Positions 1 to 64,000 of a DNA stretch of 64,000 nt are shown here, piece after piece; the stretch's first letter is position 1, and the number at the start of each line of letters is the position of its first letter. Made by a program: the position numbers and the translations under genes. The stretch comes from Verrucomicrobiota bacterium (GTDB taxonomy: Bacteria > Verrucomicrobiota > Verrucomicrobiia > Verrucomicrobiales > Verrucomicrobiaceae). The DNA lies in assembly GCA_025360015.1 (NCBI GenBank), contig JANYCZ010000011.1, forward strand, positions 186,001 through 250,000, read 5' to 3'. The notes under the pieces were generated by a model. It was not told the origin of the DNA. It saw only the letters and a list, made by a program, of their open reading frames with translations, and did no database searches.

Positions 1-61
1 GGAGGTTTGGCCAAGGGAGTTTAGGCGTGCTGAAAACCGGAGCCCGCCAAGCAAACCCATT

Positions 62-1267
62 TTACTTTTGAGCCACCCGCCCGCGATACGCGACGGCGAA
101 GAACACGCAGACCGCCGCTGTCAGCGCGGTCTCGCCCCACCAGAAGCGGGGCCAGTTGGTGAGCTTGCCCTCGGTGCATTCCGCATACCACCATCCGCCG
201 CCGAGATAGCCGAGGAGATTTCCCACGCCGCTCATCAGCATGGCCAGCAACGCCTGCGAGCGCACCCGCCATTTCGGATCAATGCGTTCCTCCAGATAAA
301 TCTGCGTGGTGATGAAGTAGAGCGTGTAGGCAAAGCCGTGCATGAAGGTGCCCAGCATCACGCTCGGCAGCGTGTTGAACGCATTGAGGGAAAAGCGCAC
401 CACGCAGATGGCGATGCCTGAAAGAAACACCCACTTCAGCCGCACACGCGCCATGACGCCTGATAGCAGCAGCATGACCAGCACCTCCGTTGTCTGTCCA
501 AGCGACATCACGGCGGAGATGTTTTGCACGCCGAGATCGTGCAACTGGCGTGAGGTGTACGGATAAAAGGCAGCCAGCGGGATGCAGTACAACGCCGCCG
601 TGAGGAAAACGACGCGATGGTCGCGATGAATGAGCAGGCCCAGCGCGTCCAGGCCGAGGATCTGTTTCCATGTGCGGTGCTGCACGACCTCACCGGGTGG
701 GATCATCGGCAGCTTCCAAGTCAGCGTCATCACCACCAGCCATAAACCTGCGGCTGTGACACCGGCCACCAGCGAAGCATCGGCCCGCAAAACAAAACTC
801 ACAGTCCAGCAGCCGACCATCCAGCCCCCCGTAGCCCAGGCACGCAGCGGGCCAAACTGCACTTTGGCATCGTGCAACTGGGAGAAAACAATGCTGCTGG
901 TCACGCTCCACGCTGGCAAGGCCACAAGAGCAAGCACCTGAGCACAGGCCAAAACGGCCGCGTCACTCCAACCCCAAGCCAATGAACCGCAGGTAAGGAG
1001 CATGGCGATGCTGGTGGCCGCCGTCAGCCAGCGCAGCAGCAGCACGGGCGAATGCTTTTGATCCGCCAGTGCCCCCACAAACAGCGGCGAGATGAAAGCG
1101 GCGGTCGCAGTCGTGGCAAACACCCATGGCACCAGATTCCCGCGACCGTACGCATTGAAGACATTCGCCAGCGGCACGCTCCACATCCCCATGGGCAACG
1201 CTGTGCAGAAAAACAGCGTCGCCAGCGATTTGCGGCTGGCTTTGGCATCCGTGGCGGGGTTGGACAT
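62..1267 (-). CDS. MFS transporter, nucleoside:H+ symporter-like
   Basis: This encodes a 401-residue major facilitator protein with about twelve hydrophobic segments and no soluble domain, so it should lie in the inner membrane. The overall character, including the late G-NLLGYLGGGWW stretch, resembles the NupG/XapB nucleoside:proton symporter branch; that assignment comes from family recognition and the true substrate is not visible. I start at the ATG at 1267 (MSNPATDAKAS) because the 52 residues upstream of it in frame are low-complexity and overlap the divergent thioredoxin reductase. The 130-bp gap to that gene should hold both promoters. The gene ends 62 bp from the window edge with no same-strand neighbour visible. 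Confidence 0.8.
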   Translation of the reverse strand: MSNPATDAKASRKSLATLFFCTALPMGMWSVPLANVFNAYGRGNLVPWVFATTATAAFISPLFVGALADQKHSPVLLLRWLTAATSIAMLLTCGSLAWGWSDAAVLACAQVLALVALPAWSVTSSIVFSQLHDAKVQFGPLRAWATGGWMVGCWTVSFVLRADASLVAGVTAAGLWLVVMTLTWKLPMIPPGEVVQHRTWKQILGLDALGLLIHRDHRVVFLTAALYCIPLAAFYPYTSRQLHDLGVQNISAVMSLGQTTEVLVMLLLSGVMARVRLKWVFLSGIAICVVRFSLNAFNTLPSVMLGTFMHGFAYTLYFITTQIYLEERIDPKWRVRSQALLAMLMSGVGNLLGYLGGGWWYAECTEGKLTNWPRFWWGETALTAAVCVFFAVAYRGRVAQK

Positions 1268-1397
1268 CGTTGTTATTTTTGAAATAAGCCGGGAGACGGG
1301 AAACTCCAACAACGAGTCTGCGAAAAGCGAGGGTTGCGCCCCCGGCCCGCCTTTCCATCTTCCGCGACCTTTCCTTCCCCCTTCCACACCACATTTC

Positions 1398-2330
1398 ATG
1401 GAAAACGTCATCATCATCGGCACCGGCTGCGCCGGCTACACGGCGGCCATTTACACCGGCCGCGCCAACTTGAAGCCCCTCATCCTCTCCGGCAACATGC
1501 CCGGCGGGCAGCTCACCACGACCACGGAGGTCGAAAACTTTCCCGGCTTCCCGAACGGCATCATGGGGCCGGAGCTGATGATGAACATGCAGACGCAGGC
1601 GGAAAAATTCGGCGCACGCATCGAGTACTCGCTTGTCAGCAGCGTCAAAAAGACCGCAGCAGGCTATTTCGAAGTGCACACTGACGGCGGCACCGTGTAT
1701 GAAACCCACACCGTGATTGTGGCCACAGGCGCTTCCCCGAAGCACCTCGGCCTGCCAAACGAGAAAGGCCTCATCGGTCGCGGTTTGACCAGTTGTGCCA
1801 CCTGCGATGGTGCCTTCTACCGCAACGTCCCCGTCTGCGTCATCGGTGGTGGAGACAGCGCCTGCGAAGAAGCCGGATTCCTCACCAAATTCGCCAGCAC
1901 CGTCTATTTAATCCATCGCCGCGACTCCCTGCGAGCTTCGAAGATCATGGCCGACCGCGCCTTGGCCAATCCGAAGATCAAGCCCGTCTGGAACTCCACC
2001 GTCAGTGAATACCTCACCGACGAGAAGGGTGAAATGCGCGCCGTGACGCTGGAAAACCTCATCACTGGCGAGAAGAACGAGCTGGAACTGAAGTGTGTCT
2101 TCGTCGCTATCGGCCACGTGCCGAACGGCCAGTTCCTCGGCGATCTCGTCGATACCGACGAAGGCGGCTACATCCTGCAGACCCAGGGCACACGCACCAA
2201 GACCGAAGGCCTATTTGCCGCTGGTGACGTGGCCGACCATGTCTATCGTCAGGCCATCACCGCCGCCGGCCAGGGCTGTGCCGCCGCGCTGGAGGCGGAA
2301 CGCTACCTCGCCGACCACGGCGTGCATTGA
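1398..2330 (+). CDS. trxB: Thioredoxin reductase (NADPH)
   Basis: This is a 310-residue flavoprotein that passes electrons from NADPH through FAD to thioredoxin in the cytoplasm. The FAD motif IIGTGCAGYTAA sits at the N-terminus, the redox pair is C133-A-T-C136, the NADPH motif VIGGGDSACEEA follows, and the FAD-closing motif LFAAGDVAD is near the end. Length is normal for low-molecular-weight TrxB. The ATG at 1398 begins the protein exactly at the FAD fold (MENVIIIGTG); the open frame continues upstream but is not conserved-looking. Divergent from an MFS gene, and followed 65 bp on by an L,D-transpeptidase with its own promoter. Confidence 0.95.
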   Translation: MENVIIIGTGCAGYTAAIYTGRANLKPLILSGNMPGGQLTTTTEVENFPGFPNGIMGPELMMNMQTQAEKFGARIEYSLVSSVKKTAAGYFEVHTDGGTVYETHTVIVATGASPKHLGLPNEKGLIGRGLTSCATCDGAFYRNVPVCVIGGGDSACEEAGFLTKFASTVYLIHRRDSLRASKIMADRALANPKIKPVWNSTVSEYLTDEKGEMRAVTLENLITGEKNELELKCVFVAIGHVPNGQFLGDLVDTDEGGYILQTQGTRTKTEGLFAAGDVADHVYRQAITAAGQGCAAALEAERYLADHGVH

Positions 2331-2358
2331 TTGACGCTGGACAGAGGTGCTGTATTAT
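2331..2358 (+). promoter_or_regulatory. Putative sigma-70 promoter for the L,D-transpeptidase gene
   Basis: A TTGACG box at 2331-2336 and a TATTAT box at 2353-2358 are separated by 16 bp, directly after the trxB stop codon and 38 bp before the next start. The same TTGAC-N16-TATT layout recurs upstream of rplY. This is a sequence match only. Confidence 0.6.
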
Positions 2359-2395
2359 TCCGGCTTTCCACGTCGCGCACACGTAACCCCTACGC

Positions 2396-3010
2396 ATGAG
2401 TCAATTGGTAATCCCCCAAGCCGTCCGCCTCGCCCTCCTTTCCGCCCTCGCACTGCTGGCCTCCTGCCAGGGTGGGAGTTCACGCGGACAGACGCAATAC
2501 CTTGAAGCCTTCTCAACGGGAAGCGTGCCGCATTCTTCGATGTACAATGCCGACCAGGATTCCTACTGGGATGGCGATGGCATGTCCGGAGCGCCCAGCA
2601 TCACCATCGATCTCAGCGACCAGAAGGCCTACTTTTACAAAGGCGGTGCACTGGCCGGAGTCTCCGCGCTTTCCACGGGCGACGAGCGGCATGCGACCAA
2701 GCCCGGCACTTTCAAGGTCTTTGAGAAAGACCAGTGGCACAAATCCAACCTCTATGGCGACTTTGTGGACAGCGCGGGCAACGTCGTCGTGGCCAACGTT
2801 GACGTCACCAAGGACAAAGCGCCTCCGGGTACACGGTTTGAAGGCTCCAAGATGCATCATTTCATGCGCTTCGTGGGCGGCATCGGCATGCATGAAGGAT
2901 TCCTCCCCGGCTACGCCGCCTCGCATGGCTGCGTGCGCATGCCTCCGCACATGGCGGCCATTTTTTACAACAACGTCGCCAAAGGCACACCCGTCACGGT
3001 GCGGCCCTGA
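2396..3010 (+). CDS. L,D-transpeptidase (YkuD) lipoprotein
   Basis: A 204-residue lipoprotein with a signal peptide ending in the lipobox LLASC (Cys about residue 24), then a YkuD catalytic domain. The domain starts at SITIDLSDQKAYFYKGG, a typical first strand, and ends with the catalytic SHGCVRMP motif (His177, Cys179). Enzymes of this family make 3-3 crosslinks in peptidoglycan or attach proteins to it, and the lipobox puts this one on a membrane facing the periplasm. It is a paralogue of the gene at 55457-56065, with the same strand order and the same motif. A sigma-70-like promoter lies immediately upstream. The exact acceptor substrate cannot be read from sequence. Confidence 0.88.
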   Translation: MSQLVIPQAVRLALLSALALLASCQGGSSRGQTQYLEAFSTGSVPHSSMYNADQDSYWDGDGMSGAPSITIDLSDQKAYFYKGGALAGVSALSTGDERHATKPGTFKVFEKDQWHKSNLYGDFVDSAGNVVVANVDVTKDKAPPGTRFEGSKMHHFMRFVGGIGMHEGFLPGYAASHGCVRMPPHMAAIFYNNVAKGTPVTVRP

Positions 3011-3031
3011 CAACCCTCCCCGTCTGAAATC

Positions 3032-3376
3032 ATGACACCGGAAACACCGCTAGAAATCGGCCCCACGGATGTCAGCTATCTGATCGGACGCCCCGGCGAG
3101 CGCACCTTCCGTCTCATTGACTGCCGCGAGGAAAGTGAATGGCAGATCTGTCATTTGCCGGATGCACAGCTCGTGCCTCTGTCCCAGTTCGGTGAACTCG
3201 CACAGCAGCTCTTCACCAACACGCAGGAGAATCTCGTCATCTACTGCCACCACGGCATGCGCAGCCTGCGCGCCGCACAGTTTTTACGGCAGCATGGCTT
3301 CGTCCACGCGCAGAGCATGCGTGGGGGCATTGACGCCTGGGCGGACATGGTCGATCCCGAAACACCACGTTACTGA
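3032..3376 (+). CDS. Rhodanese-like sulfurtransferase
   Basis: A 114-residue single-domain rhodanese. It has the entry motif LIDCREESEWQICHLPDA and the active-site loop YCHHGMRS with the sulfur-carrying Cys72, followed by AAQFLRQHGF and GGIDAW, all typical of the GlpE/PspE class. It has no signal peptide and should be cytosolic. It starts 21 bp after the L,D-transpeptidase and may share its transcript. The physiological sulfur donor and acceptor are unknown. Confidence 0.88.
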   Translation: MTPETPLEIGPTDVSYLIGRPGERTFRLIDCREESEWQICHLPDAQLVPLSQFGELAQQLFTNTQENLVIYCHHGMRSLRAAQFLRQHGFVHAQSMRGGIDAWADMVDPETPRY

Positions 3377-3452
3377 CACACATCTCAGGGCAGTTTGCTG
3401 TGGCGCATGATGGCCGGGCAGCTACCCTCAATGCCATCCCCCGCACGCACGC

Positions 3453-4427
3453 ATGGTTCGACTTCTCACACAGCAAGGACAGCTCATCGACTGGAACGAC
3501 GAAAAGACGCATCCGTTCCCGGACAATCTGGTCTTTCTCGATCTGCTGAACCCTGGCCGTGCCGAGGAACTGGAGGCGGAAAAATGGCTCGAGTACCAGC
3601 TCCCCACGCGTGAAGAAATGCAGGAGATCGAAGAATCCAGCCGACTCTACACGGAGAAGGGGACTTTGTACATGACCGCATGGCTGCCCGTCGGGCTGGA
3701 CACGCCTGATCCTGACAACACTTCCATTTCCTTCGTCATCGCGCCCGACTGCCTCACCACCGTGCGCTATGCCGACCCTTTGTCCTTCCGCATTCTCCCA
3801 GATCAGGCGAAACGCCAGTGCAGCACTCCGCTGACCAGTGATGCCGTCTTTCTACTCCTGCTGGAGCTCATCGTCGCCCGCATCGCCGATGCCTTGCAGG
3901 GAGTCGAAGGTGACATGAAAAAAATCTGCCGTGACATCTTCAGCCTCGATCCGCACAAAGCGCACGCATCGGTGGAAAAAGACCTCAGCGATGTGGTCAA
4001 GCTGCTGGGACGCCGCAGCGCCCTCGTGGCCAATGTGCGCGAGAGCCTGCTCAGCATCAGCCGCATGCTGCAGTACTTCCTCAACAACGCCGCCACCTGG
4101 ATGCGTGGAGATCTTGCCGCGCAGTTTCGCAGCGTGATGCGCGACATCAAGAGCATGGACGACTACACCAACCAGCAGACGCAGGAGATGACCTTCCTGC
4201 TGGAGTCCACACTGGGCCTCATCAACATCCAGCAGAATCAGATCATCAAGATCTTCACCGTCGCCAGCGTGCTCTTCATGCCGCCGACCCTGATTGCCAG
4301 CATTTACGGCATGAACGTTGGCCTCCCCGCAGCCGATAACGGCTGGGCCTTCATCCTCGTCATGCTCATGATCGTCCTCTCCGCGATCCTGCCCATCGTG
4401 TACTTCAAGAGCAAGCGGATGCTGTAA
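3453..4427 (+). CDS. corA: CorA-family divalent metal ion transporter
   Basis: A 324-residue protein with a long cytoplasmic N-terminal region rich in helices, a coiled-coil stretch, and two C-terminal membrane segments. The family signature YGMN is present, with GMN at residues 286-288 between the membrane helices, which forms the pore mouth of the CorA pentamer. Mg2+ is the usual substrate; Co2+, Ni2+ or Zn2+ cannot be excluded. The ATG at 3453 gives a family-typical length. It ends 6 bp before the convergent sulfatase. Confidence 0.88.
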   Translation: MVRLLTQQGQLIDWNDEKTHPFPDNLVFLDLLNPGRAEELEAEKWLEYQLPTREEMQEIEESSRLYTEKGTLYMTAWLPVGLDTPDPDNTSISFVIAPDCLTTVRYADPLSFRILPDQAKRQCSTPLTSDAVFLLLLELIVARIADALQGVEGDMKKICRDIFSLDPHKAHASVEKDLSDVVKLLGRRSALVANVRESLLSISRMLQYFLNNAATWMRGDLAAQFRSVMRDIKSMDDYTNQQTQEMTFLLESTLGLINIQQNQIIKIFTVASVLFMPPTLIASIYGMNVGLPAADNGWAFILVMLMIVLSAILPIVYFKSKRML

Positions 4428-4433
4428 CGGCGG

Positions 4434-5942
4434 TCACTGATCCAGCGCAGGCATGGGAAAGTCCGCGCTCGGTGCATGCTGGCTGGTCATGATCGTTTTC
4501 ATCTTGACGATGAGATCGGGATGCTCGGCGGCGACGTTTTTTGTCTCAGCGGGATCGGTGGCGATATCGAAGAGTTCTTCAGTCATGGCGGGAGCTTTGG
4601 CCTTTGCCTTGCCTTTGGCGGTGAGATTGCGCCGCACGAGTTTCCAGTCGCCCATACGCAGGATCTGCTGGCCGCCGGAGCTGGGAAATTCACGGTAGAG
4701 GAATTCGCGCGCGGGCTGTGTTTCACCGAGCAGAGTCGGGGCGAAGCTGACGCCGTCGGTGGGGGGAGTTTTGTCTTTGGCACCGATAAGTTCGAGCAGG
4801 GTGGGCATCCAGTCTTCGAAGCCGGTGATGTGGTCGCTGGTGGTGTCGGGCTTGATTTTACCCTGCCACCGCACGACGCAGGGGGAGCGGAAGCCGCCTT
4901 CGTATAAAGTGCCTTTTCCATCGCGCCGGCCTTCGCTGGAGTTGAAGAAAGCGCAGTCGGTGCCGGCGAGTCCCTGGAGCGTGCCGCTGACGGGGCCGTT
5001 GTCACTGACGAAGACGAAGAGGGTGTCGGCATCGAGACCGAGTTCGGTGATGAGAGCTACCATGCGGCCGATCTCGCGATCCATGCGCGTGATCATCGCC
5101 GCATAGGTGGCCTTGGGCTTGAAGTTTGGGAGGTAGCCGTAGCCACCGGGGTAGGGGGGATCATCGAACTTGCCGATGTATTCCTGCTGCGAGTCATCCG
5201 GCACCTGCAGGGCGACGTGGGGCACGGTGGTGGGCCAGTAGAGGAAGAACGGTTTGTCTTTGTTTGCGCGGGCAAATTTCAGCGCCTGCTCGGCGATGAG
5301 ATCAGCGGAGTATTCGCTGCCTTTGAAGCGCTGGTAGCTCTCCGGCTTTGAGGGATCTTCATCGGGCCTGAGCTTGTCGGCGGAAGGAAACGGCGGGTTC
5401 TTGAGCTCGATGGTGTGGTCGTTGTCCCACAGATACGTCGGGTAAAAATTGTGGGCGACGCCCTGGCAGTTGTAGCCAAACCAGCGGTCAAAGCCGTGCT
5501 TGAGCGGCTCCCCGGTGGAGCCCGGGCCGCCAAGGCCCCACTTGCCGAAACCGCCGGTGGTGTAACCGAGCGGCTTTAAGATTTCAGGAATGAGGCGGGT
5601 TGCGGATGGAATGGGAAACTGGCCTTCGTGCTCAGGCTTGCCCATCTTGGGCAGGCCTTTGGCATCGTCCGCCTGGCGGTTGTCACGAATGAAGGCATGG
5701 CCAGGGTGCAGGCCGCTCATCAAGACGCAGCGGGATGGCGCGCACACGGCGTTGCCACAGTAGTGCTGGGTGAAGCGCATCCCCTCGGCCGCCATGCGGT
5801 CGATGCTGGGCGTCTTGATGATCTTCTGGCCGTAGCAGCCGAGGTCGCCGGGGCCGAGGTCGTCCGCCATGATGAAGATGATATTGGGCTGCCGAGCCTG
5901 CACCGTCAGTGCCAGGGCGAGAAGAAGAAGGAGCGGCTTCAT
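4434..5942 (-). CDS. Secreted formylglycine-dependent sulfatase
   Basis: A 502-residue sulfatase of the alkaline-phosphatase fold. It starts with a signal peptide (MKPLLLLLALALTVQA), then PNIIFIMADDLG with the metal-binding aspartates 27-28, and the formylglycine motif C67-A-P-S-R71. Later blocks FVSDNGP and KGTLYEGGFRSPCVVRW are family-typical. Cys67 must be oxidised to formylglycine by a maturase that is not in this window. The usual GYGDLGCYG block reads GPGDLGCYG here. Substrate is probably a sulfated polysaccharide, which is inference. Its ATG overlaps the stop of the upstream 51-codon membrane ORF by ATGA, so the two should be co-translated. The longer in-frame start at 6023 lies inside that ORF and was rejected. 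Confidence 0.9.
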   Translation of the reverse strand: MKPLLLLLALALTVQARQPNIIFIMADDLGPGDLGCYGQKIIKTPSIDRMAAEGMRFTQHYCGNAVCAPSRCVLMSGLHPGHAFIRDNRQADDAKGLPKMGKPEHEGQFPIPSATRLIPEILKPLGYTTGGFGKWGLGGPGSTGEPLKHGFDRWFGYNCQGVAHNFYPTYLWDNDHTIELKNPPFPSADKLRPDEDPSKPESYQRFKGSEYSADLIAEQALKFARANKDKPFFLYWPTTVPHVALQVPDDSQQEYIGKFDDPPYPGGYGYLPNFKPKATYAAMITRMDREIGRMVALITELGLDADTLFVFVSDNGPVSGTLQGLAGTDCAFFNSSEGRRDGKGTLYEGGFRSPCVVRWQGKIKPDTTSDHITGFEDWMPTLLELIGAKDKTPPTDGVSFAPTLLGETQPAREFLYREFPSSGGQQILRMGDWKLVRRNLTAKGKAKAKAPAMTEELFDIATDPAETKNVAAEHPDLIVKMKTIMTSQHAPSADFPMPALDQ

Positions 5943-6094
5943 GGTGGATGGGAAACGGCAGAAGGAGCGATTTCTTGTTTCGCTTTGTGTTTCGGCAGCG
6001 AATCGAGCTGCCAGTTCATCCACAGGGTGAGGAGCAGCAGCGCCGCAATGAGCAGGAAGATGACGTAAAAGCCGGGGCGGGAGAGGAACTTCAT
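5939..6094 (-). CDS. Small single-pass membrane protein upstream of sulfatase
   Basis: A 51-codon reading frame with an ATG at 6094 and a TGA that overlaps the sulfatase ATG as ATGA. The product has a short positively charged start (MKFLSRPGFY), a hydrophobic run of about 17 residues (VIFLLIAALLLLTLW), and a Lys-rich hydrophilic tail. The stop-start overlap and the clear membrane segment argue that it is real and translationally coupled to the sulfatase. No ribosome site is obvious upstream. I recognise no family; it could be a membrane tether or simply a leader that sets sulfatase translation. Confidence 0.55.
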   Translation of the reverse strand: MKFLSRPGFYVIFLLIAALLLLTLWMNWQLDSLPKHKAKQEIAPSAVSHPP

Positions 6095-6141
6095 GGCAAA
6101 AAAAGCGAGTTTCACTCTGCCTGCACCGTCTTTTCTAAGCC

Positions 6142-7314
6142 ATGAAATTCTTCATTCTCCTTGTTCTGCTTTTCGCCGCTCTCCCGTCTGCGCGTGCGCT
6201 CCCTGAAGCGGAGATTCAGCGTTACATTGATGAGGCGATCAAAGCGGGCGGGGGCGAAGTGGTCATTCCGCCCGGGGTGCATCTCATCGAGCGAGGCCTG
6301 AGGGTGAAGGACGCGAAGAAACTGCGCATCGTCGGTCTGGATGCCGAGGAAACGGTGCTGAAACTGCTGCCCGTGGCCTATGCCCTGGCGGCGGGCAGCA
6401 CGGCTGCGGACGCGACGACGATCCCGGTGAAATCCCAGCGGGGATTCAAGCCCGGAATGCGCCTGAAGATCGAAGCGGATGGCGAGCTGGACAGCTTCAC
6501 GAAGAAGCCGAAGCCCTTTCATATCGCCATTGTAAAAGCAGTCGATAAGGATGCGATCCAACTCGAAGCAGCGCTGAAATTTCCTGTGCCTGAAGGGACG
6601 ATGATCCGCCATGAGGATGCGCCGAACCTTATCGAGATTCGCGGGGCCAGTGAAGACGTGCGCATTGAAAAGCTCACGCTGGATGGCGGCCGAGTGGAGG
6701 GCGATCCACCGATTCGCGGCCATGCGCAGCTCTGCGCGGTGTTTGCATCCGGAGCGTATAATTATGAAAAGGGGCCGATAGGACCCAAGGTGAAGAAGAT
6801 TGGTGTTTCACGCTGCTTCATCCAGAACTGTCACGGGCGCGGCATCGCGCTGTATTCCGTGGAGGGCGCGGAGATCGACGACTGCACGATCCGTGACACC
6901 TCTGATGAGGCAATCGATTTTGATCACTTCACGGTGAAGTCTATCGCCACGCACAATCACATCGCCCGCTGCTTGGTCGGGGTGGAATTGAACGATGCGA
7001 CGGACTGCCTCGTGGCGGGCAACGAATTTCGCGAGTGCGGCACCGGCATCAACCTGTGGCGCTATTGCAAACAGCCGGGGCTGAACGAGGGGAATGTGAT
7101 TGTGCAGAACGTGTTTGAACGCATGCAGGGCAATGCCGTGCAGATCGCCACCGGGACAAAGGGCAACACCATTGCACAAAATGAGATCAACGGTTCCGGC
7201 AAGAACGGCATTGTTGTGTCCGGCGAGGCTCAGATCTTGAGAGGCAACAAGATCTCGGGCAGCGGGATGAAGGACATCGTGATCCAGGAAGGCAGCCACG
7301 AGATCACTGAGTAG
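6142..7314 (+). CDS. Secreted right-handed beta-helix protein
   Basis: A 390-residue exported protein. Residues 1-19 are a signal peptide (MKFFILLVLLFAALPSARA). The rest fits a pectate-lyase-like parallel beta-helix: VVIPPGVHLIERGLRV at the start, then many coils with stacked Asn/His positions such as THNHIARCLVGVELNDAT and GNTIAQNEINGSGKNGIVV. Such folds are polysaccharide lyases, hydrolases or epimerases, but no catalytic set is recognisable, so the activity is unassigned. It is divergent from the sulfatase pair 47 bp away, which supports a joint role in breaking down sulfated polysaccharide (inference). Confidence 0.75.
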   Translation: MKFFILLVLLFAALPSARALPEAEIQRYIDEAIKAGGGEVVIPPGVHLIERGLRVKDAKKLRIVGLDAEETVLKLLPVAYALAAGSTAADATTIPVKSQRGFKPGMRLKIEADGELDSFTKKPKPFHIAIVKAVDKDAIQLEAALKFPVPEGTMIRHEDAPNLIEIRGASEDVRIEKLTLDGGRVEGDPPIRGHAQLCAVFASGAYNYEKGPIGPKVKKIGVSRCFIQNCHGRGIALYSVEGAEIDDCTIRDTSDEAIDFDHFTVKSIATHNHIARCLVGVELNDATDCLVAGNEFRECGTGINLWRYCKQPGLNEGNVIVQNVFERMQGNAVQIATGTKGNTIAQNEINGSGKNGIVVSGEAQILRGNKISGSGMKDIVIQEGSHEITE

Positions 7315-7327
7315 TAAAAATCGTGCA

Positions 7328-7403
7328 TGGCGCACCCGGCAGGGATCGAACCTGCGACCAGCCGATTAGAAATCGGCTGCTCTATCCACTGAGCTACGGG
7401 TGC
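7328..7403 (-). tRNA. tRNA-Arg (anticodon TCT)
   Basis: On the minus strand the acceptor arms GCACCCG and CGGGTGC pair over seven bases. The D loop (TAGCTCAGTGGATAGAGCA), the anticodon arm CCGATTTCTAATCGG with TCT, and the T arm GCAGGTTCGATCCCTGC are all canonical. The 3' CCA is encoded. There are 76 nt and no variable-loop insertion. Confidence 0.97.
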
Positions 7404-7458
7404 CTCTCCAAAAACAGGGGCGATCATAGTTCTGTCTGGGAGTTGAGCAAGGGGCAGC

Positions 7459-8202
7459 TCATTCCTCATGCAGGCCAAACATCTGCAGGAGGACGCGGAA
7501 CATGTCGCCGAGTTTGCTGCTGTAGGGGCGCTGGGGGTGCAGGATGGACCAGCCGCGCTGGCGACCGATGGCGGCGAGGCTGCGGGAGGGGTGGACGAGG
7601 ACGGCGTAGCCGGCGTACTCGAGCAGGGGCAGGTCGGCGGCGCTGTCTGAGTAGCTCCAGCAGTGGGTGCGCGCCTCATCGGTGAGTTCGGTCAGTCCGG
7701 GGACGACTTCTTCCATGGCGGCGATCTTGGCTTGGTGCTTGTTGTTGCCCGTGACGAGCTTTGGCATGCCGGGGAATTGGGCACCGATCTCAAACCGGGT
7801 GGCGATGCAGTGGTCAAAGCCGAGGGCATGGGCGATCTCGTGGGCGTAGAAGTCGGGACTGGCGGTGTTGAGCACGAGCACGCGGTGCTGGTGCTTGTGG
7901 CGCAGGACTTCGGCGCGCAGGGAGGGGTAGGCCCACTTCGGCACGCAGACTTCGGCGAATTCATGGGCATAGGCCGCCAGCCGCTCGCGAGGCATGCCGC
8001 GCAGGTAGCTTAAAAAGGCGCGCTTGGCTGTGGCGGTGCTGGCGAGGCCGCAGGCGCGTGCCAGGGCTACGGGCACAAACAGGGCGTGCAGAAATACGCG
8101 CCAAGGCTCACGGTGGAGGACGAAGTTGCAGAAGAGCGTCTGCGTGTCGAAGGGCAGCAGCGTGTGATCGAGATCAAAGAAGGCGTAGGTGCGCGCGGGC
8201 AT
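7459..8202 (-). CDS. HAD-superfamily phosphatase, subfamily IB
   Basis: A 247-residue protein with the HAD nucleophile motif FFDLDHTLL (Asp10, Asp12), a helical cap, motif II in LVLNTASPDFY, and motif IV in CWSYSDSAADLPLLEYAG. This pattern matches the IB/SerB-like phosphatases that also include CicA. The substrate is unknown; a small phosphorylated metabolite or lipid head-group is likely. The ATG at 8202 puts the nucleophile at residue 10; the longer in-frame start at 8466 would overlap the divergent ndk and gives a junk-like extension. It lies between a tRNA gene and ndk. Confidence 0.82.
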   Translation of the reverse strand: MPARTYAFFDLDHTLLPFDTQTLFCNFVLHREPWRVFLHALFVPVALARACGLASTATAKRAFLSYLRGMPRERLAAYAHEFAEVCVPKWAYPSLRAEVLRHKHQHRVLVLNTASPDFYAHEIAHALGFDHCIATRFEIGAQFPGMPKLVTGNNKHQAKIAAMEEVVPGLTELTDEARTHCWSYSDSAADLPLLEYAGYAVLVHPSRSLAAIGRQRGWSILHPQRPYSSKLGDMFRVLLQMFGLHEE

Positions 8203-8323
8203 GACACGGAGGGAGGACGGGCGGAGCCTAGCGCCGCGTTTCGAGCTGGCAAAAGATTCCCAGCCTTGACGGATGCAGCTGCGGACGGCACTGTGCGAAC
8301 CCTTTTTCCCCCAAAGTCCCCTC

Positions 8324-8749
8324 ATGGCCCAAGAAACCACCCTCATCCTGCTCAAGCCTGACTGCGTCGCACGCGGCATCAATGGCGAAGTCCTCAAGCG
8401 TCTCGAAGACGAAGGCTTCCGCATCCGTGGCTGCAAGATGATCCAGCTCACTGATGAACTGCTCAAGGAGCACTACTCGCACATCGCGGACAAGCCGTTC
8501 TTCCCGGACGTGGCCAGCTTCATGAAAAGCAAGCCGGTCATCGCCGTGGCCATTGCGGGTGACAACATCATCTCCCATGTGCGTGATCTCCTGGGCCCGA
8601 CGGACTCCAAAGCAGCGCCGAAGGGCACGATCCGTGGCGACTTCGGCACGGACAAGATGACTAACGTCGTCCACGCCTCCGACTCCCCAGAAGCCGCAGC
8701 AGTCGAACTGAAGCGGTTTTTCAAGGACGGCGAGATTTTCAGCTATTGA
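8324..8749 (+). CDS. ndk: Nucleoside diphosphate kinase
   Basis: A 141-residue NDP kinase that balances nucleoside triphosphate pools by ping-pong phosphate transfer. The N-terminal strand ETTLILLKPDCVARG, the loop FMKSKPVIAVAIAG, and the active-site motif NVVHASDSPEAA with phospho-His117 are all present, and the length is standard. I use the ATG at 8324 (MAQETTLIL). It is followed by tRNA-Leu, whose likely promoter overlaps the last codons of this gene. Confidence 0.96.
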   Translation: MAQETTLILLKPDCVARGINGEVLKRLEDEGFRIRGCKMIQLTDELLKEHYSHIADKPFFPDVASFMKSKPVIAVAIAGDNIISHVRDLLGPTDSKAAPKGTIRGDFGTDKMTNVVHASDSPEAAAVELKRFFKDGEIFSY

Positions 8750-8773
8750 GGCATTCCGCTTTGCCGCTACACT
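8746..8773 (+). promoter_or_regulatory. Putative promoter for tRNA-Leu
   Basis: TTGAGG at 8746-8751 and TACACT at 8768-8773 are 16 bp apart and end 22 bp before the mature tRNA 5' end. The GC-rich stretch that follows resembles a stringent discriminator. Sequence match only. Confidence 0.4.
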
Positions 8774-8795
8774 GCGCGGCGCAGGCATTCCCCAC

Positions 8796-8880
8796 GCCGC
8801 TGTGGTGAAATGGTAAACACAGCAGACTTAAAATCTGCTGGAGGGCAACCTCCTTGCCGGTTCGAGTCCGGCCAGCGGCA
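8796..8880 (+). tRNA. tRNA-Leu (anticodon TAA)
   Basis: An 85-nt class II tRNA. Acceptor arms GCCGCTG and CAGCGGC pair, the anticodon arm is GCAGACTTAAAATCTGC with TAA, a long variable arm (GGAGGGCAACCTCC) forms its own stem, and the T arm is GCCGGTTCGAGTCCGGC. The discriminator is A, as expected for tRNA-Leu. CCA is not encoded, unlike the tRNA-Arg at 7328. Confidence 0.97.
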
Positions 8881-8931
8881 CTTCATTGCCTGAGGGCTGC
8901 CCTGTGTGAACGGGGAGCAACTCTGTGCGGG

Positions 8932-9993
8932 TCAGTTTTCGCCCCTCATCTTTTTCTGCTCACGCCGCACCTCACGCATGCGGCGGTAGCCGACGAGTTT
9001 TTTGTGCTGTTCGTCCCAGAGGCGGTAGGCGAGGGACTTGAGGCTGACGCGGATGGTGATGGGCTTGACCTGCTGGAAGACGGGGTGGGAGAGATGGCAG
9101 CGCTCCAGATAGTAGTTCGGGATGCGCGAGCTGAGGTGGTGGATGTGGTGGAAGCCGATGTTGCCGGAGAGCCACTGGAGGATGCGAGGCAGCTTGTAGT
9201 AGGAGGAGCCTTGGAGCGCGGCTGCGGTGAAGTCCCACTCCTCGTGCTGCTCCCAGTAGGCGTCTTCGAACTGATGCTGGATGTAGAAGAGCCACACGCC
9301 GCAGACTCCTGACACGCCGGTGATGATGGCCTGTACGATGAGGTAGTTCAGCGGGCCGAAGATCCACGACATCACCCCTGCCAAGCCGAGCAGCGCGAGG
9401 TTCATGTGCCAGACGGAGTTCCGCTCTCGTGCGTCCGCGCCTTTGCGGGGGATGCGCTGCAGGATGACAAAGAGGACGAAGGGCGCGATGACAAAGAGCA
9501 CGAAGGGATTGCGCGCGAGCTTGTAGGCAAAGCGCTTCCAGCGCGAGGACTCGAGGTACTCCTGCACCGTCATGGTCCACACGTCGCCGATGCCGCGGCG
9601 ATCCAGGTTTCCCGTGGTGGCATGGTGCAGGGAGTGCTCCCAGCGCCACTGGTAGTAGGGGGTGAAGGTGAGCATGCCGGTGATGAAGCCGGTGATGTCA
9701 TTGGCCCGTCGGGATTTAAAAAACGAGCCGTGGCCGCAGTCGTGAAAAATGATGAACACGCGCACCACAAGGGCACCGGCCAGCATGGCGAGAGGCACGA
9801 CCAGCCACCAGGAGACCTGCAGCGCCCAGTAGATGCCGCACCAGAGGACGACATAGGGCACCAGCGTGTCCACCAACTGGACCACGGCTCTCCAGCCCGA
9901 GGGTTTTTGAAACTTGACCACGATGGCCTTCCATTCTGCGACCGACGGAAAACGTGGCTGCAGCCCCGTTAAAATAGCTCCACTTGCGTTCAT
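8932..9993 (-). CDS. Membrane fatty-acid desaturase
   Basis: A 353-residue integral membrane di-iron enzyme of the acyl-lipid desaturase type. The three histidine boxes are visible: HDCGH (84-88), HSLHH (120-124) and, near the C-terminus, HHIHHLSSRIPNYYLE. Hydrophobic helices lie before box 1 and between boxes 2 and 3. The family inserts a cis double bond into acyl chains using O2 and a ferredoxin or cytochrome donor; the position of the bond is not predictable here. The start at 9993 is chosen over 10032 because a strong Shine-Dalgarno sequence precedes it. Confidence 0.88.
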   Translation of the reverse strand: MNASGAILTGLQPRFPSVAEWKAIVVKFQKPSGWRAVVQLVDTLVPYVVLWCGIYWALQVSWWLVVPLAMLAGALVVRVFIIFHDCGHGSFFKSRRANDITGFITGMLTFTPYYQWRWEHSLHHATTGNLDRRGIGDVWTMTVQEYLESSRWKRFAYKLARNPFVLFVIAPFVLFVILQRIPRKGADARERNSVWHMNLALLGLAGVMSWIFGPLNYLIVQAIITGVSGVCGVWLFYIQHQFEDAYWEQHEEWDFTAAALQGSSYYKLPRILQWLSGNIGFHHIHHLSSRIPNYYLERCHLSHPVFQQVKPITIRVSLKSLAYRLWDEQHKKLVGYRRMREVRREQKKMRGEN

Positions 9994-9997
9994 TGGA

Positions 9998-10006
9998 TCA
10001 CCTTCT
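9998..10006 (-). promoter_or_regulatory. Ribosome binding site setting the desaturase start
   Basis: On the minus strand AGAAGGTGA ends four bases before the ATG at 9993. It is one of the few strong Shine-Dalgarno matches in the window; most genes here have none. Confidence 0.7.
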
Positions 10007-10124
10007 GTTGTTGGGGAAGGGTAGCTCATCAAGGGTGAAATTCAACCTGGGACTTGGGGCGGGCGCGATGCGATGGAGGATGAGTCAGCAAGCCAGATGG
10101 AGGGTTCAGGACGGAAAGCGTTCG

Positions 10125-10172
10125 ACACCGCGCGAAAGCGGTGTTGTCGAGGCAAGGGTGTTGCCCTTGCCT
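10125..10172. repeat. Two adjacent intergenic hairpins
   Basis: ACACCGC/GCGGTGT (10125-10144, loop GCGAAA) is followed by a perfect 9-bp stem AGGCAAGGG/CCCTTGCCT (10150-10172, loop TGTTG). They lie in the 252-bp gap between the desaturase start and the Gfo/Idh/MocA stop. Neither has a T-run on either side, so an intrinsic terminator is unlikely. An RNA-processing site or a dispersed palindromic repeat is possible. Confidence 0.5.
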
Positions 10173-10245
10173 CTCTGTCACCGCATTCAATACGTTGGCG
10201 CGTTGTCTTTATCGTCCTAACCCAATGCCATTCGCCTTGGCTTTG

Positions 10246-11472
10246 TTACGCCAGGCCGCCGCGATCGCTGGTCAGGGTGGCATCGCCGTACTTGGCACGC
10301 GTGGTCGGGGTGTAGTCCAGCGGGGTCCAGGCGGCGTTGTTGGCGGAGGAGGCGACGACGGCTTCGATGAAGGCCATGCCGCAGACGCCTTCTTCGATGG
10401 TCGGGTAGTCCATGTCGAGGGGGTTGGGCGTGGTGCCGGCGCTCACGGCGCGGACGTGGTTGGCGAAGTTTTTGTAGATGTTCGCGAATCCTTCCAGATA
10501 GCCTTCGGGATGGCCGGAAGGAGTGCGGGTGCATGCGGCGGCGGCGCTGCCGAGGTAGCCCATGCCGGTGCGGTAGATCTGCTTTGGCTTGTCCAGAGAG
10601 GTGACGATCATCGTATTTGGATCGAGCTGTGACCACTCGATGCCGCCGAGGGAGCCATAGACGCGAAGGCTGAGGTTGTTTTCACAACCGACGCTGATCT
10701 GGCTGGAGTGCAGCACGCCCTTCGCACCGTTGGTGAAGCGCAGCAGCACATTGCCATCGTCCTCCAGACGGCGGCCTTCTTTGGCCAGGAAGATGGTGAG
10801 GTCTGCGGCGAGCTCCTTGATGTGCAAGCCGGTGACGTATTCGGCGAGGTTGATGGCGTGCGTGCCGATGTCTCCCATGCAGCCGGCGGCACCGCAGATG
10901 GCGGGGTCCACACGCCAGGAGGCTTGCTTCTGCCCCGTGTTTTCCAGCATGGTTGCCAGCCAGCCCTGCGGGTATTCGACGACGACTTTGCGGATCTCGC
11001 CCAGCTTGCCTTCTTCGATCATCTGGCGGGCCTGGCGCATGAGCGGGTAGCCGGTGTAGTTGTAGGTGACGCCGTAGAGCTGGCCGGTGGTCTTGACGAT
11101 TTCCGCCAGTTCCTTGGCCTGGGCGAGGTTGAAGGTGGCGGGCTTGTCTGAGAGAACGTGGAAGCCGGCCTCCAGCGCGGCTTTGGCGGCAGGGAAGTGC
11201 AGGTGATTCGGCGTGACGATGGAGACGAAGTCCATGCGCTTGTCCGCAGGCAGAGCGGCCTCGGTGCGGAGCATTTCTTCAAAGTTGCCGTAGCAGCGCT
11301 CGGCGGGGAGGAAGAAATCAGCACCGCTGTCTTTGGAGCGCTGGGGGTCCGAGGAAAAAGCGCCGCAGACGAGTTCGATCTGCTGATCGATCGATGCTGC
11401 AATGCGATGAACGCCGCCGATGAAGGCGCCGCGTCCGCCGCCGATCATGCCATAACGAATTTTCCGGCTCAT
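10246..11472 (-). CDS. Gfo/Idh/MocA-family oxidoreductase
   Basis: A 408-residue NAD(P)-dependent dehydrogenase. The dinucleotide fold begins at once with RYGMIGGGRGAFIGGVHR, followed by VSIVTPNHLHFPAAKAALEAG and LSDKPATFNL, which carries the family Lys in the D-K-P motif, and then the C-terminal beta-sheet domain (CMGDIGTHAINLAEYV). Members oxidise or isomerise sugars, inositols or sugar acids; the substrate here is unknown. This class is expanded in Verrucomicrobiota and Planctomycetes. It is transcribed after the AraC regulator on the same strand but a terminator separates them. Confidence 0.88.
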   Translation of the reverse strand: MSRKIRYGMIGGGRGAFIGGVHRIAASIDQQIELVCGAFSSDPQRSKDSGADFFLPAERCYGNFEEMLRTEAALPADKRMDFVSIVTPNHLHFPAAKAALEAGFHVLSDKPATFNLAQAKELAEIVKTTGQLYGVTYNYTGYPLMRQARQMIEEGKLGEIRKVVVEYPQGWLATMLENTGQKQASWRVDPAICGAAGCMGDIGTHAINLAEYVTGLHIKELAADLTIFLAKEGRRLEDDGNVLLRFTNGAKGVLHSSQISVGCENNLSLRVYGSLGGIEWSQLDPNTMIVTSLDKPKQIYRTGMGYLGSAAAACTRTPSGHPEGYLEGFANIYKNFANHVRAVSAGTTPNPLDMDYPTIEEGVCGMAFIEAVVASSANNAAWTPLDYTPTTRAKYGDATLTSDRGGLA

Positions 11473-11604
11473 AAAAGTGCTGTGCTAAAGTTTGGGGTGG
11501 GTGAGAAAGGGAAGGCGAGTGTGCGCAGAGGGTGCGGGGGGTCAAGTGCATCTGCGTGTCGGGATGCGGGACAGGGGAGATGTTTGGAGCGCCGCGTCCA
11601 GCCA

Positions 11605-11655
11605 CAAAAAACCCCGGAAAGGATGGCCCAACGCGCTCAGGCGTCCTCTCCGGGG
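11605..11655 (-). terminator. Intrinsic terminator of the AraC-type gene
   Basis: Read on the minus strand, a stem CCCCGGA/TCCGGGG spanning 11612-11655 is followed directly by a run of T residues (complement of 11606-11610). It lies about 45 bp after the regulator's stop codon. Confidence 0.7.
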
Positions 11656-11700
11656 CGATGTCGTCGAAACACCGCAGAGCGGTGCGCATGGCGACAAATT

Positions 11701-12519
11701 TTACGCGGCCATCAGGGCCGGGCCGCCGTGTTTCATACGGCTGCGGAATTCCGTGGGGGATTCATCGGCGATGCGGCGGAAGCTGCGGTTGAAGTGCGAG
11801 AGGCTCTGGAAGCCGACGTCATAGGCCACCTCGGTGATGCGGGCGGCGGGCTTCATGAGCATGCGCTTGGCTTTTTCCACGCGGGCGCGGTTCACGAAGT
11901 CGGTGAAGGTGAGGCCTGTGGCGCGTTTGAAGAGCTTGCAGAAATGGAAAGAGCTGACATTCACCGCTCCGGAGACGTCTTCGAGGGACATTGGCTCTGT
12001 CAGATGGGCATGGATGAAGGTCTTGGCATTGCGCACGGCTTCAGGCTCATGCGTGGCGGTGGCAAAGAGCAGGCGGTGCGCGCTGTCTCCGAGCTGGAGG
12101 GCAAAGGACTGCAGGATGGCCACGGCGGCCTCGTAGCGCTCCGGTGCCATGACAGGGACGTGCTCGAAGTGTACCTTGGCGGCGCGGATTTCTGCGGCGG
12201 TGCGGTTGTCATCCAGGAGAGCCTTGGCCACCGGGGTGAAGTTTTCGGCATTGGCGGGCTGGAGGCGCACAGCACCGGTGAGCATGATGGCGATGGTGTT
12301 TTTCCCCACGCGCACCGGCACCTGGGTTTCCACCACTCCTGCCACGCCCTGCTTCGTCACGACGCCGTGGATGGGGGAGTCATCCTGGGTGGCTTCCAGG
12401 CTCAGCGGCAGGCTGGTCAGGGTGTGGAAGGCCTTCTGGTAGTGCTGAAACAGTTCGCTTTCGGCGAGGTTCAGGATGAAGCGTTGGCGGGCGGTGGTGT
12501 GGGCGGTGGTGGTGTTCAT
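11701..12519 (-). CDS. AraC-family transcriptional regulator with PocR-like sensor region
   Basis: A 272-residue regulator. The last ~100 residues are a two-helix-turn-helix AraC domain: AKTFIHAHLTEPMSLEDV, SSFHFCKLFKRATG, and EVAYDVGFQSLSHFNRSFRR. The N-terminal ~150 residues resemble PocR-type ligand-binding domains (ESELFQHYQKAFHTLTSLPL and the C-containing core), but this is weaker. The ATG at 12519 is preferred; a GTG at 12543 would add 8 residues. A GATTTG-TC-CAAATC palindrome lies upstream at 12686-12699. Likely targets are its own promoter or the next gene, the oxidoreductase (inference). Confidence 0.82.
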   Translation of the reverse strand: MNTTTAHTTARQRFILNLAESELFQHYQKAFHTLTSLPLSLEATQDDSPIHGVVTKQGVAGVVETQVPVRVGKNTIAIMLTGAVRLQPANAENFTPVAKALLDDNRTAAEIRAAKVHFEHVPVMAPERYEAAVAILQSFALQLGDSAHRLLFATATHEPEAVRNAKTFIHAHLTEPMSLEDVSGAVNVSSFHFCKLFKRATGLTFTDFVNRARVEKAKRMLMKPAARITEVAYDVGFQSLSHFNRSFRRIADESPTEFRSRMKHGGPALMAA

Positions 12520-12906
12520 AGCGCGTTCGTGGTTTGTGTTCACGGCTGCTATGATGACCTGGGGCGGAATTTGCGATATTGTCTGCCGATACGGTACCTG
12601 CCGTCATGACGAACCGCAATTTGGGCATGGTGGTTTCCAGTAGGGCTGAGCAGGTGGGCTGGAAACGGCCCATTTTTGATCACGAGATTTGTCCAAATCG
12701 CAGGCGTCGTGCGGCCGCTGCGGTGGAAGCCTGTATGGCAGTCGCATCTTCAGCATGTGTGTGAAGCATCCCCTGTAGTCGCCGCAGATTAACCACGGCG
12801 AGAGCCGTTGAAGCAAGGGAGCAGGAGACATGGTGCCCCCTGCATGAAGGTACGTCACTGATGTTCATTCCACTGGCCAAGGATGAACGAATCAGTGAAT
12901 AACGAA
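12520..12906. other. 387-bp gene-free spacer with a small palindrome
   Basis: No convincing gene is seen here; the short frames have no codon bias or recognisable product. It is the joint 5' region of the AraC-type gene and the 3' side of the LysM-like lipoprotein gene. A 14-bp palindrome GATTTGTCCAAATC at 12686-12699 is the only regular element and could be an operator. Confidence 0.5.
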
Positions 12907-13590
12907 TCACTTATACTGGGCCTGTAGCCAGAAAAGCAAATCCGTGAATCCTATGCCAAATGCCTGCTCAGCGAGATAAGTATCATAATCGCGGCTTTCG
13001 ACGAATCCGGTCGAGAATCTTCGAAGACTCCTGGATGCTCCTTCAAACTGCCGAATAGCCGATTGAGGTGCGACATGCCTTCCGTGAGGGTGACGTAACA
13101 CATCCATGGCTGCATCTACCGCTCCGGCGCATTTGAGGAGCCTCGTATTAAGCTCGTCAGGAACCACGAACGTATCACCATCTTTTGCTCCGCTGGCATC
13201 GCAAGCGCGGAGGTAATTTGGGAGGACCGCAGCCACATCCATCCAAGCCATCGCCAATGCATTGATGGCAGGCTGATATTGAGGATCCAAACCCAAGTCG
13301 CGAAAGGCGACTGGCAGGGAAGGGGTCTTCAGTGTTGCTCCTGCTTGAAGGAGTTCAGGTTTGGAAATGCCATTCAACTGACCGACAAAACTGCTGAAGC
13401 TTTCGTGATGGTAGGCAGCAGTGGCAATGGCACGCAAGTTCGAGCCTTTTTCAACGATGATTGTCGGAGTTGCCGGGGAAGGGACGTCGGCAATATCTAC
13501 TTTTGGCAATGACGGGACAATGATCTTTGCGTGCTTTTTGTCGCAGCCGGAGAGGACAAGCAGCAATGCAATGATGACATTTAAGCGCAT
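12907..13590 (-). CDS. Lipoprotein with LysM-like domain
   Basis: A 227-residue protein beginning with a lipoprotein signal (MRLNVIIALLLVLSGC, lipid Cys at residue 16). Residues about 48-92 look like a degenerate LysM domain: VEKGSNLRAIATAAY, then FVGQLNGISKPELLQAGATL, the usual peptidoglycan-binding shape. The remainder is helical and unknown. It should sit in a membrane facing the periplasm. The ATG at 13590 is set by the signal peptide; the open frame upstream of it overlaps the next gene and is not real. Base composition is lower in GC than its neighbours, which may indicate later acquisition. Confidence 0.65.
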   Translation of the reverse strand: MRLNVIIALLLVLSGCDKKHAKIIVPSLPKVDIADVPSPATPTIIVEKGSNLRAIATAAYHHESFSSFVGQLNGISKPELLQAGATLKTPSLPVAFRDLGLDPQYQPAINALAMAWMDVAAVLPNYLRACDASGAKDGDTFVVPDELNTRLLKCAGAVDAAMDVLRHPHGRHVAPQSAIRQFEGASRSLRRFSTGFVESRDYDTYLAEQAFGIGFTDLLFWLQAQYK

Positions 13591-13610
13591 GGTGATTTCA
13601 TGAATCCGTA

Positions 13611-14525
13611 TCACCCGAAGAAAGGGGCGAGGATGTTGCGGGCGACTTTGATGGCTTGCATACGGCCTTCGAGGGTTTTGCCGAAGGTGTCGTCTTCGAC
13701 TTCGATGCAGAGGGGGCCGGTGTAGCCCACGCGCATGAGTTCGGCCATGAAAGCGGGCCAGTTGATGTCGCCGTAGCCGGGGATTCTTGGCTGGTGCCAG
13801 TTGAGGGGGAAGTCGAAACGGCCGACTTGGTTGAGGGCGGTGCGGTTGATTTTGACGTCTTTGGCGTGGACGTGGAAGAGTTTGGATTTGAACTCGGCGA
13901 GGGGGTTGAGGGGATCCATGTCCTGGAGGATGAAATGGGAGGGGTCGTAGTTGAGGCCGAAGCTGGACGAGTCGATGTCGTTGAAGGCGCGACGCCAGAT
14001 GGCGGGCGTGGTCATGAGGTTTTTGCCGGCGGGCCATTCGTCGCGGGTGAAGGACATGGGGCAGTTTTCGATGCCTATTTTTACGCCGTGGTCTTCGGCG
14101 TACTGGATGATGGGCTGCCAGATCTTGAGGAAGCGGGGCCAGTTTTCATCGACGGTCTTGGTCCAGTCGCGACCGACGAAACCGGTGACGAGATTAACTC
14201 CGAGCTTCGGGGCGGCGGCGATGACTTTTTTGAAATGGGAGATGCCGGCGCGTGAGACGGCGGGGTCGGGATCGAGCATGTTCGGGTAGTAACCGAGGGC
14301 GCTGATGCTGACGCCTTGATCCTGGCAGTGGCCGAGGATTTCCTGGGCTTTGGTTTTCGTCAGGGTGGTGACATCGATGTGGGTGACACCGGCGTATTTG
14401 CGCTCTGCTTTGCCAACGGGCCAGCACATGACCTCCACGGTGGAGAAGCCTTCGTGGCGGGCGAAGTTGAGGACGTTGTCGAACGAGAGTTCCGGGAGGA
14501 TGGCGGTGACGAAGCCGAATTTCAT
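13611..14525 (-). CDS. Sugar phosphate isomerase/epimerase (xylose isomerase-like TIM barrel)
   Basis: A 304-residue AP-endonuclease-2/xylose-isomerase-like TIM barrel: MKFGFVTAILPELSFDNV, FSTVEVMCWP, IGIENCP with the conserved Glu, NYDPSHFILQ, KLFHVHAKDVK, and CIEVEDDTFG. These positions carry the metal ligands of the fold. The family includes inosose dehydratases, hydroxypyruvate isomerases and 3-keto-sugar enzymes; the substrate is not decidable. The ATG at 14525 is preferred over a TTG 15 bp upstream. The gene lies 20 bp upstream of the LysM-like lipoprotein, so the two may be one transcript. Confidence 0.85.
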   Translation of the reverse strand: MKFGFVTAILPELSFDNVLNFARHEGFSTVEVMCWPVGKAERKYAGVTHIDVTTLTKTKAQEILGHCQDQGVSISALGYYPNMLDPDPAVSRAGISHFKKVIAAAPKLGVNLVTGFVGRDWTKTVDENWPRFLKIWQPIIQYAEDHGVKIGIENCPMSFTRDEWPAGKNLMTTPAIWRRAFNDIDSSSFGLNYDPSHFILQDMDPLNPLAEFKSKLFHVHAKDVKINRTALNQVGRFDFPLNWHQPRIPGYGDINWPAFMAELMRVGYTGPLCIEVEDDTFGKTLEGRMQAIKVARNILAPFFG

Positions 14526-14613
14526 GGGGGGAGGGGGCAAGAGGTCAAAGAGTGGTCAAGAGTCGTGGGGTTCGACGTCTTGACAACCTTGACCTGCTTG
14601 AGGACGCTACAGC
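14526..14613. promoter_or_regulatory. TTGACC-type motif cluster upstream of the isomerase gene
   Basis: AGGTCAA and GGTCAAG at 14542-14560 face TTGACA and TTGACC at 14580-14597 as an imperfect inverted repeat. The same AGGTCAAG word occurs upstream of lysC, the acyltransferase and xylB. It may supply -35 elements or bind a regulator. The whole gap 14526-14861 holds no gene. Confidence 0.4.
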
Positions 14614-14653
14614 ACGTTCGCGGACGGGCGGGCTGTCGCCACACCCATCCCAC
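14614..14653 (+). repeat. Dispersed intergenic repeat, copy 1
   Basis: This copy contains ACGGGCGGGCTGTCGCCA followed by CACCCATCC. Copies 2 and 3 are at 21862-21912 and 42421-42471, all in the same orientation and all between genes. Confidence 0.75.
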
Positions 14654-14679
14654 GAATAACATGTGGCCCCTCACCCTGA

Positions 14680-14730
14680 CCTCTCCCCGAACGGCGTCTT
14701 GGGTATTGCGATGTCACCGGCGGGGAGAGG
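14680..14730. repeat. 10-bp inverted repeat, REP-like
   Basis: CCTCTCCCCG at 14680-14689 is the exact reverse complement of CGGGGAGAGG at 14721-14730, with a 31-bp loop. It directly follows repeat copy 1. There is no T-run, so it is more like a palindromic repeat than a terminator. Confidence 0.6.
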
Positions 14731-14816
14731 GGATTCGCTTTGGGGCACGAGCGATGTGTGAGACAAGGAGGGGCTATTGGAAATTTAAAATGCTCCTATT
14801 GGGCCAAGTTTATGGG

Positions 14817-14850
14817 CACAAAAAAGGGCGGGATGTGAGTCCCGCCCTTT
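14817..14850 (-). terminator. Intrinsic terminator of clpP
   Basis: An 11-bp perfect stem AAAGGGCGGGA/TCCCGCCCTTT (14823-14850, loop of six) followed on the minus strand by a T-run. It begins 12 bp after the clpP stop codon. This is the cleanest terminator in the window. Confidence 0.88.
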
Positions 14851-14861
14851 GAGTGAATGTG

Positions 14862-15518
14862 TTACTTCGTCTCGGCAGGGATTTCCTTTTTGCCGTCGAG
14901 GACTTTGTCCACGAGGCCGTATTCGGCGGCCTGGGCGGCGGACATGTAGTTGTCACGGTCGGCGTCGCGTTCGATCTGCTCGACGGACTTGCCGGTGTGA
15001 TGGGCGAGAATGCGGTTGAGGCGTTTTTTGAGGCCGAACATGTATTCGACGGTGCGCTCGACGTCGCTGGCAGTGCCGCGTGCGCCGCCGGAGACCTGGT
15101 GGATCATGATGTCGGAGTTTGGCAGGGCGTAGCGCTTGCCTTTGGTGCCTGCGGCGAGGAGAACGGCACCCATGGATGCGACGAGTCCGATGCTGTAGGT
15201 GCAGACGTCGCAGGTGAGGAACTGCATGGTGTCATAGATGGCGAGGCCGGCGGTGACGCTGCCGCCGGGGCTGTTGACGTAGATGTTGATGTCCTTCTTC
15301 GGATCCTGCATCTGGAGGAAGAGCAACTGGGCGATGATGAGGGTCGCCATGGTGTCATTCACTTCGCCACTGAGGAAGAGGATGCGGTCCTTCAGCAGGC
15401 GGGAGTAGATGTCATAGGCGCGCTCGCCACGGCCTTCGGACTCGATGACGGTGGGAACCATGTAACTGGCCTGCGGCGCGATGGAGGAGGGAAAATCAGA
15501 GTATTGGCTGGGGGTCAT
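14862..15518 (-). CDS. clpP: ATP-dependent Clp protease proteolytic subunit
   Basis: A 218-residue ClpP, the barrel-forming serine protease that works with ClpA/ClpX-type ATPases in the cytosol. The catalytic triad is Ser115 (GLVASMGA), His140 (MIHQVSGG) and Asp189 (DADRD). The segments [20 protein letters not shown] and [11 protein letters not shown]-like end are conserved. Two small departures from the usual motif are GLVASMG for GLAASMG and HQVSGG for HQPSGG. The N-terminal ~20 residues are a removable propeptide. It is a single gene with a strong terminator; no clpX is nearby in the window. Confidence 0.96.
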
Positions 15519-15600
15519 GGTGGGAATGAAGAGGTGGGGGGGAGGGTTGTCAATATGGGAGGATAAATGAGGGAGATGCGGAGGGGGGCTGGATGCTGGA

Positions 15601-15927
15601 TCAGCTTTGGGAGGAGGAGGCGAGTTTCAGGCCGACTACACCCGCGACAATGAGCAGGATGCATACGAGGCGGGCGGCGGTGCGGGGTTCATCAAAGATG
15701 AAGATGCCGATCAGCGCGGTGCCGATGGCACCGATGCCGGTCCAGATGGCATAGGCGTTGCCGAGGGGCAGGGTGCGCAGCGCGAGGGAGAGAAAGAAAA
15801 AGCTGGCGATCATGAGCGACACGGTGATGACGCTGGGCCAGAGCCGCGTCCAGCCATCGGTTTGTTTCAGACCGATGGCCCAGGCGACTTCGAGCAGACC
15901 GGCGATGATGAGGTGGAGCCAGGGCAT
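15601..15927 (-). CDS. Small multidrug resistance transporter, Gdx/SugE type
   Basis: A 108-residue, four-helix SMR protein. The essential membrane Glu13 lies in [11 protein letters not shown], and the [10 protein letters not shown] sequence favours the guanidinium-exporter (Gdx, formerly SugE) branch over EmrE. It works as a dual-topology dimer driven by proton exchange. The substrate call is inference from branch signatures. The start at 15927 is 13 bp after the kinase stop, so it is probably co-transcribed with the kinase and has no room for a guanidine riboswitch of its own. Confidence 0.82.
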
Positions 15928-15940
15928 GAGGGAAACAAGG

Positions 15941-17743
15941 CTACGCGCCGGCGGACATTTTGGCCGCGCGCTGCTTGCGGCGGGCGATGACGTCGTCGCG
16001 TTTGATGCGGACGGTGGAGGCATCTGCGGTGCGGCTTTGGGCGAGGAATTCCTTTTCCAAGGTGGTGAGTACTTCGATGTAGCGGTCGTAGAGAGGCAGG
16101 GAGGTGGCGTCTTTTTGCTGTGCGTATTTTTTTTCCGCGCTGCGGTAGGCGTTGCGCAGAGTCACCACGGTCTTGTGCAGACTCGAGGGGTCGATGGAGG
16201 GCATGAACTTGTGCGTGGTGAAGCGCTGCTTTTCATCACGGAGGGCGACTGCTTCATCGAGCCGTCCGGCTTTGGTGGCGTCCTGCGTTGCGCGATCAAG
16301 CGCCGTGACATACCCTGTGCCCAGTGTGGTGAGCTGTTCCGTGTAGGCGGCGTTCACATCCCGCTCAAAGGCGGTCTGGAACTGAGATTCCAGTTGAGCC
16401 AGACGATAAATGATGGGCTCGCCGGTGGTGGCAGGCGTGGGAGATGGCCCTGGTGCCGCTGTGGGAGGTGTGCTGCCTGGAGCGGGTATCACCGGCTTCG
16501 GGCTGCCTGTGGGTGGAGGTGGCGGCGGCTTTGGAGGAGGGCTGGTACCGATCTTTGACTCGGAGGCCGGAGGATGTGTGGCTGTGGTGTCCGTGGTTTC
16601 AGAAAGACCGGGTGCCGAGGCGGGGGTCTGTTGATGGTTGATGATGAACCAGCCGCCGATGCCGAGAATGAGGAGGGCGAAGAGGACGTAGGGCAGCGTC
16701 GAGGTGGGTTCGGCTTTGTGCGGTGGCGGTGGCTGATACGGCTCATGCCGAGGCATGCTGCGCTGCTGCGGCGCGGAGCCGGGATTGCGTGAGGAGGGCA
16801 CCACGGTACGTCCGGGCGTGTGCGGCGGCTGTTTGGGCAGCGCGGCGCTGGATTCCTGGCCGGGTTCCGCACGGGGGGTGGTCAAAATTACGTCCAGATC
16901 CAGGCGCAATTCGTGGCTGCTTTGGTAGCGCTCCTCGCGGTCGTGCTCCAGGGCGCGGCGGACAATGGCATCGAAGCGTGGATCGATGCTTTGAAATTTC
17001 TGCGATGGCATTCTAAACATGCCGCGCGGGATGTCGCCGGTGAGCATCTGATAGAGCATGACGCCGACGGCATAGATGTCCGCGCGACCGTCCACGTCCG
17101 AGCCATGCATGAGCGCCTCCGGGGCGACGTAGTCGGGCGTACCCATGGCCATGCCGGTTTGCGTGAGGCCGGAGTTCAGGGTTTTGTCAGAAAGCTTGGC
17201 GAGGCCGAAGTCGGCGACTTTGACGCGGCCCTCGAGGTCGATCAGCACATTGGAGGGCTTGATGTCACGATGGACGATGCCCTGCTTGTGAGCGTAGCCG
17301 AGGGCATCACACAAATGCGCGGTGATGGCCAGGGCGTGCTCGGGGGGCAGCTTGCCTTCGCGGGCGATCATGCGCTGTACGTCGGTGCCATCGACGTATT
17401 CCATGACGAAATAGAGCTGGCCGTCTGTGGTGCGGCCAAAATCGTACACGCTGACGATGGCGGGATGATTCATGCGGCCCATGAGGCGGGCTTCGTTTCT
17501 GAAGCGTTCGGCAAAGGCAAGATCCTGCTGCTCGATGGCGGGGGGGAGCAGCTTGATCGCCACGGCGCGGTCCAGGCTGAGTTGGAGGCCTTTATAAACG
17601 GCCCCCATGCCGCCGCGACCTACCAGCATGTGGACTTCATACTGAGGCAAAATTTCCTGCAATTCCTCCGGTGTGGGCGGCTCCCAGCGCCAGCCGCCGC
17701 CGGTGGTCTTCGGCGGAGGGATGGGACTGGAGAAATCACTCAC
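15941..17743 (-). CDS. Transmembrane Hanks-type Ser/Thr protein kinase
   Basis: A 600-residue PknB-like kinase. The kinase domain (about 35-290) has the P-loop VGRGGMGAVYKG, Lys64 (VAIK), HRD at 158-160 in IVHRDIKPSN, DFG at 178-180 and an APE-like PEA motif (208-210). A Pro-rich segment leads to one membrane helix (349-368). A second Pro-rich linker and a C-terminal helical domain of about 170 residues follow, expected outside the cytoplasm. The outer domain has no PASTA or other repeat I recognise, so its ligand is unknown. Downstream and probably co-transcribed is the SMR exporter; divergent 143 bp away is prs. Confidence 0.92.
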   Translation of the reverse strand: MSDFSSPIPPPKTTGGGWRWEPPTPEELQEILPQYEVHMLVGRGGMGAVYKGLQLSLDRAVAIKLLPPAIEQQDLAFAERFRNEARLMGRMNHPAIVSVYDFGRTTDGQLYFVMEYVDGTDVQRMIAREGKLPPEHALAITAHLCDALGYAHKQGIVHRDIKPSNVLIDLEGRVKVADFGLAKLSDKTLNSGLTQTGMAMGTPDYVAPEALMHGSDVDGRADIYAVGVMLYQMLTGDIPRGMFRMPSQKFQSIDPRFDAIVRRALEHDREERYQSSHELRLDLDVILTTPRAEPGQESSAALPKQPPHTPGRTVVPSSRNPGSAPQQRSMPRHEPYQPPPPHKAEPTSTLPYVLFALLILGIGGWFIINHQQTPASAPGLSETTDTTATHPPASESKIGTSPPPKPPPPPPTGSPKPVIPAPGSTPPTAAPGPSPTPATTGEPIIYRLAQLESQFQTAFERDVNAAYTEQLTTLGTGYVTALDRATQDATKAGRLDEAVALRDEKQRFTTHKFMPSIDPSSLHKTVVTLRNAYRSAEKKYAQQKDATSLPLYDRYIEVLTTLEKEFLAQSRTADASTVRIKRDDVIARRKQRAAKMSAGA

Positions 17744-17886
17744 GGGAGGAATAGGGAAGGGAGGGTCTGTTTATTGGCGGAATAACCTCCAGACGTACGA
17801 GAAGTTGTCACGAAGAACAAGCATTGAGGCGCATGAATGACGCGATGGGTTGATTTCTGTGACAGGCTCGCCTAACTCCGCGCCCC

Positions 17887-18825
17887 ATGAATGAAAGTCT
17901 GAAGATTTTAAGCGGTTCAGCGCATCCGACGCTGGCGCAGTCGATTGCCAAAAATTTGAACATGTCCCTGTGCGCTGCCGAGCTGACCACTTTCCCGGAC
18001 GGCGAGACCTTTGTGCAGATCCATGAAAACATCCGCGGTGGGGATGTTTTTATTGTGCAGCCGACCTGCCCGCCGACGAATCAAAACCTGATGGAACTGC
18101 TGATCATGGTGGATGCGGTGCGCCGTGCGAGCGCCAACCGGATCACAGCAGTGCTGCCGTTTTTCGGCTATGCCCGTCAGGATCGCAAAGACCGCCCGCG
18201 GGTGCCGATCACAGCGAAGCTGGTGGCGAATCTCCTCGTGGCCGCCGGGGTGAACCGCGTGCTGACCGTGGATCTGCACGCCGGGCAGATCCAGGGCTTC
18301 TTCGACATTCCCGTGGATCATCTGTACGCAGCTCCCGTCTTGATGAAGACGATCCGTGAGCGTGGAATCAGTGACCTGGTGGTGGTCTCTCCCGATGTGG
18401 GCGGCATCAAAATGACGCATGCCTTTGCCAAGGCGCTGGGTGCGCCAATGGCCATCGTCGCTAAAAACCGTGTCAGTGCGGATGAAGTGGAAGCCCACAG
18501 CGTCATTGGTGATGTGGCTGGGAAAAACGTCCTGCTGGTGGATGACCTGACCGAAACTGCGGGGACGCTGACTGCCGCCGCCGATTTGCTGCTGAAACAC
18601 GGGGCGAAAAAGATTTATGCCGGTGTTTCCCACGCCGTGCTGGGTGAAAAAGGGCGCGACCGCATCGCCAAATCACCCATCGTCGAGCTGCTGGCCACCA
18701 ATTCCACGCCGCAGGCAACCGGGGAAAAAGTCACCGCTTTGGACATCGCCCCGCTCCTGGCGCAGGCCATCGCGCGCATCCACGGCAATGAGTCTGTCAC
18801 ATCCCTGTTTGACACGCGGGGGTAG
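17887..18825 (+). CDS. prs: Ribose-phosphate pyrophosphokinase
   Basis: A 312-residue PRPP synthase that transfers pyrophosphate from ATP to ribose-5-phosphate for nucleotide, His and Trp synthesis. The family marks are FFGYARQDRKDRPRVPITAKL, the flexible loop region, VVSPDVGG, and the PRPP-binding loop LLVDDLTETAGTL. The ATG at 17887 gives the normal N-terminus (LKILSGSAHPTLAQ). It is the first gene of the prs-rplY-pth-rpsF run. A TTGATT-N17-TAACTC pair at 17850-17878 is a weak promoter candidate. Confidence 0.96.
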   Translation: MNESLKILSGSAHPTLAQSIAKNLNMSLCAAELTTFPDGETFVQIHENIRGGDVFIVQPTCPPTNQNLMELLIMVDAVRRASANRITAVLPFFGYARQDRKDRPRVPITAKLVANLLVAAGVNRVLTVDLHAGQIQGFFDIPVDHLYAAPVLMKTIRERGISDLVVVSPDVGGIKMTHAFAKALGAPMAIVAKNRVSADEVEAHSVIGDVAGKNVLLVDDLTETAGTLTAAADLLLKHGAKKIYAGVSHAVLGEKGRDRIAKSPIVELLATNSTPQATGEKVTALDIAPLLAQAIARIHGNESVTSLFDTRG

Positions 18826-18836
18826 GCGTGTATTCT
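18809..18836 (+). promoter_or_regulatory. Putative sigma-70 promoter for rplY
   Basis: TTGACA at 18809-18814 and TATTCT at 18831-18836 with a 16-bp spacer. The -35 box lies inside the last prs codons, so rplY can be transcribed apart from prs. Confidence 0.6.
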
Positions 18837-18886
18837 CCGCGCCCTTTTTCCAAAACTTAAATCTCCTCCAGTGAGGAATCCCGACC

Positions 18887-19597
18887 ATGGCTAAAATTCT
18901 CGATCTCCAGGCAGAAGTCCGCACCCAGACCGGTACGGGTGTCGTCAAACGCATGCGCAAAGCAGGCACCATTCCAGCCGCCCTCTATGGTCGCAAGGTG
19001 AAGCCATCCAGCATCCAGGTGCATGGCAAGACCTTCTCGAAGCTTCTCGAAGGCAGCGCCTCTGACAACATCCTCGTCTCCCTGAAAATCGCCGGAGAAG
19101 AGCAGCTCGCGCTGGTGCAGGAAGTGCAGCACGACTACCTCCGTGGCGGCATCCTCCACATCGATTTCCACGCTGTGGCAGCCGATGAAGAAATTCACGC
19201 GAACGTGCCAGTGGTCACTGTTGGCGAAGCCAAGGGCCTCAAGCAAGGCGGTCTGGTGGAAGCCATCCATCACGAAATCGAAGTGCACTGTCTGCCGAAG
19301 GATCTGCCAGAAAGCATCCAGATCGACGTCACGAACCTCGAAGTGGGCAAGGGCATCCACGTCAGCGAAATCACCTTCCCAGAAGGCGTCAGCTGCCGCC
19401 TCGGTCCAGATGTCGTCATCGTCATGTGCGAAGAGCCCAAGGTGGAAGTCGAGCCTGAGCCTACGGCTGCCGCCGCCCCTGCTGCTGGTGCCAAGCCAGC
19501 CGCCGGTGCTGCCGCCGCTCCTGCTGCCGGCGCCAAGCCTGCCGCTGGTGCCAAGCCAGCAGCAGCAGCTGCCGCCAAGCCAGCCGCCAAGAAGTAA
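18887..19597 (+). CDS. rplY: 50S ribosomal protein L25/general stress protein Ctc
   Basis: A 236-residue long-form L25 (Ctc/TL5 type), which binds 5S rRNA. It has the L25 N-terminal domain (VVKRMRKAGTIPAALYGRK), the linker HIDFHAVAADEEIHANVPV, and the C-terminal beta domain ending VSEITFPEGVSCRL. After about residue 190 it continues into a tail of repeated Ala, Lys, Pro and Gly (A-A-G-A-K-P type units), absent from most L25 proteins. The tail is low-complexity and coded by a repetitive stretch at 19455-19597. It heads a likely operon with pth (21 bp) and rpsF. Confidence 0.93.
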   Translation: MAKILDLQAEVRTQTGTGVVKRMRKAGTIPAALYGRKVKPSSIQVHGKTFSKLLEGSASDNILVSLKIAGEEQLALVQEVQHDYLRGGILHIDFHAVAADEEIHANVPVVTVGEAKGLKQGGLVEAIHHEIEVHCLPKDLPESIQIDVTNLEVGKGIHVSEITFPEGVSCRLGPDVVIVMCEEPKVEVEPEPTAAAAPAAGAKPAAGAAAAPAAGAKPAAGAKPAAAAAAKPAAKK

Positions 19598-19618
19598 TCT
19601 CCGCACCTTTTCCAAGAT

Positions 19619-20233
19619 GTGGCTTCCGGCGCGGAAACAACGAGCAGCGGCGTGAGTGCGCCGCGCCTCATTGTCGGCCTCGGCAATCCCGGCGAAACTT
19701 ACCGAGACACACGCCACAACATCGGATTTATGGTGCTGGACGAAATCGCAAAACGCATGGGAGCCGCTTTCCGCGAGGAAAAGCGCTGGGCTGGCATGGT
19801 GGCGAAATTTGCCGGCGGCTATTTGCTCAAACCCCTCACCTTCATGAACGACAGCGGTCGTTCCGTGCAGTCGGTGGGGCATTTCTACAAAGCTTCACCC
19901 GAGCAAACGCTGGTGGTCTATGATGATGTAGATCTGCCTCTCGGACGCCTGCGTTTCCGCACGAGCGGCTCGGCTGCCGGCCACAATGGCATCCGCTCTC
20001 TCATTTCCTCACTCGGCACGGACGAGTTTCCACGGTTGAAAGTCGGCATCGCCCCGACGGACGGCCGCCCTGCCGGTGAACGCATGGTAGGACATGTGCT
20101 GGGAAAATTCCGCGCCGAAGAGCAGCCTGCGCTGCAAACCGTGATCCAGCGTGCGGCTGACGCCGTGCTTTCCGCAGTTGATCGCGGTCTGGATACCGCC
20201 ATGAATGTCTTCAACCGACAACCCGAATCTTAA
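19619..20233 (+). CDS. pth: Peptidyl-tRNA hydrolase
   Basis: A 204-residue Pth that cleaves peptidyl-tRNA dropped by ribosomes. The family block RLIVGLGNPGETYRDTRHNIGFMV carries the catalytic His (residue 33 from the GTG); PLTFMNDSG and AGHNGIRSLISSLG carry substrate-binding Asn residues; and RLKVGIAP is the usual end block. The frame opens with GTG at 19619, and another GTG at 19652 would also give an intact enzyme, so the true start is uncertain. The order L25-Pth-S6 is common across bacteria. Confidence 0.95.
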   Translation: MASGAETTSSGVSAPRLIVGLGNPGETYRDTRHNIGFMVLDEIAKRMGAAFREEKRWAGMVAKFAGGYLLKPLTFMNDSGRSVQSVGHFYKASPEQTLVVYDDVDLPLGRLRFRTSGSAAGHNGIRSLISSLGTDEFPRLKVGIAPTDGRPAGERMVGHVLGKFRAEEQPALQTVIQRAADAVLSAVDRGLDTAMNVFNRQPES

Positions 20234-20253
20234 CCCCCCGAAACCACACCTCT

Positions 20254-20544
20254 ATGAACCGCAAATACGAAGCACTCATCGTGCTCGACACCAAAGGCAA
20301 AGAAGAAACCGTTGACTCTCTCGTCAGCAGCATCAGCAAAGACATGGAAAAATCCGGCCTGAAGCTTGAGCAGATCGACAACATGGGCAAACGCAAGTTC
20401 CCCTTCAACCCACGTCACGTCGAAGGCGGCCACTTCATCAACATCCAGTTCTCCGGTGAAGCCACTGCTCTGGACAGCCTCCGCGCCAAGCTGAAGCTCA
20501 ACGAAAACGTGTACCAGCAGTATTACCTGAAGCGCAGCGCGTAG
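20254..20544 (+). CDS. rpsF: 30S ribosomal protein S6
   Basis: A 96-residue S6. It opens with NRKYEALIVLDTKG and has a central DNMGKRKFPF core and the end NENVYQQYYLKR, matching the S6 ferredoxin-like fold. Twenty bp separate it from pth, and a strong terminator follows. The usual partners ssb and rpsR do not follow here. Confidence 0.95.
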   Translation: MNRKYEALIVLDTKGKEETVDSLVSSISKDMEKSGLKLEQIDNMGKRKFPFNPRHVEGGHFINIQFSGEATALDSLRAKLKLNENVYQQYYLKRSA

Positions 20545-20571
20545 TCCGCCAGCGTCGGTGTTTTTTCATCA

Positions 20572-20611
20572 CCCCGGTTTCGCCTTAAGGCGGGAGCCGG
20601 GGTTTTGTTTT
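20572..20611 (+). terminator. Intrinsic terminator of the rplY-pth-rpsF operon
   Basis: CCCCGG/CCGGGG pair around an inner CGCC-TTAA-GGCG stem, then TTTTGTTTT. It starts 27 bp after the rpsF stop. Confidence 0.88.
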
Positions 20612-20713
20612 GGTGGGGGCAGTGGGGATGGGAGGATGAGGGGGCGCTGTTTTTTGCAAGGAATGGTCAGGCAGGGGAATGTCCGGAGGTAGAGCGCGGC
20701 GCCCCACTCACAA

Positions 20714-20740
20714 GGACGGAAAGGACGGAAAGGACGGAAA
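20714..20740 (+). repeat. Tandem 9-bp repeat, GGACGGAAA x3
   Basis: Three perfect head-to-tail copies of GGACGGAAA, followed by an AT-richer stretch. Possibly slippage-prone; no function is visible. Confidence 0.8.
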
Positions 20741-20877
20741 ATTGAGGATTGAAAATTGGCCGACGGGGAAACTGCAAAGCCGTCGCACGCCGTCCTCTCC
20801 AGTCAGTAGGTCGAGAGCCTAGGAGGGATGTTCACTTTGATCTTGTGAAAGTGTGGGGCTTTGCAGAGGATGGGCTC

Positions 20878-21759
20878 ATGAAGAGATGCGTTTTCGCGAT
20901 GGTGGTGGCCTGCTCGATTCTGGGCGGTTCATCTGTTCTGGCGCAAAGTCTGGATGAAATGCGGGCCAAGGCCGAGAAGGGCGATGCCAAGGCGCAGTAC
21001 GATCTAGCCACGAGTTATTTCAAAGGTGCCGGAGTGGCCAAAGACAACGCCGAAGCCGTGAAGTGGTTGCGCAAGGCGGTCGAGCAGGGCTTTGCCAAGG
21101 CGCAGCGAAGTCTAGGCTTCATGTATTCCGAAGGCCAGGGTGTGACGAAAGACGATGCAGAGGCCGTGAAGTGGTGGCGCAAAGCGGCGGACCAGGGCGA
21201 TGCAAGGGCGCAATTCAATCTCGGCCTGATGTATGCCCAAGGCACCGGTGTGGCCAAAGACGATGCCGAAGCCGTGAAGTGGTACCGCAAGGCGGCTGAG
21301 AAGGGCGAGCCCAAGGCGCAGAACAATCTCGGTGCGATGTATTTCAATGGGACCGGTGTGGCCAAAGATGATGGCGAAGCGGTGAAGTGGTATCGTAAGG
21401 CAGCGGAGCAGGGAAATGCCTGGGCGCAGAGCAATCTCGGCTGGATGTATTTAGATGGTAACAGGGTGGCCAAAGATGAAGCCGAAGCCGGGAGGTGGTA
21501 CCGCAAAGCTGCGGAGCAGGGCGATGCCTATGCGCAGTACCAACTCGCCATCTGCTACGCCCAAGGCCGGGGCGTTACCCGGGACCCGGTGGAAGCCTAC
21601 AAGTGGGTCAGCTTGGCCGCAGCTCAGGGAGAGGAGAAGGCGAAGAGCAGCCAGGAGGCGCTGGAACTCGCCCTCACGCCCGAGCAGCTCGCGGAAGCGC
21701 AAAGACTAGCGCGGGAGTGGAAGCCCACAAAGGGGCCGGGGGCGAAGGCTGCCAAGTAG
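20878..21759 (+). CDS. Secreted Sel1-repeat protein
   Basis: A 293-residue protein with a signal peptide (MKRCVFAMVVACSILGGSSV, cleavage after LAQ) followed by six 36-residue Sel1 (TPR-like) repeats of the form G-x-A-x-AQ-x-x-LG-x-MY-x-x-G-x-GV-A-KD-x-x-EAVKW-x-RKAAEQ, and a partial seventh. The repeats are also visible in the DNA with a 108-bp period, suggesting recent expansion. Sel1 solenoids bind proteins, and exported ones often take part in envelope or host-contact complexes; the partner is unknown. The start at 20878 is chosen for the signal peptide and an AGAGGA sequence just upstream. Confidence 0.9.
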   Translation: MKRCVFAMVVACSILGGSSVLAQSLDEMRAKAEKGDAKAQYDLATSYFKGAGVAKDNAEAVKWLRKAVEQGFAKAQRSLGFMYSEGQGVTKDDAEAVKWWRKAADQGDARAQFNLGLMYAQGTGVAKDDAEAVKWYRKAAEKGEPKAQNNLGAMYFNGTGVAKDDGEAVKWYRKAAEQGNAWAQSNLGWMYLDGNRVAKDEAEAGRWYRKAAEQGDAYAQYQLAICYAQGRGVTRDPVEAYKWVSLAAAQGEEKAKSSQEALELALTPEQLAEAQRLAREWKPTKGPGAKAAK

Positions 21760-21810
21760 GTGCAGCGGTGCAGCACACTGCTGCCAGCGGCGGTGTTATT
21801 TTCATCGTCC

Positions 21811-21842
21811 CAGTTTCGCATTTAGGCGCGAACTGAGGATTT
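21811..21842 (+). terminator. Terminator-like hairpin after the Sel1 gene
   Basis: CAGTT/AACTG with an inner CGC/GCG pair. The surrounding ~45 bp resemble the rpsF terminator region (CATC, then CCnnGTTTCGC), as if both derive from one sequence. The T-run is weak. Confidence 0.35.
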
Positions 21843-21861
21843 GGATTTTTGTGGGTGGCGG

Positions 21862-21912
21862 GTGTTTACGGCGCGCTCAGAGACGGGCGGCCTGTCGCCA
21901 CACCCATCCTAC
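21862..21912 (+). repeat. Dispersed intergenic repeat, copy 2
   Basis: Begins GTGTTTACGG and contains ACGGGCGGCCTGTCGCCA then CACCCATCCTAC. It lies between the converging Sel1 and lysC genes. See copies at 14614 and 42421. Confidence 0.75.
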
Positions 21913-22042
21913 ATACGGGCAGCCGGTCTGGGTAACTCCACCCTTTTTACCCAGCGCGAGCGACAGGATCGAGGACGAGTTCGAGTAGGAGGACGAGTAG
22001 GAGGACGAAGGGAGATTGCGGGCAGTAGTGGCCGCATCACTT

Positions 22043-23266
22043 TCAGGCGTCGAGGCCGAAGGCGGTGTGGACGACGCGGGCGGCGTTTTCGACTTCGGCT
22101 TCATCGACGATGACGGCGGTCTTGATTTCGCTGGTGGAGATCATCTGGATGTTGATCTTGGCGTCTGCGAGGGCCTTGAACATCTTGGCGGCGACGCCGC
22201 TGTGGCTGCGCATGCCGATGCCGACGACGCTGACCTTGGCGATGCTGCTCTGGGTGCGGAGCTGGGCTTTTTCACCGAGGCCGGGGAGTTCGGCTTTGAG
22301 CACGGTTTCGGCCTTGGCGAGATCCGCGCCGCTGAGGGTGAAGGAGATGTCGGTGATGCCGTCGAAGCTGACGTTTTGCACGATCATGTCGATCGTGATG
22401 TTGGCGGAGGCGATGGCACCAAAGATGGCAGCGCTGATGCCGGGGCGGTCGGCGACGTCGTCGATGGTGACTTTGGCCTGATTGCGCTCGAGGCTGACGC
22501 CGCGGACGACGACAGATTCCATGCCGGGGGATTCTTCTTTCACGATGGTACCGGGGTTGTTGTTCATGCTGTTGCGCACTTCAAAGCGCACACCAAATTT
22601 GTTGGCAAACTCGACGCTGCGGCTCTGCATCACCTTGGAGCCGGAGGAGGCCATTTCGAGCATCTCTTCGTAGCTGATCTCGTTGATCTTTTGCGCGGTC
22701 TTCACGACGCGGGGGTCGCAGGTGTAAACGCCGTCCACGTCGGTGTAGATCTGGCAGAGGTCGGCCTTGATGGCGGCGGCCATGGCGATGGCGGTCAGAT
22801 CGCTGCCACCGCGGCCGAGGGTGGTGATTTCGCCGCTGGCGGTCTCGCCCTGGAAGCCGGCGAGCATGACGATGTTGCCTTCATCGAGCATCTTCTTCAC
22901 GGCATCCGGAGTGATGTTGACGATGCGGGCCTTCGTGTGCACGCGGTCGGTGGAAATGCCTGCCTGCGCGCCGGTGAGAGAGACGGCCTTGCCGCCGAGG
23001 GCATTGATGGCCATGGCGGTGAGGGCGATGGTGGTCTGCTCGCCGGTGGCGAGGAGGACGTCCATTTCACGCTCGATGGGGTCGCGCTCCGGGGAGACTT
23101 CTTTGGCGAGGCGGATGAGATTGTCCGTGACGCCGGACATGGCGGAGACGACGGCGACCACCTGATTGCCCGCGCGCTGGGTTTCCAGAATGCGACGTGC
23201 GCAATTGCGGATTCGCTCGGGAGTGCCGACGGAGGTGCCGCCGTATTTCTGGACGATGAGTGCCAT
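22043..23266 (-). CDS. lysC: Aspartate kinase
   Basis: A 407-residue aspartokinase, the first step from aspartate to Lys, Met and Thr. The N-terminal kinase domain has QKYGGTSVGTPERI (Lys7), SMTGAQAGISTD, and GRGGSDLTAIAMAAAIKAD; two C-terminal ACT domains follow (TIDDVADRPGISAAIFGAIA and KVSVVGIGMRSHSGVAAKMF), so it should be feedback-regulated by Lys and/or Thr. Length matches the LysC-alpha single-function type. The start is the ATG at 23266; the 31 residues upstream are unlikely. A GGTCAAG motif cluster precedes it. Confidence 0.96.
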   Translation of the reverse strand: MALIVQKYGGTSVGTPERIRNCARRILETQRAGNQVVAVVSAMSGVTDNLIRLAKEVSPERDPIEREMDVLLATGEQTTIALTAMAINALGGKAVSLTGAQAGISTDRVHTKARIVNITPDAVKKMLDEGNIVMLAGFQGETASGEITTLGRGGSDLTAIAMAAAIKADLCQIYTDVDGVYTCDPRVVKTAQKINEISYEEMLEMASSGSKVMQSRSVEFANKFGVRFEVRNSMNNNPGTIVKEESPGMESVVVRGVSLERNQAKVTIDDVADRPGISAAIFGAIASANITIDMIVQNVSFDGITDISFTLSGADLAKAETVLKAELPGLGEKAQLRTQSSIAKVSVVGIGMRSHSGVAAKMFKALADAKINIQMISTSEIKTAVIVDEAEVENAARVVHTAFGLDA

Positions 23267-23336
23267 GCTGGGGGTTGGGGAAAGGGCGCGGAAAATGGCA
23301 TGGTGGGGCGGGTGCGCAAGGACGGAGTTTGGGGGA

Positions 23337-23369
23337 GAGGTCAAGGCTGCGCCTGTCAAGAGGTCAAGG
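23337..23369 (-). promoter_or_regulatory. CTTGACCT motif pair upstream of lysC
   Basis: On the minus strand, CTTGACCTCTTGACAGG followed by CTTGACCTC lies 71-103 bp before the lysC start. The motif is shared with three other leftward genes. No clear -10 box accompanies it. Confidence 0.35.
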
Positions 23370-23401
23370 CGGCTGCGTCGTCGAGAGTCGAGCCCTCGAC
23401 T

Positions 23402-23971
23402 TCAGCTCAGGATCTTTCGTTCTTCCTCGCCACTCAAGAGCTTCCATTTTCCGGCCCCGAGATCTAATTCTGCCAGCTTGAGGCTGCCGATGCTCACGCG
23501 GATGAGTCGGAGGGTGGGGAAGCCGACGGCGGCGGTCATGCGGCGGACCTGGCGGTTTTTGCCTTCGGTGAGGGTGAGCTCGAGCCAGGAGGTGGGGATA
23601 CTTTTGCGGACTCGGATGGGTGGATCTCGCGGGGTATGACCGGGCTCGGGGTCGAGGCGCTGCGCTTTGCAGGGGAGGGAGCGGAATTCTTTGAGATCGA
23701 CGCCGACGCTGAGTTTTCTCACCGCTTCATCGCTGACCTGGCCGTCCACCTGGACGTGATAGGTGCGGGGATGGGCGTGGCGGGGATTGAGGAGGCGGTC
23801 GTTCCAGCGGGCTTCGTCGCTGAGGAGCAGGAGGCCCTCAGAATCGCGGTCGAGCCGTCCGATGGCGTACACATCCGGCGGGAAGCCGAACTCGGCCAGA
23901 GTGCGGTGAGAGGGATGCTCCTGGGTGAACTGGGAGAGGACGTCGAAGGGCTTGTAGAATGCCAGCAGCAT
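23402..23971 (-). CDS. Pseudouridine synthase, RsuA/RluE type
   Basis: A 189-residue enzyme converting a specific rRNA uridine to pseudouridine. The catalytic Asp41 sits in the conserved AIGRLDRDSEGLLLLS, preceded by the KPFDVLSQF block and followed by TYHVQVDG and TEGKNRQVRRMTAAVG. It lacks the N-terminal S4 domain, and its short size matches RluE, which modifies 23S rRNA; the exact site is inference. The acyltransferase gene ends 5 bp before its start, so they form an operon. Confidence 0.9.
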   Translation of the reverse strand: MLLAFYKPFDVLSQFTQEHPSHRTLAEFGFPPDVYAIGRLDRDSEGLLLLSDEARWNDRLLNPRHAHPRTYHVQVDGQVSDEAVRKLSVGVDLKEFRSLPCKAQRLDPEPGHTPRDPPIRVRKSIPTSWLELTLTEGKNRQVRRMTAAVGFPTLRLIRVSIGSLKLAELDLGAGKWKLLSGEEERKILS

Positions 23972-23976
23972 TTAAT

Positions 23977-24681
23977 TCACCAGGAGGGAAGGGCGGGCTT
24001 TGCAACTGTGGACACAGGGGCATGAAGCCTCTGCTGCAAGTATTCCGGGTTGTTGCCAGCGAGCAGCGCATCCTCCAAAGCTTTGCGCTTTTGCTCAAAC
24101 TCCTCTTCGGTCAAGCGGCGTGGAACGTAGATGGGCGGGTCCAGCACCAAGGTGATTGTGGAAAACGGGAGGGGTAGCATGAACCGATCCCAGGTTTTGA
24201 AATGGAGCGCATGGCTGTAGTGCATGTGCGCCGGAATGAGGGGGGCGCCGGTGAGTTGCGCTAGTTTTACGATGCCCGGCTGCACCTGATAGATGGGGCC
24301 ACGGGGGCCGTCCGGAGTGATGCCGATCTCGTGTCCTTCACGCACTTTTGCCGCGAGGGTGATCAGGGCGCTCATGCCTTTCTGCGGCTTCGAACTGGAG
24401 CCACGCGCCGCCTCGATGCCGAAGCTCTCGCACAAATCCGCAATGATCTGTCCGTCGCCGCTCGGGCTGGTCAGAATGGTGCCGGGGATGTTGGCAAACC
24501 ACTCATGGTGGGTCCAGGGGAAAAGAAACATGCGGTTGTGCCAGAAGCCCCAGATGCAGCCGCGACGGTTTGCGTCAAACACGCCTGCGTCATCGCGGAT
24601 TTTCCAGCGCACTGTCAGCGCAAGGGCGCGCATGATCCATGCGATGATCTTGCCGGTGGATTTGATGCGAATTTTGGCCAT
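23977..24681 (-). CDS. Lysophospholipid acyltransferase-like protein (DUF374)
   Basis: A 234-residue protein of the DUF374/LPLAT class. Marks are IWGFWHNRMFLFPW with the acyl-acceptor His, the S-x-S-GDG-x-I loop, GSSSKPQKGMSAL, and the substrate loop ITPDGPRGPIYQVQPG. An N-terminal amphipathic/hydrophobic helix may bind the membrane. Homologues acylate lipid A or sugar lipids, but the true acceptor here is unknown. Transcribed ahead of the pseudouridine synthase. An AGGTCAAG word lies 36 bp before its start. Confidence 0.8.
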   Translation of the reverse strand: MAKIRIKSTGKIIAWIMRALALTVRWKIRDDAGVFDANRRGCIWGFWHNRMFLFPWTHHEWFANIPGTILTSPSGDGQIIADLCESFGIEAARGSSSKPQKGMSALITLAAKVREGHEIGITPDGPRGPIYQVQPGIVKLAQLTGAPLIPAHMHYSHALHFKTWDRFMLPLPFSTITLVLDPPIYVPRRLTEEEFEQKRKALEDALLAGNNPEYLQQRLHAPVSTVAKPALPSW

Positions 24682-24847
24682 GAGCGGGTGGGTACTGCAT
24701 GGCGGTGTTCTGATGCGAGGTCAAGGTGCGGGATGAGCGGCCCCGGGCTACCACTTGAACAAAACATGACGCCCAAGGTGAGGAAGCCGCCGACGAAGGC
24801 CCGATGCCGCGCATGATCCATGCATTCATAGGAGTCCATGAGCGACA

Positions 24848-25294
24848 TCAAGGTCGCTGAAAAAGCGGAGCTTTGCCGCGCATGGTGTACATCACGAAAA
24901 TGGCGACAACCAAAACAAGGCAACCGAAAGGGAAAAGACTCACGTGATCAGTGGATCCGCCCACGAGGATGCAGTTGTCCGTGTTGGATGGCTGATAACG
25001 AACCTGGACGGAGGGATCCGTAATGACTGAATCACTCATGTGGGAATGGAAAAATTGAGGTGAAACTGTGAAATGGTTCCGAAGCTGCGCGCCTGTTTGG
25101 GTGGTGAAGACGGTTTCGAGCGTATAGCTGGTGTTTCTCCCAGGATGGCGCAGGCCGGTTACGATGTTTCCTGCGACGGTGACGCCTTCTTTATCCAGAG
25201 CATCAAGACGTAATTTATCAAGAAAACCCAAACAGATGAGCCCTATGGCGATAATGCCAATGATCAGGTGGGGGAGGCGTATTTTGGTGAGCAC
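24848..25294 (-). CDS. Hypothetical two-helix membrane protein (DUF3592-like)
   Basis: A 148-residue protein with an N-terminal hydrophobic segment (LIIGIIAIGLICLGFL), a beta-rich extracytoplasmic middle with GVTVAGNIVTG and VRYQPSNTDNC, and a second membrane helix (LFPFGCLVLVVAIFVMY). This layout, in particular the V-x-Y-x-P-x-N-P-like strand, resembles DUF3592 proteins, whose function is unknown. It lies 52 bp downstream of the GAF-PP2C-HATPase gene on the same strand and could be the last gene of that operon, though the gap leaves this open. Confidence 0.6.
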   Translation of the reverse strand: MLTKIRLPHLIIGIIAIGLICLGFLDKLRLDALDKEGVTVAGNIVTGLRHPGRNTSYTLETVFTTQTGAQLRNHFTVSPQFFHSHMSDSVITDPSVQVRYQPSNTDNCILVGGSTDHVSLFPFGCLVLVVAIFVMYTMRGKAPLFQRP

Positions 25295-25346
25295 TTTGGA
25301 ATGCGGGGCAGTAGCCGATTTTCGAATTGAAGGGCATCACCATTGG

Positions 25347-27017
25347 CTACTGAAGCGACTTAACGAGTTCAATCGCAGAGCGGCCTTCCTCCCGACGGAA
25401 ATCGACGCGGTCAAAGATCTCGCTGATGACATGGAGGCCGAGGCCGCCGATGCGGCGATCAATGGAGGGAGGCGCGACAAGCTTCTGAAAATCTTCGTTG
25501 GTGATGCCGGACCCAAAATGCTCAATGAGGATGCGGACGGAGTCCGGGCCTGACTCCATGCGGCAGCTGGCGGCGCGTCCGGTGCTGGTGGAGCAGTAGG
25601 CGTATTTGCAGATGTTGCTCATCACTTCATCACAGCCCAGCACGAGGAGGCCGGTGAATTCATCGGCCAGGCCATGATAGGCGGACCATGCCTCGATGAA
25701 CTCGCGCACCAGGCGCAGCGTGTCTGGATGGCAGGTGAGGGCGATTTCGTCTGGCGGCGGTGGAGAGTGATCCGTGATCATCAGCACGGTAGCGTCATCC
25801 TGATAGCTTGAGTCCTGGGCGAAGGTGCGCCATTGCTCGACGAGATGGTTTAAGAAACCGTCGTCGCCATTGGAATGCTGCAGTGCGGCGGCAAAGGCAT
25901 GGTCTTCGAAGTACTCGCCCGCGCTGTTTTGTACTTCGAGGATGCCGTCGGTGTAGAGCATCCATTGACGGCCGGCGCTGAAGGGAAGGTTGGCCGCCTC
26001 ATAGCGCGCGGCGCATGAGATGCCCAGCGGGGCATTTCCGGGCGCAACGACTTCCTTCCATACTTTGCCATCAAACACCTGCGCACCGGGAAGGCCGGCG
26101 CAGCAGAGCCACACGCGCCGCATTTTGGGGCAGACGAGCATGGCATTGATGGCGATGAAGCGTCCCGCCTTCATCACACCACAGAGGCGTTTGTTCAGCG
26201 TCGCCATCCATTCGGCGAGGTTCATCGAGACGCATAGATGCGCGGTGGAGGCGATGAGTGTGGTGCCGCGTGCCATGTCGAGTGCGGCGGCGAGCCCTTT
26301 GCCGCAGACATCGCCGACACCGAGGAGGATTTTGCCATCGTCGATCTGGTGCCAGAAATAGAAATCGCCGCCGACTTCGCTGGCGGGTTCATAGAAGGTC
26401 TCGACTGAGACCTCGCCCAAACGCACCTGCGGCGCAGGGAGGAATGAGTTTTGGATTTCCGTGGCCAGTGAGAGCTGCTGGCGGTTTTCGGCCTCGAGAA
26501 TCGCCTTCTTCTGCGATTCGAGCCGCATCAGCGTCACGGCGATGAGGCTGCCAAAAATTTCAAACATCTCCACGTCCTGGGTGGTGAAGGCAGCGCCGTG
26601 GTTCGGATTGATCGCCTGCATGACGCCAAGGCAGCGATCACCATCCAGCAGAGGAATCGTGACCATCGCACGGGTGACGAGATCAGATTTGTCGGACGCC
26701 GGCCGGAAGTGGCGCGGATCATGGAGTGCGTCTTCGATGTTAACGACGGTTTTGGTCGAATAGACTTCACCCGCAATGCCTTTGCCTTTTGGGACGCGGA
26801 CTTCCATCACATTGATGGGATCGAGCGTGGAACGGATGAGGAGGTCCTCGCTCGGGCCGTCTGGAAGCAGGATGGAGCACACTTCGCAGTCCATGACCTC
26901 GCGCGAACGCTGCAGGATGTGATCGACCAGTTCGACCAAGTTCTGGGTGCTGCTAAGACGCCGTGCGACTTCGAGCAGGACGCTTTGACGTGATGCGATG
27001 GGTTGAGAGTTACTCAC
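25347..27017 (-). CDS. GAF - PP2C (SpoIIE/RsbU-like) phosphatase - HATPase fusion
   Basis: A 556-residue soluble signalling protein. An N-terminal GAF sensor domain (about 10-165) is followed by a short coiled coil, a PP2C-type phosphatase (about 185-405; metal motifs EVGGDFYFW, GVGDVCGKG, LYTDGILE and DDATVLMI), and a C-terminal anti-sigma-type HATPase (about 415-556; N-box CDEVMSNICKYAY, G2-box GGLGLHVI). One chain thus joins a partner-switch phosphatase (RsbU-like) with the kinase fold of RsbW, the two opposing activities on a STAS protein. The GTG at 27017 overlaps the mlaD stop as GTGAGTAA, showing translational coupling to the Mla genes; the frame upstream of it lies in mlaD and is spurious. 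The STAS protein at 29855 is the obvious candidate substrate. Confidence 0.9.
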   Translation of the reverse strand: MSNSQPIASRQSVLLEVARRLSSTQNLVELVDHILQRSREVMDCEVCSILLPDGPSEDLLIRSTLDPINVMEVRVPKGKGIAGEVYSTKTVVNIEDALHDPRHFRPASDKSDLVTRAMVTIPLLDGDRCLGVMQAINPNHGAAFTTQDVEMFEIFGSLIAVTLMRLESQKKAILEAENRQQLSLATEIQNSFLPAPQVRLGEVSVETFYEPASEVGGDFYFWHQIDDGKILLGVGDVCGKGLAAALDMARGTTLIASTAHLCVSMNLAEWMATLNKRLCGVMKAGRFIAINAMLVCPKMRRVWLCCAGLPGAQVFDGKVWKEVVAPGNAPLGISCAARYEAANLPFSAGRQWMLYTDGILEVQNSAGEYFEDHAFAAALQHSNGDDGFLNHLVEQWRTFAQDSSYQDDATVLMITDHSPPPPDEIALTCHPDTLRLVREFIEAWSAYHGLADEFTGLLVLGCDEVMSNICKYAYCSTSTGRAASCRMESGPDSVRILIEHFGSGITNEDFQKLVAPPSIDRRIGGLGLHVISEIFDRVDFRREEGRSAIELVKSLQ

Positions 27018-28221
27018 GGCGTTTGAAGATATCGAGAATGCCTTTTTTCTTTTCCTCGGGGTTGGCGTTTTCGGAGGGCATGGGAGTGCTGGCGGCGGGT
27101 CTGGCGCCCGATTCGAGTTCTTTGATACGCACAGGGTAGGGGTCATGGGTGCGGCGCATGTGCTCGATGAGCTGCTCCTTGGTGGGCACCTCATTGGGCT
27201 TGCTGCCAAAGATCAGGCGGCTGGGCTTTCCGGCGAGTGTGCCGGTGATGTACTCACCCCAGATGACGAGGGCGTTCATCTCTTCCATCAGCGTGTTGAT
27301 CTTGCGCATGGTGGTGTCGAGATGCTTTTCCAAGCCGGGATTTGCGGAGGTGCCTCCACCTGCGAGGAGGCGGTGGAGATCGGTGGTGATTTCTTCGACG
27401 CGTGCCTTCAAGCCGGGCTTGCCATCGGGGGTGCCTGCAAAGGTCTGATTGAGCTCCTTGGAAAAACTTTCGAGATTGGCGAGGATGGCGTCCGTGCGGA
27501 TGGCGAGACCTTTGTCAGCCGCGCCTTTGGGGCCTTTGACAAGCTCTTGAATGCCGGTGGCGGTCTCTTCGAGCTTGTCGGCCACCGAGTTGATCTTTTG
27601 ACCGAAGCCGGGTGTTTTGCCGTCGCCTGCGAAGGTGATTTTCAACTCCTGGGTGAAGGCTTCGATGTTGGCCAGCGAGTCGGTGATTTTTTTGGCGGCA
27701 TCGCCTTTGCCGAGAGGGTCCGTGATTTTTTTGAGGTCGGCGCTGATGTCGCGGATGTTGGCGAAGATGGCATCGCCGCCGGGCAGCATCATTTCCAGCA
27801 GACTGCCGAGGCTGGTGGAGGTGAGCTGCGCGCCATTGGCCAGCAGGCCGTCTTCATCATCCAGGCGTATCAGGGCGATGTGTTTTTCACCGAGCATTGA
27901 CTCGGCGCTGATGATGATCTTGAGCCTGGCAGGCACCGGGGCTGGCTCGAAGACTTCGATGTGAACACGCACGGTGTTGGTTTGCAGGATGCGGTCGCCG
28001 GGCTGGAGGTGCTCGATGCGACTTACCACGCCGATGTGGTCGCCCGCGAGCAGCACGCTGGTGTTGCGGTGGATGCCGGTGATGTCGGCGAAATCTACGG
28101 AAAAGCGCAGATGAGGTTTGCGCCAGGGATCGCCAGAGATGGCGAAGACCAGCGCTCCCAGCAGCAGCAGGGAGCACAGAATGACCAGAGTCGCCACGGT
28201 GGCATCTTGCTTGTTTTTCAT
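27010..28221 (-). CDS. mlaD: MCE-family lipid-transport protein, MlaD-like
   Basis: A 403-residue protein with one N-terminal membrane helix (TLVILCSLLLLGALVFAI), an MCE domain at about 36-130 (FADITGIHRNTSVLLAGDHIGVV), a long helical segment of four heptad-rich stretches, and a charged C-terminal tail. MCE proteins form the periplasmic hexamer of Mla transporters that moves phospholipid between the membranes. It is longer than E. coli MlaD (183 residues), mainly in the C-terminal helical part, similar to actinobacterial and plastid forms. Order is mlaE-mlaF-mlaD with gaps of under 3 bp, so it is a transporter set. Confidence 0.9.
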   Translation of the reverse strand: MKNKQDATVATLVILCSLLLLGALVFAISGDPWRKPHLRFSVDFADITGIHRNTSVLLAGDHIGVVSRIEHLQPGDRILQTNTVRVHIEVFEPAPVPARLKIIISAESMLGEKHIALIRLDDEDGLLANGAQLTSTSLGSLLEMMLPGGDAIFANIRDISADLKKITDPLGKGDAAKKITDSLANIEAFTQELKITFAGDGKTPGFGQKINSVADKLEETATGIQELVKGPKGAADKGLAIRTDAILANLESFSKELNQTFAGTPDGKPGLKARVEEITTDLHRLLAGGGTSANPGLEKHLDTTMRKINTLMEEMNALVIWGEYITGTLAGKPSRLIFGSKPNEVPTKEQLIEHMRRTHDPYPVRIKELESGARPAASTPMPSENANPEEKKKGILDIFKRRE

Positions 28222-28223
28222 GG

Positions 28224-29090
28224 CTAGGAGGAATGAATGGCTTGGCTGGATGGGTCGAGGCCCAGCAGTGTTTCGCGGTAGAGTTCTTCGCCGGCGTCGT
28301 CACCGTTGTGACCCTGTGGGTCGCCATTGATGAACTGCTGCACGGCGGGGTGGGGATGCGCGCGAATTTCCGCCGGGGTGCCGGCGGCGAGGATTTTTCC
28401 CTGATTCGGACCGGTGCCGAGCATGATGATGCGGGTGCCGATACGGAAGACGCTGTTCATGTCATGCGTGACGACGACGACGGTGGCCCCGATTTTTTGC
28501 GTGAGGCGCTGCGTGAGTTCATCGACCACAGCGGTCATGATGGGGTCAAGGCCGGCGGTGGGCTCATCGCTGAAAACGAGCGGCGGGTCCAGAGCCAGAG
28601 CGCGGGCGAGCGCGGCACGCTTTTTCATGCCGCCGCTGATCTCTGAAGGCTTCTTGTGACCGTGGCCGGTGAGGCCGACTTGTTCGAGCTTCATTTTGAC
28701 CACGGTGTCGATGAGTCCGGCGTCGAGCTGAGTGTGCTCGGTGAGAGGCAGTGCGACATTCTCTGCCACGGTGAGGGACTGCAGCAGGGCACCGGATTGA
28801 AACAGCATGCCGTAGCGTCCGCGCAGTTTGCGCATGGCATCGGAATTCATGGTGGTGATCTCCTGGCCAAAGATCTTGATGCTGCCGGAAGTAGGCTGCT
28901 CGGTGCCGATGAGGTGGCGGAGGAGTGTGCTCTTGCCACAGCCGCTGCCGCCCATGATGACAAAGGTGTCCCCCTCATAGACCTTGAAGCTCACGCCGTT
29001 GAGGACTTTCTGGGATCCAAAATTCCGCACGAGCGAATCGACCTCGATGATCGGTTCGCGGGCGGTCAGATCTGGAGTGGCGACAGGCAT
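28224..29090 (-). CDS. mlaF: ABC transporter ATPase, MlaF-like
   Basis: A 288-residue cytoplasmic ATPase. Walker A is GGSGCGKST (47-55), the Q-loop is LFQSGALL, the ABC signature is ISGGM (151-155), Walker B is LVFSDEP (171-177), and the H-loop is VVVTHD. SGGM in place of SGGQ and the FQSGALLQSLTV stretch are typical of MlaF/MCE-type ATPases. It drives the lipid transporter with the permease next to it, with which it overlaps by one base. A C-terminal extension of about 30 residues beyond the ABC domain is of unknown role. Confidence 0.95.
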   Translation of the reverse strand: MPVATPDLTAREPIIEVDSLVRNFGSQKVLNGVSFKVYEGDTFVIMGGSGCGKSTLLRHLIGTEQPTSGSIKIFGQEITTMNSDAMRKLRGRYGMLFQSGALLQSLTVAENVALPLTEHTQLDAGLIDTVVKMKLEQVGLTGHGHKKPSEISGGMKKRAALARALALDPPLVFSDEPTAGLDPIMTAVVDELTQRLTQKIGATVVVVTHDMNSVFRIGTRIIMLGTGPNQGKILAAGTPAEIRAHPHPAVQQFINGDPQGHNGDDAGEELYRETLLGLDPSSQAIHSS

Positions 29091-29836
29091 CAGAAGAAGA
29101 ACAGGGCGGTGAGCACCGCGTTGGCGATGAAGACGGTCAACAAGGAGACGACGACTGAGCGTGTCGTGGCGAGGCCGACACCTTCGGCACCGCCGGAGAC
29201 ATTCAGGCCGATGCTGCAGGCGATGGTCACGATCAACACACCGAAGATGCCGCTTTTGAGCATGCTGATGCCGATGTCGCTCAGCTCGACATATTGCAGC
29301 GCGTGACTGATGAAGAAGGCGGTGGACATGTGGAGGGAGAAATGGCCGATCAGCCAGCCGCCGGCGAGGCCCACGTAGATGCTAAACACGGTCAGCAGCG
29401 GCATCATGATGACCATGGCGAGAAAGCGCGGGACGATGAGCCATGACATCGGGGGGATCGCCATGACTTCGAGTGCTTCGATTTCTTCCGAGACCTTCAT
29501 GGTGCCAAGCTCCGCCGTGACCGAGGAACCGCTGCGGCCAATGACGATCACCGCGGTGACCAGCGGAGCGAGTTCGCGAATGAGGCTGGAGGACACCAGC
29601 CCGGGCACATAAACCGTGGCGCCCAGTTTGGCGAGCTGGGCGGCAGACTGCATGGCCAGCACCACGCCGATGGTCAGGGCGGTGAGTGCGGACATGGGCA
29701 CGGCATGCACGCCGATGCGCACGATCTGGGCAAACGTATGGCCCATGCGCCAGCCTCTACCACGAAAGGGAGCGACGAACAGCCAGTAGAGCAGACTTCC
29801 GCACAGCTCGAAGTATTGGCGGAATGCTTCGGTCAT
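29090..29836 (-). CDS. mlaE: ABC transporter permease, MlaE-like
   Basis: A 248-residue inner-membrane permease with about five or six helices. The family block ALTALTIGVVLAMQSAAQL, then LIRELAPLVTAVIVIGRSGS (with the conserved E and RSGS), EIEALEVMAIPP, and the PRFLAM stretch identify MlaE/YrbE. It forms a dimer carrying two MlaF ATPases and docks to the MCE hexamer. It lies 18 bp after the STAS gene and overlaps mlaF by one base. Confidence 0.95.
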   Translation of the reverse strand: MTEAFRQYFELCGSLLYWLFVAPFRGRGWRMGHTFAQIVRIGVHAVPMSALTALTIGVVLAMQSAAQLAKLGATVYVPGLVSSSLIRELAPLVTAVIVIGRSGSSVTAELGTMKVSEEIEALEVMAIPPMSWLIVPRFLAMVIMMPLLTVFSIYVGLAGGWLIGHFSLHMSTAFFISHALQYVELSDIGISMLKSGIFGVLIVTIACSIGLNVSGGAEGVGLATTRSVVVSLLTVFIANAVLTALFFF

Positions 29837-29854
29837 GGGCGGAGGCGGAAAGGA

Positions 29855-30205
29855 CTAACGTTTGCTGGTCAGGTCAACGGCGTTCAAGGCGGCTTCAACG
29901 GTGGGCAGATGGCTGATGAAGTCGCCCAGGCGGACGATCTTGAACGAGGCATCCACGCGGCCCTGAATCCCTGTCAGCGCAAATTCCGTGCCTGCACTGC
30001 TGGCGTGCTGGAAGTATTCCACCACCACGGCCCAGACCGGAGTGTTGACGAAGGTCACCTTGGAGAAGTCGATGATGAGCCGTTTCACTCCGGCCTTCAT
30101 CTGCTCGCGCACGACTTTTTGGAATTCAGGCACGGTCGCGAGGTCGGCGTCGCCCTCGAGTTCGATGACGACGGCGTTGGGGTAGGTGCGAACGGTGGGT
30201 TTCAT
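29855..30205 (-). CDS. STAS-domain protein (MlaB-like / anti-sigma antagonist)
   Basis: A 116-residue single STAS domain (VVIELEGDADLATVPEFQ, RLIIDFSKVTFVNTPVWAVV). In the Mla system a STAS protein (MlaB) binds and stabilises the ATPase; in sigma control a STAS protein (RsbV, SpoIIAA) is the partner of an anti-sigma kinase and a PP2C phosphatase. Both readings fit here, because Mla genes follow and a kinase-phosphatase fusion ends the run. The usual D-S-[S/T]-G phospho-acceptor motif reads N54-T55-P56-V57, so a Thr could be the acceptor. Gaps are 15 bp to xylB and 18 bp to mlaE. Confidence 0.85.
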   Translation of the reverse strand: MKPTVRTYPNAVVIELEGDADLATVPEFQKVVREQMKAGVKRLIIDFSKVTFVNTPVWAVVVEYFQHASSAGTEFALTGIQGRVDASFKIVRLGDFISHLPTVEAALNAVDLTSKR

Positions 30206-30220
30206 GAGAGTGTGGGGCGG

Positions 30221-31723
30221 TCAGAGCCAGCCGGTTTGATTGAGGCGGCCGGTGAGTTCCATCTGCCGCTCCAGTTGTGTGGCATAGAGCGCGGCATTTT
30301 CCGCGTTCGGTTTGCAGCGGGTGGATTCATCGAGCGTGACGAGTTTGGCGCAGAGCTGTTCGTAGCTCACGCGTTCACTGCCGCCCTGATTGGCGTGGGC
30401 ATAGGCGGCCTGGATGGCTCCGCCGAGCGCGGCGCCTTCGCTGGTGCTGAGCGTGACGACTTCGGCATTGAAGCAGTCGGCGGCGATCTGGCGCCAGACA
30501 CCGCTCTTGCTACCGCCTCCGGTAAGGCGGATTTCCGTCGGATTCATGCCGAGATCGCGGAAGCGTTTCAGGCCGTAGGCGAGGCCGAGGGTGGCACCTT
30601 CCACAGCGGCGCGCGCGAGGTTGGCAGGGGCCATGTTTCCAGGACGCAGGCCATGGATGACACCGCAGCCGTTTGGCAGATTCGGGGTGCGTTCACCATT
30701 GAGGTAGGGCAGGAACATCACGCCATCCGCACCGGCAGGGGCGGAATTTACTGCGACTTCGAGCTGGCGCAAATCCCAGCGGAACATCTCACGCACCTGC
30801 TCGGTGACGACGGTGACGTTCATGGTGCAGACGAGCGGCAGCCATTGATCGGTGCTGTCACAAAACGCAGCCACCTCGCCCTGGCCATCGACCACGGGGG
30901 ATGCGGCCACACCATAGAGTGTGCCGCTGGTGCCAAAACTCGCGGTGATGACGCCGGGCTTGATGTTGCCGGTGCCGATCGCGCCCATCATGTTGTCACC
31001 ACCGCCGGCGCTGACGATGACGTCGAAGTTCAGGCCCCATTTCACCGCGAGGTCCTTGCGGATGGTGCCATGCACCGATTTCGAGGAGCCGAGCGGTGGC
31101 AGCATGGCGCGCACGCTGGGGTCAATGTAATCACAGATTTCGTAGGCCCACTGGCGGGTGTTTACATTGAGGATGCCCATGCCGGAGGCGTCGCCGTATT
31201 CCATGCGCTTCACGCCGGTGAGCCAGAAGTTGATGTAATCGTGCGGGAGCAGAATGGTCTTCGTCTTGGCGAAATTTTCCGGCTCGTTCTGCTTCAGCCA
31301 CAGCAGCTTGGGAATGGTGTAGCCGGGCAGCATGGCATTGCCTGCAATGGCGATGACGCCCGGCTGGCCGCCGAAATGATGGGCGATCTCTGCGCACTGC
31401 GCCTGAGTGGAGGTGTCACACCACAGCTTGGCGGCCCGCACCGGCTTGTCGTCCGCACCGAGCGGGACCAGGCCGTGCTGCTGGCCGCTGACGCCAATGC
31501 CGGCGATCTTTGCCTTGTCCTTGCCGATCTGCTCCAGGCACTGCTGCACGGAGGCGTCCACTGCATCCAGCCATGACTGCGGGTCCTGTTCGAGATGGCC
31601 GGGCGGAAGGCCGTCGATCAAATCATATGAGCTGTGGCCGGTGGCGACGATTTTGCCTGAGTCGAGGTCGAGGACGATGGCCTTGGTGCTCTGAGTGCCG
31701 CTGTCGATGCCGAGGAAATACAT
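30221..31723 (-). CDS. xylB: Xylulokinase
   Basis: A 500-residue FGGY-family kinase phosphorylating D-xylulose with ATP, feeding the pentose phosphate pathway. The N-terminal phosphate loop FLGIDSGTQSTKAIVLD, the substrate block GISGVSGQQHG-like (GVSGQQHGLV), GYTIPKLLWLK with AGNAMLPGYT, and the second ATP block (SFGTSGTLYGV, RLTGGGSKSGVWRQIAAD) are all present. It lies 15 bp upstream of the STAS gene and may be the first gene of the long Mla run; why these are linked is not clear. The xylose isomerase gene is at 45064, not adjacent. A triple CTTGACCT motif lies 54 bp before the start. Confidence 0.95.
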   Translation of the reverse strand: MYFLGIDSGTQSTKAIVLDLDSGKIVATGHSSYDLIDGLPPGHLEQDPQSWLDAVDASVQQCLEQIGKDKAKIAGIGVSGQQHGLVPLGADDKPVRAAKLWCDTSTQAQCAEIAHHFGGQPGVIAIAGNAMLPGYTIPKLLWLKQNEPENFAKTKTILLPHDYINFWLTGVKRMEYGDASGMGILNVNTRQWAYEICDYIDPSVRAMLPPLGSSKSVHGTIRKDLAVKWGLNFDVIVSAGGGDNMMGAIGTGNIKPGVITASFGTSGTLYGVAASPVVDGQGEVAAFCDSTDQWLPLVCTMNVTVVTEQVREMFRWDLRQLEVAVNSAPAGADGVMFLPYLNGERTPNLPNGCGVIHGLRPGNMAPANLARAAVEGATLGLAYGLKRFRDLGMNPTEIRLTGGGSKSGVWRQIAADCFNAEVVTLSTSEGAALGGAIQAAYAHANQGGSERVSYEQLCAKLVTLDESTRCKPNAENAALYATQLERQMELTGRLNQTGWL

Positions 31724-31776
31724 GGAGGAAAAAAAGGGTTGGGGTCGGCGAAAGGTTTACGGTGGGAAGCGGGGAA

Positions 31777-31800
31777 AGGTCAAGAGGTCAAGAGGTCAAG
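31777..31800 (-). promoter_or_regulatory. Triple CTTGACCT motif upstream of xylB
   Basis: Three head-to-tail copies of the 8-bp word CTTGACCT on the minus strand (period 8), then CTGTCAAG. Each contains a TTGACC like a -35 box; from the copy nearest the gene an 18-bp spacer leads to TAAACC. It may therefore be a promoter, or a regulator site. Confidence 0.45.
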
Positions 31801-31803
31801 CTG

Positions 31804-32253
31804 TCAAGAATCGGCCAGCAACCTGGCTTTCGACTGCGCATAGAGCTGCAACACGGAATCTTTGGTGAGGACAATGAGGGTGAAGATGCCAAGCAGGGTG
31901 CCGAAGGGCATGTACAGGCAGTTCAGACCGGCGATGATGATGGAGAAGGTGCGGTTCACGCGGCGGTGGATGAAACGCCCGGAGATCAGGGTGAGAATAC
32001 CGGACGCCACGATCATGACGCCGAAGAAGAGATAAAACCACTGGAAGGCGTGGAAGAACTCCGCCGGATCAAAAGGCGGGGGCGATTTCGCCTTGTCCCA
32101 CATCTGCGGATTGCCGAAGGCCATGCGCATGATAGAGTAATGCAGTCCCAAAAAAGCGAGGCCGAAGATCGAAAGACCGGCGACGACATAGTGACAGATG
32201 GCGAGCGTGCGCAGATGCTCGGCTTCCTTGCAGGGAATGGGTGGTGGTTGCAT
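31804..32253 (-). CDS. Hypothetical four-helix membrane protein
   Basis: A 149-residue protein with four hydrophobic segments: VVAGLSIFGLAFLGLHYSIM, FFHAFQWFYLFFGVMIVASG, the ISGRFIHRRVNR-flanked third, and PFGTLLGIFTLIVL. The spacing resembles DUF-type four-helix bundles common in Bacteroidetes and Verrucomicrobiota. No catalytic residues are visible. It lies 45 bp downstream of the UbiB-like gene and is probably on its transcript, which may hint at a role in membrane lipids or quinones (inference). Confidence 0.65.
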   Translation of the reverse strand: MQPPPIPCKEAEHLRTLAICHYVVAGLSIFGLAFLGLHYSIMRMAFGNPQMWDKAKSPPPFDPAEFFHAFQWFYLFFGVMIVASGILTLISGRFIHRRVNRTFSIIIAGLNCLYMPFGTLLGIFTLIVLTKDSVLQLYAQSKARLLADS

Positions 32254-32298
32254 GACGGTTTGGCGTGAGTCTCTGAAAGATTCACTGGCACTGCAATC

Positions 32299-33966
32299 TC
32301 AATCCTTCGACTGAATGTTCCCTGATTTGCGGATGGCGCGGAGGAGACGCCAGCCGAGGAAGAAGGACAGCACATAGCCCAGCGCGCCGAAGACAGACAC
32401 GCCGTAAAGCAGTGGTGTGGCTTCACGGCTCCACAGCTCGCTGGAGCCGAGGAAGAGGGCGGCGGTGAGGATGCCGAGGACGAGACGATTGATGATGGGA
32501 TCCAGATGACGGTGGTCGAGATGCACCGTGAAGGAGCCTTCGCGAAAGCGGGCCAGCAGTTCGGTGAGATCACGTGGCAGCGCGGTCAGCAGGCGGTCCC
32601 ACACGCGGAAGGTGCGGCGGGCGCGTTTGGCGAGGCGGCCCGGTGAGAAGCGGCGCAGAATGAGGCGCTTGCAATAAGGCTGCATGAGCCCGGCCAGGCT
32701 CACGTCCGGACTGAGACGCCGCGAGGTCCCTTCCAGCACGATGAGGGTCTTCAGCAGCATCGCGAGGGAGGGGGGCAGCACGATGTGGTGACTGCGGATG
32801 ATTTCGACCAGACTGCTCAAGGCTGAGCCGACGTGGATGTCGCTGAGCGGATGGCCGGTGTAGTCCGCCATGAATTCCTGGAGGTCTGCGCGCAGCTTTT
32901 CACGTGAGCAATCAGGCGGCACGGAGCCGAGGCGCAGGACCTGCTCGGCCACGAGTTCGGAGTCGTGTTCCACGATGCCCAGGAGTAACGCTTCGACTTC
33001 ATCCCGCACATCATCTTCGATGCGTCCGACCATGCCGCAGTCGATGACGCCCACGATGTTGCCGGGCAGCAGGAGGAGATTTCCGGGATGGGGATCGGCG
33101 TGGTAGAAGCCATCGCGGAAGACCATTTCGAGATACATGTTGGCACCGCGTTTGGCGAACTCGCCGAGATCCTCGCCGGACTGCTTCAGCATCTCGATGT
33201 CCGCGCCGATGATGCCGTCCAGATGCTCCATGGTGACGACCTGATGCGAGCAGAGGGCGCTGAAGACTTCGGGAATGCAAACCGCCGGGTCATCCGCGAA
33301 ATTGCGTGCAAACTCCTCCAAATTCTGCCGCTCGTAGGTGAGGTCGAGTTCACGGAGCAGGGTGCGGCGGAACTGGCGCACGATGGCCAGAGGCTGGTAG
33401 GAGCGCAGGGCGGGGGAGTGCTTTTCGAGAAGTTCGGCGAGCGCCTGCACGATCTCCACATCGGTGGCGGCCTGTTCGGCCACGCCTGCGCGGCGTACCT
33501 TGACGACGACGCTTTGGCCGGTGTGAAGCTGCGCCGCATGGACCTGGGCCACGGAGGCGGCGGCGAGAGGGACGTCATCAAACGTGGCGAAGAGCTGCTC
33601 GATGGGCTGGCCGAGTTCTCTTTCAATCGTGGCACGGGCCACGGCGGAGGCATCTGGCGGAACGTTGGACTGGAGCTGGGAGAGTTCTTCCGTCAGATCC
33701 GGGCCGAGCAGGTCGGCGCGGGTGCTGAGCATCTGGCCGAGCTTGATGAAGGTGGTGCCCAGTTCCGTGAGCGCCATGCGCACGCGTGCAGCCTGAGTGA
33801 CCCCAAGGGTGAGCGACTGACCATCGGCGCTTTTAAGGCGGTCCTGCAGCCAGGAGTATTTGAAGCCGCCAAACAGGTCTGCCAGACCATACTTGCCAAG
33901 CACGGCGGCGATTTCCGCGATGCGTTTGGCATAGCGTTCGAGACGGGCCAGAGCGTCGATCTTCAT
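32299..33966 (-). CDS. UbiB/ABC1-family atypical kinase
   Basis: A 555-residue protein of the UbiB (ADCK) group, with the KxGQ motif KLGQ at 75-78 followed by LSTRADLLG, the Ala-rich loop AAASVAQVHAA, the catalytic block FYHADPHPGNLLLLP and the metal-binding IDCGMVG. Two C-terminal hydrophobic helices (LVLGILTAALFLGSS and VFGALGYVLSFFLGW) anchor it in the membrane. Family members act as ATPases that help quinone biosynthesis in the inner membrane. The start at 33966 (MKIDALARLE) is preferred; the 47-residue extension upstream is Cys/Arg-rich and overlaps the divergent gene. Confidence 0.9.
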   Translation of the reverse strand: MKIDALARLERYAKRIAEIAAVLGKYGLADLFGGFKYSWLQDRLKSADGQSLTLGVTQAARVRMALTELGTTFIKLGQMLSTRADLLGPDLTEELSQLQSNVPPDASAVARATIERELGQPIEQLFATFDDVPLAAASVAQVHAAQLHTGQSVVVKVRRAGVAEQAATDVEIVQALAELLEKHSPALRSYQPLAIVRQFRRTLLRELDLTYERQNLEEFARNFADDPAVCIPEVFSALCSHQVVTMEHLDGIIGADIEMLKQSGEDLGEFAKRGANMYLEMVFRDGFYHADPHPGNLLLLPGNIVGVIDCGMVGRIEDDVRDEVEALLLGIVEHDSELVAEQVLRLGSVPPDCSREKLRADLQEFMADYTGHPLSDIHVGSALSSLVEIIRSHHIVLPPSLAMLLKTLIVLEGTSRRLSPDVSLAGLMQPYCKRLILRRFSPGRLAKRARRTFRVWDRLLTALPRDLTELLARFREGSFTVHLDHRHLDPIINRLVLGILTAALFLGSSELWSREATPLLYGVSVFGALGYVLSFFLGWRLLRAIRKSGNIQSKD

Positions 33967-34058
33967 TCTGGCGCAACCTTCCACGGAAATGAGGTGTCTG
34001 ACAATGCGGAAAGAGCAGTCTCGGCTGGCGGTTTCGTTGCACGCTTGTATGCATCGGC

Positions 34059-34640
34059 ATGAGCACCCCAAAAATCCTTGCCTTTGCCGGCAGCACCCGC
34101 AGCGCATCTTATAACAAGCAACTGGTGCGTTTTGCTGCTGATGTCGCGCGTGCCGCCGGAGCAGAGGTCACACTGGTGGATCTGCGTGATTATCCGCTGC
34201 CGTTGTTTGATGGTGATCTGGAAGACGAGAAGGGGCTGCCTGAGAATGCCAAAAAGCTGAAGACGATGTTTCGTGAGCATGATGCTCTTCTCATCGCTTC
34301 ACCCGAATACAACAGCTCCATCACTGCAGTGCTGAAGAACACCCTCGACTGGGTGTCCCGCACGGAGACCGATGACGAACCCGCGCTGGTGGCCTACCAG
34401 GGTAAAACGGCGGCTTTGATCAGTGCCTCTCCCGGTGCACTTGGCGGGCTGCGGGGGCTGGTGCATCTGCGCGCAATTCTGGGCAACATCGGTGTCATTG
34501 TTTTGCCAGACCAGGTGGCGGTTTCCAAGGCCCATGAAGTCTTCGATGACAAGGGCGGTCTCAAGGATGAACGCACGGCCAAGCAGGTGACGCGGGTGGC
34601 GGAGGGACTCGTCGGGTTTTTGAAAAAGCACGTGGCTTGA
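34059..34640 (+). CDS. NADPH-dependent FMN reductase
   Basis: A 193-residue flavodoxin-like enzyme. ILAFAGSTRSASYNKQLVR is the phosphate loop, LIASPEYNSSITAVLKNTLDWVSR the dimer and flavin-binding segment, and SPGALGGLRGLVHLR the ribityl side. These match the SsuE/YieF (chromate reductase-like) family. Likely roles are quinone or metal reduction, protecting from redox stress. Its start is 92 bp from the divergent UbiB-like gene, and it ends 10 bp before the converging beta-barrel gene. Confidence 0.88.
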   Translation: MSTPKILAFAGSTRSASYNKQLVRFAADVARAAGAEVTLVDLRDYPLPLFDGDLEDEKGLPENAKKLKTMFREHDALLIASPEYNSSITAVLKNTLDWVSRTETDDEPALVAYQGKTAALISASPGALGGLRGLVHLRAILGNIGVIVLPDQVAVSKAHEVFDDKGGLKDERTAKQVTRVAEGLVGFLKKHVA

Positions 34641-34650
34641 TGCCCCGGGG

Positions 34651-35592
34651 CTACCAGTCAAAGAACAGCCGCGCAAACACGGTGGCGGAGAAAACTTTGT
34701 AGCTGGAGTCATCCTGGGTGGAAGCGGATTTTGTGTAGCTGCCGATCACGTCAAAGGCGAGGTGTTTGAGCGGCTGCCAGGTGGCAGTCATGGCGGGGGT
34801 CCAGATTTTGTCGGTGCGGATGACATGGATGAACTGCTCGATGGAGTACTGCACGGAGGGAGTGATGGAGAGCCCTTTGAAAGGGGTGAACGTCACGCCG
34901 AGGTTGAAGTTGTGCTTGTGCTTGTCCGGCACGAAATCCGTGGGGCTGCCTGCGGTTTGATAAAAGTACTCGTAGCTCCAGACGGGATTCACCCATGGCC
35001 TGAGGAGCCAGGTGAACTCCGTCGCCGCCCGATACGTGTAGGTGTCCAGCGTGCGTGCGCCGGTGGCGCGGTCAAACAGGCGTGTGAAGGACCAGCTCAA
35101 AGGGAGATTCACGTCCAGCTTCTTGTTTAAGTAGATGCGGTCATAGCTGAGCATCTGGGTGAAGGTGCTGGAAGTGAAGTCCTGAGAAGCATTGGCAGCC
35201 CTGCCATAGTAGAACCAGGATTCATCAAAGGCGTTGGACAGCGTCCAGTGTTCATTGAAGTCCGCGTCCAGGGAGATGCCGGCGTACTGGGCGTACTGCG
35301 TGTCCGACTGCGCATCCTCCTGCGTGTTGAAGACGTTGTTGGTGACCGAGAACATGGAACTCGTGCGGAACTGCATGGAGAGCACGTCGCTGAGTTTTTC
35401 CAACCAGCTCTTGCGAGCGGCTGAGGCGATGGACTCATCGTTGTCCTGATCGCTGCTGGCGCGTTGAAAGTGAATTCTGGGCAGGAGACGGAGACGGGAC
35501 TGGATGATGTTGGAACGTTTCGTCTTGGGGGCTGCTGCTGCACTGTTTGCCAGAACGAGCAGCGTCAGAAGCATGAAAGCGTGTGAGCGCAT
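34651..35592 (-). CDS. Putative outer-membrane beta-barrel protein
   Basis: A 313-residue exported protein. A signal peptide (MRSHAFMLLTLLVLANSAAAA) is followed by a soluble Arg-rich segment and then alternating amphipathic strands rich in aromatic residues (LDADFNEHWTLSNAFDESWFYYG, SYDRIYLNKKLDVNLPLSW, HNFNLGVTFTPFKGLSITPSV). The chain ends FARLFFDW, a C-terminal aromatic typical of BAM-assembled barrels. No pore selectivity or enzyme motif is recognisable. It follows the two FHA genes on the same strand with a 57-bp gap. Confidence 0.72.
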   Translation of the reverse strand: MRSHAFMLLTLLVLANSAAAAPKTKRSNIIQSRLRLLPRIHFQRASSDQDNDESIASAARKSWLEKLSDVLSMQFRTSSMFSVTNNVFNTQEDAQSDTQYAQYAGISLDADFNEHWTLSNAFDESWFYYGRAANASQDFTSSTFTQMLSYDRIYLNKKLDVNLPLSWSFTRLFDRATGARTLDTYTYRAATEFTWLLRPWVNPVWSYEYFYQTAGSPTDFVPDKHKHNFNLGVTFTPFKGLSITPSVQYSIEQFIHVIRTDKIWTPAMTATWQPLKHLAFDVIGSYTKSASTQDDSSYKVFSATVFARLFFDW

Positions 35593-35649
35593 CCTTCAAA
35601 AATCAGCCGACATGGGCTCGGATGAGGGGTGTATGCCGCATGGCGGTGT

Positions 35650-37521
35650 TTACTTGGTTTTTTTCGTCCCGGGGCCGCGGGTGCGCTCGGATTTGATCTG
35701 GATGGGAGCGAGCTTGATGGTTTCGACCTGAACAATCACGGGGGGCGGGAAGGCGGAGTCGTCCTGTGTGGCTTCGCTGTCCGGGAGGGAATGTGCATCA
35801 CGCAAGGAGGCGATCTTGGACTCCAGTTCGGCGAGTTCGCGGCGGGCGGCCTCGATCTGGGCGGTCACTTCGCCATGCTGTGCGTTGGGTGCCTGTTCCG
35901 GCGTGCCGGAAGGTTTTGGAGCTTCTTCCGGAGCGGCCTGGCGTCTGGGCGCGGCCATTTGTGAGTTGTTCTGGGTGCCGCCGGCCTGTGCGTCACGGTA
36001 GCGCTGCTCGACTGCGGCGAGGCGCTGTCTGGCATCGGCGAGCTGCTGCTTCGTGCCGATGAGTTCCTGGCTTTGCTGCTCCAGTTCGGCACGCAGGGCT
36101 TTGGCTTCGGCGATGCGTTTGGTTTCGGCGGCAAGCTCGGCACTGCGTGAGGCAATGTTTTTGTCACAGGCGGCGAGTTCAGCGGTGCGTGCGGCCAGGT
36201 CTTTCTCTCTCGCGGCGAGGTCTGCCTGCATGCGCTGCAGCGCGCCTTCGGCGGCAGCGCCTTTTTGCTCCAACGTCATGAGGAGCGATTCGAGATCTTT
36301 GACAGCGGCTTCATCGCGCTGGTGTTTTGCACCGAGTGCTGTTGTGGAGGAGTTGAGAGTGGAGTGTTTGGCCTCCTCCTCAGCGATGCGTTTCTCGTGC
36401 TCGATGATCTGCTGGCGCAGGGAGTTTAACAAGGCCTCGTCCTGCTCGCACTCATCGCGCACCTGATTGAGGTGGGCGGCGGCCGCGTCTTTTTGCGCGA
36501 CGAGATCTTGGATCTCCTGCCGGGCTTCGGCCGCAGTGGCGGTGAGACGCTGGACCTCGGTGGACTTTTCGTAATGCTGGGCATTGAGGCGTTCGAGGGC
36601 GGCCGTCTTGTCGTCGTGCTGGATGGCAAGGGCGCTGATGGTTTCGAGCCACTCGCGGTGGGCGGATTCAGCCTGCTGCACGGCTGCTTGAGTGGGAGCG
36701 AGCTTTTCCTCCTCGGCACGCAGGGATTCCACGCGGGCAAAATGCAGGGCGCGTTCTTTTTCAGCGCGCTGCTGCCAGTCGCGCAGTTCTTTTTCAGCGG
36801 TGGCGACCTCGGTCTTGAGCCGTGATTTTTCCGCTTCCAGTTTTGCGATAGCTTCTTCCTGTCTGGCAATGGCTTCCTGGTGAGCGGTGTCGGGAGGCGG
36901 CGATGAGGCTGATGGGGCCGATGATGTTTCTAAGAGGGCCAAATGCAGGGCGCGCTCCTTTTCAGCACGCTGCTGCCATTCATGCAGCTCTTTTTCAGAT
37001 GCAGCGATCTCGGCCTTGAGTCGTGATTTTTGCGCTTCCAGTTTTGCCAAGGCTTCTTCCTGTCTGGTGATGGCTTCCAGATGGGCGGTGTCGGGAGGCA
37101 GTGGCTCCGCAGGAGCAGTGGGGGTTTCTGGGATCGACGTGGCTGCTGGGGGGGCAGGTGGAGGGGATGGCGGCGCAGTCTCAGCCTCCACGGGAAGAGG
37201 CGCGGATGCAGTCTCCTCCTTGGCGTTGGCGGCGTCTTCGAGATCCAGGATGCCCACGAGCGGGCCAAAGGCGATGGTGTCGCCATGGAGCAGGGTGCAG
37301 CTGAGCTGGCTTTCGCCATTGACGAAAGTGCCTGCGGTGGATTTCAGATCAAAGACTTGCAGGCTGCCATCGGCGTTTTGCACGATTTCAGCATGGTGTG
37401 AGGAGATGCGCTCGTCATCGACCACAATGTCATTGTCCTCGCCACGTCCGATGGTGATGTGTTCCTTGAGGGGAACCACCACTTCTTGTCCGTCTTCGAG
37501 AACGAAAGTGAGTTTGGCCAT
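35650..37521 (-). CDS. FHA-domain coiled-coil protein B
   Basis: A 623-residue protein with an N-terminal FHA domain (about 5-95: ITIGRGEDNDIVVDDERISSHHAE, then STAGTFVNGE) that should bind phospho-threonine, a Pro-rich linker (105-142), and about 400 residues of coiled coil. The chain ends in a Pro-rich and basic tail. There is no membrane segment. Residues 144-195 and 211-262 are an internal duplication. It is a tandem paralogue of the gene upstream, and the kinase at 15941 is a possible source of phospho-partners. Function unknown; a cytoskeletal or scaffold role is suggested by the structure. Confidence 0.85.
   Translation of the reverse strand: MAKLTFVLEDGQEVVVPLKEHITIGRGEDNDIVVDDERISSHHAEIVQNADGSLQVFDLKSTAGTFVNGESQLSCTLLHGDTIAFGPLVGILDLEDAANAKEETASAPLPVEAETAPPSPPPAPPAATSIPETPTAPAEPLPPDTAHLEAITRQEEALAKLEAQKSRLKAEIAASEKELHEWQQRAEKERALHLALLETSSAPSASSPPPDTAHQEAIARQEEAIAKLEAEKSRLKTEVATAEKELRDWQQRAEKERALHFARVESLRAEEEKLAPTQAAVQQAESAHREWLETISALAIQHDDKTAALERLNAQHYEKSTEVQRLTATAAEARQEIQDLVAQKDAAAAHLNQVRDECEQDEALLNSLRQQIIEHEKRIAEEEAKHSTLNSSTTALGAKHQRDEAAVKDLESLLMTLEQKGAAAEGALQRMQADLAAREKDLAARTAELAACDKNIASRSAELAAETKRIAEAKALRAELEQQSQELIGTKQQLADARQRLAAVEQRYRDAQAGGTQNNSQMAAPRRQAAPEEAPKPSGTPEQAPNAQHGEVTAQIEAARRELAELESKIASLRDAHSLPDSEATQDDSAFPPPVIVQVETIKLAPIQIKSERTRGPGTKKTK
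36736..37092 (-). repeat. Internal duplication in FHA protein B (two ~156-bp units)
   Basis: Units 36937-37092 and 36736-36891 encode near-identical coiled-coil segments (DTAH-EAI-RQEEA-AKLEA then EKELHEWQQ or EKELRDWQQ). The period is 201 bp. DNA similarity is high, so the event is fairly recent or the copies convert each other. Confidence 0.7.
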
Positions 37522-37620
37522 TGAGAGATTTTACGTTTAACCGGCGCAGCAAAGTCGATGAAATGCGCGGAATCAATCAGGCATTTGAATCTGCCCTCAA
37601 ATGAATGCAGGAAGAGTGCC

Positions 37621-40086
37621 TCAATCCGCTGTTTTTTTAGCCAGACGGTCAATGGTGGCCTCAAAATTTTTGAGTTCGGTATGGGCTAGATCGGCCTGCT
37701 GGCGGAGATCGCTGCGCTGGCGCTCCGCCTCGGTGACGGCGGTGCGTAGTTCAGCAAGCTTGTGCTCCAGCTCGCCGAGCCGTTCACGCCGCTTTTCCTC
37801 CTCAGCCTGAGAGAGTTCGATGCTGTGAAGCAAGGAGTGATGACGCTCCTGCTCCTGCCGGATTTTAGTCTCAAGATGGCGGCTCTGCTCGCGCATGATG
37901 GCATCAGCGGCGGCATTGTTTCGGTGGGGGGAGTCATGACGCGTGCGCTCCAGGCGCAGCTGCTCGAGGCGTGACTCTTCGCGCTGGACGCTTTCACGCA
38001 GGTGGCCGAGGCGTGAGCGGAGGGTGGTTTCCTGCGCGGTGCCAGCAGCCGCCTGCGAGCCACCGACGCGGGGGCCGCGTGCGGGCTCAGCTCTTCCATT
38101 GGCTATCTGGGAGAGGGTGCTGCTTTGAGATGCCGAGGGCACAGGCGCATGAGCCTGAGTGCGGGCGGTGGTGACGAGATCGAGGAGACCGGCTTTTTCC
38201 TTTTCGATCTCATGCCAGAGGTCACGCGCTTCGGCGGAATCCTGCGGCAGTGTGGCGAGGCGTGCATAGAGCTGGTCCATGGCCTCTTTCCAGTCACGCA
38301 ACGGCTGGAGCCGGGACAGGAGATCCGCCAGATCAGTGCGGGCGGTTGCGAGGCTGGAGGTGAGCTGCTGCTGCCGTGAGGTGTGTTCTTTTTCCGCCTC
38401 GGCGACAAGCTGGCGGACTTCCTCGAAACGGGTGCGGTGAGTGCGCTCGGCAGTGCCAAGCTGCGTGAGCTCGGCGCGCAGGTCATTCTCGCGGGCATGC
38501 AGCACGTCGATGCGGCCCTTGGTGGCGCTTTCATCACCTGCGAGAGACTTGAGGGCGGCTTTTTGCTCCGTGATCTGGGCCTCAGTCGCGGCGATGGCGG
38601 ATTTCGTTTCTGCAAGCTGCTGTGTGGCAGTGGCAAACTCGGACTTCACCGTGGTGAGCTTTTGACCGGTGTCGGCTAGTTCCTGGCACTCCCGGTCGAG
38701 TTCGGCGCGGCGCGACTCGATTTCTTCCAGCCGCTGCGTTTCCGCGGAGAGTTCCGCATTGCGGCTGACGAGGTCCTTGGCGCGTGCAGCGAGTTCATCC
38801 TGAGTGTGCTGCAGGGATTCCTCCACAAATTGCCGTGCGGCGAGGGCCTCGGCGGTGGCTGTGGCGGTTTGCTGGTGAGAAGCCTGCAGGGTGGCGATGC
38901 GGGACTCGAGATCTTTGACAGCTGCTACGGAGTGCTGCTGATCGAGTCCAAGCGCGGTAATGGCGGCCGTGAGCGTGGCATGCTGCGCCTCGGCTTCGCG
39001 GCAACGCGTGCGGGCCTGCACGAGTTTTTCCTCCGTGCCGGTGAGTTCATGGATGTGAGCCTCAAGCTGGACGCGTTGCTGGGAGAGCTGCTCGAGTTTC
39101 TTTTCCGCCGACTTCAACTGGTCTTCACGGACGTCGGCGACTTCTTTGCTGTGCTGGCTGCGTGTTTCGAGTTCGGCGACCTGCCGCCGCAGATCGTTGA
39201 GCGCTGCCTCATCATGCACGCATTCGGCGCGGATCTGCTGAAGATGGGCCAGCGCCTGGTCCCTGTGCGTGGCAAGTCCTTCAAGCTCGAGCCTGGCAGC
39301 GGCTTCGTCACTGGTAAGGCGCTGCAAATCGGCGGCTTTCTGATCTTGCTGGGAAGAGAGACGCTGCACGGTGCTGGCTTGCTCCTCATGGCGGGTGGCT
39401 AGAGCCTCGATGGACTTGAGCCATTCCCCATGCGCTGCCGCGGCCTCCTGAACCGCCGTCTTGACGGGGCCGAGGCGTTCCTCCTCGGCGCGCAGGGCCT
39501 CCACGCGTGCAAGATGGGTGGCCTGCTCCGATGCTGACTTCTCCTGCCAGTCGCGCAGGTCTTTTTGCACGGCATCCCGTTCCTTCTGCAACTGGGCTTT
39601 TTCCGTCTCAAATCGGGTGAGCGTCTCTTGTTGTTCGGCCTCCTGCTGGGCCATGCGCTCTTCGTCAGCGAAATCTTTTCTGCCTCCCCGGTTTTTTTTG
39701 CGAGTGCCGATCTTGTCGGCTTTCACCGGGGTGCTGAGTGTCAAAGCCTGGGTGTCAGAGCCTGAAGGCATGCTGCCGTTGGCACCGTTGGTGGTGGTCT
39801 CTTCAAGGTCAAGGACGGCGGTGAGCGGTCCGAACGCCAGACTGTCGCCATGCAGGAGGGTTTGGCTGCGGATGCGCTCGCCATTGACGAAAGTACCGGC
39901 GGTGGAGTTGGAATCGAACAACTGGATGCTGCCGTCCGCATTGCGCACCAACTCGGCGTGGCGTTTTGAGACACGGTCGTCATCGACGACGACGTCGTTG
40001 TCCTCTCCGCGTCCGACTGTGATGTGCTCCGCCAAGGGGACCACGATTTCCTGGCCGTCTTCGAGAACAAAAGTGAGTTTGGCCAT
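37621..40086 (-). CDS. FHA-domain coiled-coil protein A
   Basis: An 821-residue paralogue of the next gene. The N-terminal FHA domain (ITVGRGEDNDVVVDDDRVSK, then RHAELVRN and STAGTFVNGE) has all phospho-peptide-contacting positions (G-R, S..H, N-G). A basic linker follows (KKNRGGRKDFADEE), then ~650 residues of nearly uninterrupted coiled coil. The coiled coil aligns with that of protein B, e.g. DLRDWQEKSASEQATHLARV. It is cytosolic by prediction. The two genes are separated by 99 bp; AT-rich sequence in the gap may hold a promoter for B. Confidence 0.88.
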   Translation of the reverse strand: MAKLTFVLEDGQEIVVPLAEHITVGRGEDNDVVVDDDRVSKRHAELVRNADGSIQLFDSNSTAGTFVNGERIRSQTLLHGDSLAFGPLTAVLDLEETTTNGANGSMPSGSDTQALTLSTPVKADKIGTRKKNRGGRKDFADEERMAQQEAEQQETLTRFETEKAQLQKERDAVQKDLRDWQEKSASEQATHLARVEALRAEEERLGPVKTAVQEAAAAHGEWLKSIEALATRHEEQASTVQRLSSQQDQKAADLQRLTSDEAAARLELEGLATHRDQALAHLQQIRAECVHDEAALNDLRRQVAELETRSQHSKEVADVREDQLKSAEKKLEQLSQQRVQLEAHIHELTGTEEKLVQARTRCREAEAQHATLTAAITALGLDQQHSVAAVKDLESRIATLQASHQQTATATAEALAARQFVEESLQHTQDELAARAKDLVSRNAELSAETQRLEEIESRRAELDRECQELADTGQKLTTVKSEFATATQQLAETKSAIAATEAQITEQKAALKSLAGDESATKGRIDVLHARENDLRAELTQLGTAERTHRTRFEEVRQLVAEAEKEHTSRQQQLTSSLATARTDLADLLSRLQPLRDWKEAMDQLYARLATLPQDSAEARDLWHEIEKEKAGLLDLVTTARTQAHAPVPSASQSSTLSQIANGRAEPARGPRVGGSQAAAGTAQETTLRSRLGHLRESVQREESRLEQLRLERTRHDSPHRNNAAADAIMREQSRHLETKIRQEQERHHSLLHSIELSQAEEEKRRERLGELEHKLAELRTAVTEAERQRSDLRQQADLAHTELKNFEATIDRLAKKTAD

Positions 40087-40166
40087 GGCTGCTGGTGAGA
40101 TCGAGACTGCGGGAAATGGGAATCAAACCCGATTTTGAGCGGTGAATCAATCTTGCATTTGTTTCG

Positions 40167-40802
40167 ATGTCGCAATCCTGTCCTGCCATGCACTCTGAAG
40201 CCGAAGCCCACCTCTCCAAGCGCTGCCCCGTCATGCGCCGGCTGATCCGAGCGCATGGCCCGTGCCCGCTGGTGCCGAATAAGCGCTCGCCCTACGAGGC
40301 GCTGGTCAGCGCGGTGGCGCACCAGCAACTGCATGCGAATGCGGCAGAGGCTATCTTGCGGCGGTTCAAGACGCTGTTCCCGCAGACGCGTTTCCCCAAG
40401 CCTGAGCAAGTAATGGACGCCAGTGATGAAGCGCTGCGTGGCTGCGGCTTTTCCATGGGCAAGATTTTGGCCGTTCGTGACATTGCCGCCAAGACGCTGA
40501 ACGGGCAGATACCCAAACGCGCGGCGGCACTCAAGCTGGATGATGAGGAATTGATTGAGCGGCTTGTGGCGGTGCGCGGGGTGGGCCGCTGGACGGTGGA
40601 GATGCTGCTGATTTTCACGCTCGGCCGGCCGGATGTGTTTCCCAGCGATGACTTCGGCGTGCGCAGCGGCTGGCGCGTGGCGAAGAAGCTCGATGAGATG
40701 CCGAAGCCGAAGGATTTTCGTGTGCTGGCCGAACGCTGGCAGCCCCACCGCACCCTGGCTGCGTGGTATCTGTGGCGTGCGGCGGATGCGGCGAAGCTTT
40801 GA
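40167..40802 (+). CDS. DNA-3-methyladenine glycosylase II, AlkA-like
   Basis: A 211-residue helix-hairpin-helix glycosylase. It removes alkylated purines in base excision repair. The hairpin is AVRGVGRWTVEMLLIF, followed by FPSDDFGVR with the catalytic Asp162 in the position of AlkA Asp238. EALVSAVAHQQLHANAAEAI is the usual entry helix. It lacks the N-terminal beta domain of E. coli AlkA, like many bacterial short forms. The Met at 40188 is an alternative start. Divergent from FHA protein A with 80 bp between. Confidence 0.88.
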   Translation: MSQSCPAMHSEAEAHLSKRCPVMRRLIRAHGPCPLVPNKRSPYEALVSAVAHQQLHANAAEAILRRFKTLFPQTRFPKPEQVMDASDEALRGCGFSMGKILAVRDIAAKTLNGQIPKRAAALKLDDEELIERLVAVRGVGRWTVEMLLIFTLGRPDVFPSDDFGVRSGWRVAKKLDEMPKPKDFRVLAERWQPHRTLAAWYLWRAADAAKL

Positions 40803-40868
40803 GGCTGGCGAGGGAGGGAGGAAACGTGTCGTTGCTAACAGGCTTATTGACGGCTAAGGAAGGTCCAC

Positions 40869-42317
40869 ATGTCTTTCAAAGCTCTCGGCCTCGACCCGAA
40901 CATCCTCACTGCCATCGAAGAAGCCGGTTACACGGAGCCCACCCCCATTCAAGCTGCGGCGATTCCGGTGGTGATCGCGGGTGGAGATGTCATTGGCATC
41001 GCGCAGACGGGCACTGGCAAGACCGCAGCTTTCACCCTGCCAATCCTGACCCGCTTGACTTCGAATCCTGTGCCTCAGGGCCAGCGCCGCCGCACACGTG
41101 TGCTGGTGCTTGCACCCACGCGTGAGCTGGTGGCGCAGATCGAGGAGAACGTGATGGCTTACGCCAGGCATCTGCCGCTGAAGATTGCCAAAATCTATGG
41201 TGGTGTCGGTGAAAAGCCGCAGAAGGACGCTCTGCGTGCCGGGAGTGACATCGTCATCGCCTGTCCGGGTCGTCTGCTCGATCTGATGGAGCAGCGCTGT
41301 GCGGATTTCTCCCAGCTTGAGTACCTCGTGCTCGATGAAGCCGACCGCATGCTGGACATGGGCTTCCTGCCGGACATCCGCCGCGTCATCGGCCAACTGC
41401 CGAAGAAGCGCCAGACGCTGATGTTTTCCGCTACGCTGTCGAAGGAGATCGAAACGCTGACGCATGAGTTCCAACGTGCGCCGAAGATCGTGCAGATCGG
41501 CAAGCGCGCGAATCCGGCGGAGAGCGTGACGCAGCTTGTCTATGAGGTGCACAAGCATCTCAAAATGCCGCTGCTCTCGCATCTGCTGAAGGATGAAAAG
41601 ATGCAGATGGTGCTCGTCTTCAGCCGCACCAAGCATGGCGCGGACAAGATCGCCAAAAAGCTCGAATCAACCGGTGTGAAGTGTGCCACGCTGCACGCCA
41701 ACCGCTCGCAGAACCAGCGCCTGCGCGCTTTGGATGATTTCAAGACCGGCACGGTGCGTGTGCTTGTGGCCACGGACATTGCCGCGCGTGGCATTGACGT
41801 GGATGGCATCTCGCACGTGGTGAATTTCGACTTCCCGCACATTGTGGAAGATTACGTGCACCGCATCGGCCGCACGGGCCGTGCGCAGGCCATTGGTGAT
41901 GCCATCAGCTTTGTCTCTCCCGATGAAGGGCCTGATGTGCGCAAGCTGGAGCGCTTTATCAATCGGGGTCTCGTTCGCAAAAGAGCCGAAGGATTCGATT
42001 ACAACGCCACACCCCAGCCGTTCATCGATGAACGGCCTGAGCGCCGGGAGCAGCGTTCATCGCAACCCCGCCGTCCGCAGGGTGGTGGTGGTCGCCCGGG
42101 TGGCGGCGGTGGGCAAGGTGGAGGCCGTCCTAGTGGTGGTGGTGGGCAAGGTGGCGGACGCCCAGGTGGTCAGGGTGGTCAAAGCGGAGGCGGCCGTCCG
42201 GGTGGCGAGCGTCGCTCGGCGTCGGGTCCAGCTCCCCGATCCCCAGCTCAATTGCCACAACAAAACACCTCGCCTGACGGCGCGCGGGGTCTGTGGAAGC
42301 GGCTGACGGGGAGGTAG
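40869..42317 (+). CDS. DEAD-box ATP-dependent RNA helicase
   Basis: A 482-residue RhlE-type helicase for RNA remodelling. The Q-motif (FKALGLDPNILTAIEEAGY..PTPIQ), AQTGTGKT (motif I), PTRELVAQ (Ia), DEAD (II), SAT (III), ARGIDV and HRIGRTGRAQ (V-VI) are in order. After about residue 395 comes a basic and then Gly-rich tail of repeated GGGGQGGGRP units, an RNA-binding and possibly phase-separating extension. Length and layout match RhlE. It starts with a GGAAGG Shine-Dalgarno sequence nearby. Confidence 0.95.
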   Translation: MSFKALGLDPNILTAIEEAGYTEPTPIQAAAIPVVIAGGDVIGIAQTGTGKTAAFTLPILTRLTSNPVPQGQRRRTRVLVLAPTRELVAQIEENVMAYARHLPLKIAKIYGGVGEKPQKDALRAGSDIVIACPGRLLDLMEQRCADFSQLEYLVLDEADRMLDMGFLPDIRRVIGQLPKKRQTLMFSATLSKEIETLTHEFQRAPKIVQIGKRANPAESVTQLVYEVHKHLKMPLLSHLLKDEKMQMVLVFSRTKHGADKIAKKLESTGVKCATLHANRSQNQRLRALDDFKTGTVRVLVATDIAARGIDVDGISHVVNFDFPHIVEDYVHRIGRTGRAQAIGDAISFVSPDEGPDVRKLERFINRGLVRKRAEGFDYNATPQPFIDERPERREQRSSQPRRPQGGGGRPGGGGGQGGGRPSGGGGQGGGRPGGQGGQSGGGRPGGERRSASGPAPRSPAQLPQQNTSPDGARGLWKRLTGR

Positions 42318-42420
42318 AGCTCATAGCGTAGGCTGATTGTGTTTGGTGGGTGTGATTTCTCAATCACAAGAACGCTCTTTGGCTAACCGCCCGACTCTTG
42401 GGGGGCGTTCGCAGGCCATC

Positions 42421-42471
42421 GTGTTTGCCATGCGCTCGCAAACGGGCGGGCTGTCGCCACATCCGTTCTAC
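42421..42471 (+). repeat. Dispersed intergenic repeat, copy 3
   Basis: Begins GTGTTTGCCA and contains ACGGGCGGGCTGTCGCCA then CATCCGTTCTAC. It lies between the converging helicase and SGNH genes. Flanks also align with copy 2. Confidence 0.75.
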
Positions 42472-42480
42472 TTTCATGGC

Positions 42481-43578
42481 TCACTTCACGAACCATCCTT
42501 TTGCTAGCGGGTTTGTGGCGAAGAATTCCAGCAGGAGCTTCGCGACTTTTTCGCGACCGCTGTTGCTGGGGTGGGTGCCGTCGGGGCCGAAGTCGTCTTT
42601 GGTGTATTTGAGGTCATCGAGCTTGCGGCCTTTTTCGCCGTCGGCCCAGAGATAGGGGCCCCAGAGCAGGAGGGGTGATTTGGTGAGGGCGAGGGATTCA
42701 TCTCCGCTGATCTGCTGCCGGATGAGATGGCGCACGGCGAAGGCACCCTCATAGGCATAGGGTTCGGGATTGAGGCCGGTGCTGGCGTAACCGGCGTAGA
42801 TGCGGCTGCCGAGATAGGCGATGCGGAGATTCGGGAAGCGCTCTTTGAGAAGGTGCAGGACTTTGAGCGTGTCGGCTTCCAACGTGGCGAGATGCTCGGT
42901 TTTGGAGCCGGAGGGACCAGCATTGGCGAGCTTGATCCAAGCCACCTGCACCTGCTGCGGGCTGACTTCGGCGCGTTGCAGGCGATTCATCGCTTCAGGC
43001 CACGGGCGGCCTTCAGGCTGTGCCCAGGCGGCCATGGTCTGGCCACCCTGCGCGCAATCGACGATGGTGAGTTTATCGGACTTGCGCGTGTCTTTGTCGG
43101 CGATGGTTTTGAAAACGGAGAACTCCTGCGTGGCGTTTGACATGCTGATGGAGACAAGCGCGATTTTGCCGCTGTCGGAGGGTTGGCCTGCGGCATCGAG
43201 CGGTTTGATCTGGGCAATTGCGGTTTCGGCGGATTTTTTCAGCGCGTCAGGCGGCTCGTTGCTGCCTTTGCCGTAGAGGCCGCCGTCCTCGCCTTCGTAT
43301 GAGTCAGCGGCGGTCATGTCCGTGAGGGGCTTGAGGGTGTCAGGAGCTTTGCGTTGATTCGCCGGGCGACCGCCGCCGCCGCCGCCTCCTTTGCGTGCTG
43401 CCTTGGCCTGGTTGAGGTAGGTCTGTTCCTCCGGGTTTAATTTTTCTCCGCGTTGCTCGCGCTGGTAGAGTTGTTTGGCCTTGTCCCAGTCGATGGGGCT
43501 GCTGGTCGTCTGGCCGAACAATGAAAGGCTGCCGAGGAACAATGCGGCGAGGAAGGGGAGGCGGGCGACGGTTTTCAT
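42481..43578 (-). CDS. Exported SGNH-hydrolase-like protein
   Basis: A 365-residue protein with a signal peptide (MKTVARLPFLAALFLGSLSLFG), a Gly-rich linker (residues about 70-85, GGGGGGGR), and a region with features of the SGNH/GDSL fold: VSISMSNATQEF in the place of the nucleophile block, and DGTHPSNSGREKVAKLLLEFF as the D-x-x-H block V. The nucleophile Ser and the Asp-x-x-His are therefore plausible, but the G and N blocks are not clear. Homologues deacylate polysaccharides or are inactive. It is probably periplasmic. The ATG at 43578 is fixed by the signal peptide. Confidence 0.55.
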   Translation of the reverse strand: MKTVARLPFLAALFLGSLSLFGQTTSSPIDWDKAKQLYQREQRGEKLNPEEQTYLNQAKAARKGGGGGGGRPANQRKAPDTLKPLTDMTAADSYEGEDGGLYGKGSNEPPDALKKSAETAIAQIKPLDAAGQPSDSGKIALVSISMSNATQEFSVFKTIADKDTRKSDKLTIVDCAQGGQTMAAWAQPEGRPWPEAMNRLQRAEVSPQQVQVAWIKLANAGPSGSKTEHLATLEADTLKVLHLLKERFPNLRIAYLGSRIYAGYASTGLNPEPYAYEGAFAVRHLIRQQISGDESLALTKSPLLLWGPYLWADGEKGRKLDDLKYTKDDFGPDGTHPSNSGREKVAKLLLEFFATNPLAKGWFVK

Positions 43579-43690
43579 GGTGTCGTGCTTGAACACCGGT
43601 GACGCGGATTGGATGCGCTGGCAGTGCATGCCAAAAGCTTTTCGTCTTGTCAGATGCCCGCCAAACCGTCAGCCTGACCGGCTCCAAGCC

Positions 43691-44965
43691 ATGTCCGATC
43701 CCAACAGCACCCGCCGCGTCGTCCTCGCCAGTTTCATCGGCACCACCATCGAGTGGTATGACTTTTTCCTCTACGTCACGGCGTCTGCGCTGGTCTTTGG
43801 CAAGCTGTTCTTCACCACCATGGACCCGCTGGCGGCCACGATGGCTTCGTTTGCCACGAATGCGGTCGGGTTCTTTGCGCGGCCGCTCGGCGGCATCGTC
43901 TTCGGCCACTTTGGGGACAAGCTGGGGCGCAAATCCATGCTGGTCACCACGCTGATGATGATGGGCCTGGCCACCTTCGGCATCGGCCTGCTGCCCACGT
44001 ATGATCAGGCGGGTATCCTCGCGCCGATTTTGCTCGTTTTGCTGCGGTTCATTCAGGGACTCGGCGTGGGTGGTGAGTGGGGCGGGGCGGTGCTCATGGC
44101 GGTGGAGCACGGCAAGCCAGGGCAGCGTGGGTTTCTCGCCAGCTGGGTGCAGGCCGGTGTGCCTATCGGCCTGCTGCTCGCCACAGGTGTGTTCCGCACG
44201 CTGTCGTCCGTCATTCCAGAAGAAGCTTTCCTGGCCTGGGGCTGGCGCATTCCGTTCCTGGTCGGCATTCTGCTGCTCGGGGTCGGCATGTTCATTCGCC
44301 TGCGCATTTTGGAGAGCCCAGTGTTTACCGAGGCCAAAAAGTCCAGCACCACCACCGAGATGCCTATCCTCGAGGTCATTCGGAAGTATCCGCGCAATGT
44401 CCTGATCGCGATGGGAGCGCGCTTTGCCGAGAATGCCTTTTTCTATGTCATCACGGCCTTTGTGCTCACCTATGCCACGCAGCAGGCTGGCTTCACCAAA
44501 GACCAGGTGCTCCAGGCCGTGCTCATTGGCTCCAGCGTGCAGTTTTTTGTCATCCCGTTCTTCGGCTGGCTTTCGGATCGCATCGGCCGGCGGCCGGTTT
44601 ACCTTGGCGGCACGATCTTCGTCGGCCTGTTCGCGTTCCCGTTTTTCTGGCTGGTGGATTTGAAAAGCACTGATGCGCTGTGGATCGCTGTCACCGTAGG
44701 CCTCATCATTCACAGCGCTATGTATGGACCACAGGCGGCCTTCTTCTCTGAGCTCTTCGGCACGCGGGTGCGATACAGCGGCGCCTCGCTCGGTTATCAG
44801 CTGGCATCACCTCTCGCAGGGGGGCTGGCACCGCTCATCGCCACGGCGTTGCTGGATCAAAGTGGCGGCAAGCCGTGGCCGGTGGCTGTGTATCTCATTA
44901 TCATGGCGGTCATCACGCTGGTGGCGGTGTGGATGGCTGAAGAGACGAACGAGAAGGAGCTCTGA
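43691..44965 (+). CDS. MFS transporter, metabolite:H+ symporter (MHS) family
   Basis: A 424-residue, 12-helix carrier. It opens RRVVLASFIGTTIEWYDFFLY, the hallmark of the MHS (ShiA/ProP/KgtP) branch, then GGIVFGHFGDKLGRKSML (the MFS loop motif) and RFIQGLGVGGEWGGAVL. The substrate is an organic acid, osmolyte or sugar acid; it cannot be narrowed. The start at 43691 (MSDPNSTRR) is used; the frame extends upstream into the divergent gene without support. Ends 98 bp before xylA. Confidence 0.88.
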   Translation: MSDPNSTRRVVLASFIGTTIEWYDFFLYVTASALVFGKLFFTTMDPLAATMASFATNAVGFFARPLGGIVFGHFGDKLGRKSMLVTTLMMMGLATFGIGLLPTYDQAGILAPILLVLLRFIQGLGVGGEWGGAVLMAVEHGKPGQRGFLASWVQAGVPIGLLLATGVFRTLSSVIPEEAFLAWGWRIPFLVGILLLGVGMFIRLRILESPVFTEAKKSSTTTEMPILEVIRKYPRNVLIAMGARFAENAFFYVITAFVLTYATQQAGFTKDQVLQAVLIGSSVQFFVIPFFGWLSDRIGRRPVYLGGTIFVGLFAFPFFWLVDLKSTDALWIAVTVGLIIHSAMYGPQAAFFSELFGTRVRYSGASLGYQLASPLAGGLAPLIATALLDQSGGKPWPVAVYLIIMAVITLVAVWMAEETNEKEL

Positions 44966-45063
44966 GCTGGCACGGGCGTCCTATTTGGCCCAAAAAGTGT
45001 CCACCCGCAGACTGACGAACCAGTTGCACAGCGCCCTGTTTCGTCTCCCTTGCGAGTCCTACC

Positions 45064-46374
45064 ATGAACGACGCTTTCCCTGACATCCCTAAAATTCAGT
45101 ATGAAGGACCCAAGAGCCGCAATGCGCTCTCCTTCAGGCACTACAACGCTGACGAAATCGTCGGTGGCAAAACGATGCGCTCACAGATGCGTTTCGCGGT
45201 CGCCTACTGGCATGCGATGCGCAACTCGCTGTCCGATCCTTTCGGTGGCGGCACCGCCCAGCGCCCTTGGGATGACGGCAGCAACTCCGTGGCCAATGCG
45301 CAGCGCCGCGTGTGGGCCTGTTTTGAGTTCATGGAAAAGCTCGGCGTGGACTACTACTGCTGGCATGACCGTGACGTGGCTCCTGAACTCGACACGCTGG
45401 CCGAGAGCAATGCCGCCTTTGACGCCGTCGCTGACGAACTCGAAAAAGCGCAGAAGCAGACCGGTAAGAAGCTGCTCTGGGGCACGGCCTGCCTCTTCTC
45501 CCATGCACGCTACTGCCAGGGTGCCTCCACCAGCCCGAACGCTGGTGTCTTTGCCTACGCTGCGGCTCAGGTGAAGAAGGCCATGGACGTGACGCATCGT
45601 CTGGGCGGTGAGGGCTACACCTTCTGGGGTGGCCGCGAAGGCTACGCCACGCTCTGGAACACCGACATGAAGCGTGAGGTCAATCACCTCGCCCGCCTGC
45701 TGCACATGGCTGTCGATTATAAGAAAAAAATCGGTTTCACCGGCCAGTTCTACATCGAGCCGAAGCCACGTGAGCCCTCCACGCATCAGTATGATTCGGA
45801 TGCAGCGGCCTGCTTGAACTTCCTGCGCGAGCACAACCTGCTTGAGCATTTTAAGCTCAACCTTGAAACCAATCACGCCACGCTTGCCGGCCATTCCATG
45901 CGTCATGAGATGCAGGTCGCCGTCGCTGCCAACGCGCTGGGTTCTGTGGATGCCAACACCGGTGACACCCTCGTCGGCTGGGACACGGACCAGTTCCCGA
46001 CCAACATCTACCTCACCACGGAGATCATGCTGGAAGTGCTCAAGATGGGCGGCCTTACCACGGGTGGTCTTAACTTTGACGCCAAATGCCGTCGCGAATC
46101 TTTTGAACCCGTCGATCTCTTCCACGCCCACATCGGCGGCATGGACGCCTTCGCCCGCGGCCTCAAGATCGCCCACGCGATGATCGAAGACGGCCGCATT
46201 GATGCCTTCATCAAGCAGCGCTACAGCACGTATGACAGCGGCATCGGCGCGAAGATCGAGAAGGGCGAAGTTGGCTTCGCTGAACTCGAAGCCCACGTTC
46301 TTGCCAATGGTGAGCCGTTGCTCGGCAGTGGCCGTCAGGAGATGATGGAGAATCTGGTGAACGACTACCTGTAA
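45064..46374 (+). CDS. xylA: Xylose isomerase
   Basis: A 436-residue class II xylose isomerase converting D-xylose to D-xylulose with divalent metals. Landmarks are [12 protein letters not shown] (catalytic His and Asp), [31 protein letters not shown] (metal Glu), and [17 protein letters not shown]. Product would be phosphorylated by the xylulokinase at 30221. It has its own promoter region and a hairpin terminator. The MHS carrier upstream is the nearest candidate for a linked transporter, but its family does not normally carry xylose. Confidence 0.96.
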
Positions 46375-46406
46375 AACAGGGCAGCACGTCGATTTAAATC
46401 TTGTGG

Positions 46407-46438
46407 GGCGGTCGGCAACGGCCGCCTCATTTCGTTTT
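46407..46438 (+). terminator. Probable terminator after xylA
   Basis: GGCGGTCG/CGGCCGCC with a GCAA tetraloop (46407-46426), followed by a T-rich stretch. Starts 33 bp after the stop. Confidence 0.6.
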
Positions 46439-46492
46439 CGATTGATGGGCTGTGTGTGTTGCGCGTGGCTGTGATCCACAGCAATCATAAGC

Positions 46493-47929
46493 ATGGTGGG
46501 ATCTCACGATGAACAGGCATGGGTGGCAGCGCTAGTGGCGCTGCGCAGCCCTGCGTTTGCTGAGTATCTGCGTGGCTGCCGTTGGTTTGGCGGGAAGGCG
46601 CAGACGCTGCGGGATGTGCAGGTGCTGAAAGTTCTTGCGCTGGGGGATGCTGGGCGGCTCGTGCTGCTGCAGGCGAATTATCTGGAAGCTCCTCCTGAAG
46701 CGTATCTTTTGCCATTGCGACTGGCTGCGGCAGACGCGGCACCTGAAACCATCGTGGCCCGTTTCGCAGGCGGCGTTTTGGTTGATGCGCTGGAGGATGA
46801 ATATTTCCGCACGGCATTGCTGGAGATCATTGTCGGTGAGCAGCGTCTCTGCTGCGGGTCAGGTGAACTGGTGGGGAGTTGCGGGGCTGCGTTCAAGGCT
46901 CAGGCGAAGGATATGGTGCAGCCGCTGCCTTCGCGGGTGCTGAAGGTGGAGCAGAGCAATTCGTCCGTCCTTTACGAAGAGCGTTTTTTTCTCAAGCTCT
47001 ACCGCAGGCCGGAACTGGGTGAGAATCCCGATGTGGAACTGCTACGCTTCCTCAGTGAAGAGGCCAGGTTCGCGAATGTGCCGGGCTACTGCGGAGTCAT
47101 TGAATACAGCGCGCAAGATGAAGAACCGCGTGTGCTGGCCCTGCTGGTGACGAATATCCCGTGTGAAGGCACGGCTTGGACATCCACGCTCAAGGCGCTG
47201 GCTCAACTCCAGCATGAGGGCAGAGATCTCAAACGTGCGCGTCGGCTGGGAGAACTCACAGCGCAGATGCATCTGGCACTGACTGTGGACACGGCAGACG
47301 GAGATTTTGCGGCTGAAGCATTCACGGCGGAATATCGGGGCTCGCTTTGCCGGTCCATGGAAACGGCCACGCGGCGCATGATGCAGCTTTTGGAGCAAAA
47401 ACTGGATGTGTTGAATGCTGAAGCAAGCGGACTGCTGCGGCGTGAGGAGGAGATCCTGCGGCGCCATGCGGCCCTGATGGAGCACGCGGTTAACGCCACA
47501 CGCATTCGCCTCCACGGGGATTATCATCTGGGGCAGGTGCTCGATATAGGAAGCGACTTCATAATCATCGATTTTGAGGGCGAGCCCGGCGGGCCGTTGA
47601 GCGAACGCCGGATCAAGCATTCGCCTTTGCGTGACGTCGCCGGGATGCTGCGCTCATTCGATTACGCTGCGCACACCGTTATTGCGCAGCAGCCTGGAGA
47701 GGCGGAGACATGGGTGGAGCGTGTCAGCGTTGCTTTCCTGAGCGCTTATGCGGACACCGCAAAAGGCGCTTCCTTTCTGCCAGCCAATGAGCAGGAGCTG
47801 CACATGCTCCTTGAAGTTTGCCTGCTGGAGAAGGCGGTATACGAAGTGTGCTATGAACTGAACAATCGCCCTGATTGGGTGGCCATTCCGGTGCGTGGCA
47901 TCACGCGCATTTTGGATCGAAGGCGATAA
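46493..47929 (+). CDS. Maltokinase (Mak/Pep2-like)
   Basis: A 478-residue maltokinase of the trehalose-to-glycogen (GlgE) route, making maltose-1-phosphate from maltose and ATP. Marks are RWFGGKA (N-cap), LKVEQSNSSVLYEERFFLKLYR, the catalytic IRLHGDYHLGQVL, IIDFEGEPGGPLSERR, SPLRDVAGMLRSFDYAA, and the end YEVCYELNNRPDWVAIPVRG. In many bacteria this domain is fused to trehalose synthase TreS; here it stands alone and no TreS, GlgE or GlgB is in the window. It converges with the M1 peptidase gene, ending 2 bp before it. Confidence 0.88.
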   Translation: MVGSHDEQAWVAALVALRSPAFAEYLRGCRWFGGKAQTLRDVQVLKVLALGDAGRLVLLQANYLEAPPEAYLLPLRLAAADAAPETIVARFAGGVLVDALEDEYFRTALLEIIVGEQRLCCGSGELVGSCGAAFKAQAKDMVQPLPSRVLKVEQSNSSVLYEERFFLKLYRRPELGENPDVELLRFLSEEARFANVPGYCGVIEYSAQDEEPRVLALLVTNIPCEGTAWTSTLKALAQLQHEGRDLKRARRLGELTAQMHLALTVDTADGDFAAEAFTAEYRGSLCRSMETATRRMMQLLEQKLDVLNAEASGLLRREEEILRRHAALMEHAVNATRIRLHGDYHLGQVLDIGSDFIIIDFEGEPGGPLSERRIKHSPLRDVAGMLRSFDYAAHTVIAQQPGEAETWVERVSVAFLSAYADTAKGASFLPANEQELHMLLEVCLLEKAVYEVCYELNNRPDWVAIPVRGITRILDRRR

Positions 47930-47931
47930 GG

Positions 47932-50271
47932 TCAGTCCTTTTTATCCCCGTCCTTTTTTTCTTCCTTCTCCGGCTTGGTCAGTTCTCGCATGGGGTTGGC
48001 AGGCTTGTCGTCTCTGTAGAGTTGGAATTTGCTTTTCACGGGGCGGCGGGGCCAGAAGTTGTTTTCGATGTCGGTGTCCACGAGTTCCTGGCGGGGATCG
48101 AAGGTGACGGATTTCAGCTCCTTCTTGGTGAAGAGCATCTTGGCGGCTTTCTCAGTGTTGAAACGCCAGATTTCAGCGGGGAGCTTGAGTTCTTCGCTGC
48201 TGCCGTCGGTGTATTCCACTTTTAAAATCACCGGGGTGATGAGACCACCCAAGTTGCTGAACTCGATGAGGTAGAAGTTGTGTTTCGTCTGCAGCAGGGC
48301 GGGGTCGATCTTCTCTTCCTTGAGTTCTTTGATGAGGGATTCGAATTTCTTCTTTTCGCTCGGCAGCACGGTGGCCTTGTCATAGCTGTCGTAGAAATCC
48401 TTCAGTTCGGGGTAGCGGTCGATGCGCTTGGAAAGCGAGTAGTTGCGCTCGCGGGTGAGGGTTTTAGGCAGTTCGTCCTCTTCCTTTTTCTTCTTGGGTT
48501 TTTCGACGGCAGGATCGCGTGAGTCGAGCTGCAGCCACTTCACTTCATCAATGGAGACATCCACGTGATCGGTGCTGTAGAACCAGCCGCGCCAGAACCA
48601 GTCGAGATCGACACCGCTGGCCTCTTCGATGGTGCGGAAGAAATCGGAGGGGGTGGGGCGCTTGAACATCCAGCGTTTCGCATAGGTCTTGAACGCGTGA
48701 TCGAAGGCCTCGCGTCCGAGGATGTGCTCGCGCAGGATGTTCAGCGCCACCGTGGGCTGGCCGTAGGCGTTGGGGCCGAGATCGGCGATGGATTCCGAGT
48801 TGGTCATCACGGGTGCGCGGTCCTTGAGGCGCATATAGTCCGTCATGCCGCGTTCATTGCGGCGGTGCTTCCAGTCGTTCTCCCATTCTTCTTCGGCCAG
48901 GAATTCGACGAAGGAGTTCAGGCCTTCGTCCATCCAGGTCCACTGGCGCTCGTCGCTGTTCACGATCATGGGGAAGTAATTGTGGCCGACCTCATGGATG
49001 ACCACGCCAATGAGGCCATACTTGGTCTTCTCGGCATAGGTGCCGTCTTTTTCAGGACGCGGGCCGTTGAAGCAGATCATCGGGTATTCCATGCCGCCGA
49101 TGGGGCCATTGACCGACCAAGCGACTGGATAGGGATACTCAAAGGTGTAGCGTGAATAGACCTGAATCGTGTGCGCGATGGCGTGAGTCGAATACTTGTC
49201 CCACAGCGGCATGCCCTCCTTGGGATACAGGGACATGGCCATCACGGGTTTGCCCTTCACGCAGGTGCCTTCGACGGCCATTGCGTCCCAGACAAATTTG
49301 CGTGACGAAGCGAAGGCGAAATCGCGGACGTTTTCGGCTTGGAAGATCCAGGTTTTCGTGCCCTTGGGTTTGCCTTTTTCCGCCGCTTTGGCTTCATCCG
49401 GCGTGACGATGAACAGGGGCTTCTTTTTCTCGCCCTCAGCCTGCTTCAGGCGGTCGCGCTGAGCTTGGGTCAAAACCTTGTCGGCATTTTGCAAAGCGCC
49501 TGTCGCGGCCACGATGTGATCGTCTGGTGTAGTGAGGCGCACGGTGTAGTTGCCAAATTCGAGCGTGAACTCGCCGGTGCCGAGGAACTGCTTGTTGATC
49601 CAGCCCGCGTAGTCCGTGTAGGCCGCCATGCGGGGAAACCACTGAGCGATGGTGTAGATGGTGTTGCCGTCTTCCTTGAAGAACTCGTAGCCCGTACGTG
49701 CATTGATGCGCGCGCAGTCGTTGATCGGGTAACTCCAGGCGATCTTGAAGACGAAGTCGGCTCCGCCAGCGAGCGGTTCGTTCAAGTCGAGGCGCAGCAT
49801 GGTTTTCACCACGGCATGCGGCAGCTCGTTGCCCTTGGCATCGGTGAGCTTGGTAATCTTCATCTCGCCGTCGTAATCTTCGTAGGCCAGCAGGCGATCG
49901 ACTGCCGAGTAGGTGATCTTGCTGGGATCCACGCCGCGCTTGGTGTTTGGGACCGCACGCGAGTCCGCTGTGTGAGAAAAGTAGTTTTGATCCAACTGCA
50001 CCCACAGGTAGGTGAGCGGATCTGGGGATGCATTGTGATAGGTCACCGTGGCCTCCGCAGTGATGGTGCGCTTCACATCATCCAGCTCGACACTGATGTC
50101 ATAGTCGGCGCGGTTTTGCCAGTAGGCCGTGCCCGGTGCGCCTGAAGCGTTGCGCTGCGCGGATGGTGTCGGGATGGTGGGATCAAGCTGCTGAAACTTG
50201 CCGACCGGTGCGCCGGACTCGGCAGCGGCGAGGGACAGGGCGGCGAAAAGCGCAGGAATGAGGAGTTTCAT
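47932..50271 (-). CDS. Exported M1-family metallopeptidase
   Basis: A 779-residue gluzincin aminopeptidase. Residues 1-18 are a signal peptide. An N-terminal beta-sandwich is followed by the substrate loop GGMEY (392-396, the GAMEN equivalent), the zinc motif HEVGH (426-430), and Glu449 in WMDEGLN as third ligand. The C-terminal part includes a Lys/Glu-rich segment and ends with a poly-charged tail. It probably acts in the periplasm on short peptides. The start at 50271 gives the signal peptide; the 18 residues above it are unlikely. Confidence 0.92.
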   Translation of the reverse strand: MKLLIPALFAALSLAAAESGAPVGKFQQLDPTIPTPSAQRNASGAPGTAYWQNRADYDISVELDDVKRTITAEATVTYHNASPDPLTYLWVQLDQNYFSHTADSRAVPNTKRGVDPSKITYSAVDRLLAYEDYDGEMKITKLTDAKGNELPHAVVKTMLRLDLNEPLAGGADFVFKIAWSYPINDCARINARTGYEFFKEDGNTIYTIAQWFPRMAAYTDYAGWINKQFLGTGEFTLEFGNYTVRLTTPDDHIVAATGALQNADKVLTQAQRDRLKQAEGEKKKPLFIVTPDEAKAAEKGKPKGTKTWIFQAENVRDFAFASSRKFVWDAMAVEGTCVKGKPVMAMSLYPKEGMPLWDKYSTHAIAHTIQVYSRYTFEYPYPVAWSVNGPIGGMEYPMICFNGPRPEKDGTYAEKTKYGLIGVVIHEVGHNYFPMIVNSDERQWTWMDEGLNSFVEFLAEEEWENDWKHRRNERGMTDYMRLKDRAPVMTNSESIADLGPNAYGQPTVALNILREHILGREAFDHAFKTYAKRWMFKRPTPSDFFRTIEEASGVDLDWFWRGWFYSTDHVDVSIDEVKWLQLDSRDPAVEKPKKKKEEDELPKTLTRERNYSLSKRIDRYPELKDFYDSYDKATVLPSEKKKFESLIKELKEEKIDPALLQTKHNFYLIEFSNLGGLITPVILKVEYTDGSSEELKLPAEIWRFNTEKAAKMLFTKKELKSVTFDPRQELVDTDIENNFWPRRPVKSKFQLYRDDKPANPMRELTKPEKEEKKDGDKKD

Positions 50272-50393
50272 GAGAAGTGGCGATTCTCCAAATGTCAGCG
50301 CTAAAGGCAAGTCCATCCTGCTCACCTGATCTGGCGAGGAGCGACGCGTTTCTTCCTCTTGCCTTCGTTTCCTGCTTCTGATTGCATCAGGCC

Positions 50394-51404
50394 ATGAATC
50401 CGCCCTCCGACACGCTCTCCCGCCGCGATGCCCTCAAAGCCACCATCGCCTCCGTGGGGTTCAGCGCCCTGGCCTTTGAGCCTGCCCACGCGGCTCCTGC
50501 CGCTGCGCCCGATGCGAGGCGTGGTTCGGTGAAGAAATACAAGATGCTGAAGTCGATCAATCAATGGGCTTTTCCGTATCCGGAACGCATGACGCTGCGT
50601 GAGTGCATGCAACTGGCAAAGAATGCGGGATTTGACGGCATCGAGCTGAACTACGATCTCGACAATGATCTGTCGCCGAAGCATGGCACGGGGGATTATG
50701 TGAAGATCCGCAAGATGGCGGACGAGATCGGCATCCAGATCAGCGGGCTGTGCTCGTTCCTGTTCTGGCCATATCCGCTGACGAGCAATGATCCCGCGAA
50801 GCGGGCGCAGGGGATGGAGCTTGCGGGGAAGATCGCGCAATGCGCGCATGATCTCGGGGTGGAGAATGTGCTGGTCGTGCCTGGGGCGGTGTGCATCCCG
50901 TGGCGCACGGATCATGAGCCGGTGGCGAATGATGTGTGTGACCAGCGGGCGCGTGAGGCCGTGGGTCAGCTCGCGAAGCAGGCGGAGAAGCTGAAGGTCT
51001 GCCTCAACATTGAAAACATCTTTTTCAACGGCTACCTGATGACGCCGATGGAGATGAACACCTTTGTGGACAGCTTTGGCAGCGAGCATGTGCGCGTCCA
51101 TTTTGACACGGGGAACATCAGCATGTTTCAGTTCCCCGAGCATTGGGCCAAGGTGCTGGGCAAACGCACGAAAAACGTTCACTTGAAGGAGTTCACCAAA
51201 AAGGGCACCGACTTCAGCCTCGAAACCTTCCGCCCGTTGCTCGATGGCACCACGAACTGGCCCGCGGTGACGGATGCGCTCGCCGACACCGGGTATGAAG
51301 GATTTCTGACTTTCGAATACTTTCATCCTTATCCTCACTACCCGGAGGCGCTGATCTATCAGACTTCCGATTCGCTGGACCGCATCCTGGGGCGCAAATC
51401 ATGA
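50394..51404 (+). CDS. Tat-exported sugar phosphate isomerase/epimerase-like TIM barrel
   Basis: A 336-residue xylose-isomerase-like TIM barrel with an N-terminal twin-arginine signal (SRRDALKATIASVGFSALAF). The barrel has FDGIELNYDLDNDLSPKHG, LCLNIENIFFNGYLM with the conserved Glu, VHFDTGNISMF, KNVHLKEF, and a final FLTFEYFHP. Export as a folded metalloprotein is implied by the signal. Enzymes of this kind act on sugar or inositol derivatives; substrate unknown. Its stop overlaps the start of the TSUP permease as ATGA. Confidence 0.88.
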   Translation: MNPPSDTLSRRDALKATIASVGFSALAFEPAHAAPAAAPDARRGSVKKYKMLKSINQWAFPYPERMTLRECMQLAKNAGFDGIELNYDLDNDLSPKHGTGDYVKIRKMADEIGIQISGLCSFLFWPYPLTSNDPAKRAQGMELAGKIAQCAHDLGVENVLVVPGAVCIPWRTDHEPVANDVCDQRAREAVGQLAKQAEKLKVCLNIENIFFNGYLMTPMEMNTFVDSFGSEHVRVHFDTGNISMFQFPEHWAKVLGKRTKNVHLKEFTKKGTDFSLETFRPLLDGTTNWPAVTDALADTGYEGFLTFEYFHPYPHYPEALIYQTSDSLDRILGRKS

Positions 51405-52153
51405 GCTGGGAGATGATCGCGCTGCTGTTTTTCGCGGGGCTCAGTGCCGGATTCATCGACGCCGTCGCGGGTGGAGGCGGTCTGATCTCCGTACCTGCAT
51501 TGCTATGGGCCGGGCTGCCGCCGCAGATGGCCCTGGGCACGAATAAGATGCAGGCCGTGTGGGGCACGCTGATGGCGGTGCGGAAATACGCGAAGGCGGG
51601 ACTCGTATCCTGGCCTCAGGTGCGACTCACGGTGGTTATCACGTTTGTGTTTGCCTGTCTCGGCACGTGGACGGTGACACAGGTGAGCAATGAGGTGCTG
51701 AAAAAAATCGTGCCATGGATGCTGCTTAGCATCGCTGTCTATGTGCTGCTGAGTCCGGGGCTGGGAAAAACGGCGGCGAAGGGGAGACTGAGTATGGGTG
51801 CCTTTGCGTGTCTGGCGGGCAGCGGGCTGGGTTTTTATGACGGGTTCTTTGGTCCTGGCACCGGCACGTTCTGGACGATGGCCTGCATTTCCTTGCTGGG
51901 ACTGGAACTGACGCGCGCCACCGCTTTCACGAAGGTCGCAAATCTGACCAGCAACGTGGCTTCGCTGATCGTCTTTGTGGTCTATGCAAGGGTGAATTAT
52001 GAGATTGCCGCAGTCATGATTGCGGGACAGCTCATGGGTGGGCGGCTTGGCGCTGGCATGGCGATTCGTCATGGGGCGCCGTTTATTCGCGTCATGTTTC
52101 TCTCTGTAGTACTCGCCATGGTGGCGAAATTGTTGTGGGATCAGTTCGCGTAG
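51401..52153 (+). CDS. TSUP-family (TauE/SafE) anion permease
   Basis: A 250-residue membrane protein with about seven or eight helices and the two-fold TSUP signature, GFIDAVAGGGGLISVPALL and GLGFYDGFFGPGTGTFW. TSUP members export sulfite, sulfoacetate or other organic acids. It overlaps the TIM-barrel gene by 4 bp, so it is translationally coupled to it; the pairing with an exported isomerase is unusual and might reflect a common substrate (inference). Confidence 0.87.
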   Translation: MSWEMIALLFFAGLSAGFIDAVAGGGGLISVPALLWAGLPPQMALGTNKMQAVWGTLMAVRKYAKAGLVSWPQVRLTVVITFVFACLGTWTVTQVSNEVLKKIVPWMLLSIAVYVLLSPGLGKTAAKGRLSMGAFACLAGSGLGFYDGFFGPGTGTFWTMACISLLGLELTRATAFTKVANLTSNVASLIVFVVYARVNYEIAAVMIAGQLMGGRLGAGMAIRHGAPFIRVMFLSVVLAMVAKLLWDQFA

Positions 52154-52213
52154 TCGGGCAGAATTCCCTGAATCCGTCCGAAAGTGCAGGGCGTATTTGC
52201 CTGACACTCTCCC

Positions 52214-53404
52214 ATGCCTATGATCGCTGCTTCCATGACAACCGTCCAAACCACTGCCCAAGGGCGTCAGTTTCCTAAATTCGATCTCTCGCGCCTGCTT
52301 GGTACCGTATTCAAGCCCACGTTCGGCCGTAAGATCTGCATCCTCATCGACCTGCCGGATCTGGCTGAGGCGAAGGATTACGCGTTCTTGAAAAATCCGG
52401 CGCGTGCCATCCAGCAGCGGGCGCATGAGCATTTTTATCTTGGGCTGCAAAATGGCGTGGCCGAAGAACTCGCGCTAAAGGGCGGCGAAATGTTTGCGTA
52501 CACGCAGACCACGGGCAGCAATCTCGATCTGCCCGACCTCTGCGTGGATATGAACGGCAAAGAGCTGAGCCTCGAAAAGGACGTTTATCCAAACTACGAC
52601 ATCATCCTCTGCATCTCGACCTGCTCCGCCACCGCGCCGCTGACAGCGTTTGCCAAGCAGTACGGTTTCCGTGGGGCGACGCTGCATGGCGTGAATGACG
52701 TCATCTTGAATTCCGGTCTCGCAGTGGATTATGAAGTCGTCAGCATTGACGCTGAAAAATTGCGCCGTGCGATGACACGCGCTGATGCGGTTGAGATCGA
52801 TTTCACCGTGGAGAACGGACCCGACATGACGGTGCGTCTGGAGTTGAACCGCCAGGAAGCGCAGAAGAGCCACGGCCTTTGCCAGGGGGATGCGCCTGAC
52901 ATTGCGAATCTGCCGGCGGGCGAAGTTTATTTCGTGCCCACAGGCGCGGAAGGCACCTTCCCGCTCAAGTATGAGGACGGCACGCTGGGCAAGCTCACCG
53001 TCACCGGTGGCTGCATCATCAAGGCGGAACTCATTGCGGGCAAGCAGAGCACCATTGATGAACATAACGCCAAGCTTGCTGACGATCCCATGACCGGTGT
53101 GCTGGGCGAACTGGGTTTTGGCACGCAGGTGCTGCCAGTTTCGGGTGCGGACATTCAGGATGAGAAGGTGCTCGGCACCTGCCATCTGGCCACCGGCCGT
53201 GACGATCATCTCGGCGGGCACATCACGCCGCAGAAATTCAAGCGCCATCAAAACGCCACGCACGACGACATCCTCTTCGCGCCGCACAAGACGCCGAACT
53301 TCGACATCAAGCAGACCCGCATGTTCCGCGATGGCGTGGTCACGGTCTTGAATGAGCATTTCCAGCCGTCTAAGTATCTCTTGGAAGCTCTGGCCGCTGA
53401 ATAG
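52214..53404 (+). CDS. M29-like aminopeptidase-related protein
   Basis: A 396-residue cytosolic protein. The N-terminal half has an alternating fold (ILIDLPD, IILCISTCSATAPL). The C-terminal half resembles M29 thermophilic aminopeptidases: NLPAGEVYFVPTGAEG, ITGGCIIKAEL, VLGELGFGTQV, DEKVLGTCHLATGRDDHLGG and the end ATHDDILFAPH, which hold the Glu/His/Asp metal ligands of that family. I assign the family by these blocks only. It is 8 bp upstream of the OvoA-like methyltransferase and is therefore probably in one operon with it. Alternative starts are at 52220 and 52235. Confidence 0.6.
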   Translation: MPMIAASMTTVQTTAQGRQFPKFDLSRLLGTVFKPTFGRKICILIDLPDLAEAKDYAFLKNPARAIQQRAHEHFYLGLQNGVAEELALKGGEMFAYTQTTGSNLDLPDLCVDMNGKELSLEKDVYPNYDIILCISTCSATAPLTAFAKQYGFRGATLHGVNDVILNSGLAVDYEVVSIDAEKLRRAMTRADAVEIDFTVENGPDMTVRLELNRQEAQKSHGLCQGDAPDIANLPAGEVYFVPTGAEGTFPLKYEDGTLGKLTVTGGCIIKAELIAGKQSTIDEHNAKLADDPMTGVLGELGFGTQVLPVSGADIQDEKVLGTCHLATGRDDHLGGHITPQKFKRHQNATHDDILFAPHKTPNFDIKQTRMFRDGVVTVLNEHFQPSKYLLEALAAE

Positions 53405-53412
53405 ACTGATTG

Positions 53413-54156
53413 ATGAACATCTACGAGACCCGTCGCCTGCTCGACGAATACCTGCTTTTCCATTACGGCCAGCCTGCGGAGGTGCTGCCGTGGGAAGGCG
53501 GGCCGCGTGAGGCGCTTGGCTTTCCCGTACGCACGGTGATGGAGCTGATTGATCTGCCGCGCACGCCTTGTGAGGCGGTGGCGCTGGATCTCGGCTGTGC
53601 GGTGGGTAGGTCGAGTTTTGAGCTGGCGAATTTCGGCGTCAGCGCGCTCGGCATTGATTACTCGCAGAGTTTTGTGGATGCGGCGGCGGTGCTTGCGCGG
53701 GATGGAAGCATGAGCTACGAGCGCGTGGATGAAGGCAGCGCGAGAACGGCGCTGGTGGCGCGCGTGCCGGAGAATCTGCGGCGGGAACGTGTGCGCTTTG
53801 AACAAGGCGATGCGATGAATCTGCGCAGTGACCTGGGCGATTACGACATCGTGCATGCGGCGAATCTGCTGTGCCGGCTGACTGATCCGCTGAAGTTGAT
53901 CGAGCGTCTGCCAGACCTTGTGCGTCCTGGCGGGCAGCTGCTGCTGACGACACCCTGCACCTGGCTGGAAGAATTCACGCCGCGTGGCAACTGGCCGCAG
54001 GGTTCCACTCGCGAATGGCTCACGTCTCTGCTGGAGTCGCACTTTGATTTGTCCAAGACCTGCGACATGCCGTTTCTGATCCGCGAGCACGCGCGCAAGT
54101 ACCAGTGGAGCGTGGCGCTCGGGATGCGCTGGCGACGGAAAGTCGAGGTGGTGTGA
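53413..54156 (+). CDS. Putative 4-mercaptohistidine N1-methyltransferase (OvoA C-terminal type)
   Basis: A 247-residue SAM-dependent methyltransferase. The start NIYETRRLLDEYLLFHYG and the GGPREALGFPVRTVMELIDL stretch match the C-terminal domain of ovothiol synthase OvoA, where it methylates 5-thiohistidine at N1. The SAM loop is ALDLGCAVGRSSFELANFG, followed by DYDIVHAANLLCRL and LLLTTPCTWLEEFTPRGNW. The N-terminal sulfoxide synthase and FGE-like domains of OvoA are missing, so it stands alone. It starts at the ATG at 53413, 8 bp after the M29-like gene. The actual substrate is untested. Confidence 0.8.
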   Translation: MNIYETRRLLDEYLLFHYGQPAEVLPWEGGPREALGFPVRTVMELIDLPRTPCEAVALDLGCAVGRSSFELANFGVSALGIDYSQSFVDAAAVLARDGSMSYERVDEGSARTALVARVPENLRRERVRFEQGDAMNLRSDLGDYDIVHAANLLCRLTDPLKLIERLPDLVRPGGQLLLTTPCTWLEEFTPRGNWPQGSTREWLTSLLESHFDLSKTCDMPFLIREHARKYQWSVALGMRWRRKVEVV

Positions 54157-54203
54157 CTTTGCGCGATTGATTTCCTTCGGCGTTTACGTCTAGCTGGGTC
54201 ACC

Positions 54204-55391
54204 ATGAAAATCGCCATCCTGTCAGCCTATCTCCTTGCTGCCGCCACGCTACAGGCGCAAACTCCGAATTTCAAAGAGCAGCAGATCGATGATGCCGTGG
54301 GCATTGGCTACGGGCTGGCCGTGGCGGATGTGAATGGCGACGGGCGCACGGACATCCTGCTGGCGGACAGCAATGTGATCGTCTGGTATGAGAACCCGAC
54401 TTGGACGAAGCACATCATCGCTGAAAAGCTGACGGAGAAGGACCATGTATGCATCGCAGCGCGTGACATCAATGGCGATGGCAAGTGTGAGATCGCCGTG
54501 GGGGCGGAATGGAATCCGGCGGATACCGTGGGAAGCGGTGCGGTGTTTTATTTGATCCCACCGGCGGACCGCACGCAGAAATGGGAGCCGGTGAAGCTGA
54601 CGCATGAGCCGACGACGCACCGCATGAAATGGGTGCGCAACCGGGCGGGGCGCTATGATCTTGTAGTGGTGCCCCTCCATGGCCGTGGCAATGACAAGAA
54701 CTCCGAGGGCGCTGGGGTACGCGTGCTGGCCTACCACATGCCGGAAGATCCGCACAGGGAGTGGAACACCACGCTGGTGCAGGGAACGATGCATAAGACA
54801 CACAATCTCGACATCATCCCGGCGCAGGCGAACGAGGCGGAGAGTCTGCTGCTGTGCGGACGCGAAGGCGTGGTGCGGCTGGACCAAACTGACAACGGCT
54901 GGAAGGAACAGTGGATCGCGCAGCACCCGAAAGACTCCACGGAACTGCAAGGCGCGGGCGAAGTGCGATATGGTGCCTTTGCGGGCGGGCAGCCGTATGT
55001 CACAACGATTGAACCGATGCATGGGGACAAGCTGGTCATCTACACGCCGAAGCCGGAAGGACCCAAAAATGGCGAGTGGCAGCGGCACGTGCTCAGCGAT
55101 CAGCTTGTGGATGGTCACGCCATCGCCACGCATGATTTGCTTGGCCTGAACAACCGCCAGATCGTCGTCGGCTGGCGCGCGCAGCAGAAGATCGGCAAGG
55201 TGGCGGTGAAGCTGTTCTGGACGACAAAAGAGGACGGCAGCGGCTGGCAGGAGGTCTACATTGATGATGGTGGCATGGCCTGTGAAGATGCTGTTTGTGC
55301 TGACCTGGACGGCGACCGCGATTTGGAAATCATTGCCGCAGGTCGCCGCAGTAAGAATGTCAAGATTTACTGGAATCAGCGAAGCCACTGA
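54204..55391 (+). CDS. Secreted FG-GAP/VCBS repeat protein
   Basis: A 395-residue exported protein with a short signal peptide (MKIAILSAYLLAAATLQA). The beta-propeller repeats of the FG-GAP type are visible as calcium-binding DxNxDG motifs: VADVNGDGRTDILLAD, ARDINGDGKCEIAVGA and ADLDGDRDLEIIAAG. Between them are conserved W-Y-E-NPTW turns. Such proteins bind sugars or proteins at the cell surface; no enzyme domain is visible. Followed 65 bp on by a second L,D-transpeptidase. Confidence 0.8.
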   Translation: MKIAILSAYLLAAATLQAQTPNFKEQQIDDAVGIGYGLAVADVNGDGRTDILLADSNVIVWYENPTWTKHIIAEKLTEKDHVCIAARDINGDGKCEIAVGAEWNPADTVGSGAVFYLIPPADRTQKWEPVKLTHEPTTHRMKWVRNRAGRYDLVVVPLHGRGNDKNSEGAGVRVLAYHMPEDPHREWNTTLVQGTMHKTHNLDIIPAQANEAESLLLCGREGVVRLDQTDNGWKEQWIAQHPKDSTELQGAGEVRYGAFAGGQPYVTTIEPMHGDKLVIYTPKPEGPKNGEWQRHVLSDQLVDGHAIATHDLLGLNNRQIVVGWRAQQKIGKVAVKLFWTTKEDGSGWQEVYIDDGGMACEDAVCADLDGDRDLEIIAAGRRSKNVKIYWNQRSH

Positions 55392-55456
55392 AATGCAAAA
55401 TTTGCTCCGGCTTTTAGCTGATGGGTTGCATCGGCAGGGTATGTGCTGGTAAAATC

Positions 55457-56065
55457 ATGCTAGCCATGAGAGCCACACGCCTATTCATTTCCGCTGCGGG
55501 AGCTTTGCTGTTGAGCCAGTGCGCCATGCCACTGTTCTCATCGCGCACGGAAATGGTTCGGCGGCCCATGACGATCATGCCGCCGTTTTCCTCCCAGCCG
55601 GTGATGTATGTGTGGAATGGTGCCAGCAAGCCCGGTCCGATGAGTGTGAATATTGATCTCAGCGAGCAAAAAGCCTATCTGTTTAAAGGCGGTGAAAGTG
55701 TCGGCTGGACTTATGTCGCTTCAGGCCGGAGCGGATTTCAGTCGCCCACCGGTACGTTCCGCATCATGGAAAAGATCGTGGACAAACGTTCGAACCGATA
55801 CGGCATGATCGTCGATCAAAATGGTGATGTGGTGAACAGCAACGCCACCGCAGGCGTTTCACATGTTCCCGCAGGCTGTCATTTCGTGGGGGCCAAGATG
55901 CCCTACTGGATGCGGATCACCGGCTATGGAGTCGGCATGCATGCAGGGGCGATTCCGAATCCCGGCTCTCCCGCCTCGCATGGCTGCATCCGCCTGCCGC
56001 GTGACATGGCGGAGACGATCTTCCAGCACGCTCCTGTGGGCGCGCGGGTGACGATCATGCAGTGA
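55457..56065 (+). CDS. L,D-transpeptidase (YkuD) lipoprotein, second copy
   Basis: A 202-residue lipoprotein. The signal ends in LLLSQC; the YkuD domain begins SVNIDLSEQKAYLFKGGE and ends with the catalytic SHGCIRLP (Cys177). The domain order, the P-x-G-C/T-R/H-F block and the spacing agree with the paralogue at 2396-3010. It should crosslink peptidoglycan in the periplasm. The upstream region has TTGCAT-N18-TAAAAT, too close to the ATG to be a normal promoter, so the ATG at 55466 could also be the start. Confidence 0.86.
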   Translation: MLAMRATRLFISAAGALLLSQCAMPLFSSRTEMVRRPMTIMPPFSSQPVMYVWNGASKPGPMSVNIDLSEQKAYLFKGGESVGWTYVASGRSGFQSPTGTFRIMEKIVDKRSNRYGMIVDQNGDVVNSNATAGVSHVPAGCHFVGAKMPYWMRITGYGVGMHAGAIPNPGSPASHGCIRLPRDMAETIFQHAPVGARVTIMQ

Positions 56066-56182
56066 GGAGAGGACGAACTGTTGACGATGTTTGCTGGAAG
56101 GCGTGGTGCCGATAGAACGCCCTCGACTCGCGCTCTTGCAACTACTGTAAACAATGGTCAACCACCGTCAACCACCGTAAAC

Positions 56183-57397
56183 TTAGCTTCGGTTTGCTTC
56201 GGCCAAAATCTCCTCGAATCGCTGCAGCCAGACTTGGGTGCTGGTTTCGCGCAGCAGCCACTGACGGCCCGCGCTGCCAATGAGGAGACGGGCGGTGGCA
56301 GGTGTGGCCTCCATGGCCAGGACATCGCTGACGATGCCCTGCACATCTCCGGGCTCATGCTGGAGACCGGTGACGCCATGCTGCACGATCTCGCACAGGC
56401 CGCCTGATTTCGCGGCGAGCACCGGCTTGCGATAGTCGTAGGCCTCATACACCACGAGGCCGAGAGGTTCCCACCAGGTGGAGGGGACGATCACGGCACG
56501 GCAGCGGCGCAGCGCCTCGCGCTTCGTTTCACCACCGATGTGGCCGAGCTGGCCGATGTAGGGATTGGTGCGCAACCGCTGCTGCACCGCTACGTCCAGA
56601 GGGCCCTCACCGGCAATGTGCAGCAGCGGTGTGTTCTTGCCGAGCCGCTGGTGCAGTTCATCCCAGGCATCCAGCAGGGGGATGACGCCTTTGGTTTCCG
56701 CCAGACGACCGATGAAAAGATAGTAGCCTGCATCTTCAATCACGGGCGGCTGCGGCATCGGGGTCCAGGCATGGCGCAGGGTATGCACGCGCGCCTCCGG
56801 CAGCGCGCCGGTGGACACCAGCTTTTGCCGCATGAAGTCGGAGACGGCGACCCAGGCCTTCACACTCTTCAGCCAGCCGCTGCGGTGCAGAGCTTTGAGC
56901 ATCAGTGCAAACAAGGCGCTCTTTGCAATGGAGTCCTGCCAGGCTCCGGCACACACTTCCCGCCAGTAGCTGCCATAGAGCGCGTCCGGCAGCAGTTTGC
57001 CCTTCACTTGGAGCGTGCCGCCTACTGAGAAGGGCCGGAAGTTATGCAGAAACTGCACGACCGGCAGGCGGCGTTGTTTGGCTGCGTGATACAAGGCAGG
57101 GGAGCCAACCGGATGGATGTTGTGAAACACCGCCGCGCCCGCGCCGCTACTGTCCAGGGCGGACTCGAAACGCTGGCGTGCATCGCGGTTGTAAAACAAG
57201 CGTCGCGCCTGCTCCAGCTTGGAGGGGGCGTTTTCACCCGTCCACTCCGCGCTGTCAAACGGGCACCAGGTCATGTCATGGCAGGTGGCCAGATCCGTGT
57301 GGATCTTGTCCGCGATCAATTCCTCACCACCCCGAAAGAGGTAGCGATTGAAGACATGCAGCAGGGCGTGGGTTGAATGGGGGGAAGCAGGAACCAT
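56183..57397 (-). CDS. Glycosyltransferase family 4 protein
   Basis: A 404-residue GT-B glycosyltransferase. The N-terminal half holds FRGGEELIADKI and HNIHPVGSPALYHAA; the C-terminal half has the nucleotide-sugar block YYLFIGRLAETKGVIPLLDAW, LHIAGEGPLD, and the E-x7-E motif region STWWEPLGLVVYEAYDYRKP. It should transfer sugar from a nucleotide donor to a lipid- or polysaccharide-linked acceptor in the cytoplasm. The ATG at 57397 is favoured over a GTG 18 bp upstream. It is a single gene, converging on the second L,D-transpeptidase. Confidence 0.88.
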   Translation of the reverse strand: MVPASPHSTHALLHVFNRYLFRGGEELIADKIHTDLATCHDMTWCPFDSAEWTGENAPSKLEQARRLFYNRDARQRFESALDSSGAGAAVFHNIHPVGSPALYHAAKQRRLPVVQFLHNFRPFSVGGTLQVKGKLLPDALYGSYWREVCAGAWQDSIAKSALFALMLKALHRSGWLKSVKAWVAVSDFMRQKLVSTGALPEARVHTLRHAWTPMPQPPVIEDAGYYLFIGRLAETKGVIPLLDAWDELHQRLGKNTPLLHIAGEGPLDVAVQQRLRTNPYIGQLGHIGGETKREALRRCRAVIVPSTWWEPLGLVVYEAYDYRKPVLAAKSGGLCEIVQHGVTGLQHEPGDVQGIVSDVLAMEATPATARLLIGSAGRQWLLRETSTQVWLQRFEEILAEANRS

Positions 57398-57526
57398 CGA
57401 AAAAGGGGGGAGCACAGAACCAGCGCCTGTCGTTTACCAAGCAGGACGCGGGCCACGCGGCTGATTCTCGCATGATTTGCAGACCCGTCTTGCCTAATTT
57501 CCCGCCACGTGATATTCACAACCACC

Positions 57527-58840
57527 ATGAAGCCCGCCAACCGCAGTCTCTTCATCGCGGCAGCTTTCGTCGCATTCCGTGTTTTGGCGCAGGATGCCGC
57601 CCTGCGACCGTGGAAGGATGCACAGGGACGGATCGTCCAGGCTTCTTTTGTCAGTGCCACCGCCGACAGTGTCACTCTGAGGATGGCGGATGGGAAAGAG
57701 CATCAGCTGTCTCTCGCGCGCTTGTGCGCTGAAGATCAGGCTTTTGTGAAGAGTCAGTCGTCTGCTGCAGCCACGGCTCAGGGGATCACGCCTGCTGTGA
57801 CCGCGCCCGCATTGAACCGTCTTCCTGCGGAGAAGCGCACCTGGCCGGAAAACGTCGTAGTGCCGACCAAATCCATTGAGATTCAGATCATTGAGGAAAG
57901 TCCTGCGGCGCGAAAGTTTCTGTACCGCTCCGAAGGTTTTGAGTTCAACTCGCAGGCCAAGCTGGCGGGCAGTGTCATGAAGGAGGTGGCGCGGACTTTT
58001 GAGGCCACGAAGACACTCGTTTCTTCATTGCCATGGGGAGTAGTCTGCAAGCCGCCGGAGGGTTTTGAGCGCTACAAAGCCGAGCTGTATGAGACGCGGA
58101 AGGATTACATCGCCGCAGGTGGGCCTGAAAACTCCGGCGGGGTGTACATGAGCGGGGACAAAATCTTCCGCGTGCCGTTTCCCAGCATCGGCCTCAAGCT
58201 GCTGGGCAAAACCTACGCCAAGGACGACAATTACGATGGCGGTACCTTGATCCATGAAATCACCCATCAGGTGATGGACGCCTACCTCACCTTTCTGCCC
58301 GTGTGGGTCATCGAAGGCACGGCTGAGTACACCGAAATGCTGCCCTACAACGCTGGCAAGTTCCGCGCTGACGCCCACCAGAAGGGCCTGAAAGACCACA
58401 TTCAACAGATGCAAAAGCGCGGGTACGCCATCGAGATTGGCAATCTGGAAGAACACCTGACGATGAACCGCGGCAAGTGGGGTGGCATCGCCAACACCAC
58501 CAATCGGAAAATGGGGGAGCTCTATTTCCGCTCCGTGCTGGCCGTGTATTTCTTCTGCCATCTGGATGGCGACAAAAAAGGCACGCGCTTCATCAAGTTC
58601 ATGGACGCCGTCTATGGGGATACCGAAGCCCTGCGCACTTTTTTCAAAGACCCCCGGGTGAAACATTTCCCGGATGGCCGCTTCAGCTACCCCACCAATT
58701 TTCCCCCGCCGGACATGAAGTCCGAGACCGCGCCGTTCAAGCACCTGGATCTGCTGCTCGACGGACGAGGTTATTCACAAATCGCGCAGGAGATGACCGA
58801 GGCGTACAAGAGCATCGGTGTTAAAATTTCGGTGAATTGA
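57527..58840 (+). CDS. Exported SHD1-domain protein with HExxH peptidase motif
   Basis: A 437-residue protein. Signal peptide (1-22) is followed by an SHD1 domain (WKDAQGRIVQASFVSATADSV, MADGKEHQLSLARLCAEDQAF), a variable linker, and a zinc-peptidase-like region with HEITH at 243-247 and IEGTAEYTE at 262-268, where Glu263 or Glu267 may be the third ligand. The arrangement fits a gluzincin-type peptidase-MA fold. SHD1-peptidase pairing is seen in Planctomycetes and Verrucomicrobiota; its target is unknown. It is divergent from the glycosyltransferase. Confidence 0.65.
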   Translation: MKPANRSLFIAAAFVAFRVLAQDAALRPWKDAQGRIVQASFVSATADSVTLRMADGKEHQLSLARLCAEDQAFVKSQSSAAATAQGITPAVTAPALNRLPAEKRTWPENVVVPTKSIEIQIIEESPAARKFLYRSEGFEFNSQAKLAGSVMKEVARTFEATKTLVSSLPWGVVCKPPEGFERYKAELYETRKDYIAAGGPENSGGVYMSGDKIFRVPFPSIGLKLLGKTYAKDDNYDGGTLIHEITHQVMDAYLTFLPVWVIEGTAEYTEMLPYNAGKFRADAHQKGLKDHIQQMQKRGYAIEIGNLEEHLTMNRGKWGGIANTTNRKMGELYFRSVLAVYFFCHLDGDKKGTRFIKFMDAVYGDTEALRTFFKDPRVKHFPDGRFSYPTNFPPPDMKSETAPFKHLDLLLDGRGYSQIAQEMTEAYKSIGVKISVN

Positions 58841-58910
58841 GTTGTTAAGGGCGAAATTGAGGGGACAGCGCTTCAAAGGGAGCTATTTCACGTCTTTTCC
58901 ACCCATGCGT

Positions 58911-58938
58911 TTGACGCACCGCATCGACTGTGCAAGAT
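58911..58938 (+). promoter_or_regulatory. Possible promoter for carB
   Basis: TTGACG at 58911-58916 and CAAGAT at 58933-58938, 16 bp apart and about 150 bp before the carB start. The -35 box is good; the -10 box is poor. Confidence 0.3.
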
Positions 58939-59085
58939 GCCGGGCTTTCCGGCTCCGCGATGCCGTTGCACTGGCCTGACAGCCAGTGGTTCCTTCGCTC
59001 TGAAAGCGCCCAGATCATACGCTTTCACCCACCACTTCCGACATTCGTCCTTCCGCATTCGGATTTCGCCATTTCTTTCTCCCCC

Positions 59086-62000
59086 ATGCCCAAAGATACC
59101 ACCATCCATCGCATTCTTGTCATCGGTTCCGGCCCCATCGTCATCGGCCAGGGCTGCGAATTTGACTACTCCGGCGTCCAGGCCTGCAAGGCCCTGCGCG
59201 AAGAAGGATATGAAGTGGTGCTCATCAACTCGAATCCGGCCACGATCATGACCGATCCGGAGTTCGCCTTCCGCACGTACATTGAGCCCATCACTCCTGA
59301 GATGGTGGAGAAGATCATCATCAAGGAAAAGCCGGATGTGCTGCTGCCCACACTGGGCGGCCAGACCGCGCTGAACTGTGCCATGTCCCTGCATCGCGCG
59401 GGCACGCTGGACAAGCACGGTGTGCGCATGATAGGCGCGAAGCCGGAAGCCATTGAGAAGGGCGAGGACCGCCTGCTCTTTAAAAACGCCATGCTCAAGA
59501 TCGGGCTGGATCTGCCGCAGTCCGGCGTGGCCCACACGATTGAAGAAGCCCGTGTGATTGCCGAGGAGATCGGCACCATGCCGCTCATCATCCGCCCCGC
59601 CTACACGCTGGGTGGTACCGGCGGCGGCATCGCTTACAACAAAGAAGAATTTGAAAACATCACGGCCGGCGGCCTCGACCTCTCGCCTGTGACGGAAGTG
59701 CTCATCGAGGAATCGCTTCTCGGCTGGAAGGAATTTGAAATGGAGGTCATGCGCGACAAGGCGGACAACTGCGTGATCGTCTGCTCCATCGAAAACTTGG
59801 ACCCCATGGGCGTGCACACGGGAGACTCGATCACCGTGGCTCCGATCCAGACGCTGACGGATCGCGAGTATCAGATCATGCGTGATTTCTCCTTTGCGTG
59901 TATCCGCGAGATCGGCGTTGAAACGGGTGGCTCCAACATCCAGTTCGCCGTGCATCCTGACACGGGCCGCATGATCGTCATTGAGATGAATCCGCGCGTG
60001 AGCCGCAGCTCCGCGCTCGCCTCAAAGGCCACCGGCTTCCCGATTGCGAAGATCGCCGCCAAGCTGGCTGTGGGCTACACGCTGGATGAACTGAAGAACG
60101 ACATCACGCGTGAGACGCCTGCTTCGTTCGAGCCGTCGATCGACTACGTGGTCACCAAGGTGCCGCGCTTCACCTTTGAAAAATTCCCGGGTGCTAATGA
60201 GACTCTCACCACGCAGATGAAGTCTGTGGGAGAGGCCATGGCCATTGGCCGCACGTTCAAGGAGTCCCTGCAGAAGGCCCTGCGTAGCCTGGAGATCAAG
60301 CGCTTCGGCCTCATCGGTGATGGAGCCGACAAGGAAGTCGATGACGAGACGCTGACTTCGAAGCTCACGGTGCCGAATGCGGAGCGCATCTTTTTCCTCG
60401 GTCAGGCCTTTGCCAAAGGCTGGGATGTGGAGCGCGTGTTTGAACTGACGAAGATTGACCGGTGGTTCTTGAGGCAGCTTGAGGAGATCGTGAAGACCAA
60501 TCTGCTTATTCCCAGCCAGTCTGCCGAGGCATTGATCAGCCAGATTCCGGAAGCTGAACGCACTGAGGAAAAGAAGGCCGAAGTGATGGTGGGTGCCATG
60601 CGCAAATGGAAGCGCATGGGCTTTTCCGACAAGCAGCTCGCGCATTCCTTTGGTGTATCAGAGAAATGTATCCGTGATGGCCGCATCAAGTATGGCGTGA
60701 CCCCGACCTACCGTCTGGTGGACACCTGCGCGGCTGAGTTTGAGGCCTACACGCCCTACTACTACAGCACCTACGGCATCGAGGACGAAGTGCGCGACAA
60801 CGACCGCAAAAAAGTCATCATTCTCGGTGGCGGCCCGAACCGCATCGGACAGGGCATTGAGTTCGACTACTGCTGCGTGCATGCTAGCTTCGCCCTGCGC
60901 GAGCTGGGCTATGAGACCATCATGGTGAACTCGAATCCCGAGACCGTCTCCACCGACTACGACACCAGCGACAAGCTCTACTTTGAGCCGCTGACACTGG
61001 AAGACGTGTTGAACATTTACGAGCGCGAAAACCGCCATGATCAGGTGCTCGGCGTCATCGTGCAGTTCGGCGGGCAGACTCCGTTGAACCTTGCCAAAGG
61101 ACTCGAAGAAAACGGTGTCCGCATCATCGGCACATCGCCGAAGAACATCGAACTCGCCGAAGACCGCAAGTTGTTCGCCAAGCTGCTCGACGATCTTGAA
61201 TTGCTGCAGGCCCCAAGCGGCACTGCCACCTCGCTGGAGGAGGCGTTGGCCATCACCGCGAAGATCGGCTACCCGAGTCTCGTGCGCCCGAGCTTCGTGC
61301 TTGGTGGCCGTGCCATGCAGATCGTCTATAGCGATGCTGAGCTGACCCAATACATGAAGAACGCCGTCGAGGCCACGCCCGACCGCCCTGTGCTGGTGGA
61401 CCGCTTCCTTGAAGACGCCACGGAAGTCGATGTCGATTGCATCAGCGACGGCGAGACCACCGTCATCGGTGCCATCATGGAGCATATCGAAGAAGCCGGC
61501 ATTCACTCCGGCGACAGCGCCTGCGTCATCCCGCCCTTCAGCCTCAGCAAGGAGATGCAGGACCGCATCCGCGATGCTGCGAAGAAGCTGGCCAAGGCCC
61601 TCGGCGTGCGTGGCCTGATGAACATGCAGCTCGCTGTGAAGGGCGATGATTTGTATGTCATCGAGGTCAATCCCCGTGCTTCACGCACCGCGCCTTTCGT
61701 CAGCAAGGCCATCGGTATCCCGCTGCCGAAGCTCGCCGCCAAGATCATGGCGGGCATGACCCTCAAAGAGCTTGGGTTCACCGAGGAAGTGATTCCGAAG
61801 CACCACAGCGTCAAGGAAGCCGTCTTCCCCTTCAGCAAGTTCGCCGGAGTGGACATCATCCTCGGCCCGGAAATGAAGAGCACCGGTGAAGTCATGGGCA
61901 TCGACTATGACCTCGGTATGGCCTTCGCCAAGAGCCAGATGGCCGCCGGCGGCACCCTGCCCACCAAGGGCAATGTCTTTATCAGCGTCAAGGAAACCGA

Positions 62001-62364
62001 CCGCCCCAACGTCGTCCGTATCGCCAAAGGCTACGCTGACCTCGGCTTCACCCTCTACGCCACCAGTGGCACCGGCGGTGTCATCAAGGATGCCGGCATC
62101 GCCGTGAGCATCCTCCCCAAGCTCGCCAGCGGCCAGCGCCCGAATGTCATCGACCTCATGAAGAACAAGGATATGGCCCTCGTCATCAACACCCCAAGCG
62201 GCAAAAATCCGCGTGAGGATGAAATCAAGATTCGCACAGCGTCGATGCAGAACCGCATCCCGATCATGACGACACTGCGTGGAGCCGATGCGGCGCTGCG
62301 CGCCATCAAGTCATTGCAAGGGACTGAGGTGCAGGTGCGGGCTTTGCAGGAGTATCATCAGTAG
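59086..62364 (+). CDS. carB: Carbamoyl-phosphate synthase large subunit
   Basis: A 1092-residue enzyme, the ammonia/ATP part of carbamoyl phosphate synthesis for arginine and pyrimidines. It has two ATP-grasp halves, each beginning with a [17 protein letters not shown] or [16 protein letters not shown] block; the first has [20 protein letters not shown] and the second [17 protein letters not shown]. The C-terminal MGS-like allosteric domain begins at [15 protein letters not shown]. The ATG at 59086 is used; the longer upstream frame is not supported. Partner carA is not in the window. The last 248 bp are repeated downstream at 63070. Confidence 0.96.
62117..62364 (+). repeat. Direct repeat copy A: native 3' end of carB
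   Basis: These 248 bp encode the carB C-terminus and match 63070-63317 without gaps, at 16 mismatches by eye (about 94% identity). Most differences fall at third codon positions. The two copies are offset by 953 bp. Confidence 0.9.
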
Positions 62365-62397
62365 CTTCGAGTGGCACTCGGAGCATTGTTCGCCCCC

Positions 62398-62880
62398 ATG
62401 AACCAGCTCATTTACGTTGAAACTAGCATCCCGAGTTTCTATTTTGAAACTCGACCCGGGGCGCAAATTCAGGCCCGCCGTGAATGGACTCGCGAATGGT
62501 GGGAGCTGGCAAAGTGGCAGGACGAGCTGGTCTCCTCGCTCTGGGTCATTCGAGAACTTGAAGAAACGCCGGAGCCGAAAAGGTCGGAGTGCCTGGATTT
62601 GCTGCAGGAGCTGCGGCTGCTGCAATCGGCCCCTGAGATTGATGAGATGGTCGAGTACTACATTGCCCATAAAGTCATGCCTGCGGATGCTGACGGGGAT
62701 GCCCGCCACCTCGCAGTCGCCACATTTTGGAAATGTGATATTCTGGCCTCGTGGAACTGCAAACACATTGCCAATGCCAACAAGACCGACCACATTCGTC
62801 ATGTAAACAAGGGGCTGGGCTTTGAAACGCCCCAGCTCATCACGCCGTATCATCTGCTAGAGTCAGGAGTTGACCCATGA
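62398..62880 (+). CDS. PIN-domain protein, VapC-type toxin-like
   Basis: A 160-residue PIN-domain protein. It opens MNQLIYVETSIPSFYF, with Glu8 standing in the first acidic position, followed by ASP/GLU positions in ELEETPEPKRSECLDLL, and DARHLAVATFWKCDILASWN with Asp101 and Asp114, and ends CKHIANANK. PIN toxins are RNases that cut tRNA or mRNA. The ATG at 62398 is used. It overlaps a 63-residue downstream ORF by 4 bp (ATGA). The whole two-gene unit sits between the carB 3' end and its repeat copy. Confidence 0.75.
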   Translation: MNQLIYVETSIPSFYFETRPGAQIQARREWTREWWELAKWQDELVSSLWVIRELEETPEPKRSECLDLLQELRLLQSAPEIDEMVEYYIAHKVMPADADGDARHLAVATFWKCDILASWNCKHIANANKTDHIRHVNKGLGFETPQLITPYHLLESGVDP

Positions 62881-63068
62881 CAAATGCACCCACACCGCAG
62901 CACCCCGACACCGACGACCTCGAGTGGCTGCGCGCCATCCGGCGCAAGCTCACGTCCGAGTTTGGTCACGACCAGCAGAAGATCGGCGATGCCCTGCGAG
63001 AGCGGGAGAACCAGATGGGAGATCGCATCGTTCGCACACAAGCCAGACTCGTTCCTGCCAAACCCTGA
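62877..63068 (+). CDS. Small ORF coupled to the PIN protein, unrecognised
   Basis: A 63-residue charged ORF (MTNAPTPQHPDTDDLEWLRA, KLTSEFGHDQQKIGDAL), translated by ATGA overlap with the PIN-domain gene. Its position and size suit a toxin-antitoxin partner, though antitoxins usually precede the PIN gene. No VapB, Phd or MazE motif is recognised. Its stop is directly next to the start of the carB repeat. Confidence 0.5.
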   Translation: MTNAPTPQHPDTDDLEWLRAIRRKLTSEFGHDQQKIGDALRERENQMGDRIVRTQARLVPAKP

Positions 63069-63069
63069 G

Positions 63070-63317
63070 CCAAACGCGCCAGCGGCCAGCGCCCGAATGT
63101 CATCGACCTAATGAAGAACAAGGACATGGCCCTCGTCATCAACAATCGGAGCGGCAAAAATCCGCGTGAGGATGAAATCAAGATTCGCACAGCGTCGATG
63201 CAGAACCGCATTCCGATCATGACGACGCTGCGTGGTGCCGATGCGGCGCTGCGGGCGATCAAGTCATTGCAGGGGACCGAGGTGCAGGTGCGGGCTTTGC
63301 AGGAGTATCATCAGTAA
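63070..63317 (+). pseudogene. Partial carB 3'-end copy (repeat copy B)
   Basis: This segment repeats the last ~82 codons of carB, including the MGS-domain end, but has no promoter, ribosome site or N-terminus. The frame is intact from an internal ATG at 63111 and ends with TAA where the native gene has TAG. Only two codons differ in amino acid (one Leu/Arg change next to the boundary, and T-P to N-R in the N-x-x-S-G-K segment); the rest are silent. It cannot be a functional enzyme. Confidence 0.9.
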
Positions 63318-63344
63318 CAGAGGGCTTTATTCCCAGCCACAGAA

Positions 63345-63365
63345 CGCCCCATGCTCTATGGGGCG
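63345..63365. repeat. Perfect 8-bp hairpin
   Basis: CGCCCCAT/ATGGGGCG with a 5-nt loop, between the carB copy and the converging vapC. There is no T-run, so it may be a weak bidirectional terminator or a processing site. Confidence 0.45.
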
Positions 63366-63383
63366 GGTGTGAACGGGTTGGCT

Positions 63384-63806
63384 CTACGGACGCAGAATTT
63401 CTGGATCGCCCTCGCGTTTCAGGCTGTGAAAGTCGGCAAGGTTCAGAGTGTAGAGGATATCAGCCTGCGCCTTCCTTGCGGCGACCATGTACATATAATC
63501 ATAAACTGCTCCGCCACGAACGCCGTGGGCGCGGGCTTGGTCGAGCGCATGCGTGACAGCATTGGCCTCGAGTGCGATCATGGATGCGCGGACAACGATT
63601 CGCTCCCTGATCAAACGAGCGGCGAGCTGCGCATCCATCCGAAAACCAAGAGAGCCGCCGGTGAGCGTGGCAAAGGTTTCGTTCAGTGCATGAACATGAA
63701 CGACACTCGAGTCGGTCTCGCTCAGCAACAATGCACAGGCCGCGTGATGATCCTCATTCGGCAGCAAGGCTGCGATGAGCACGGAAGAGTCGCACAGGGC
63801 GCTCAT
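63384..63806 (-). CDS. vapC: VapC-type PIN toxin
   Basis: A 140-residue PIN-domain RNase: CDSSVLIAALLPNEDHHAAC (Asp6), ALNETFATLTGG (the Glu), and AVYDYMYMVAARKAQADILYTLNLADF (the last acidic residues and N/F end). It is a different PIN subtype from the protein at 62398. It overlaps the antitoxin gene at 63803 by 4 bp. Confidence 0.87.
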   Translation of the reverse strand: MSALCDSSVLIAALLPNEDHHAACALLLSETDSSVVHVHALNETFATLTGGSLGFRMDAQLAARLIRERIVVRASMIALEANAVTHALDQARAHGVRGGAVYDYMYMVAARKAQADILYTLNLADFHSLKREGDPEILRP

Positions 63807-63997
63807 TGGCGGCCAAGTTTATCGATTCGATTTTCTCTGTCTGACTTGATGGCAGCGACGATCTTTTCAGCTGAAGGCGAAGTTACGCCTGCCGGAGACA
63901 TAAGCATGCCATCCGGTGACAGCTCCGTAATCAATGGGACATCAGCCTTCGGTTCCGTGAGCAGTTCAATATGCCCAGGGGTCACTTCCACCCTCAT
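63803..63997 (-). CDS. vapB: Putative VapB-like antitoxin, start at the window edge
   Basis: A 64-residue ORF upstream of vapC, overlapping it by 4 bp, as is normal for VapBC. The sequence (EVTPGHIELLTEPKADVPLI, then KIVAAIKSDRENRIDKLGRQ) has the charged C-terminal tail expected of an antitoxin. The ATG at 63997 is 3 bp from the window end, so the gene may begin further upstream. Confidence 0.6.
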   Translation of the reverse strand: MRVEVTPGHIELLTEPKADVPLITELSPDGMLMSPAGVTSPSAEKIVAAIKSDRENRIDKLGRQ

Positions 63998-64000
63998 TTC

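Follow-up and report, generated by a model that had tools for sequence, protein, structure and literature searches.

A putative partner-switched Mla-type lipid transporter in a Verrucomicrobiota operon ending with a GAF-PP2C-HATPase gene

The window, i.e. the whole stretch of 64,000 nucleotides that was analysed, carries on its minus strand a tight run of five genes between positions 25347 and 30205. The run begins with a gene for an MlaB-like STAS protein (29855-30205, 116 aa, with the motif FVNTPVWA), continues with the mlaE permease gene (29090-29836, 248 aa), the mlaF ATPase gene (28224-29090, 288 aa) and the mlaD gene for an MCE-domain protein (27010-28221, 403 aa), and ends with a gene with a GTG start (25347-27017, 556 aa) for a protein with GAF, PP2C (SpoIIE) and HATPase_c_2 domains, here called GPH, gene and protein alike. 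The STAS and mlaE genes are 18 bp apart, mlaE and mlaF overlap by 1 bp (TGATG), mlaF and mlaD are separated by 2 bp, and the mlaD stop lies inside the GPH start in an 8-bp overlap (27010-27017, minus strand, GTGAGTAA). ORFs, junctions and Pfam matches bear out the earlier note, which had described a tight same-strand run with these gaps and with this overlap between mlaD and the phosphatase/kinase gene. The overlap is also seen, as GTGAGT(A/G)A, in six of the seven other loci compared, the exception being L117. The adjacent xylB, an FGGY kinase gene by Pfam (30221-31723, minus strand), lies 15 bp from the STAS gene and had been counted into the run; no match to it stands beside the cassette in L108, L109, L115, L117, L123, L135 or L136, and it was rejected as a member of the conserved unit. 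A promoter scan was uninformative, with none found against 1.9 expected by chance, and there is no MlaC or MlaA gene within the run.

An MlaE permease (Pfam MlaE 2.5e-72; NCBIfam TIGR00056 234.1 bits, cut-off 212.2), an MlaF ATPase (Pfam ABC_tran 2.2e-33) and an MlaD MCE protein (Pfam MlaD 7.6e-9) encoded in one operon place the set among the MlaFEDB-type MCE transporters. In the structure comparison of MlaF, the matches ranked 3-5 are named MlaF and the two higher ones only ABC transporter ATP-binding protein. The C-terminal tail of the window MlaF holds Y271, L275 and L276, the counterpart of the MlaB-docking tail Y261, L265 and L266 in E. coli. These residues are invariant in seven aligned copies, and the tyrosine is present in 17 of 20 MlaF rows, missing in L135, L136 and L176. 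The other three MlaF proteins of the same genome have no Tyr-Leu-Leu tail, and no STAS match was found on their contigs. MlaD diverges among the loci as much as the regulators do.

The STAS protein (Pfam STAS 2.4e-16) is a one-domain protein encoded together with MlaE, MlaF and MlaD, as expected of an MlaB subunit. It also has the Ser/Thr at the phospho-site that marks SpoIIAA/RsbV-type phospho-STAS proteins, in the window T55. In the HMMER alignment its N-T-P falls on the D-S-S of a SpoIIAA-type antagonist, and the serine within D-S-S that matches Thr55 is, we assume, the phosphorylated one; Thr55 thus sits at the phospho-serine position. N54, T55, P56 and W58 are invariant in STAS alignments of 17 and of 9 sequences. 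The predicted fold (mean pLDDT 74.1) has as its top match SpoIIAA bound to SpoIIAB, with Z 15.4 over 111 residues at 2.1 A. Among the matches listed, the best by both sequence and fold are SpoIIAA-type antagonists, which leaves an MlaB subfamily compatible with the result, and the absence of E. coli MlaB from these matches rules nothing out. At the phospho-site, 15 of 18 aligned rows have Ser followed by Ser-Gly, and three have Thr followed by Pro. The genome has 10 STAS-domain matches, i.e. nine besides the one in the window.

GPH matches GAF (2.2e-18), SpoIIE/PP2C (2.2e-29) and HATPase_c_2 (2.6e-17) in Pfam. Its phosphatase residues Asp218, Asp236, Asp357 and Asp407/408, which we take to be the PP2C metal site, are kept, and the four PP2C columns hold Asp in 30/30 aligned GPH rows, as in SpoIIE/RsbU phosphatases. 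The kinase part keeps the N-box residues Glu464 and Asn468 and the Gly-rich G2 box, and differs from RsbW/SpoIIAB in the G1 box, where the Asp, presumably the adenine contact of these kinases, is replaced by His500. All 18 GPH copies of one alignment have this His, and its equivalent occurs in L108, L109, L115, L117, L135, L136 and L176. Among the 30 aligned GPH rows the position is Asp in 24, His in four and not readable in two; it is Asp in 21/21 readable other proteins compared, and in the seven other HATPases of the same genome that were aligned, out of 37 matches. The rows with His group in a single clade, and every STAS protein seen with them reads NTP at its site; most class copies have Ser-Ser-Gly at that site and complete kinase motifs. 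The window copy, with NTP for SSG and a HATPase that has lost the G1-box Asp, is therefore probably a derived form. Its kinase domain does not allow GPH to be filed as an active RsbW kinase, and kinase activity in the window clade is doubtful as judged from these motifs. The earlier note had credited the protein with both opposing activities; the phosphatase half agrees with the residues found, and the kinase half is unsupported in the window copy, because its clade has His for the Asp. The predicted model of GPH (mean pLDDT 78.3) has the RsbU-RsbW domains of Rv1364c (3ke6) as its top Foldseek match, E 2.6e-17; at a TMq of 0.34 the domains match and the arrangement does not.

Within the genus, the order STAS-mlaE-mlaF-mlaD-GPH is found in 15 of 18 carriers. 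The three exceptions are G022, where the contig begins at mlaF, and G031 and G027, where STAS and GPH stand together with no mlaEFD in between. Of 35 same-genus genomes, 15 have a close MlaE orthologue (89-100%), and STAS and GPH accompany it in every one. G031 has a scar between the two genes, consisting of an mlaE fragment and the end of mlaD. A dN/dS comparison gave no sign of relaxed selection on the GPH of G031, with 0.057-0.067 in the five pairs with L087 against 0.049-0.068 in ten other pairs. Either the pair has another output in these two genomes, or the losses are recent, or the assemblies are faulty. The presence of STAS and GPH without transporter genes suggests that the transporter is not the pair's sole use, and it hints at a second output.

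The same order also occurs in the divergent loci L108, L109, L115, L117, L118 (its GPH cut by the contig end), L123, L135 and L136. A further 26 class matches extend into the HATPase, and all were fetched except G596, a frame of 311 aa. Of the resulting 25, 13 from nine families have the order, at identities to the window of 23-31% for STAS and 28-36% for GPH. All genes are on the same strand in 17/17 loci compared. The order is thus kept widely across the genus, the class and the divergent loci, which answers the Verrucomicrobiota side of the conservation check proposed in the earlier note, and its recurrence in at least eleven families, the window's included, at low sequence identity is more than chance would give. 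In six carriers examined, GPH lies away from a complete cassette, and four of them have a related STAS-mlaE-mlaF run elsewhere in the genome. In G639, G628 and G602 this run also includes mlaD and GPH is unlinked; in G470 the set is split, with STAS-mlaE-mlaF at one site and mlaD-GPH at a second. The fetched stretch is free of mla genes for eight of the 25 homologues, three of which lie close to a contig end (about 1.1 kb or less); for two of the other five, G587 (88% complete) and G536 (95%), no close mlaE was found elsewhere in the genome. The GPH ORFs of the cassettes L198 and L201, at 423 and 429 aa as read, are too short to include the HATPase.

A GPH match is present in 71 of 384 class-sample genomes, which corrects the rarity suggested by the phylum sample, where four of 387 genomes match at E <= 1e-65 and a different profile at 1e-55 recovers just these four. 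At 1e-45 the number rises to 140 of 387, most of them lacking one or more of the three domains. The counts in these large searches are lower bounds, since most genomes had at most three candidates scored. The taxonomic order to which G370 belongs is represented by a single genome. The idea that GPH-like PPM phosphatases always lie beside mla genes was rejected, as 35 other phylum-sample loci, some of them short stretches, have no mlaE match; 28 of these match PP2C and HATPase (L139-L166) and seven GAF-PP2C (L167-L173). The mlaF match in L139 belongs, judged from the ORFs, to another kind of ABC transporter, and the 'STAS' matches in the 35 loci were disregarded because the query included the HATPase part. 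Another 44 class matches stop short of the HATPase or only just enter it; 17 of these were inspected, namely L201-L215 (15 loci, of which two or more have little upstream sequence) and those of G361 and G305 (L124, L125), and one, L201, has the cassette. No mla genes adjoin the next-best phylum-sample matches, G305 and G361; the ORF of G305 does include the HATPase part.

E. coli MlaFEDB (PMC7367683, PMC5016091) likewise combines MlaE, MlaF and MlaD with a STAS protein of one domain that has Ser/Thr at position T52, and its MlaF has the Tyr-Leu-Leu tail. According to these papers, T52 of MlaB is the equivalent phospho-site, T52E weakens the binding to MlaF, T52A keeps the assembly and abolishes ATPase activity, and phosphorylation of MlaB at this SpoIIAA-equivalent Thr is a proposal only. 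Unlike the E. coli system, the window operon ends with a GAF-PP2C-HATPase gene and is without MlaC and MlaA. GPH resembles Rv1364c (3ke6) and the SpoIIE/RsbU-SpoIIAB/RsbW switches in having PP2C and an RsbW-like HATPase in one chain and a STAS partner. It departs from them in standing next to a lipid transporter, its presumed target, in having STAS encoded by a gene of its own, and, in the window clade, in carrying His for the G1-box Asp. A further parallel is Vibrio fischeri SypE, described as the dual kinase/phosphatase of SypA at Ser56 (PMC8256260), in which one enzyme performs both reactions on a STAS protein of a single domain. No transporter is known in SypE/SypA. The sensor part of SypE, we assume, also differs from that of GPH. 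Among the matches listed, PMC titles and abstract openings, a scope outside which most subscription papers fall, gave no link between Mla genes and a PP2C/RsbW enzyme.

We consider it likely, from sequence and gene context, that the run encodes a partner-switched Mla-type lipid transporter with MlaB as the phospho-target. The STAS protein would be the MlaB subunit, which docks on MlaF and without which MlaFED would be inactive. The PP2C domain of the GAF-sensing GPH would strip phosphate from it, and the RsbW-like HATPase would bind it and, in the canonical class-wide form, also phosphorylate it. A signal to GAF would then give dephosphorylated STAS protein, which would bind MlaF and turn the transporter on, and kinase-bound or phosphorylated STAS protein would leave it off. 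In the window copy, with Thr for Ser, the HATPase may bind the STAS protein without phosphorylating it, or use nucleotide differently. We infer the binding, the phosphorylation, the direction of the switch, the signal and the derived status of the window form. The chances seem evenly balanced that, across the class, the GPH switch decides whether MlaB keeps MlaF in the complex, and that the window lineage has rebuilt it, through coupled changes from SSG to NTP and from Asp to His, to sequester without phosphate or to act as a phosphatase in one direction only. The earlier proposal that transporter, STAS protein and phosphatase/kinase are linked is supported by the conserved order, the co-occurrence in trans (4/6) and the MlaF tail; G031 and G027 suggest that the link is not exclusive. 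Counted against the partner-switched reading are the loci L135, L136 and L176 with their tail-less MlaF, and an MlaD as divergent as the regulators. Also weighing against it are the GPH ORFs of L198 and L201, which as read lack the HATPase, the eight of 25 homologues with no mla gene in the stretch fetched, G587 and G536 with no close mlaE, and G305 and G361 away from mla genes, together with the SpoIIAA-type best matches of the STAS protein, the pair without transporter genes in G031 and G027, and His500 in the window clade.

The STAS-GPH pair may instead have its main output elsewhere, on a sigma factor or another target, with the transporter co-expressed and STAS doubling as a subunit or sharing the promoter. 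G031, with its scar, and G027 point in this direction, as do the SpoIIAA-type best matches of the STAS protein and the carriers without a close mlaE (G536, 95% complete; G587, 88%). We find this unlikely, as no sigma-factor gene lies within the run, 15/15 close MlaE orthologues of the genus are accompanied by STAS and GPH, the MlaB-docking tail is kept on MlaF, and in four of the six carriers with GPH apart STAS stays with mlaE-mlaF and not with GPH. Mere co-location, with STAS as a constitutive MlaB and GPH acting on an unrelated STAS protein, is very improbable. The genome does offer other partners, with 10 STAS and several RsbW-type HATPase matches, some clustered on C34, C30 and C18, but the order persists in at least eleven families at low identity, the GTGAGT(A/G)A junction in six of seven loci, and STAS and GPH are still adjacent in two genomes that have no transporter genes.

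It is also conceivable, though improbable, that the window switch works independently of phosphorylation. The HATPase would then be a pseudokinase that only sequesters the STAS protein, its release to MlaF being triggered by nucleotide or by a ligand of the GAF domain. The PP2C domain would be vestigial or act on phosphate from another kinase. His500 throughout the window clade, against Asp in 24/30 rows, 21/21 others and seven HATPases of the same genome, agrees with this, and so does the grouping of the His rows in one clade with NTP wherever STAS is seen. On the other hand, the conservation of the PP2C Asp residues, of the N-box Glu/Asn and of the unvarying Thr55 suggests a continuing role for phosphorylation.

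A lipid pump, a STAS protein and a sensor enzyme in one run imply that lipid traffic may be switched in the way known from gene control. A partner-switched Mla transporter would address a question that, in the parts available, the MlaB papers (PMC7367683, PMC5016091) leave open, and as the operon offers a candidate enzyme beside the transporter in many species, the idea of MlaB phosphorylation becomes testable with cognate proteins. If the partner-switched reading is true, partner switching extends past gene regulation to membrane transport, and the lipid balance of the envelope comes under on/off control by a sensor. The window clade would serve as a natural experiment on a phospho-switch whose substrate and kinase sites change together.

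Elsewhere in the same genome, at L092, there is a separate set without STAS that by eye resembles MlaE-F-D-C-A. In the 64,000-nt window itself, Rfam at gathering threshold gave two tRNAs.

The six genes that the earlier note had described as one tightly spaced run, xylB (30221-31723) followed by the cassette STAS-mlaE-mlaF-mlaD-GPH (25347-30205, minus strand), were confirmed in strand, spacing and domains by their open reading frames, junctions and Pfam domains. The last gene, GPH (25347-27017, minus strand), encodes a GAF-PP2C-HATPase protein of 556 aa and starts with a GTG at 27017, in an eight-base overlap with mlaD, GTGAGTAA. Of seven other loci compared, six also have GTGAGT(A/G)A at this junction, among them L115, where GPH identity is only 59–60%. 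Elsewhere in the window, two neighbouring genes (35650-40086) encode long coiled-coil proteins that resemble each other in their FHA-like starts, and a Sel1-like repeat protein (20749-21759) is flanked by rpsF and lysC, domain and gene names being given by eye; in the loci L079/L105 the stretch matching the Sel1-like gene gives many repeat matches.

The genome of the window is 6.6 Mb in size, and 18 of 35 genomes of its genus, itself included, carry a GPH orthologue (75–100% identity). The best matches in 21 further genomes of the order are 30% or below, and family-wide a match at E <= 1e-55 occurs in 24 of 68 genomes. The GPH neighbourhoods of all 18 carriers were read, the window plus 17 stretches, and the order STAS-mlaE-mlaF-mlaD-GPH was seen in 15 of them. 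One contig (genome G022) begins at mlaF and continues with mlaD and GPH, and in two genomes, G031 and G027, STAS adjoins GPH without mlaEFD. STAS orthologues were found in 17 genomes by the same-genus search, and close MlaE orthologues (89–100%) in 15, every one within the 18 GPH carriers. The mlaE and mlaF matches lie about 400–490 bp apart in L073, L074, L078 and L085, with almost no gap in others; one of these four spacers, that of L073, has stops in the frames translated.

Beyond the genus, L108, L109, L115 and L117 (GPH 58–81% identity) have the five cassette genes in order, and no match to xylB, DUF374 or rsuA was found beside the cassette in these four loci. The order also occurs in two genomes of another genus of the family (L135, L136) and in one of another family (L123), at 26–38% identity to the window for GPH and 23–30% for STAS. 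At least 71 of 384 genomes in a class-wide sample have a GPH match at E <= 1e-65. Leaving aside those of the window's own genome and of G370, 26 matches extend into the HATPase, and 25 of these were read. The full order was present in 13, from families f85, f86, f90, f92, f100, f102, f103, f112 and f125, and three runs consistent with it (L176, L186, L196) were ended by contig ends. One (L183) showed mlaD-GPH alone, and the stretches fetched for the other eight held no mla gene, with a contig end about 1.1 kb away or less in three cases. Compared with the window, 17 cassettes have identities of 39–61% for MlaE, 52–64% for MlaF, 23–31% for STAS, 24–31% for MlaD and 27–38% for GPH; two of these cassettes, L198 and L201, have a GPH reading frame that, as read, stops ahead of the HATPase.

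For six GPH carriers without a full adjacent cassette, an MlaE orthologue was sought elsewhere in the genome, and four of them have both halves of a split operon. G639, G628 and G602 carry a separate STAS-mlaE-mlaF-mlaD run whose STAS protein has DSSG, and G470 has STAS-mlaE-mlaF at one site and mlaD together with GPH at another. The MlaE proteins of G587 and G536 are at most 40% identical to the query, with none closer.

The two same-genus genomes without the transporter genes are both metagenome assemblies. Between STAS and GPH in G031 there are 24 bases encoding SSLIRELA, a fragment of MlaE, and then the final mlaD codons, and the absence of mlaEFD is therefore read as a deletion. Compared by eye, the MlaE remnant has two base differences from mlaE of the window, and a 13-base part of it has no exact match in the same-genus locus L078. 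In the GPH tree, several forks of which are open, G031 clusters with relatives that carry the transporter. G027 has six bases from the STAS end to GPH and different genes upstream; by eye, those upstream of STAS resemble a small antitoxin/PIN-type toxin pair, not xylB. The reading frames of STAS and GPH in G031 are open and their constraint equals that of the relatives. This speaks for a joint function of the two proteins, one that stays useful, at least temporarily, where this transporter is missing.

The best sequence and fold matches of the STAS protein are SpoIIAA-type antagonists, and the C-terminal tail of its neighbour MlaF points to a putative role as MlaB, the STAS subunit of the E. 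coli Mla transporter. In E. coli, Tyr261, Leu265 and Leu266 of the MlaF tail sit in a groove between MlaF and MlaB (PMC7367683). The tail in the window aligns with that of Pseudomonas MlaF (HMMER), and the seven copies aligned all share its Y271, L275 and L276; the Tyr is kept in 17 of 20 aligned rows, missing from L135, L136 and L176. The window's genome encodes three further MlaF proteins (L090-L092), none with this tail, and a STAS search of the genome gave no match on their contigs. According to PMC5016091 and PMC7367683, the MlaFE complex is not isolable without MlaB, the MlaB change T52A leaves assembly intact but abolishes the ATPase activity, T52E makes binding to MlaF weaker, and phosphorylation is raised as a possibility in both. 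Read most simply, the operon would have GPH set the partner and the phospho-state of the STAS protein. Among solved structures, most relatives of the GAF part of GPH are domains of cyclic-nucleotide phosphodiesterases and adenylate cyclases.

Among the parts of the putative switch, all four metal-site columns of the PP2C domain are Asp in 30 of 30 GPH rows, and the N-box Glu and Asn of the kinase domain are present in every readable row. The G1-box Asp is found in 24 of the 30, in 21 of 21 other readable proteins and in all seven other HATPases aligned from the window's genome; it is His in the window (His500), L135, L136 and L176, and unreadable in L198 and L201. At the STAS site, 15 of 18 rows read Ser-Ser-Gly, preceded by Asp in 14 and by Ala in L123, while the window, L135 and L136 have Asn-Thr-Pro (no STAS was seen for L176), with T55 invariant across the aligned copies of the window clade. 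The His group forms one clade in the GPH tree (100/100, six rows; midpoint root, with some long branches meeting) and in the MlaF tree (97/100; the three other Mla ATPases of the genome outside). Neither tree firmly nests it within the Asp group, and the window form is taken as probably derived mainly because Asp and Ser-Ser-Gly are the general state. With His in place of the G1-box Asp found elsewhere, it is doubtful that the window copy acts as a kinase.

The transporter half and the switch half are each of a known kind. A coupling of Mla with PP2C-RsbW was not found in PMC titles and abstract openings among the matches listed, and the cassette supplies cognate, testable proteins for the open question of MlaB phosphorylation. 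In a genome of the same phylum (G311), one run (L139:19-4005) holds a permease end, an amino-acid-type ABC ATPase, a STAS protein and a PP2C-HATPase protein, which may be another case of an ABC transporter linked to a partner switch. The ATPase is 368 aa long, and its extra C-terminal part, which has no Pfam match, resembles by eye a degenerate RsbW-type domain. Contigs C34, C30 and C18 of the window's own genome hold more STAS and RsbW-type HATPase matches that lie near one another, C18 having two STAS and three HATPase matches inside about 3 kb.
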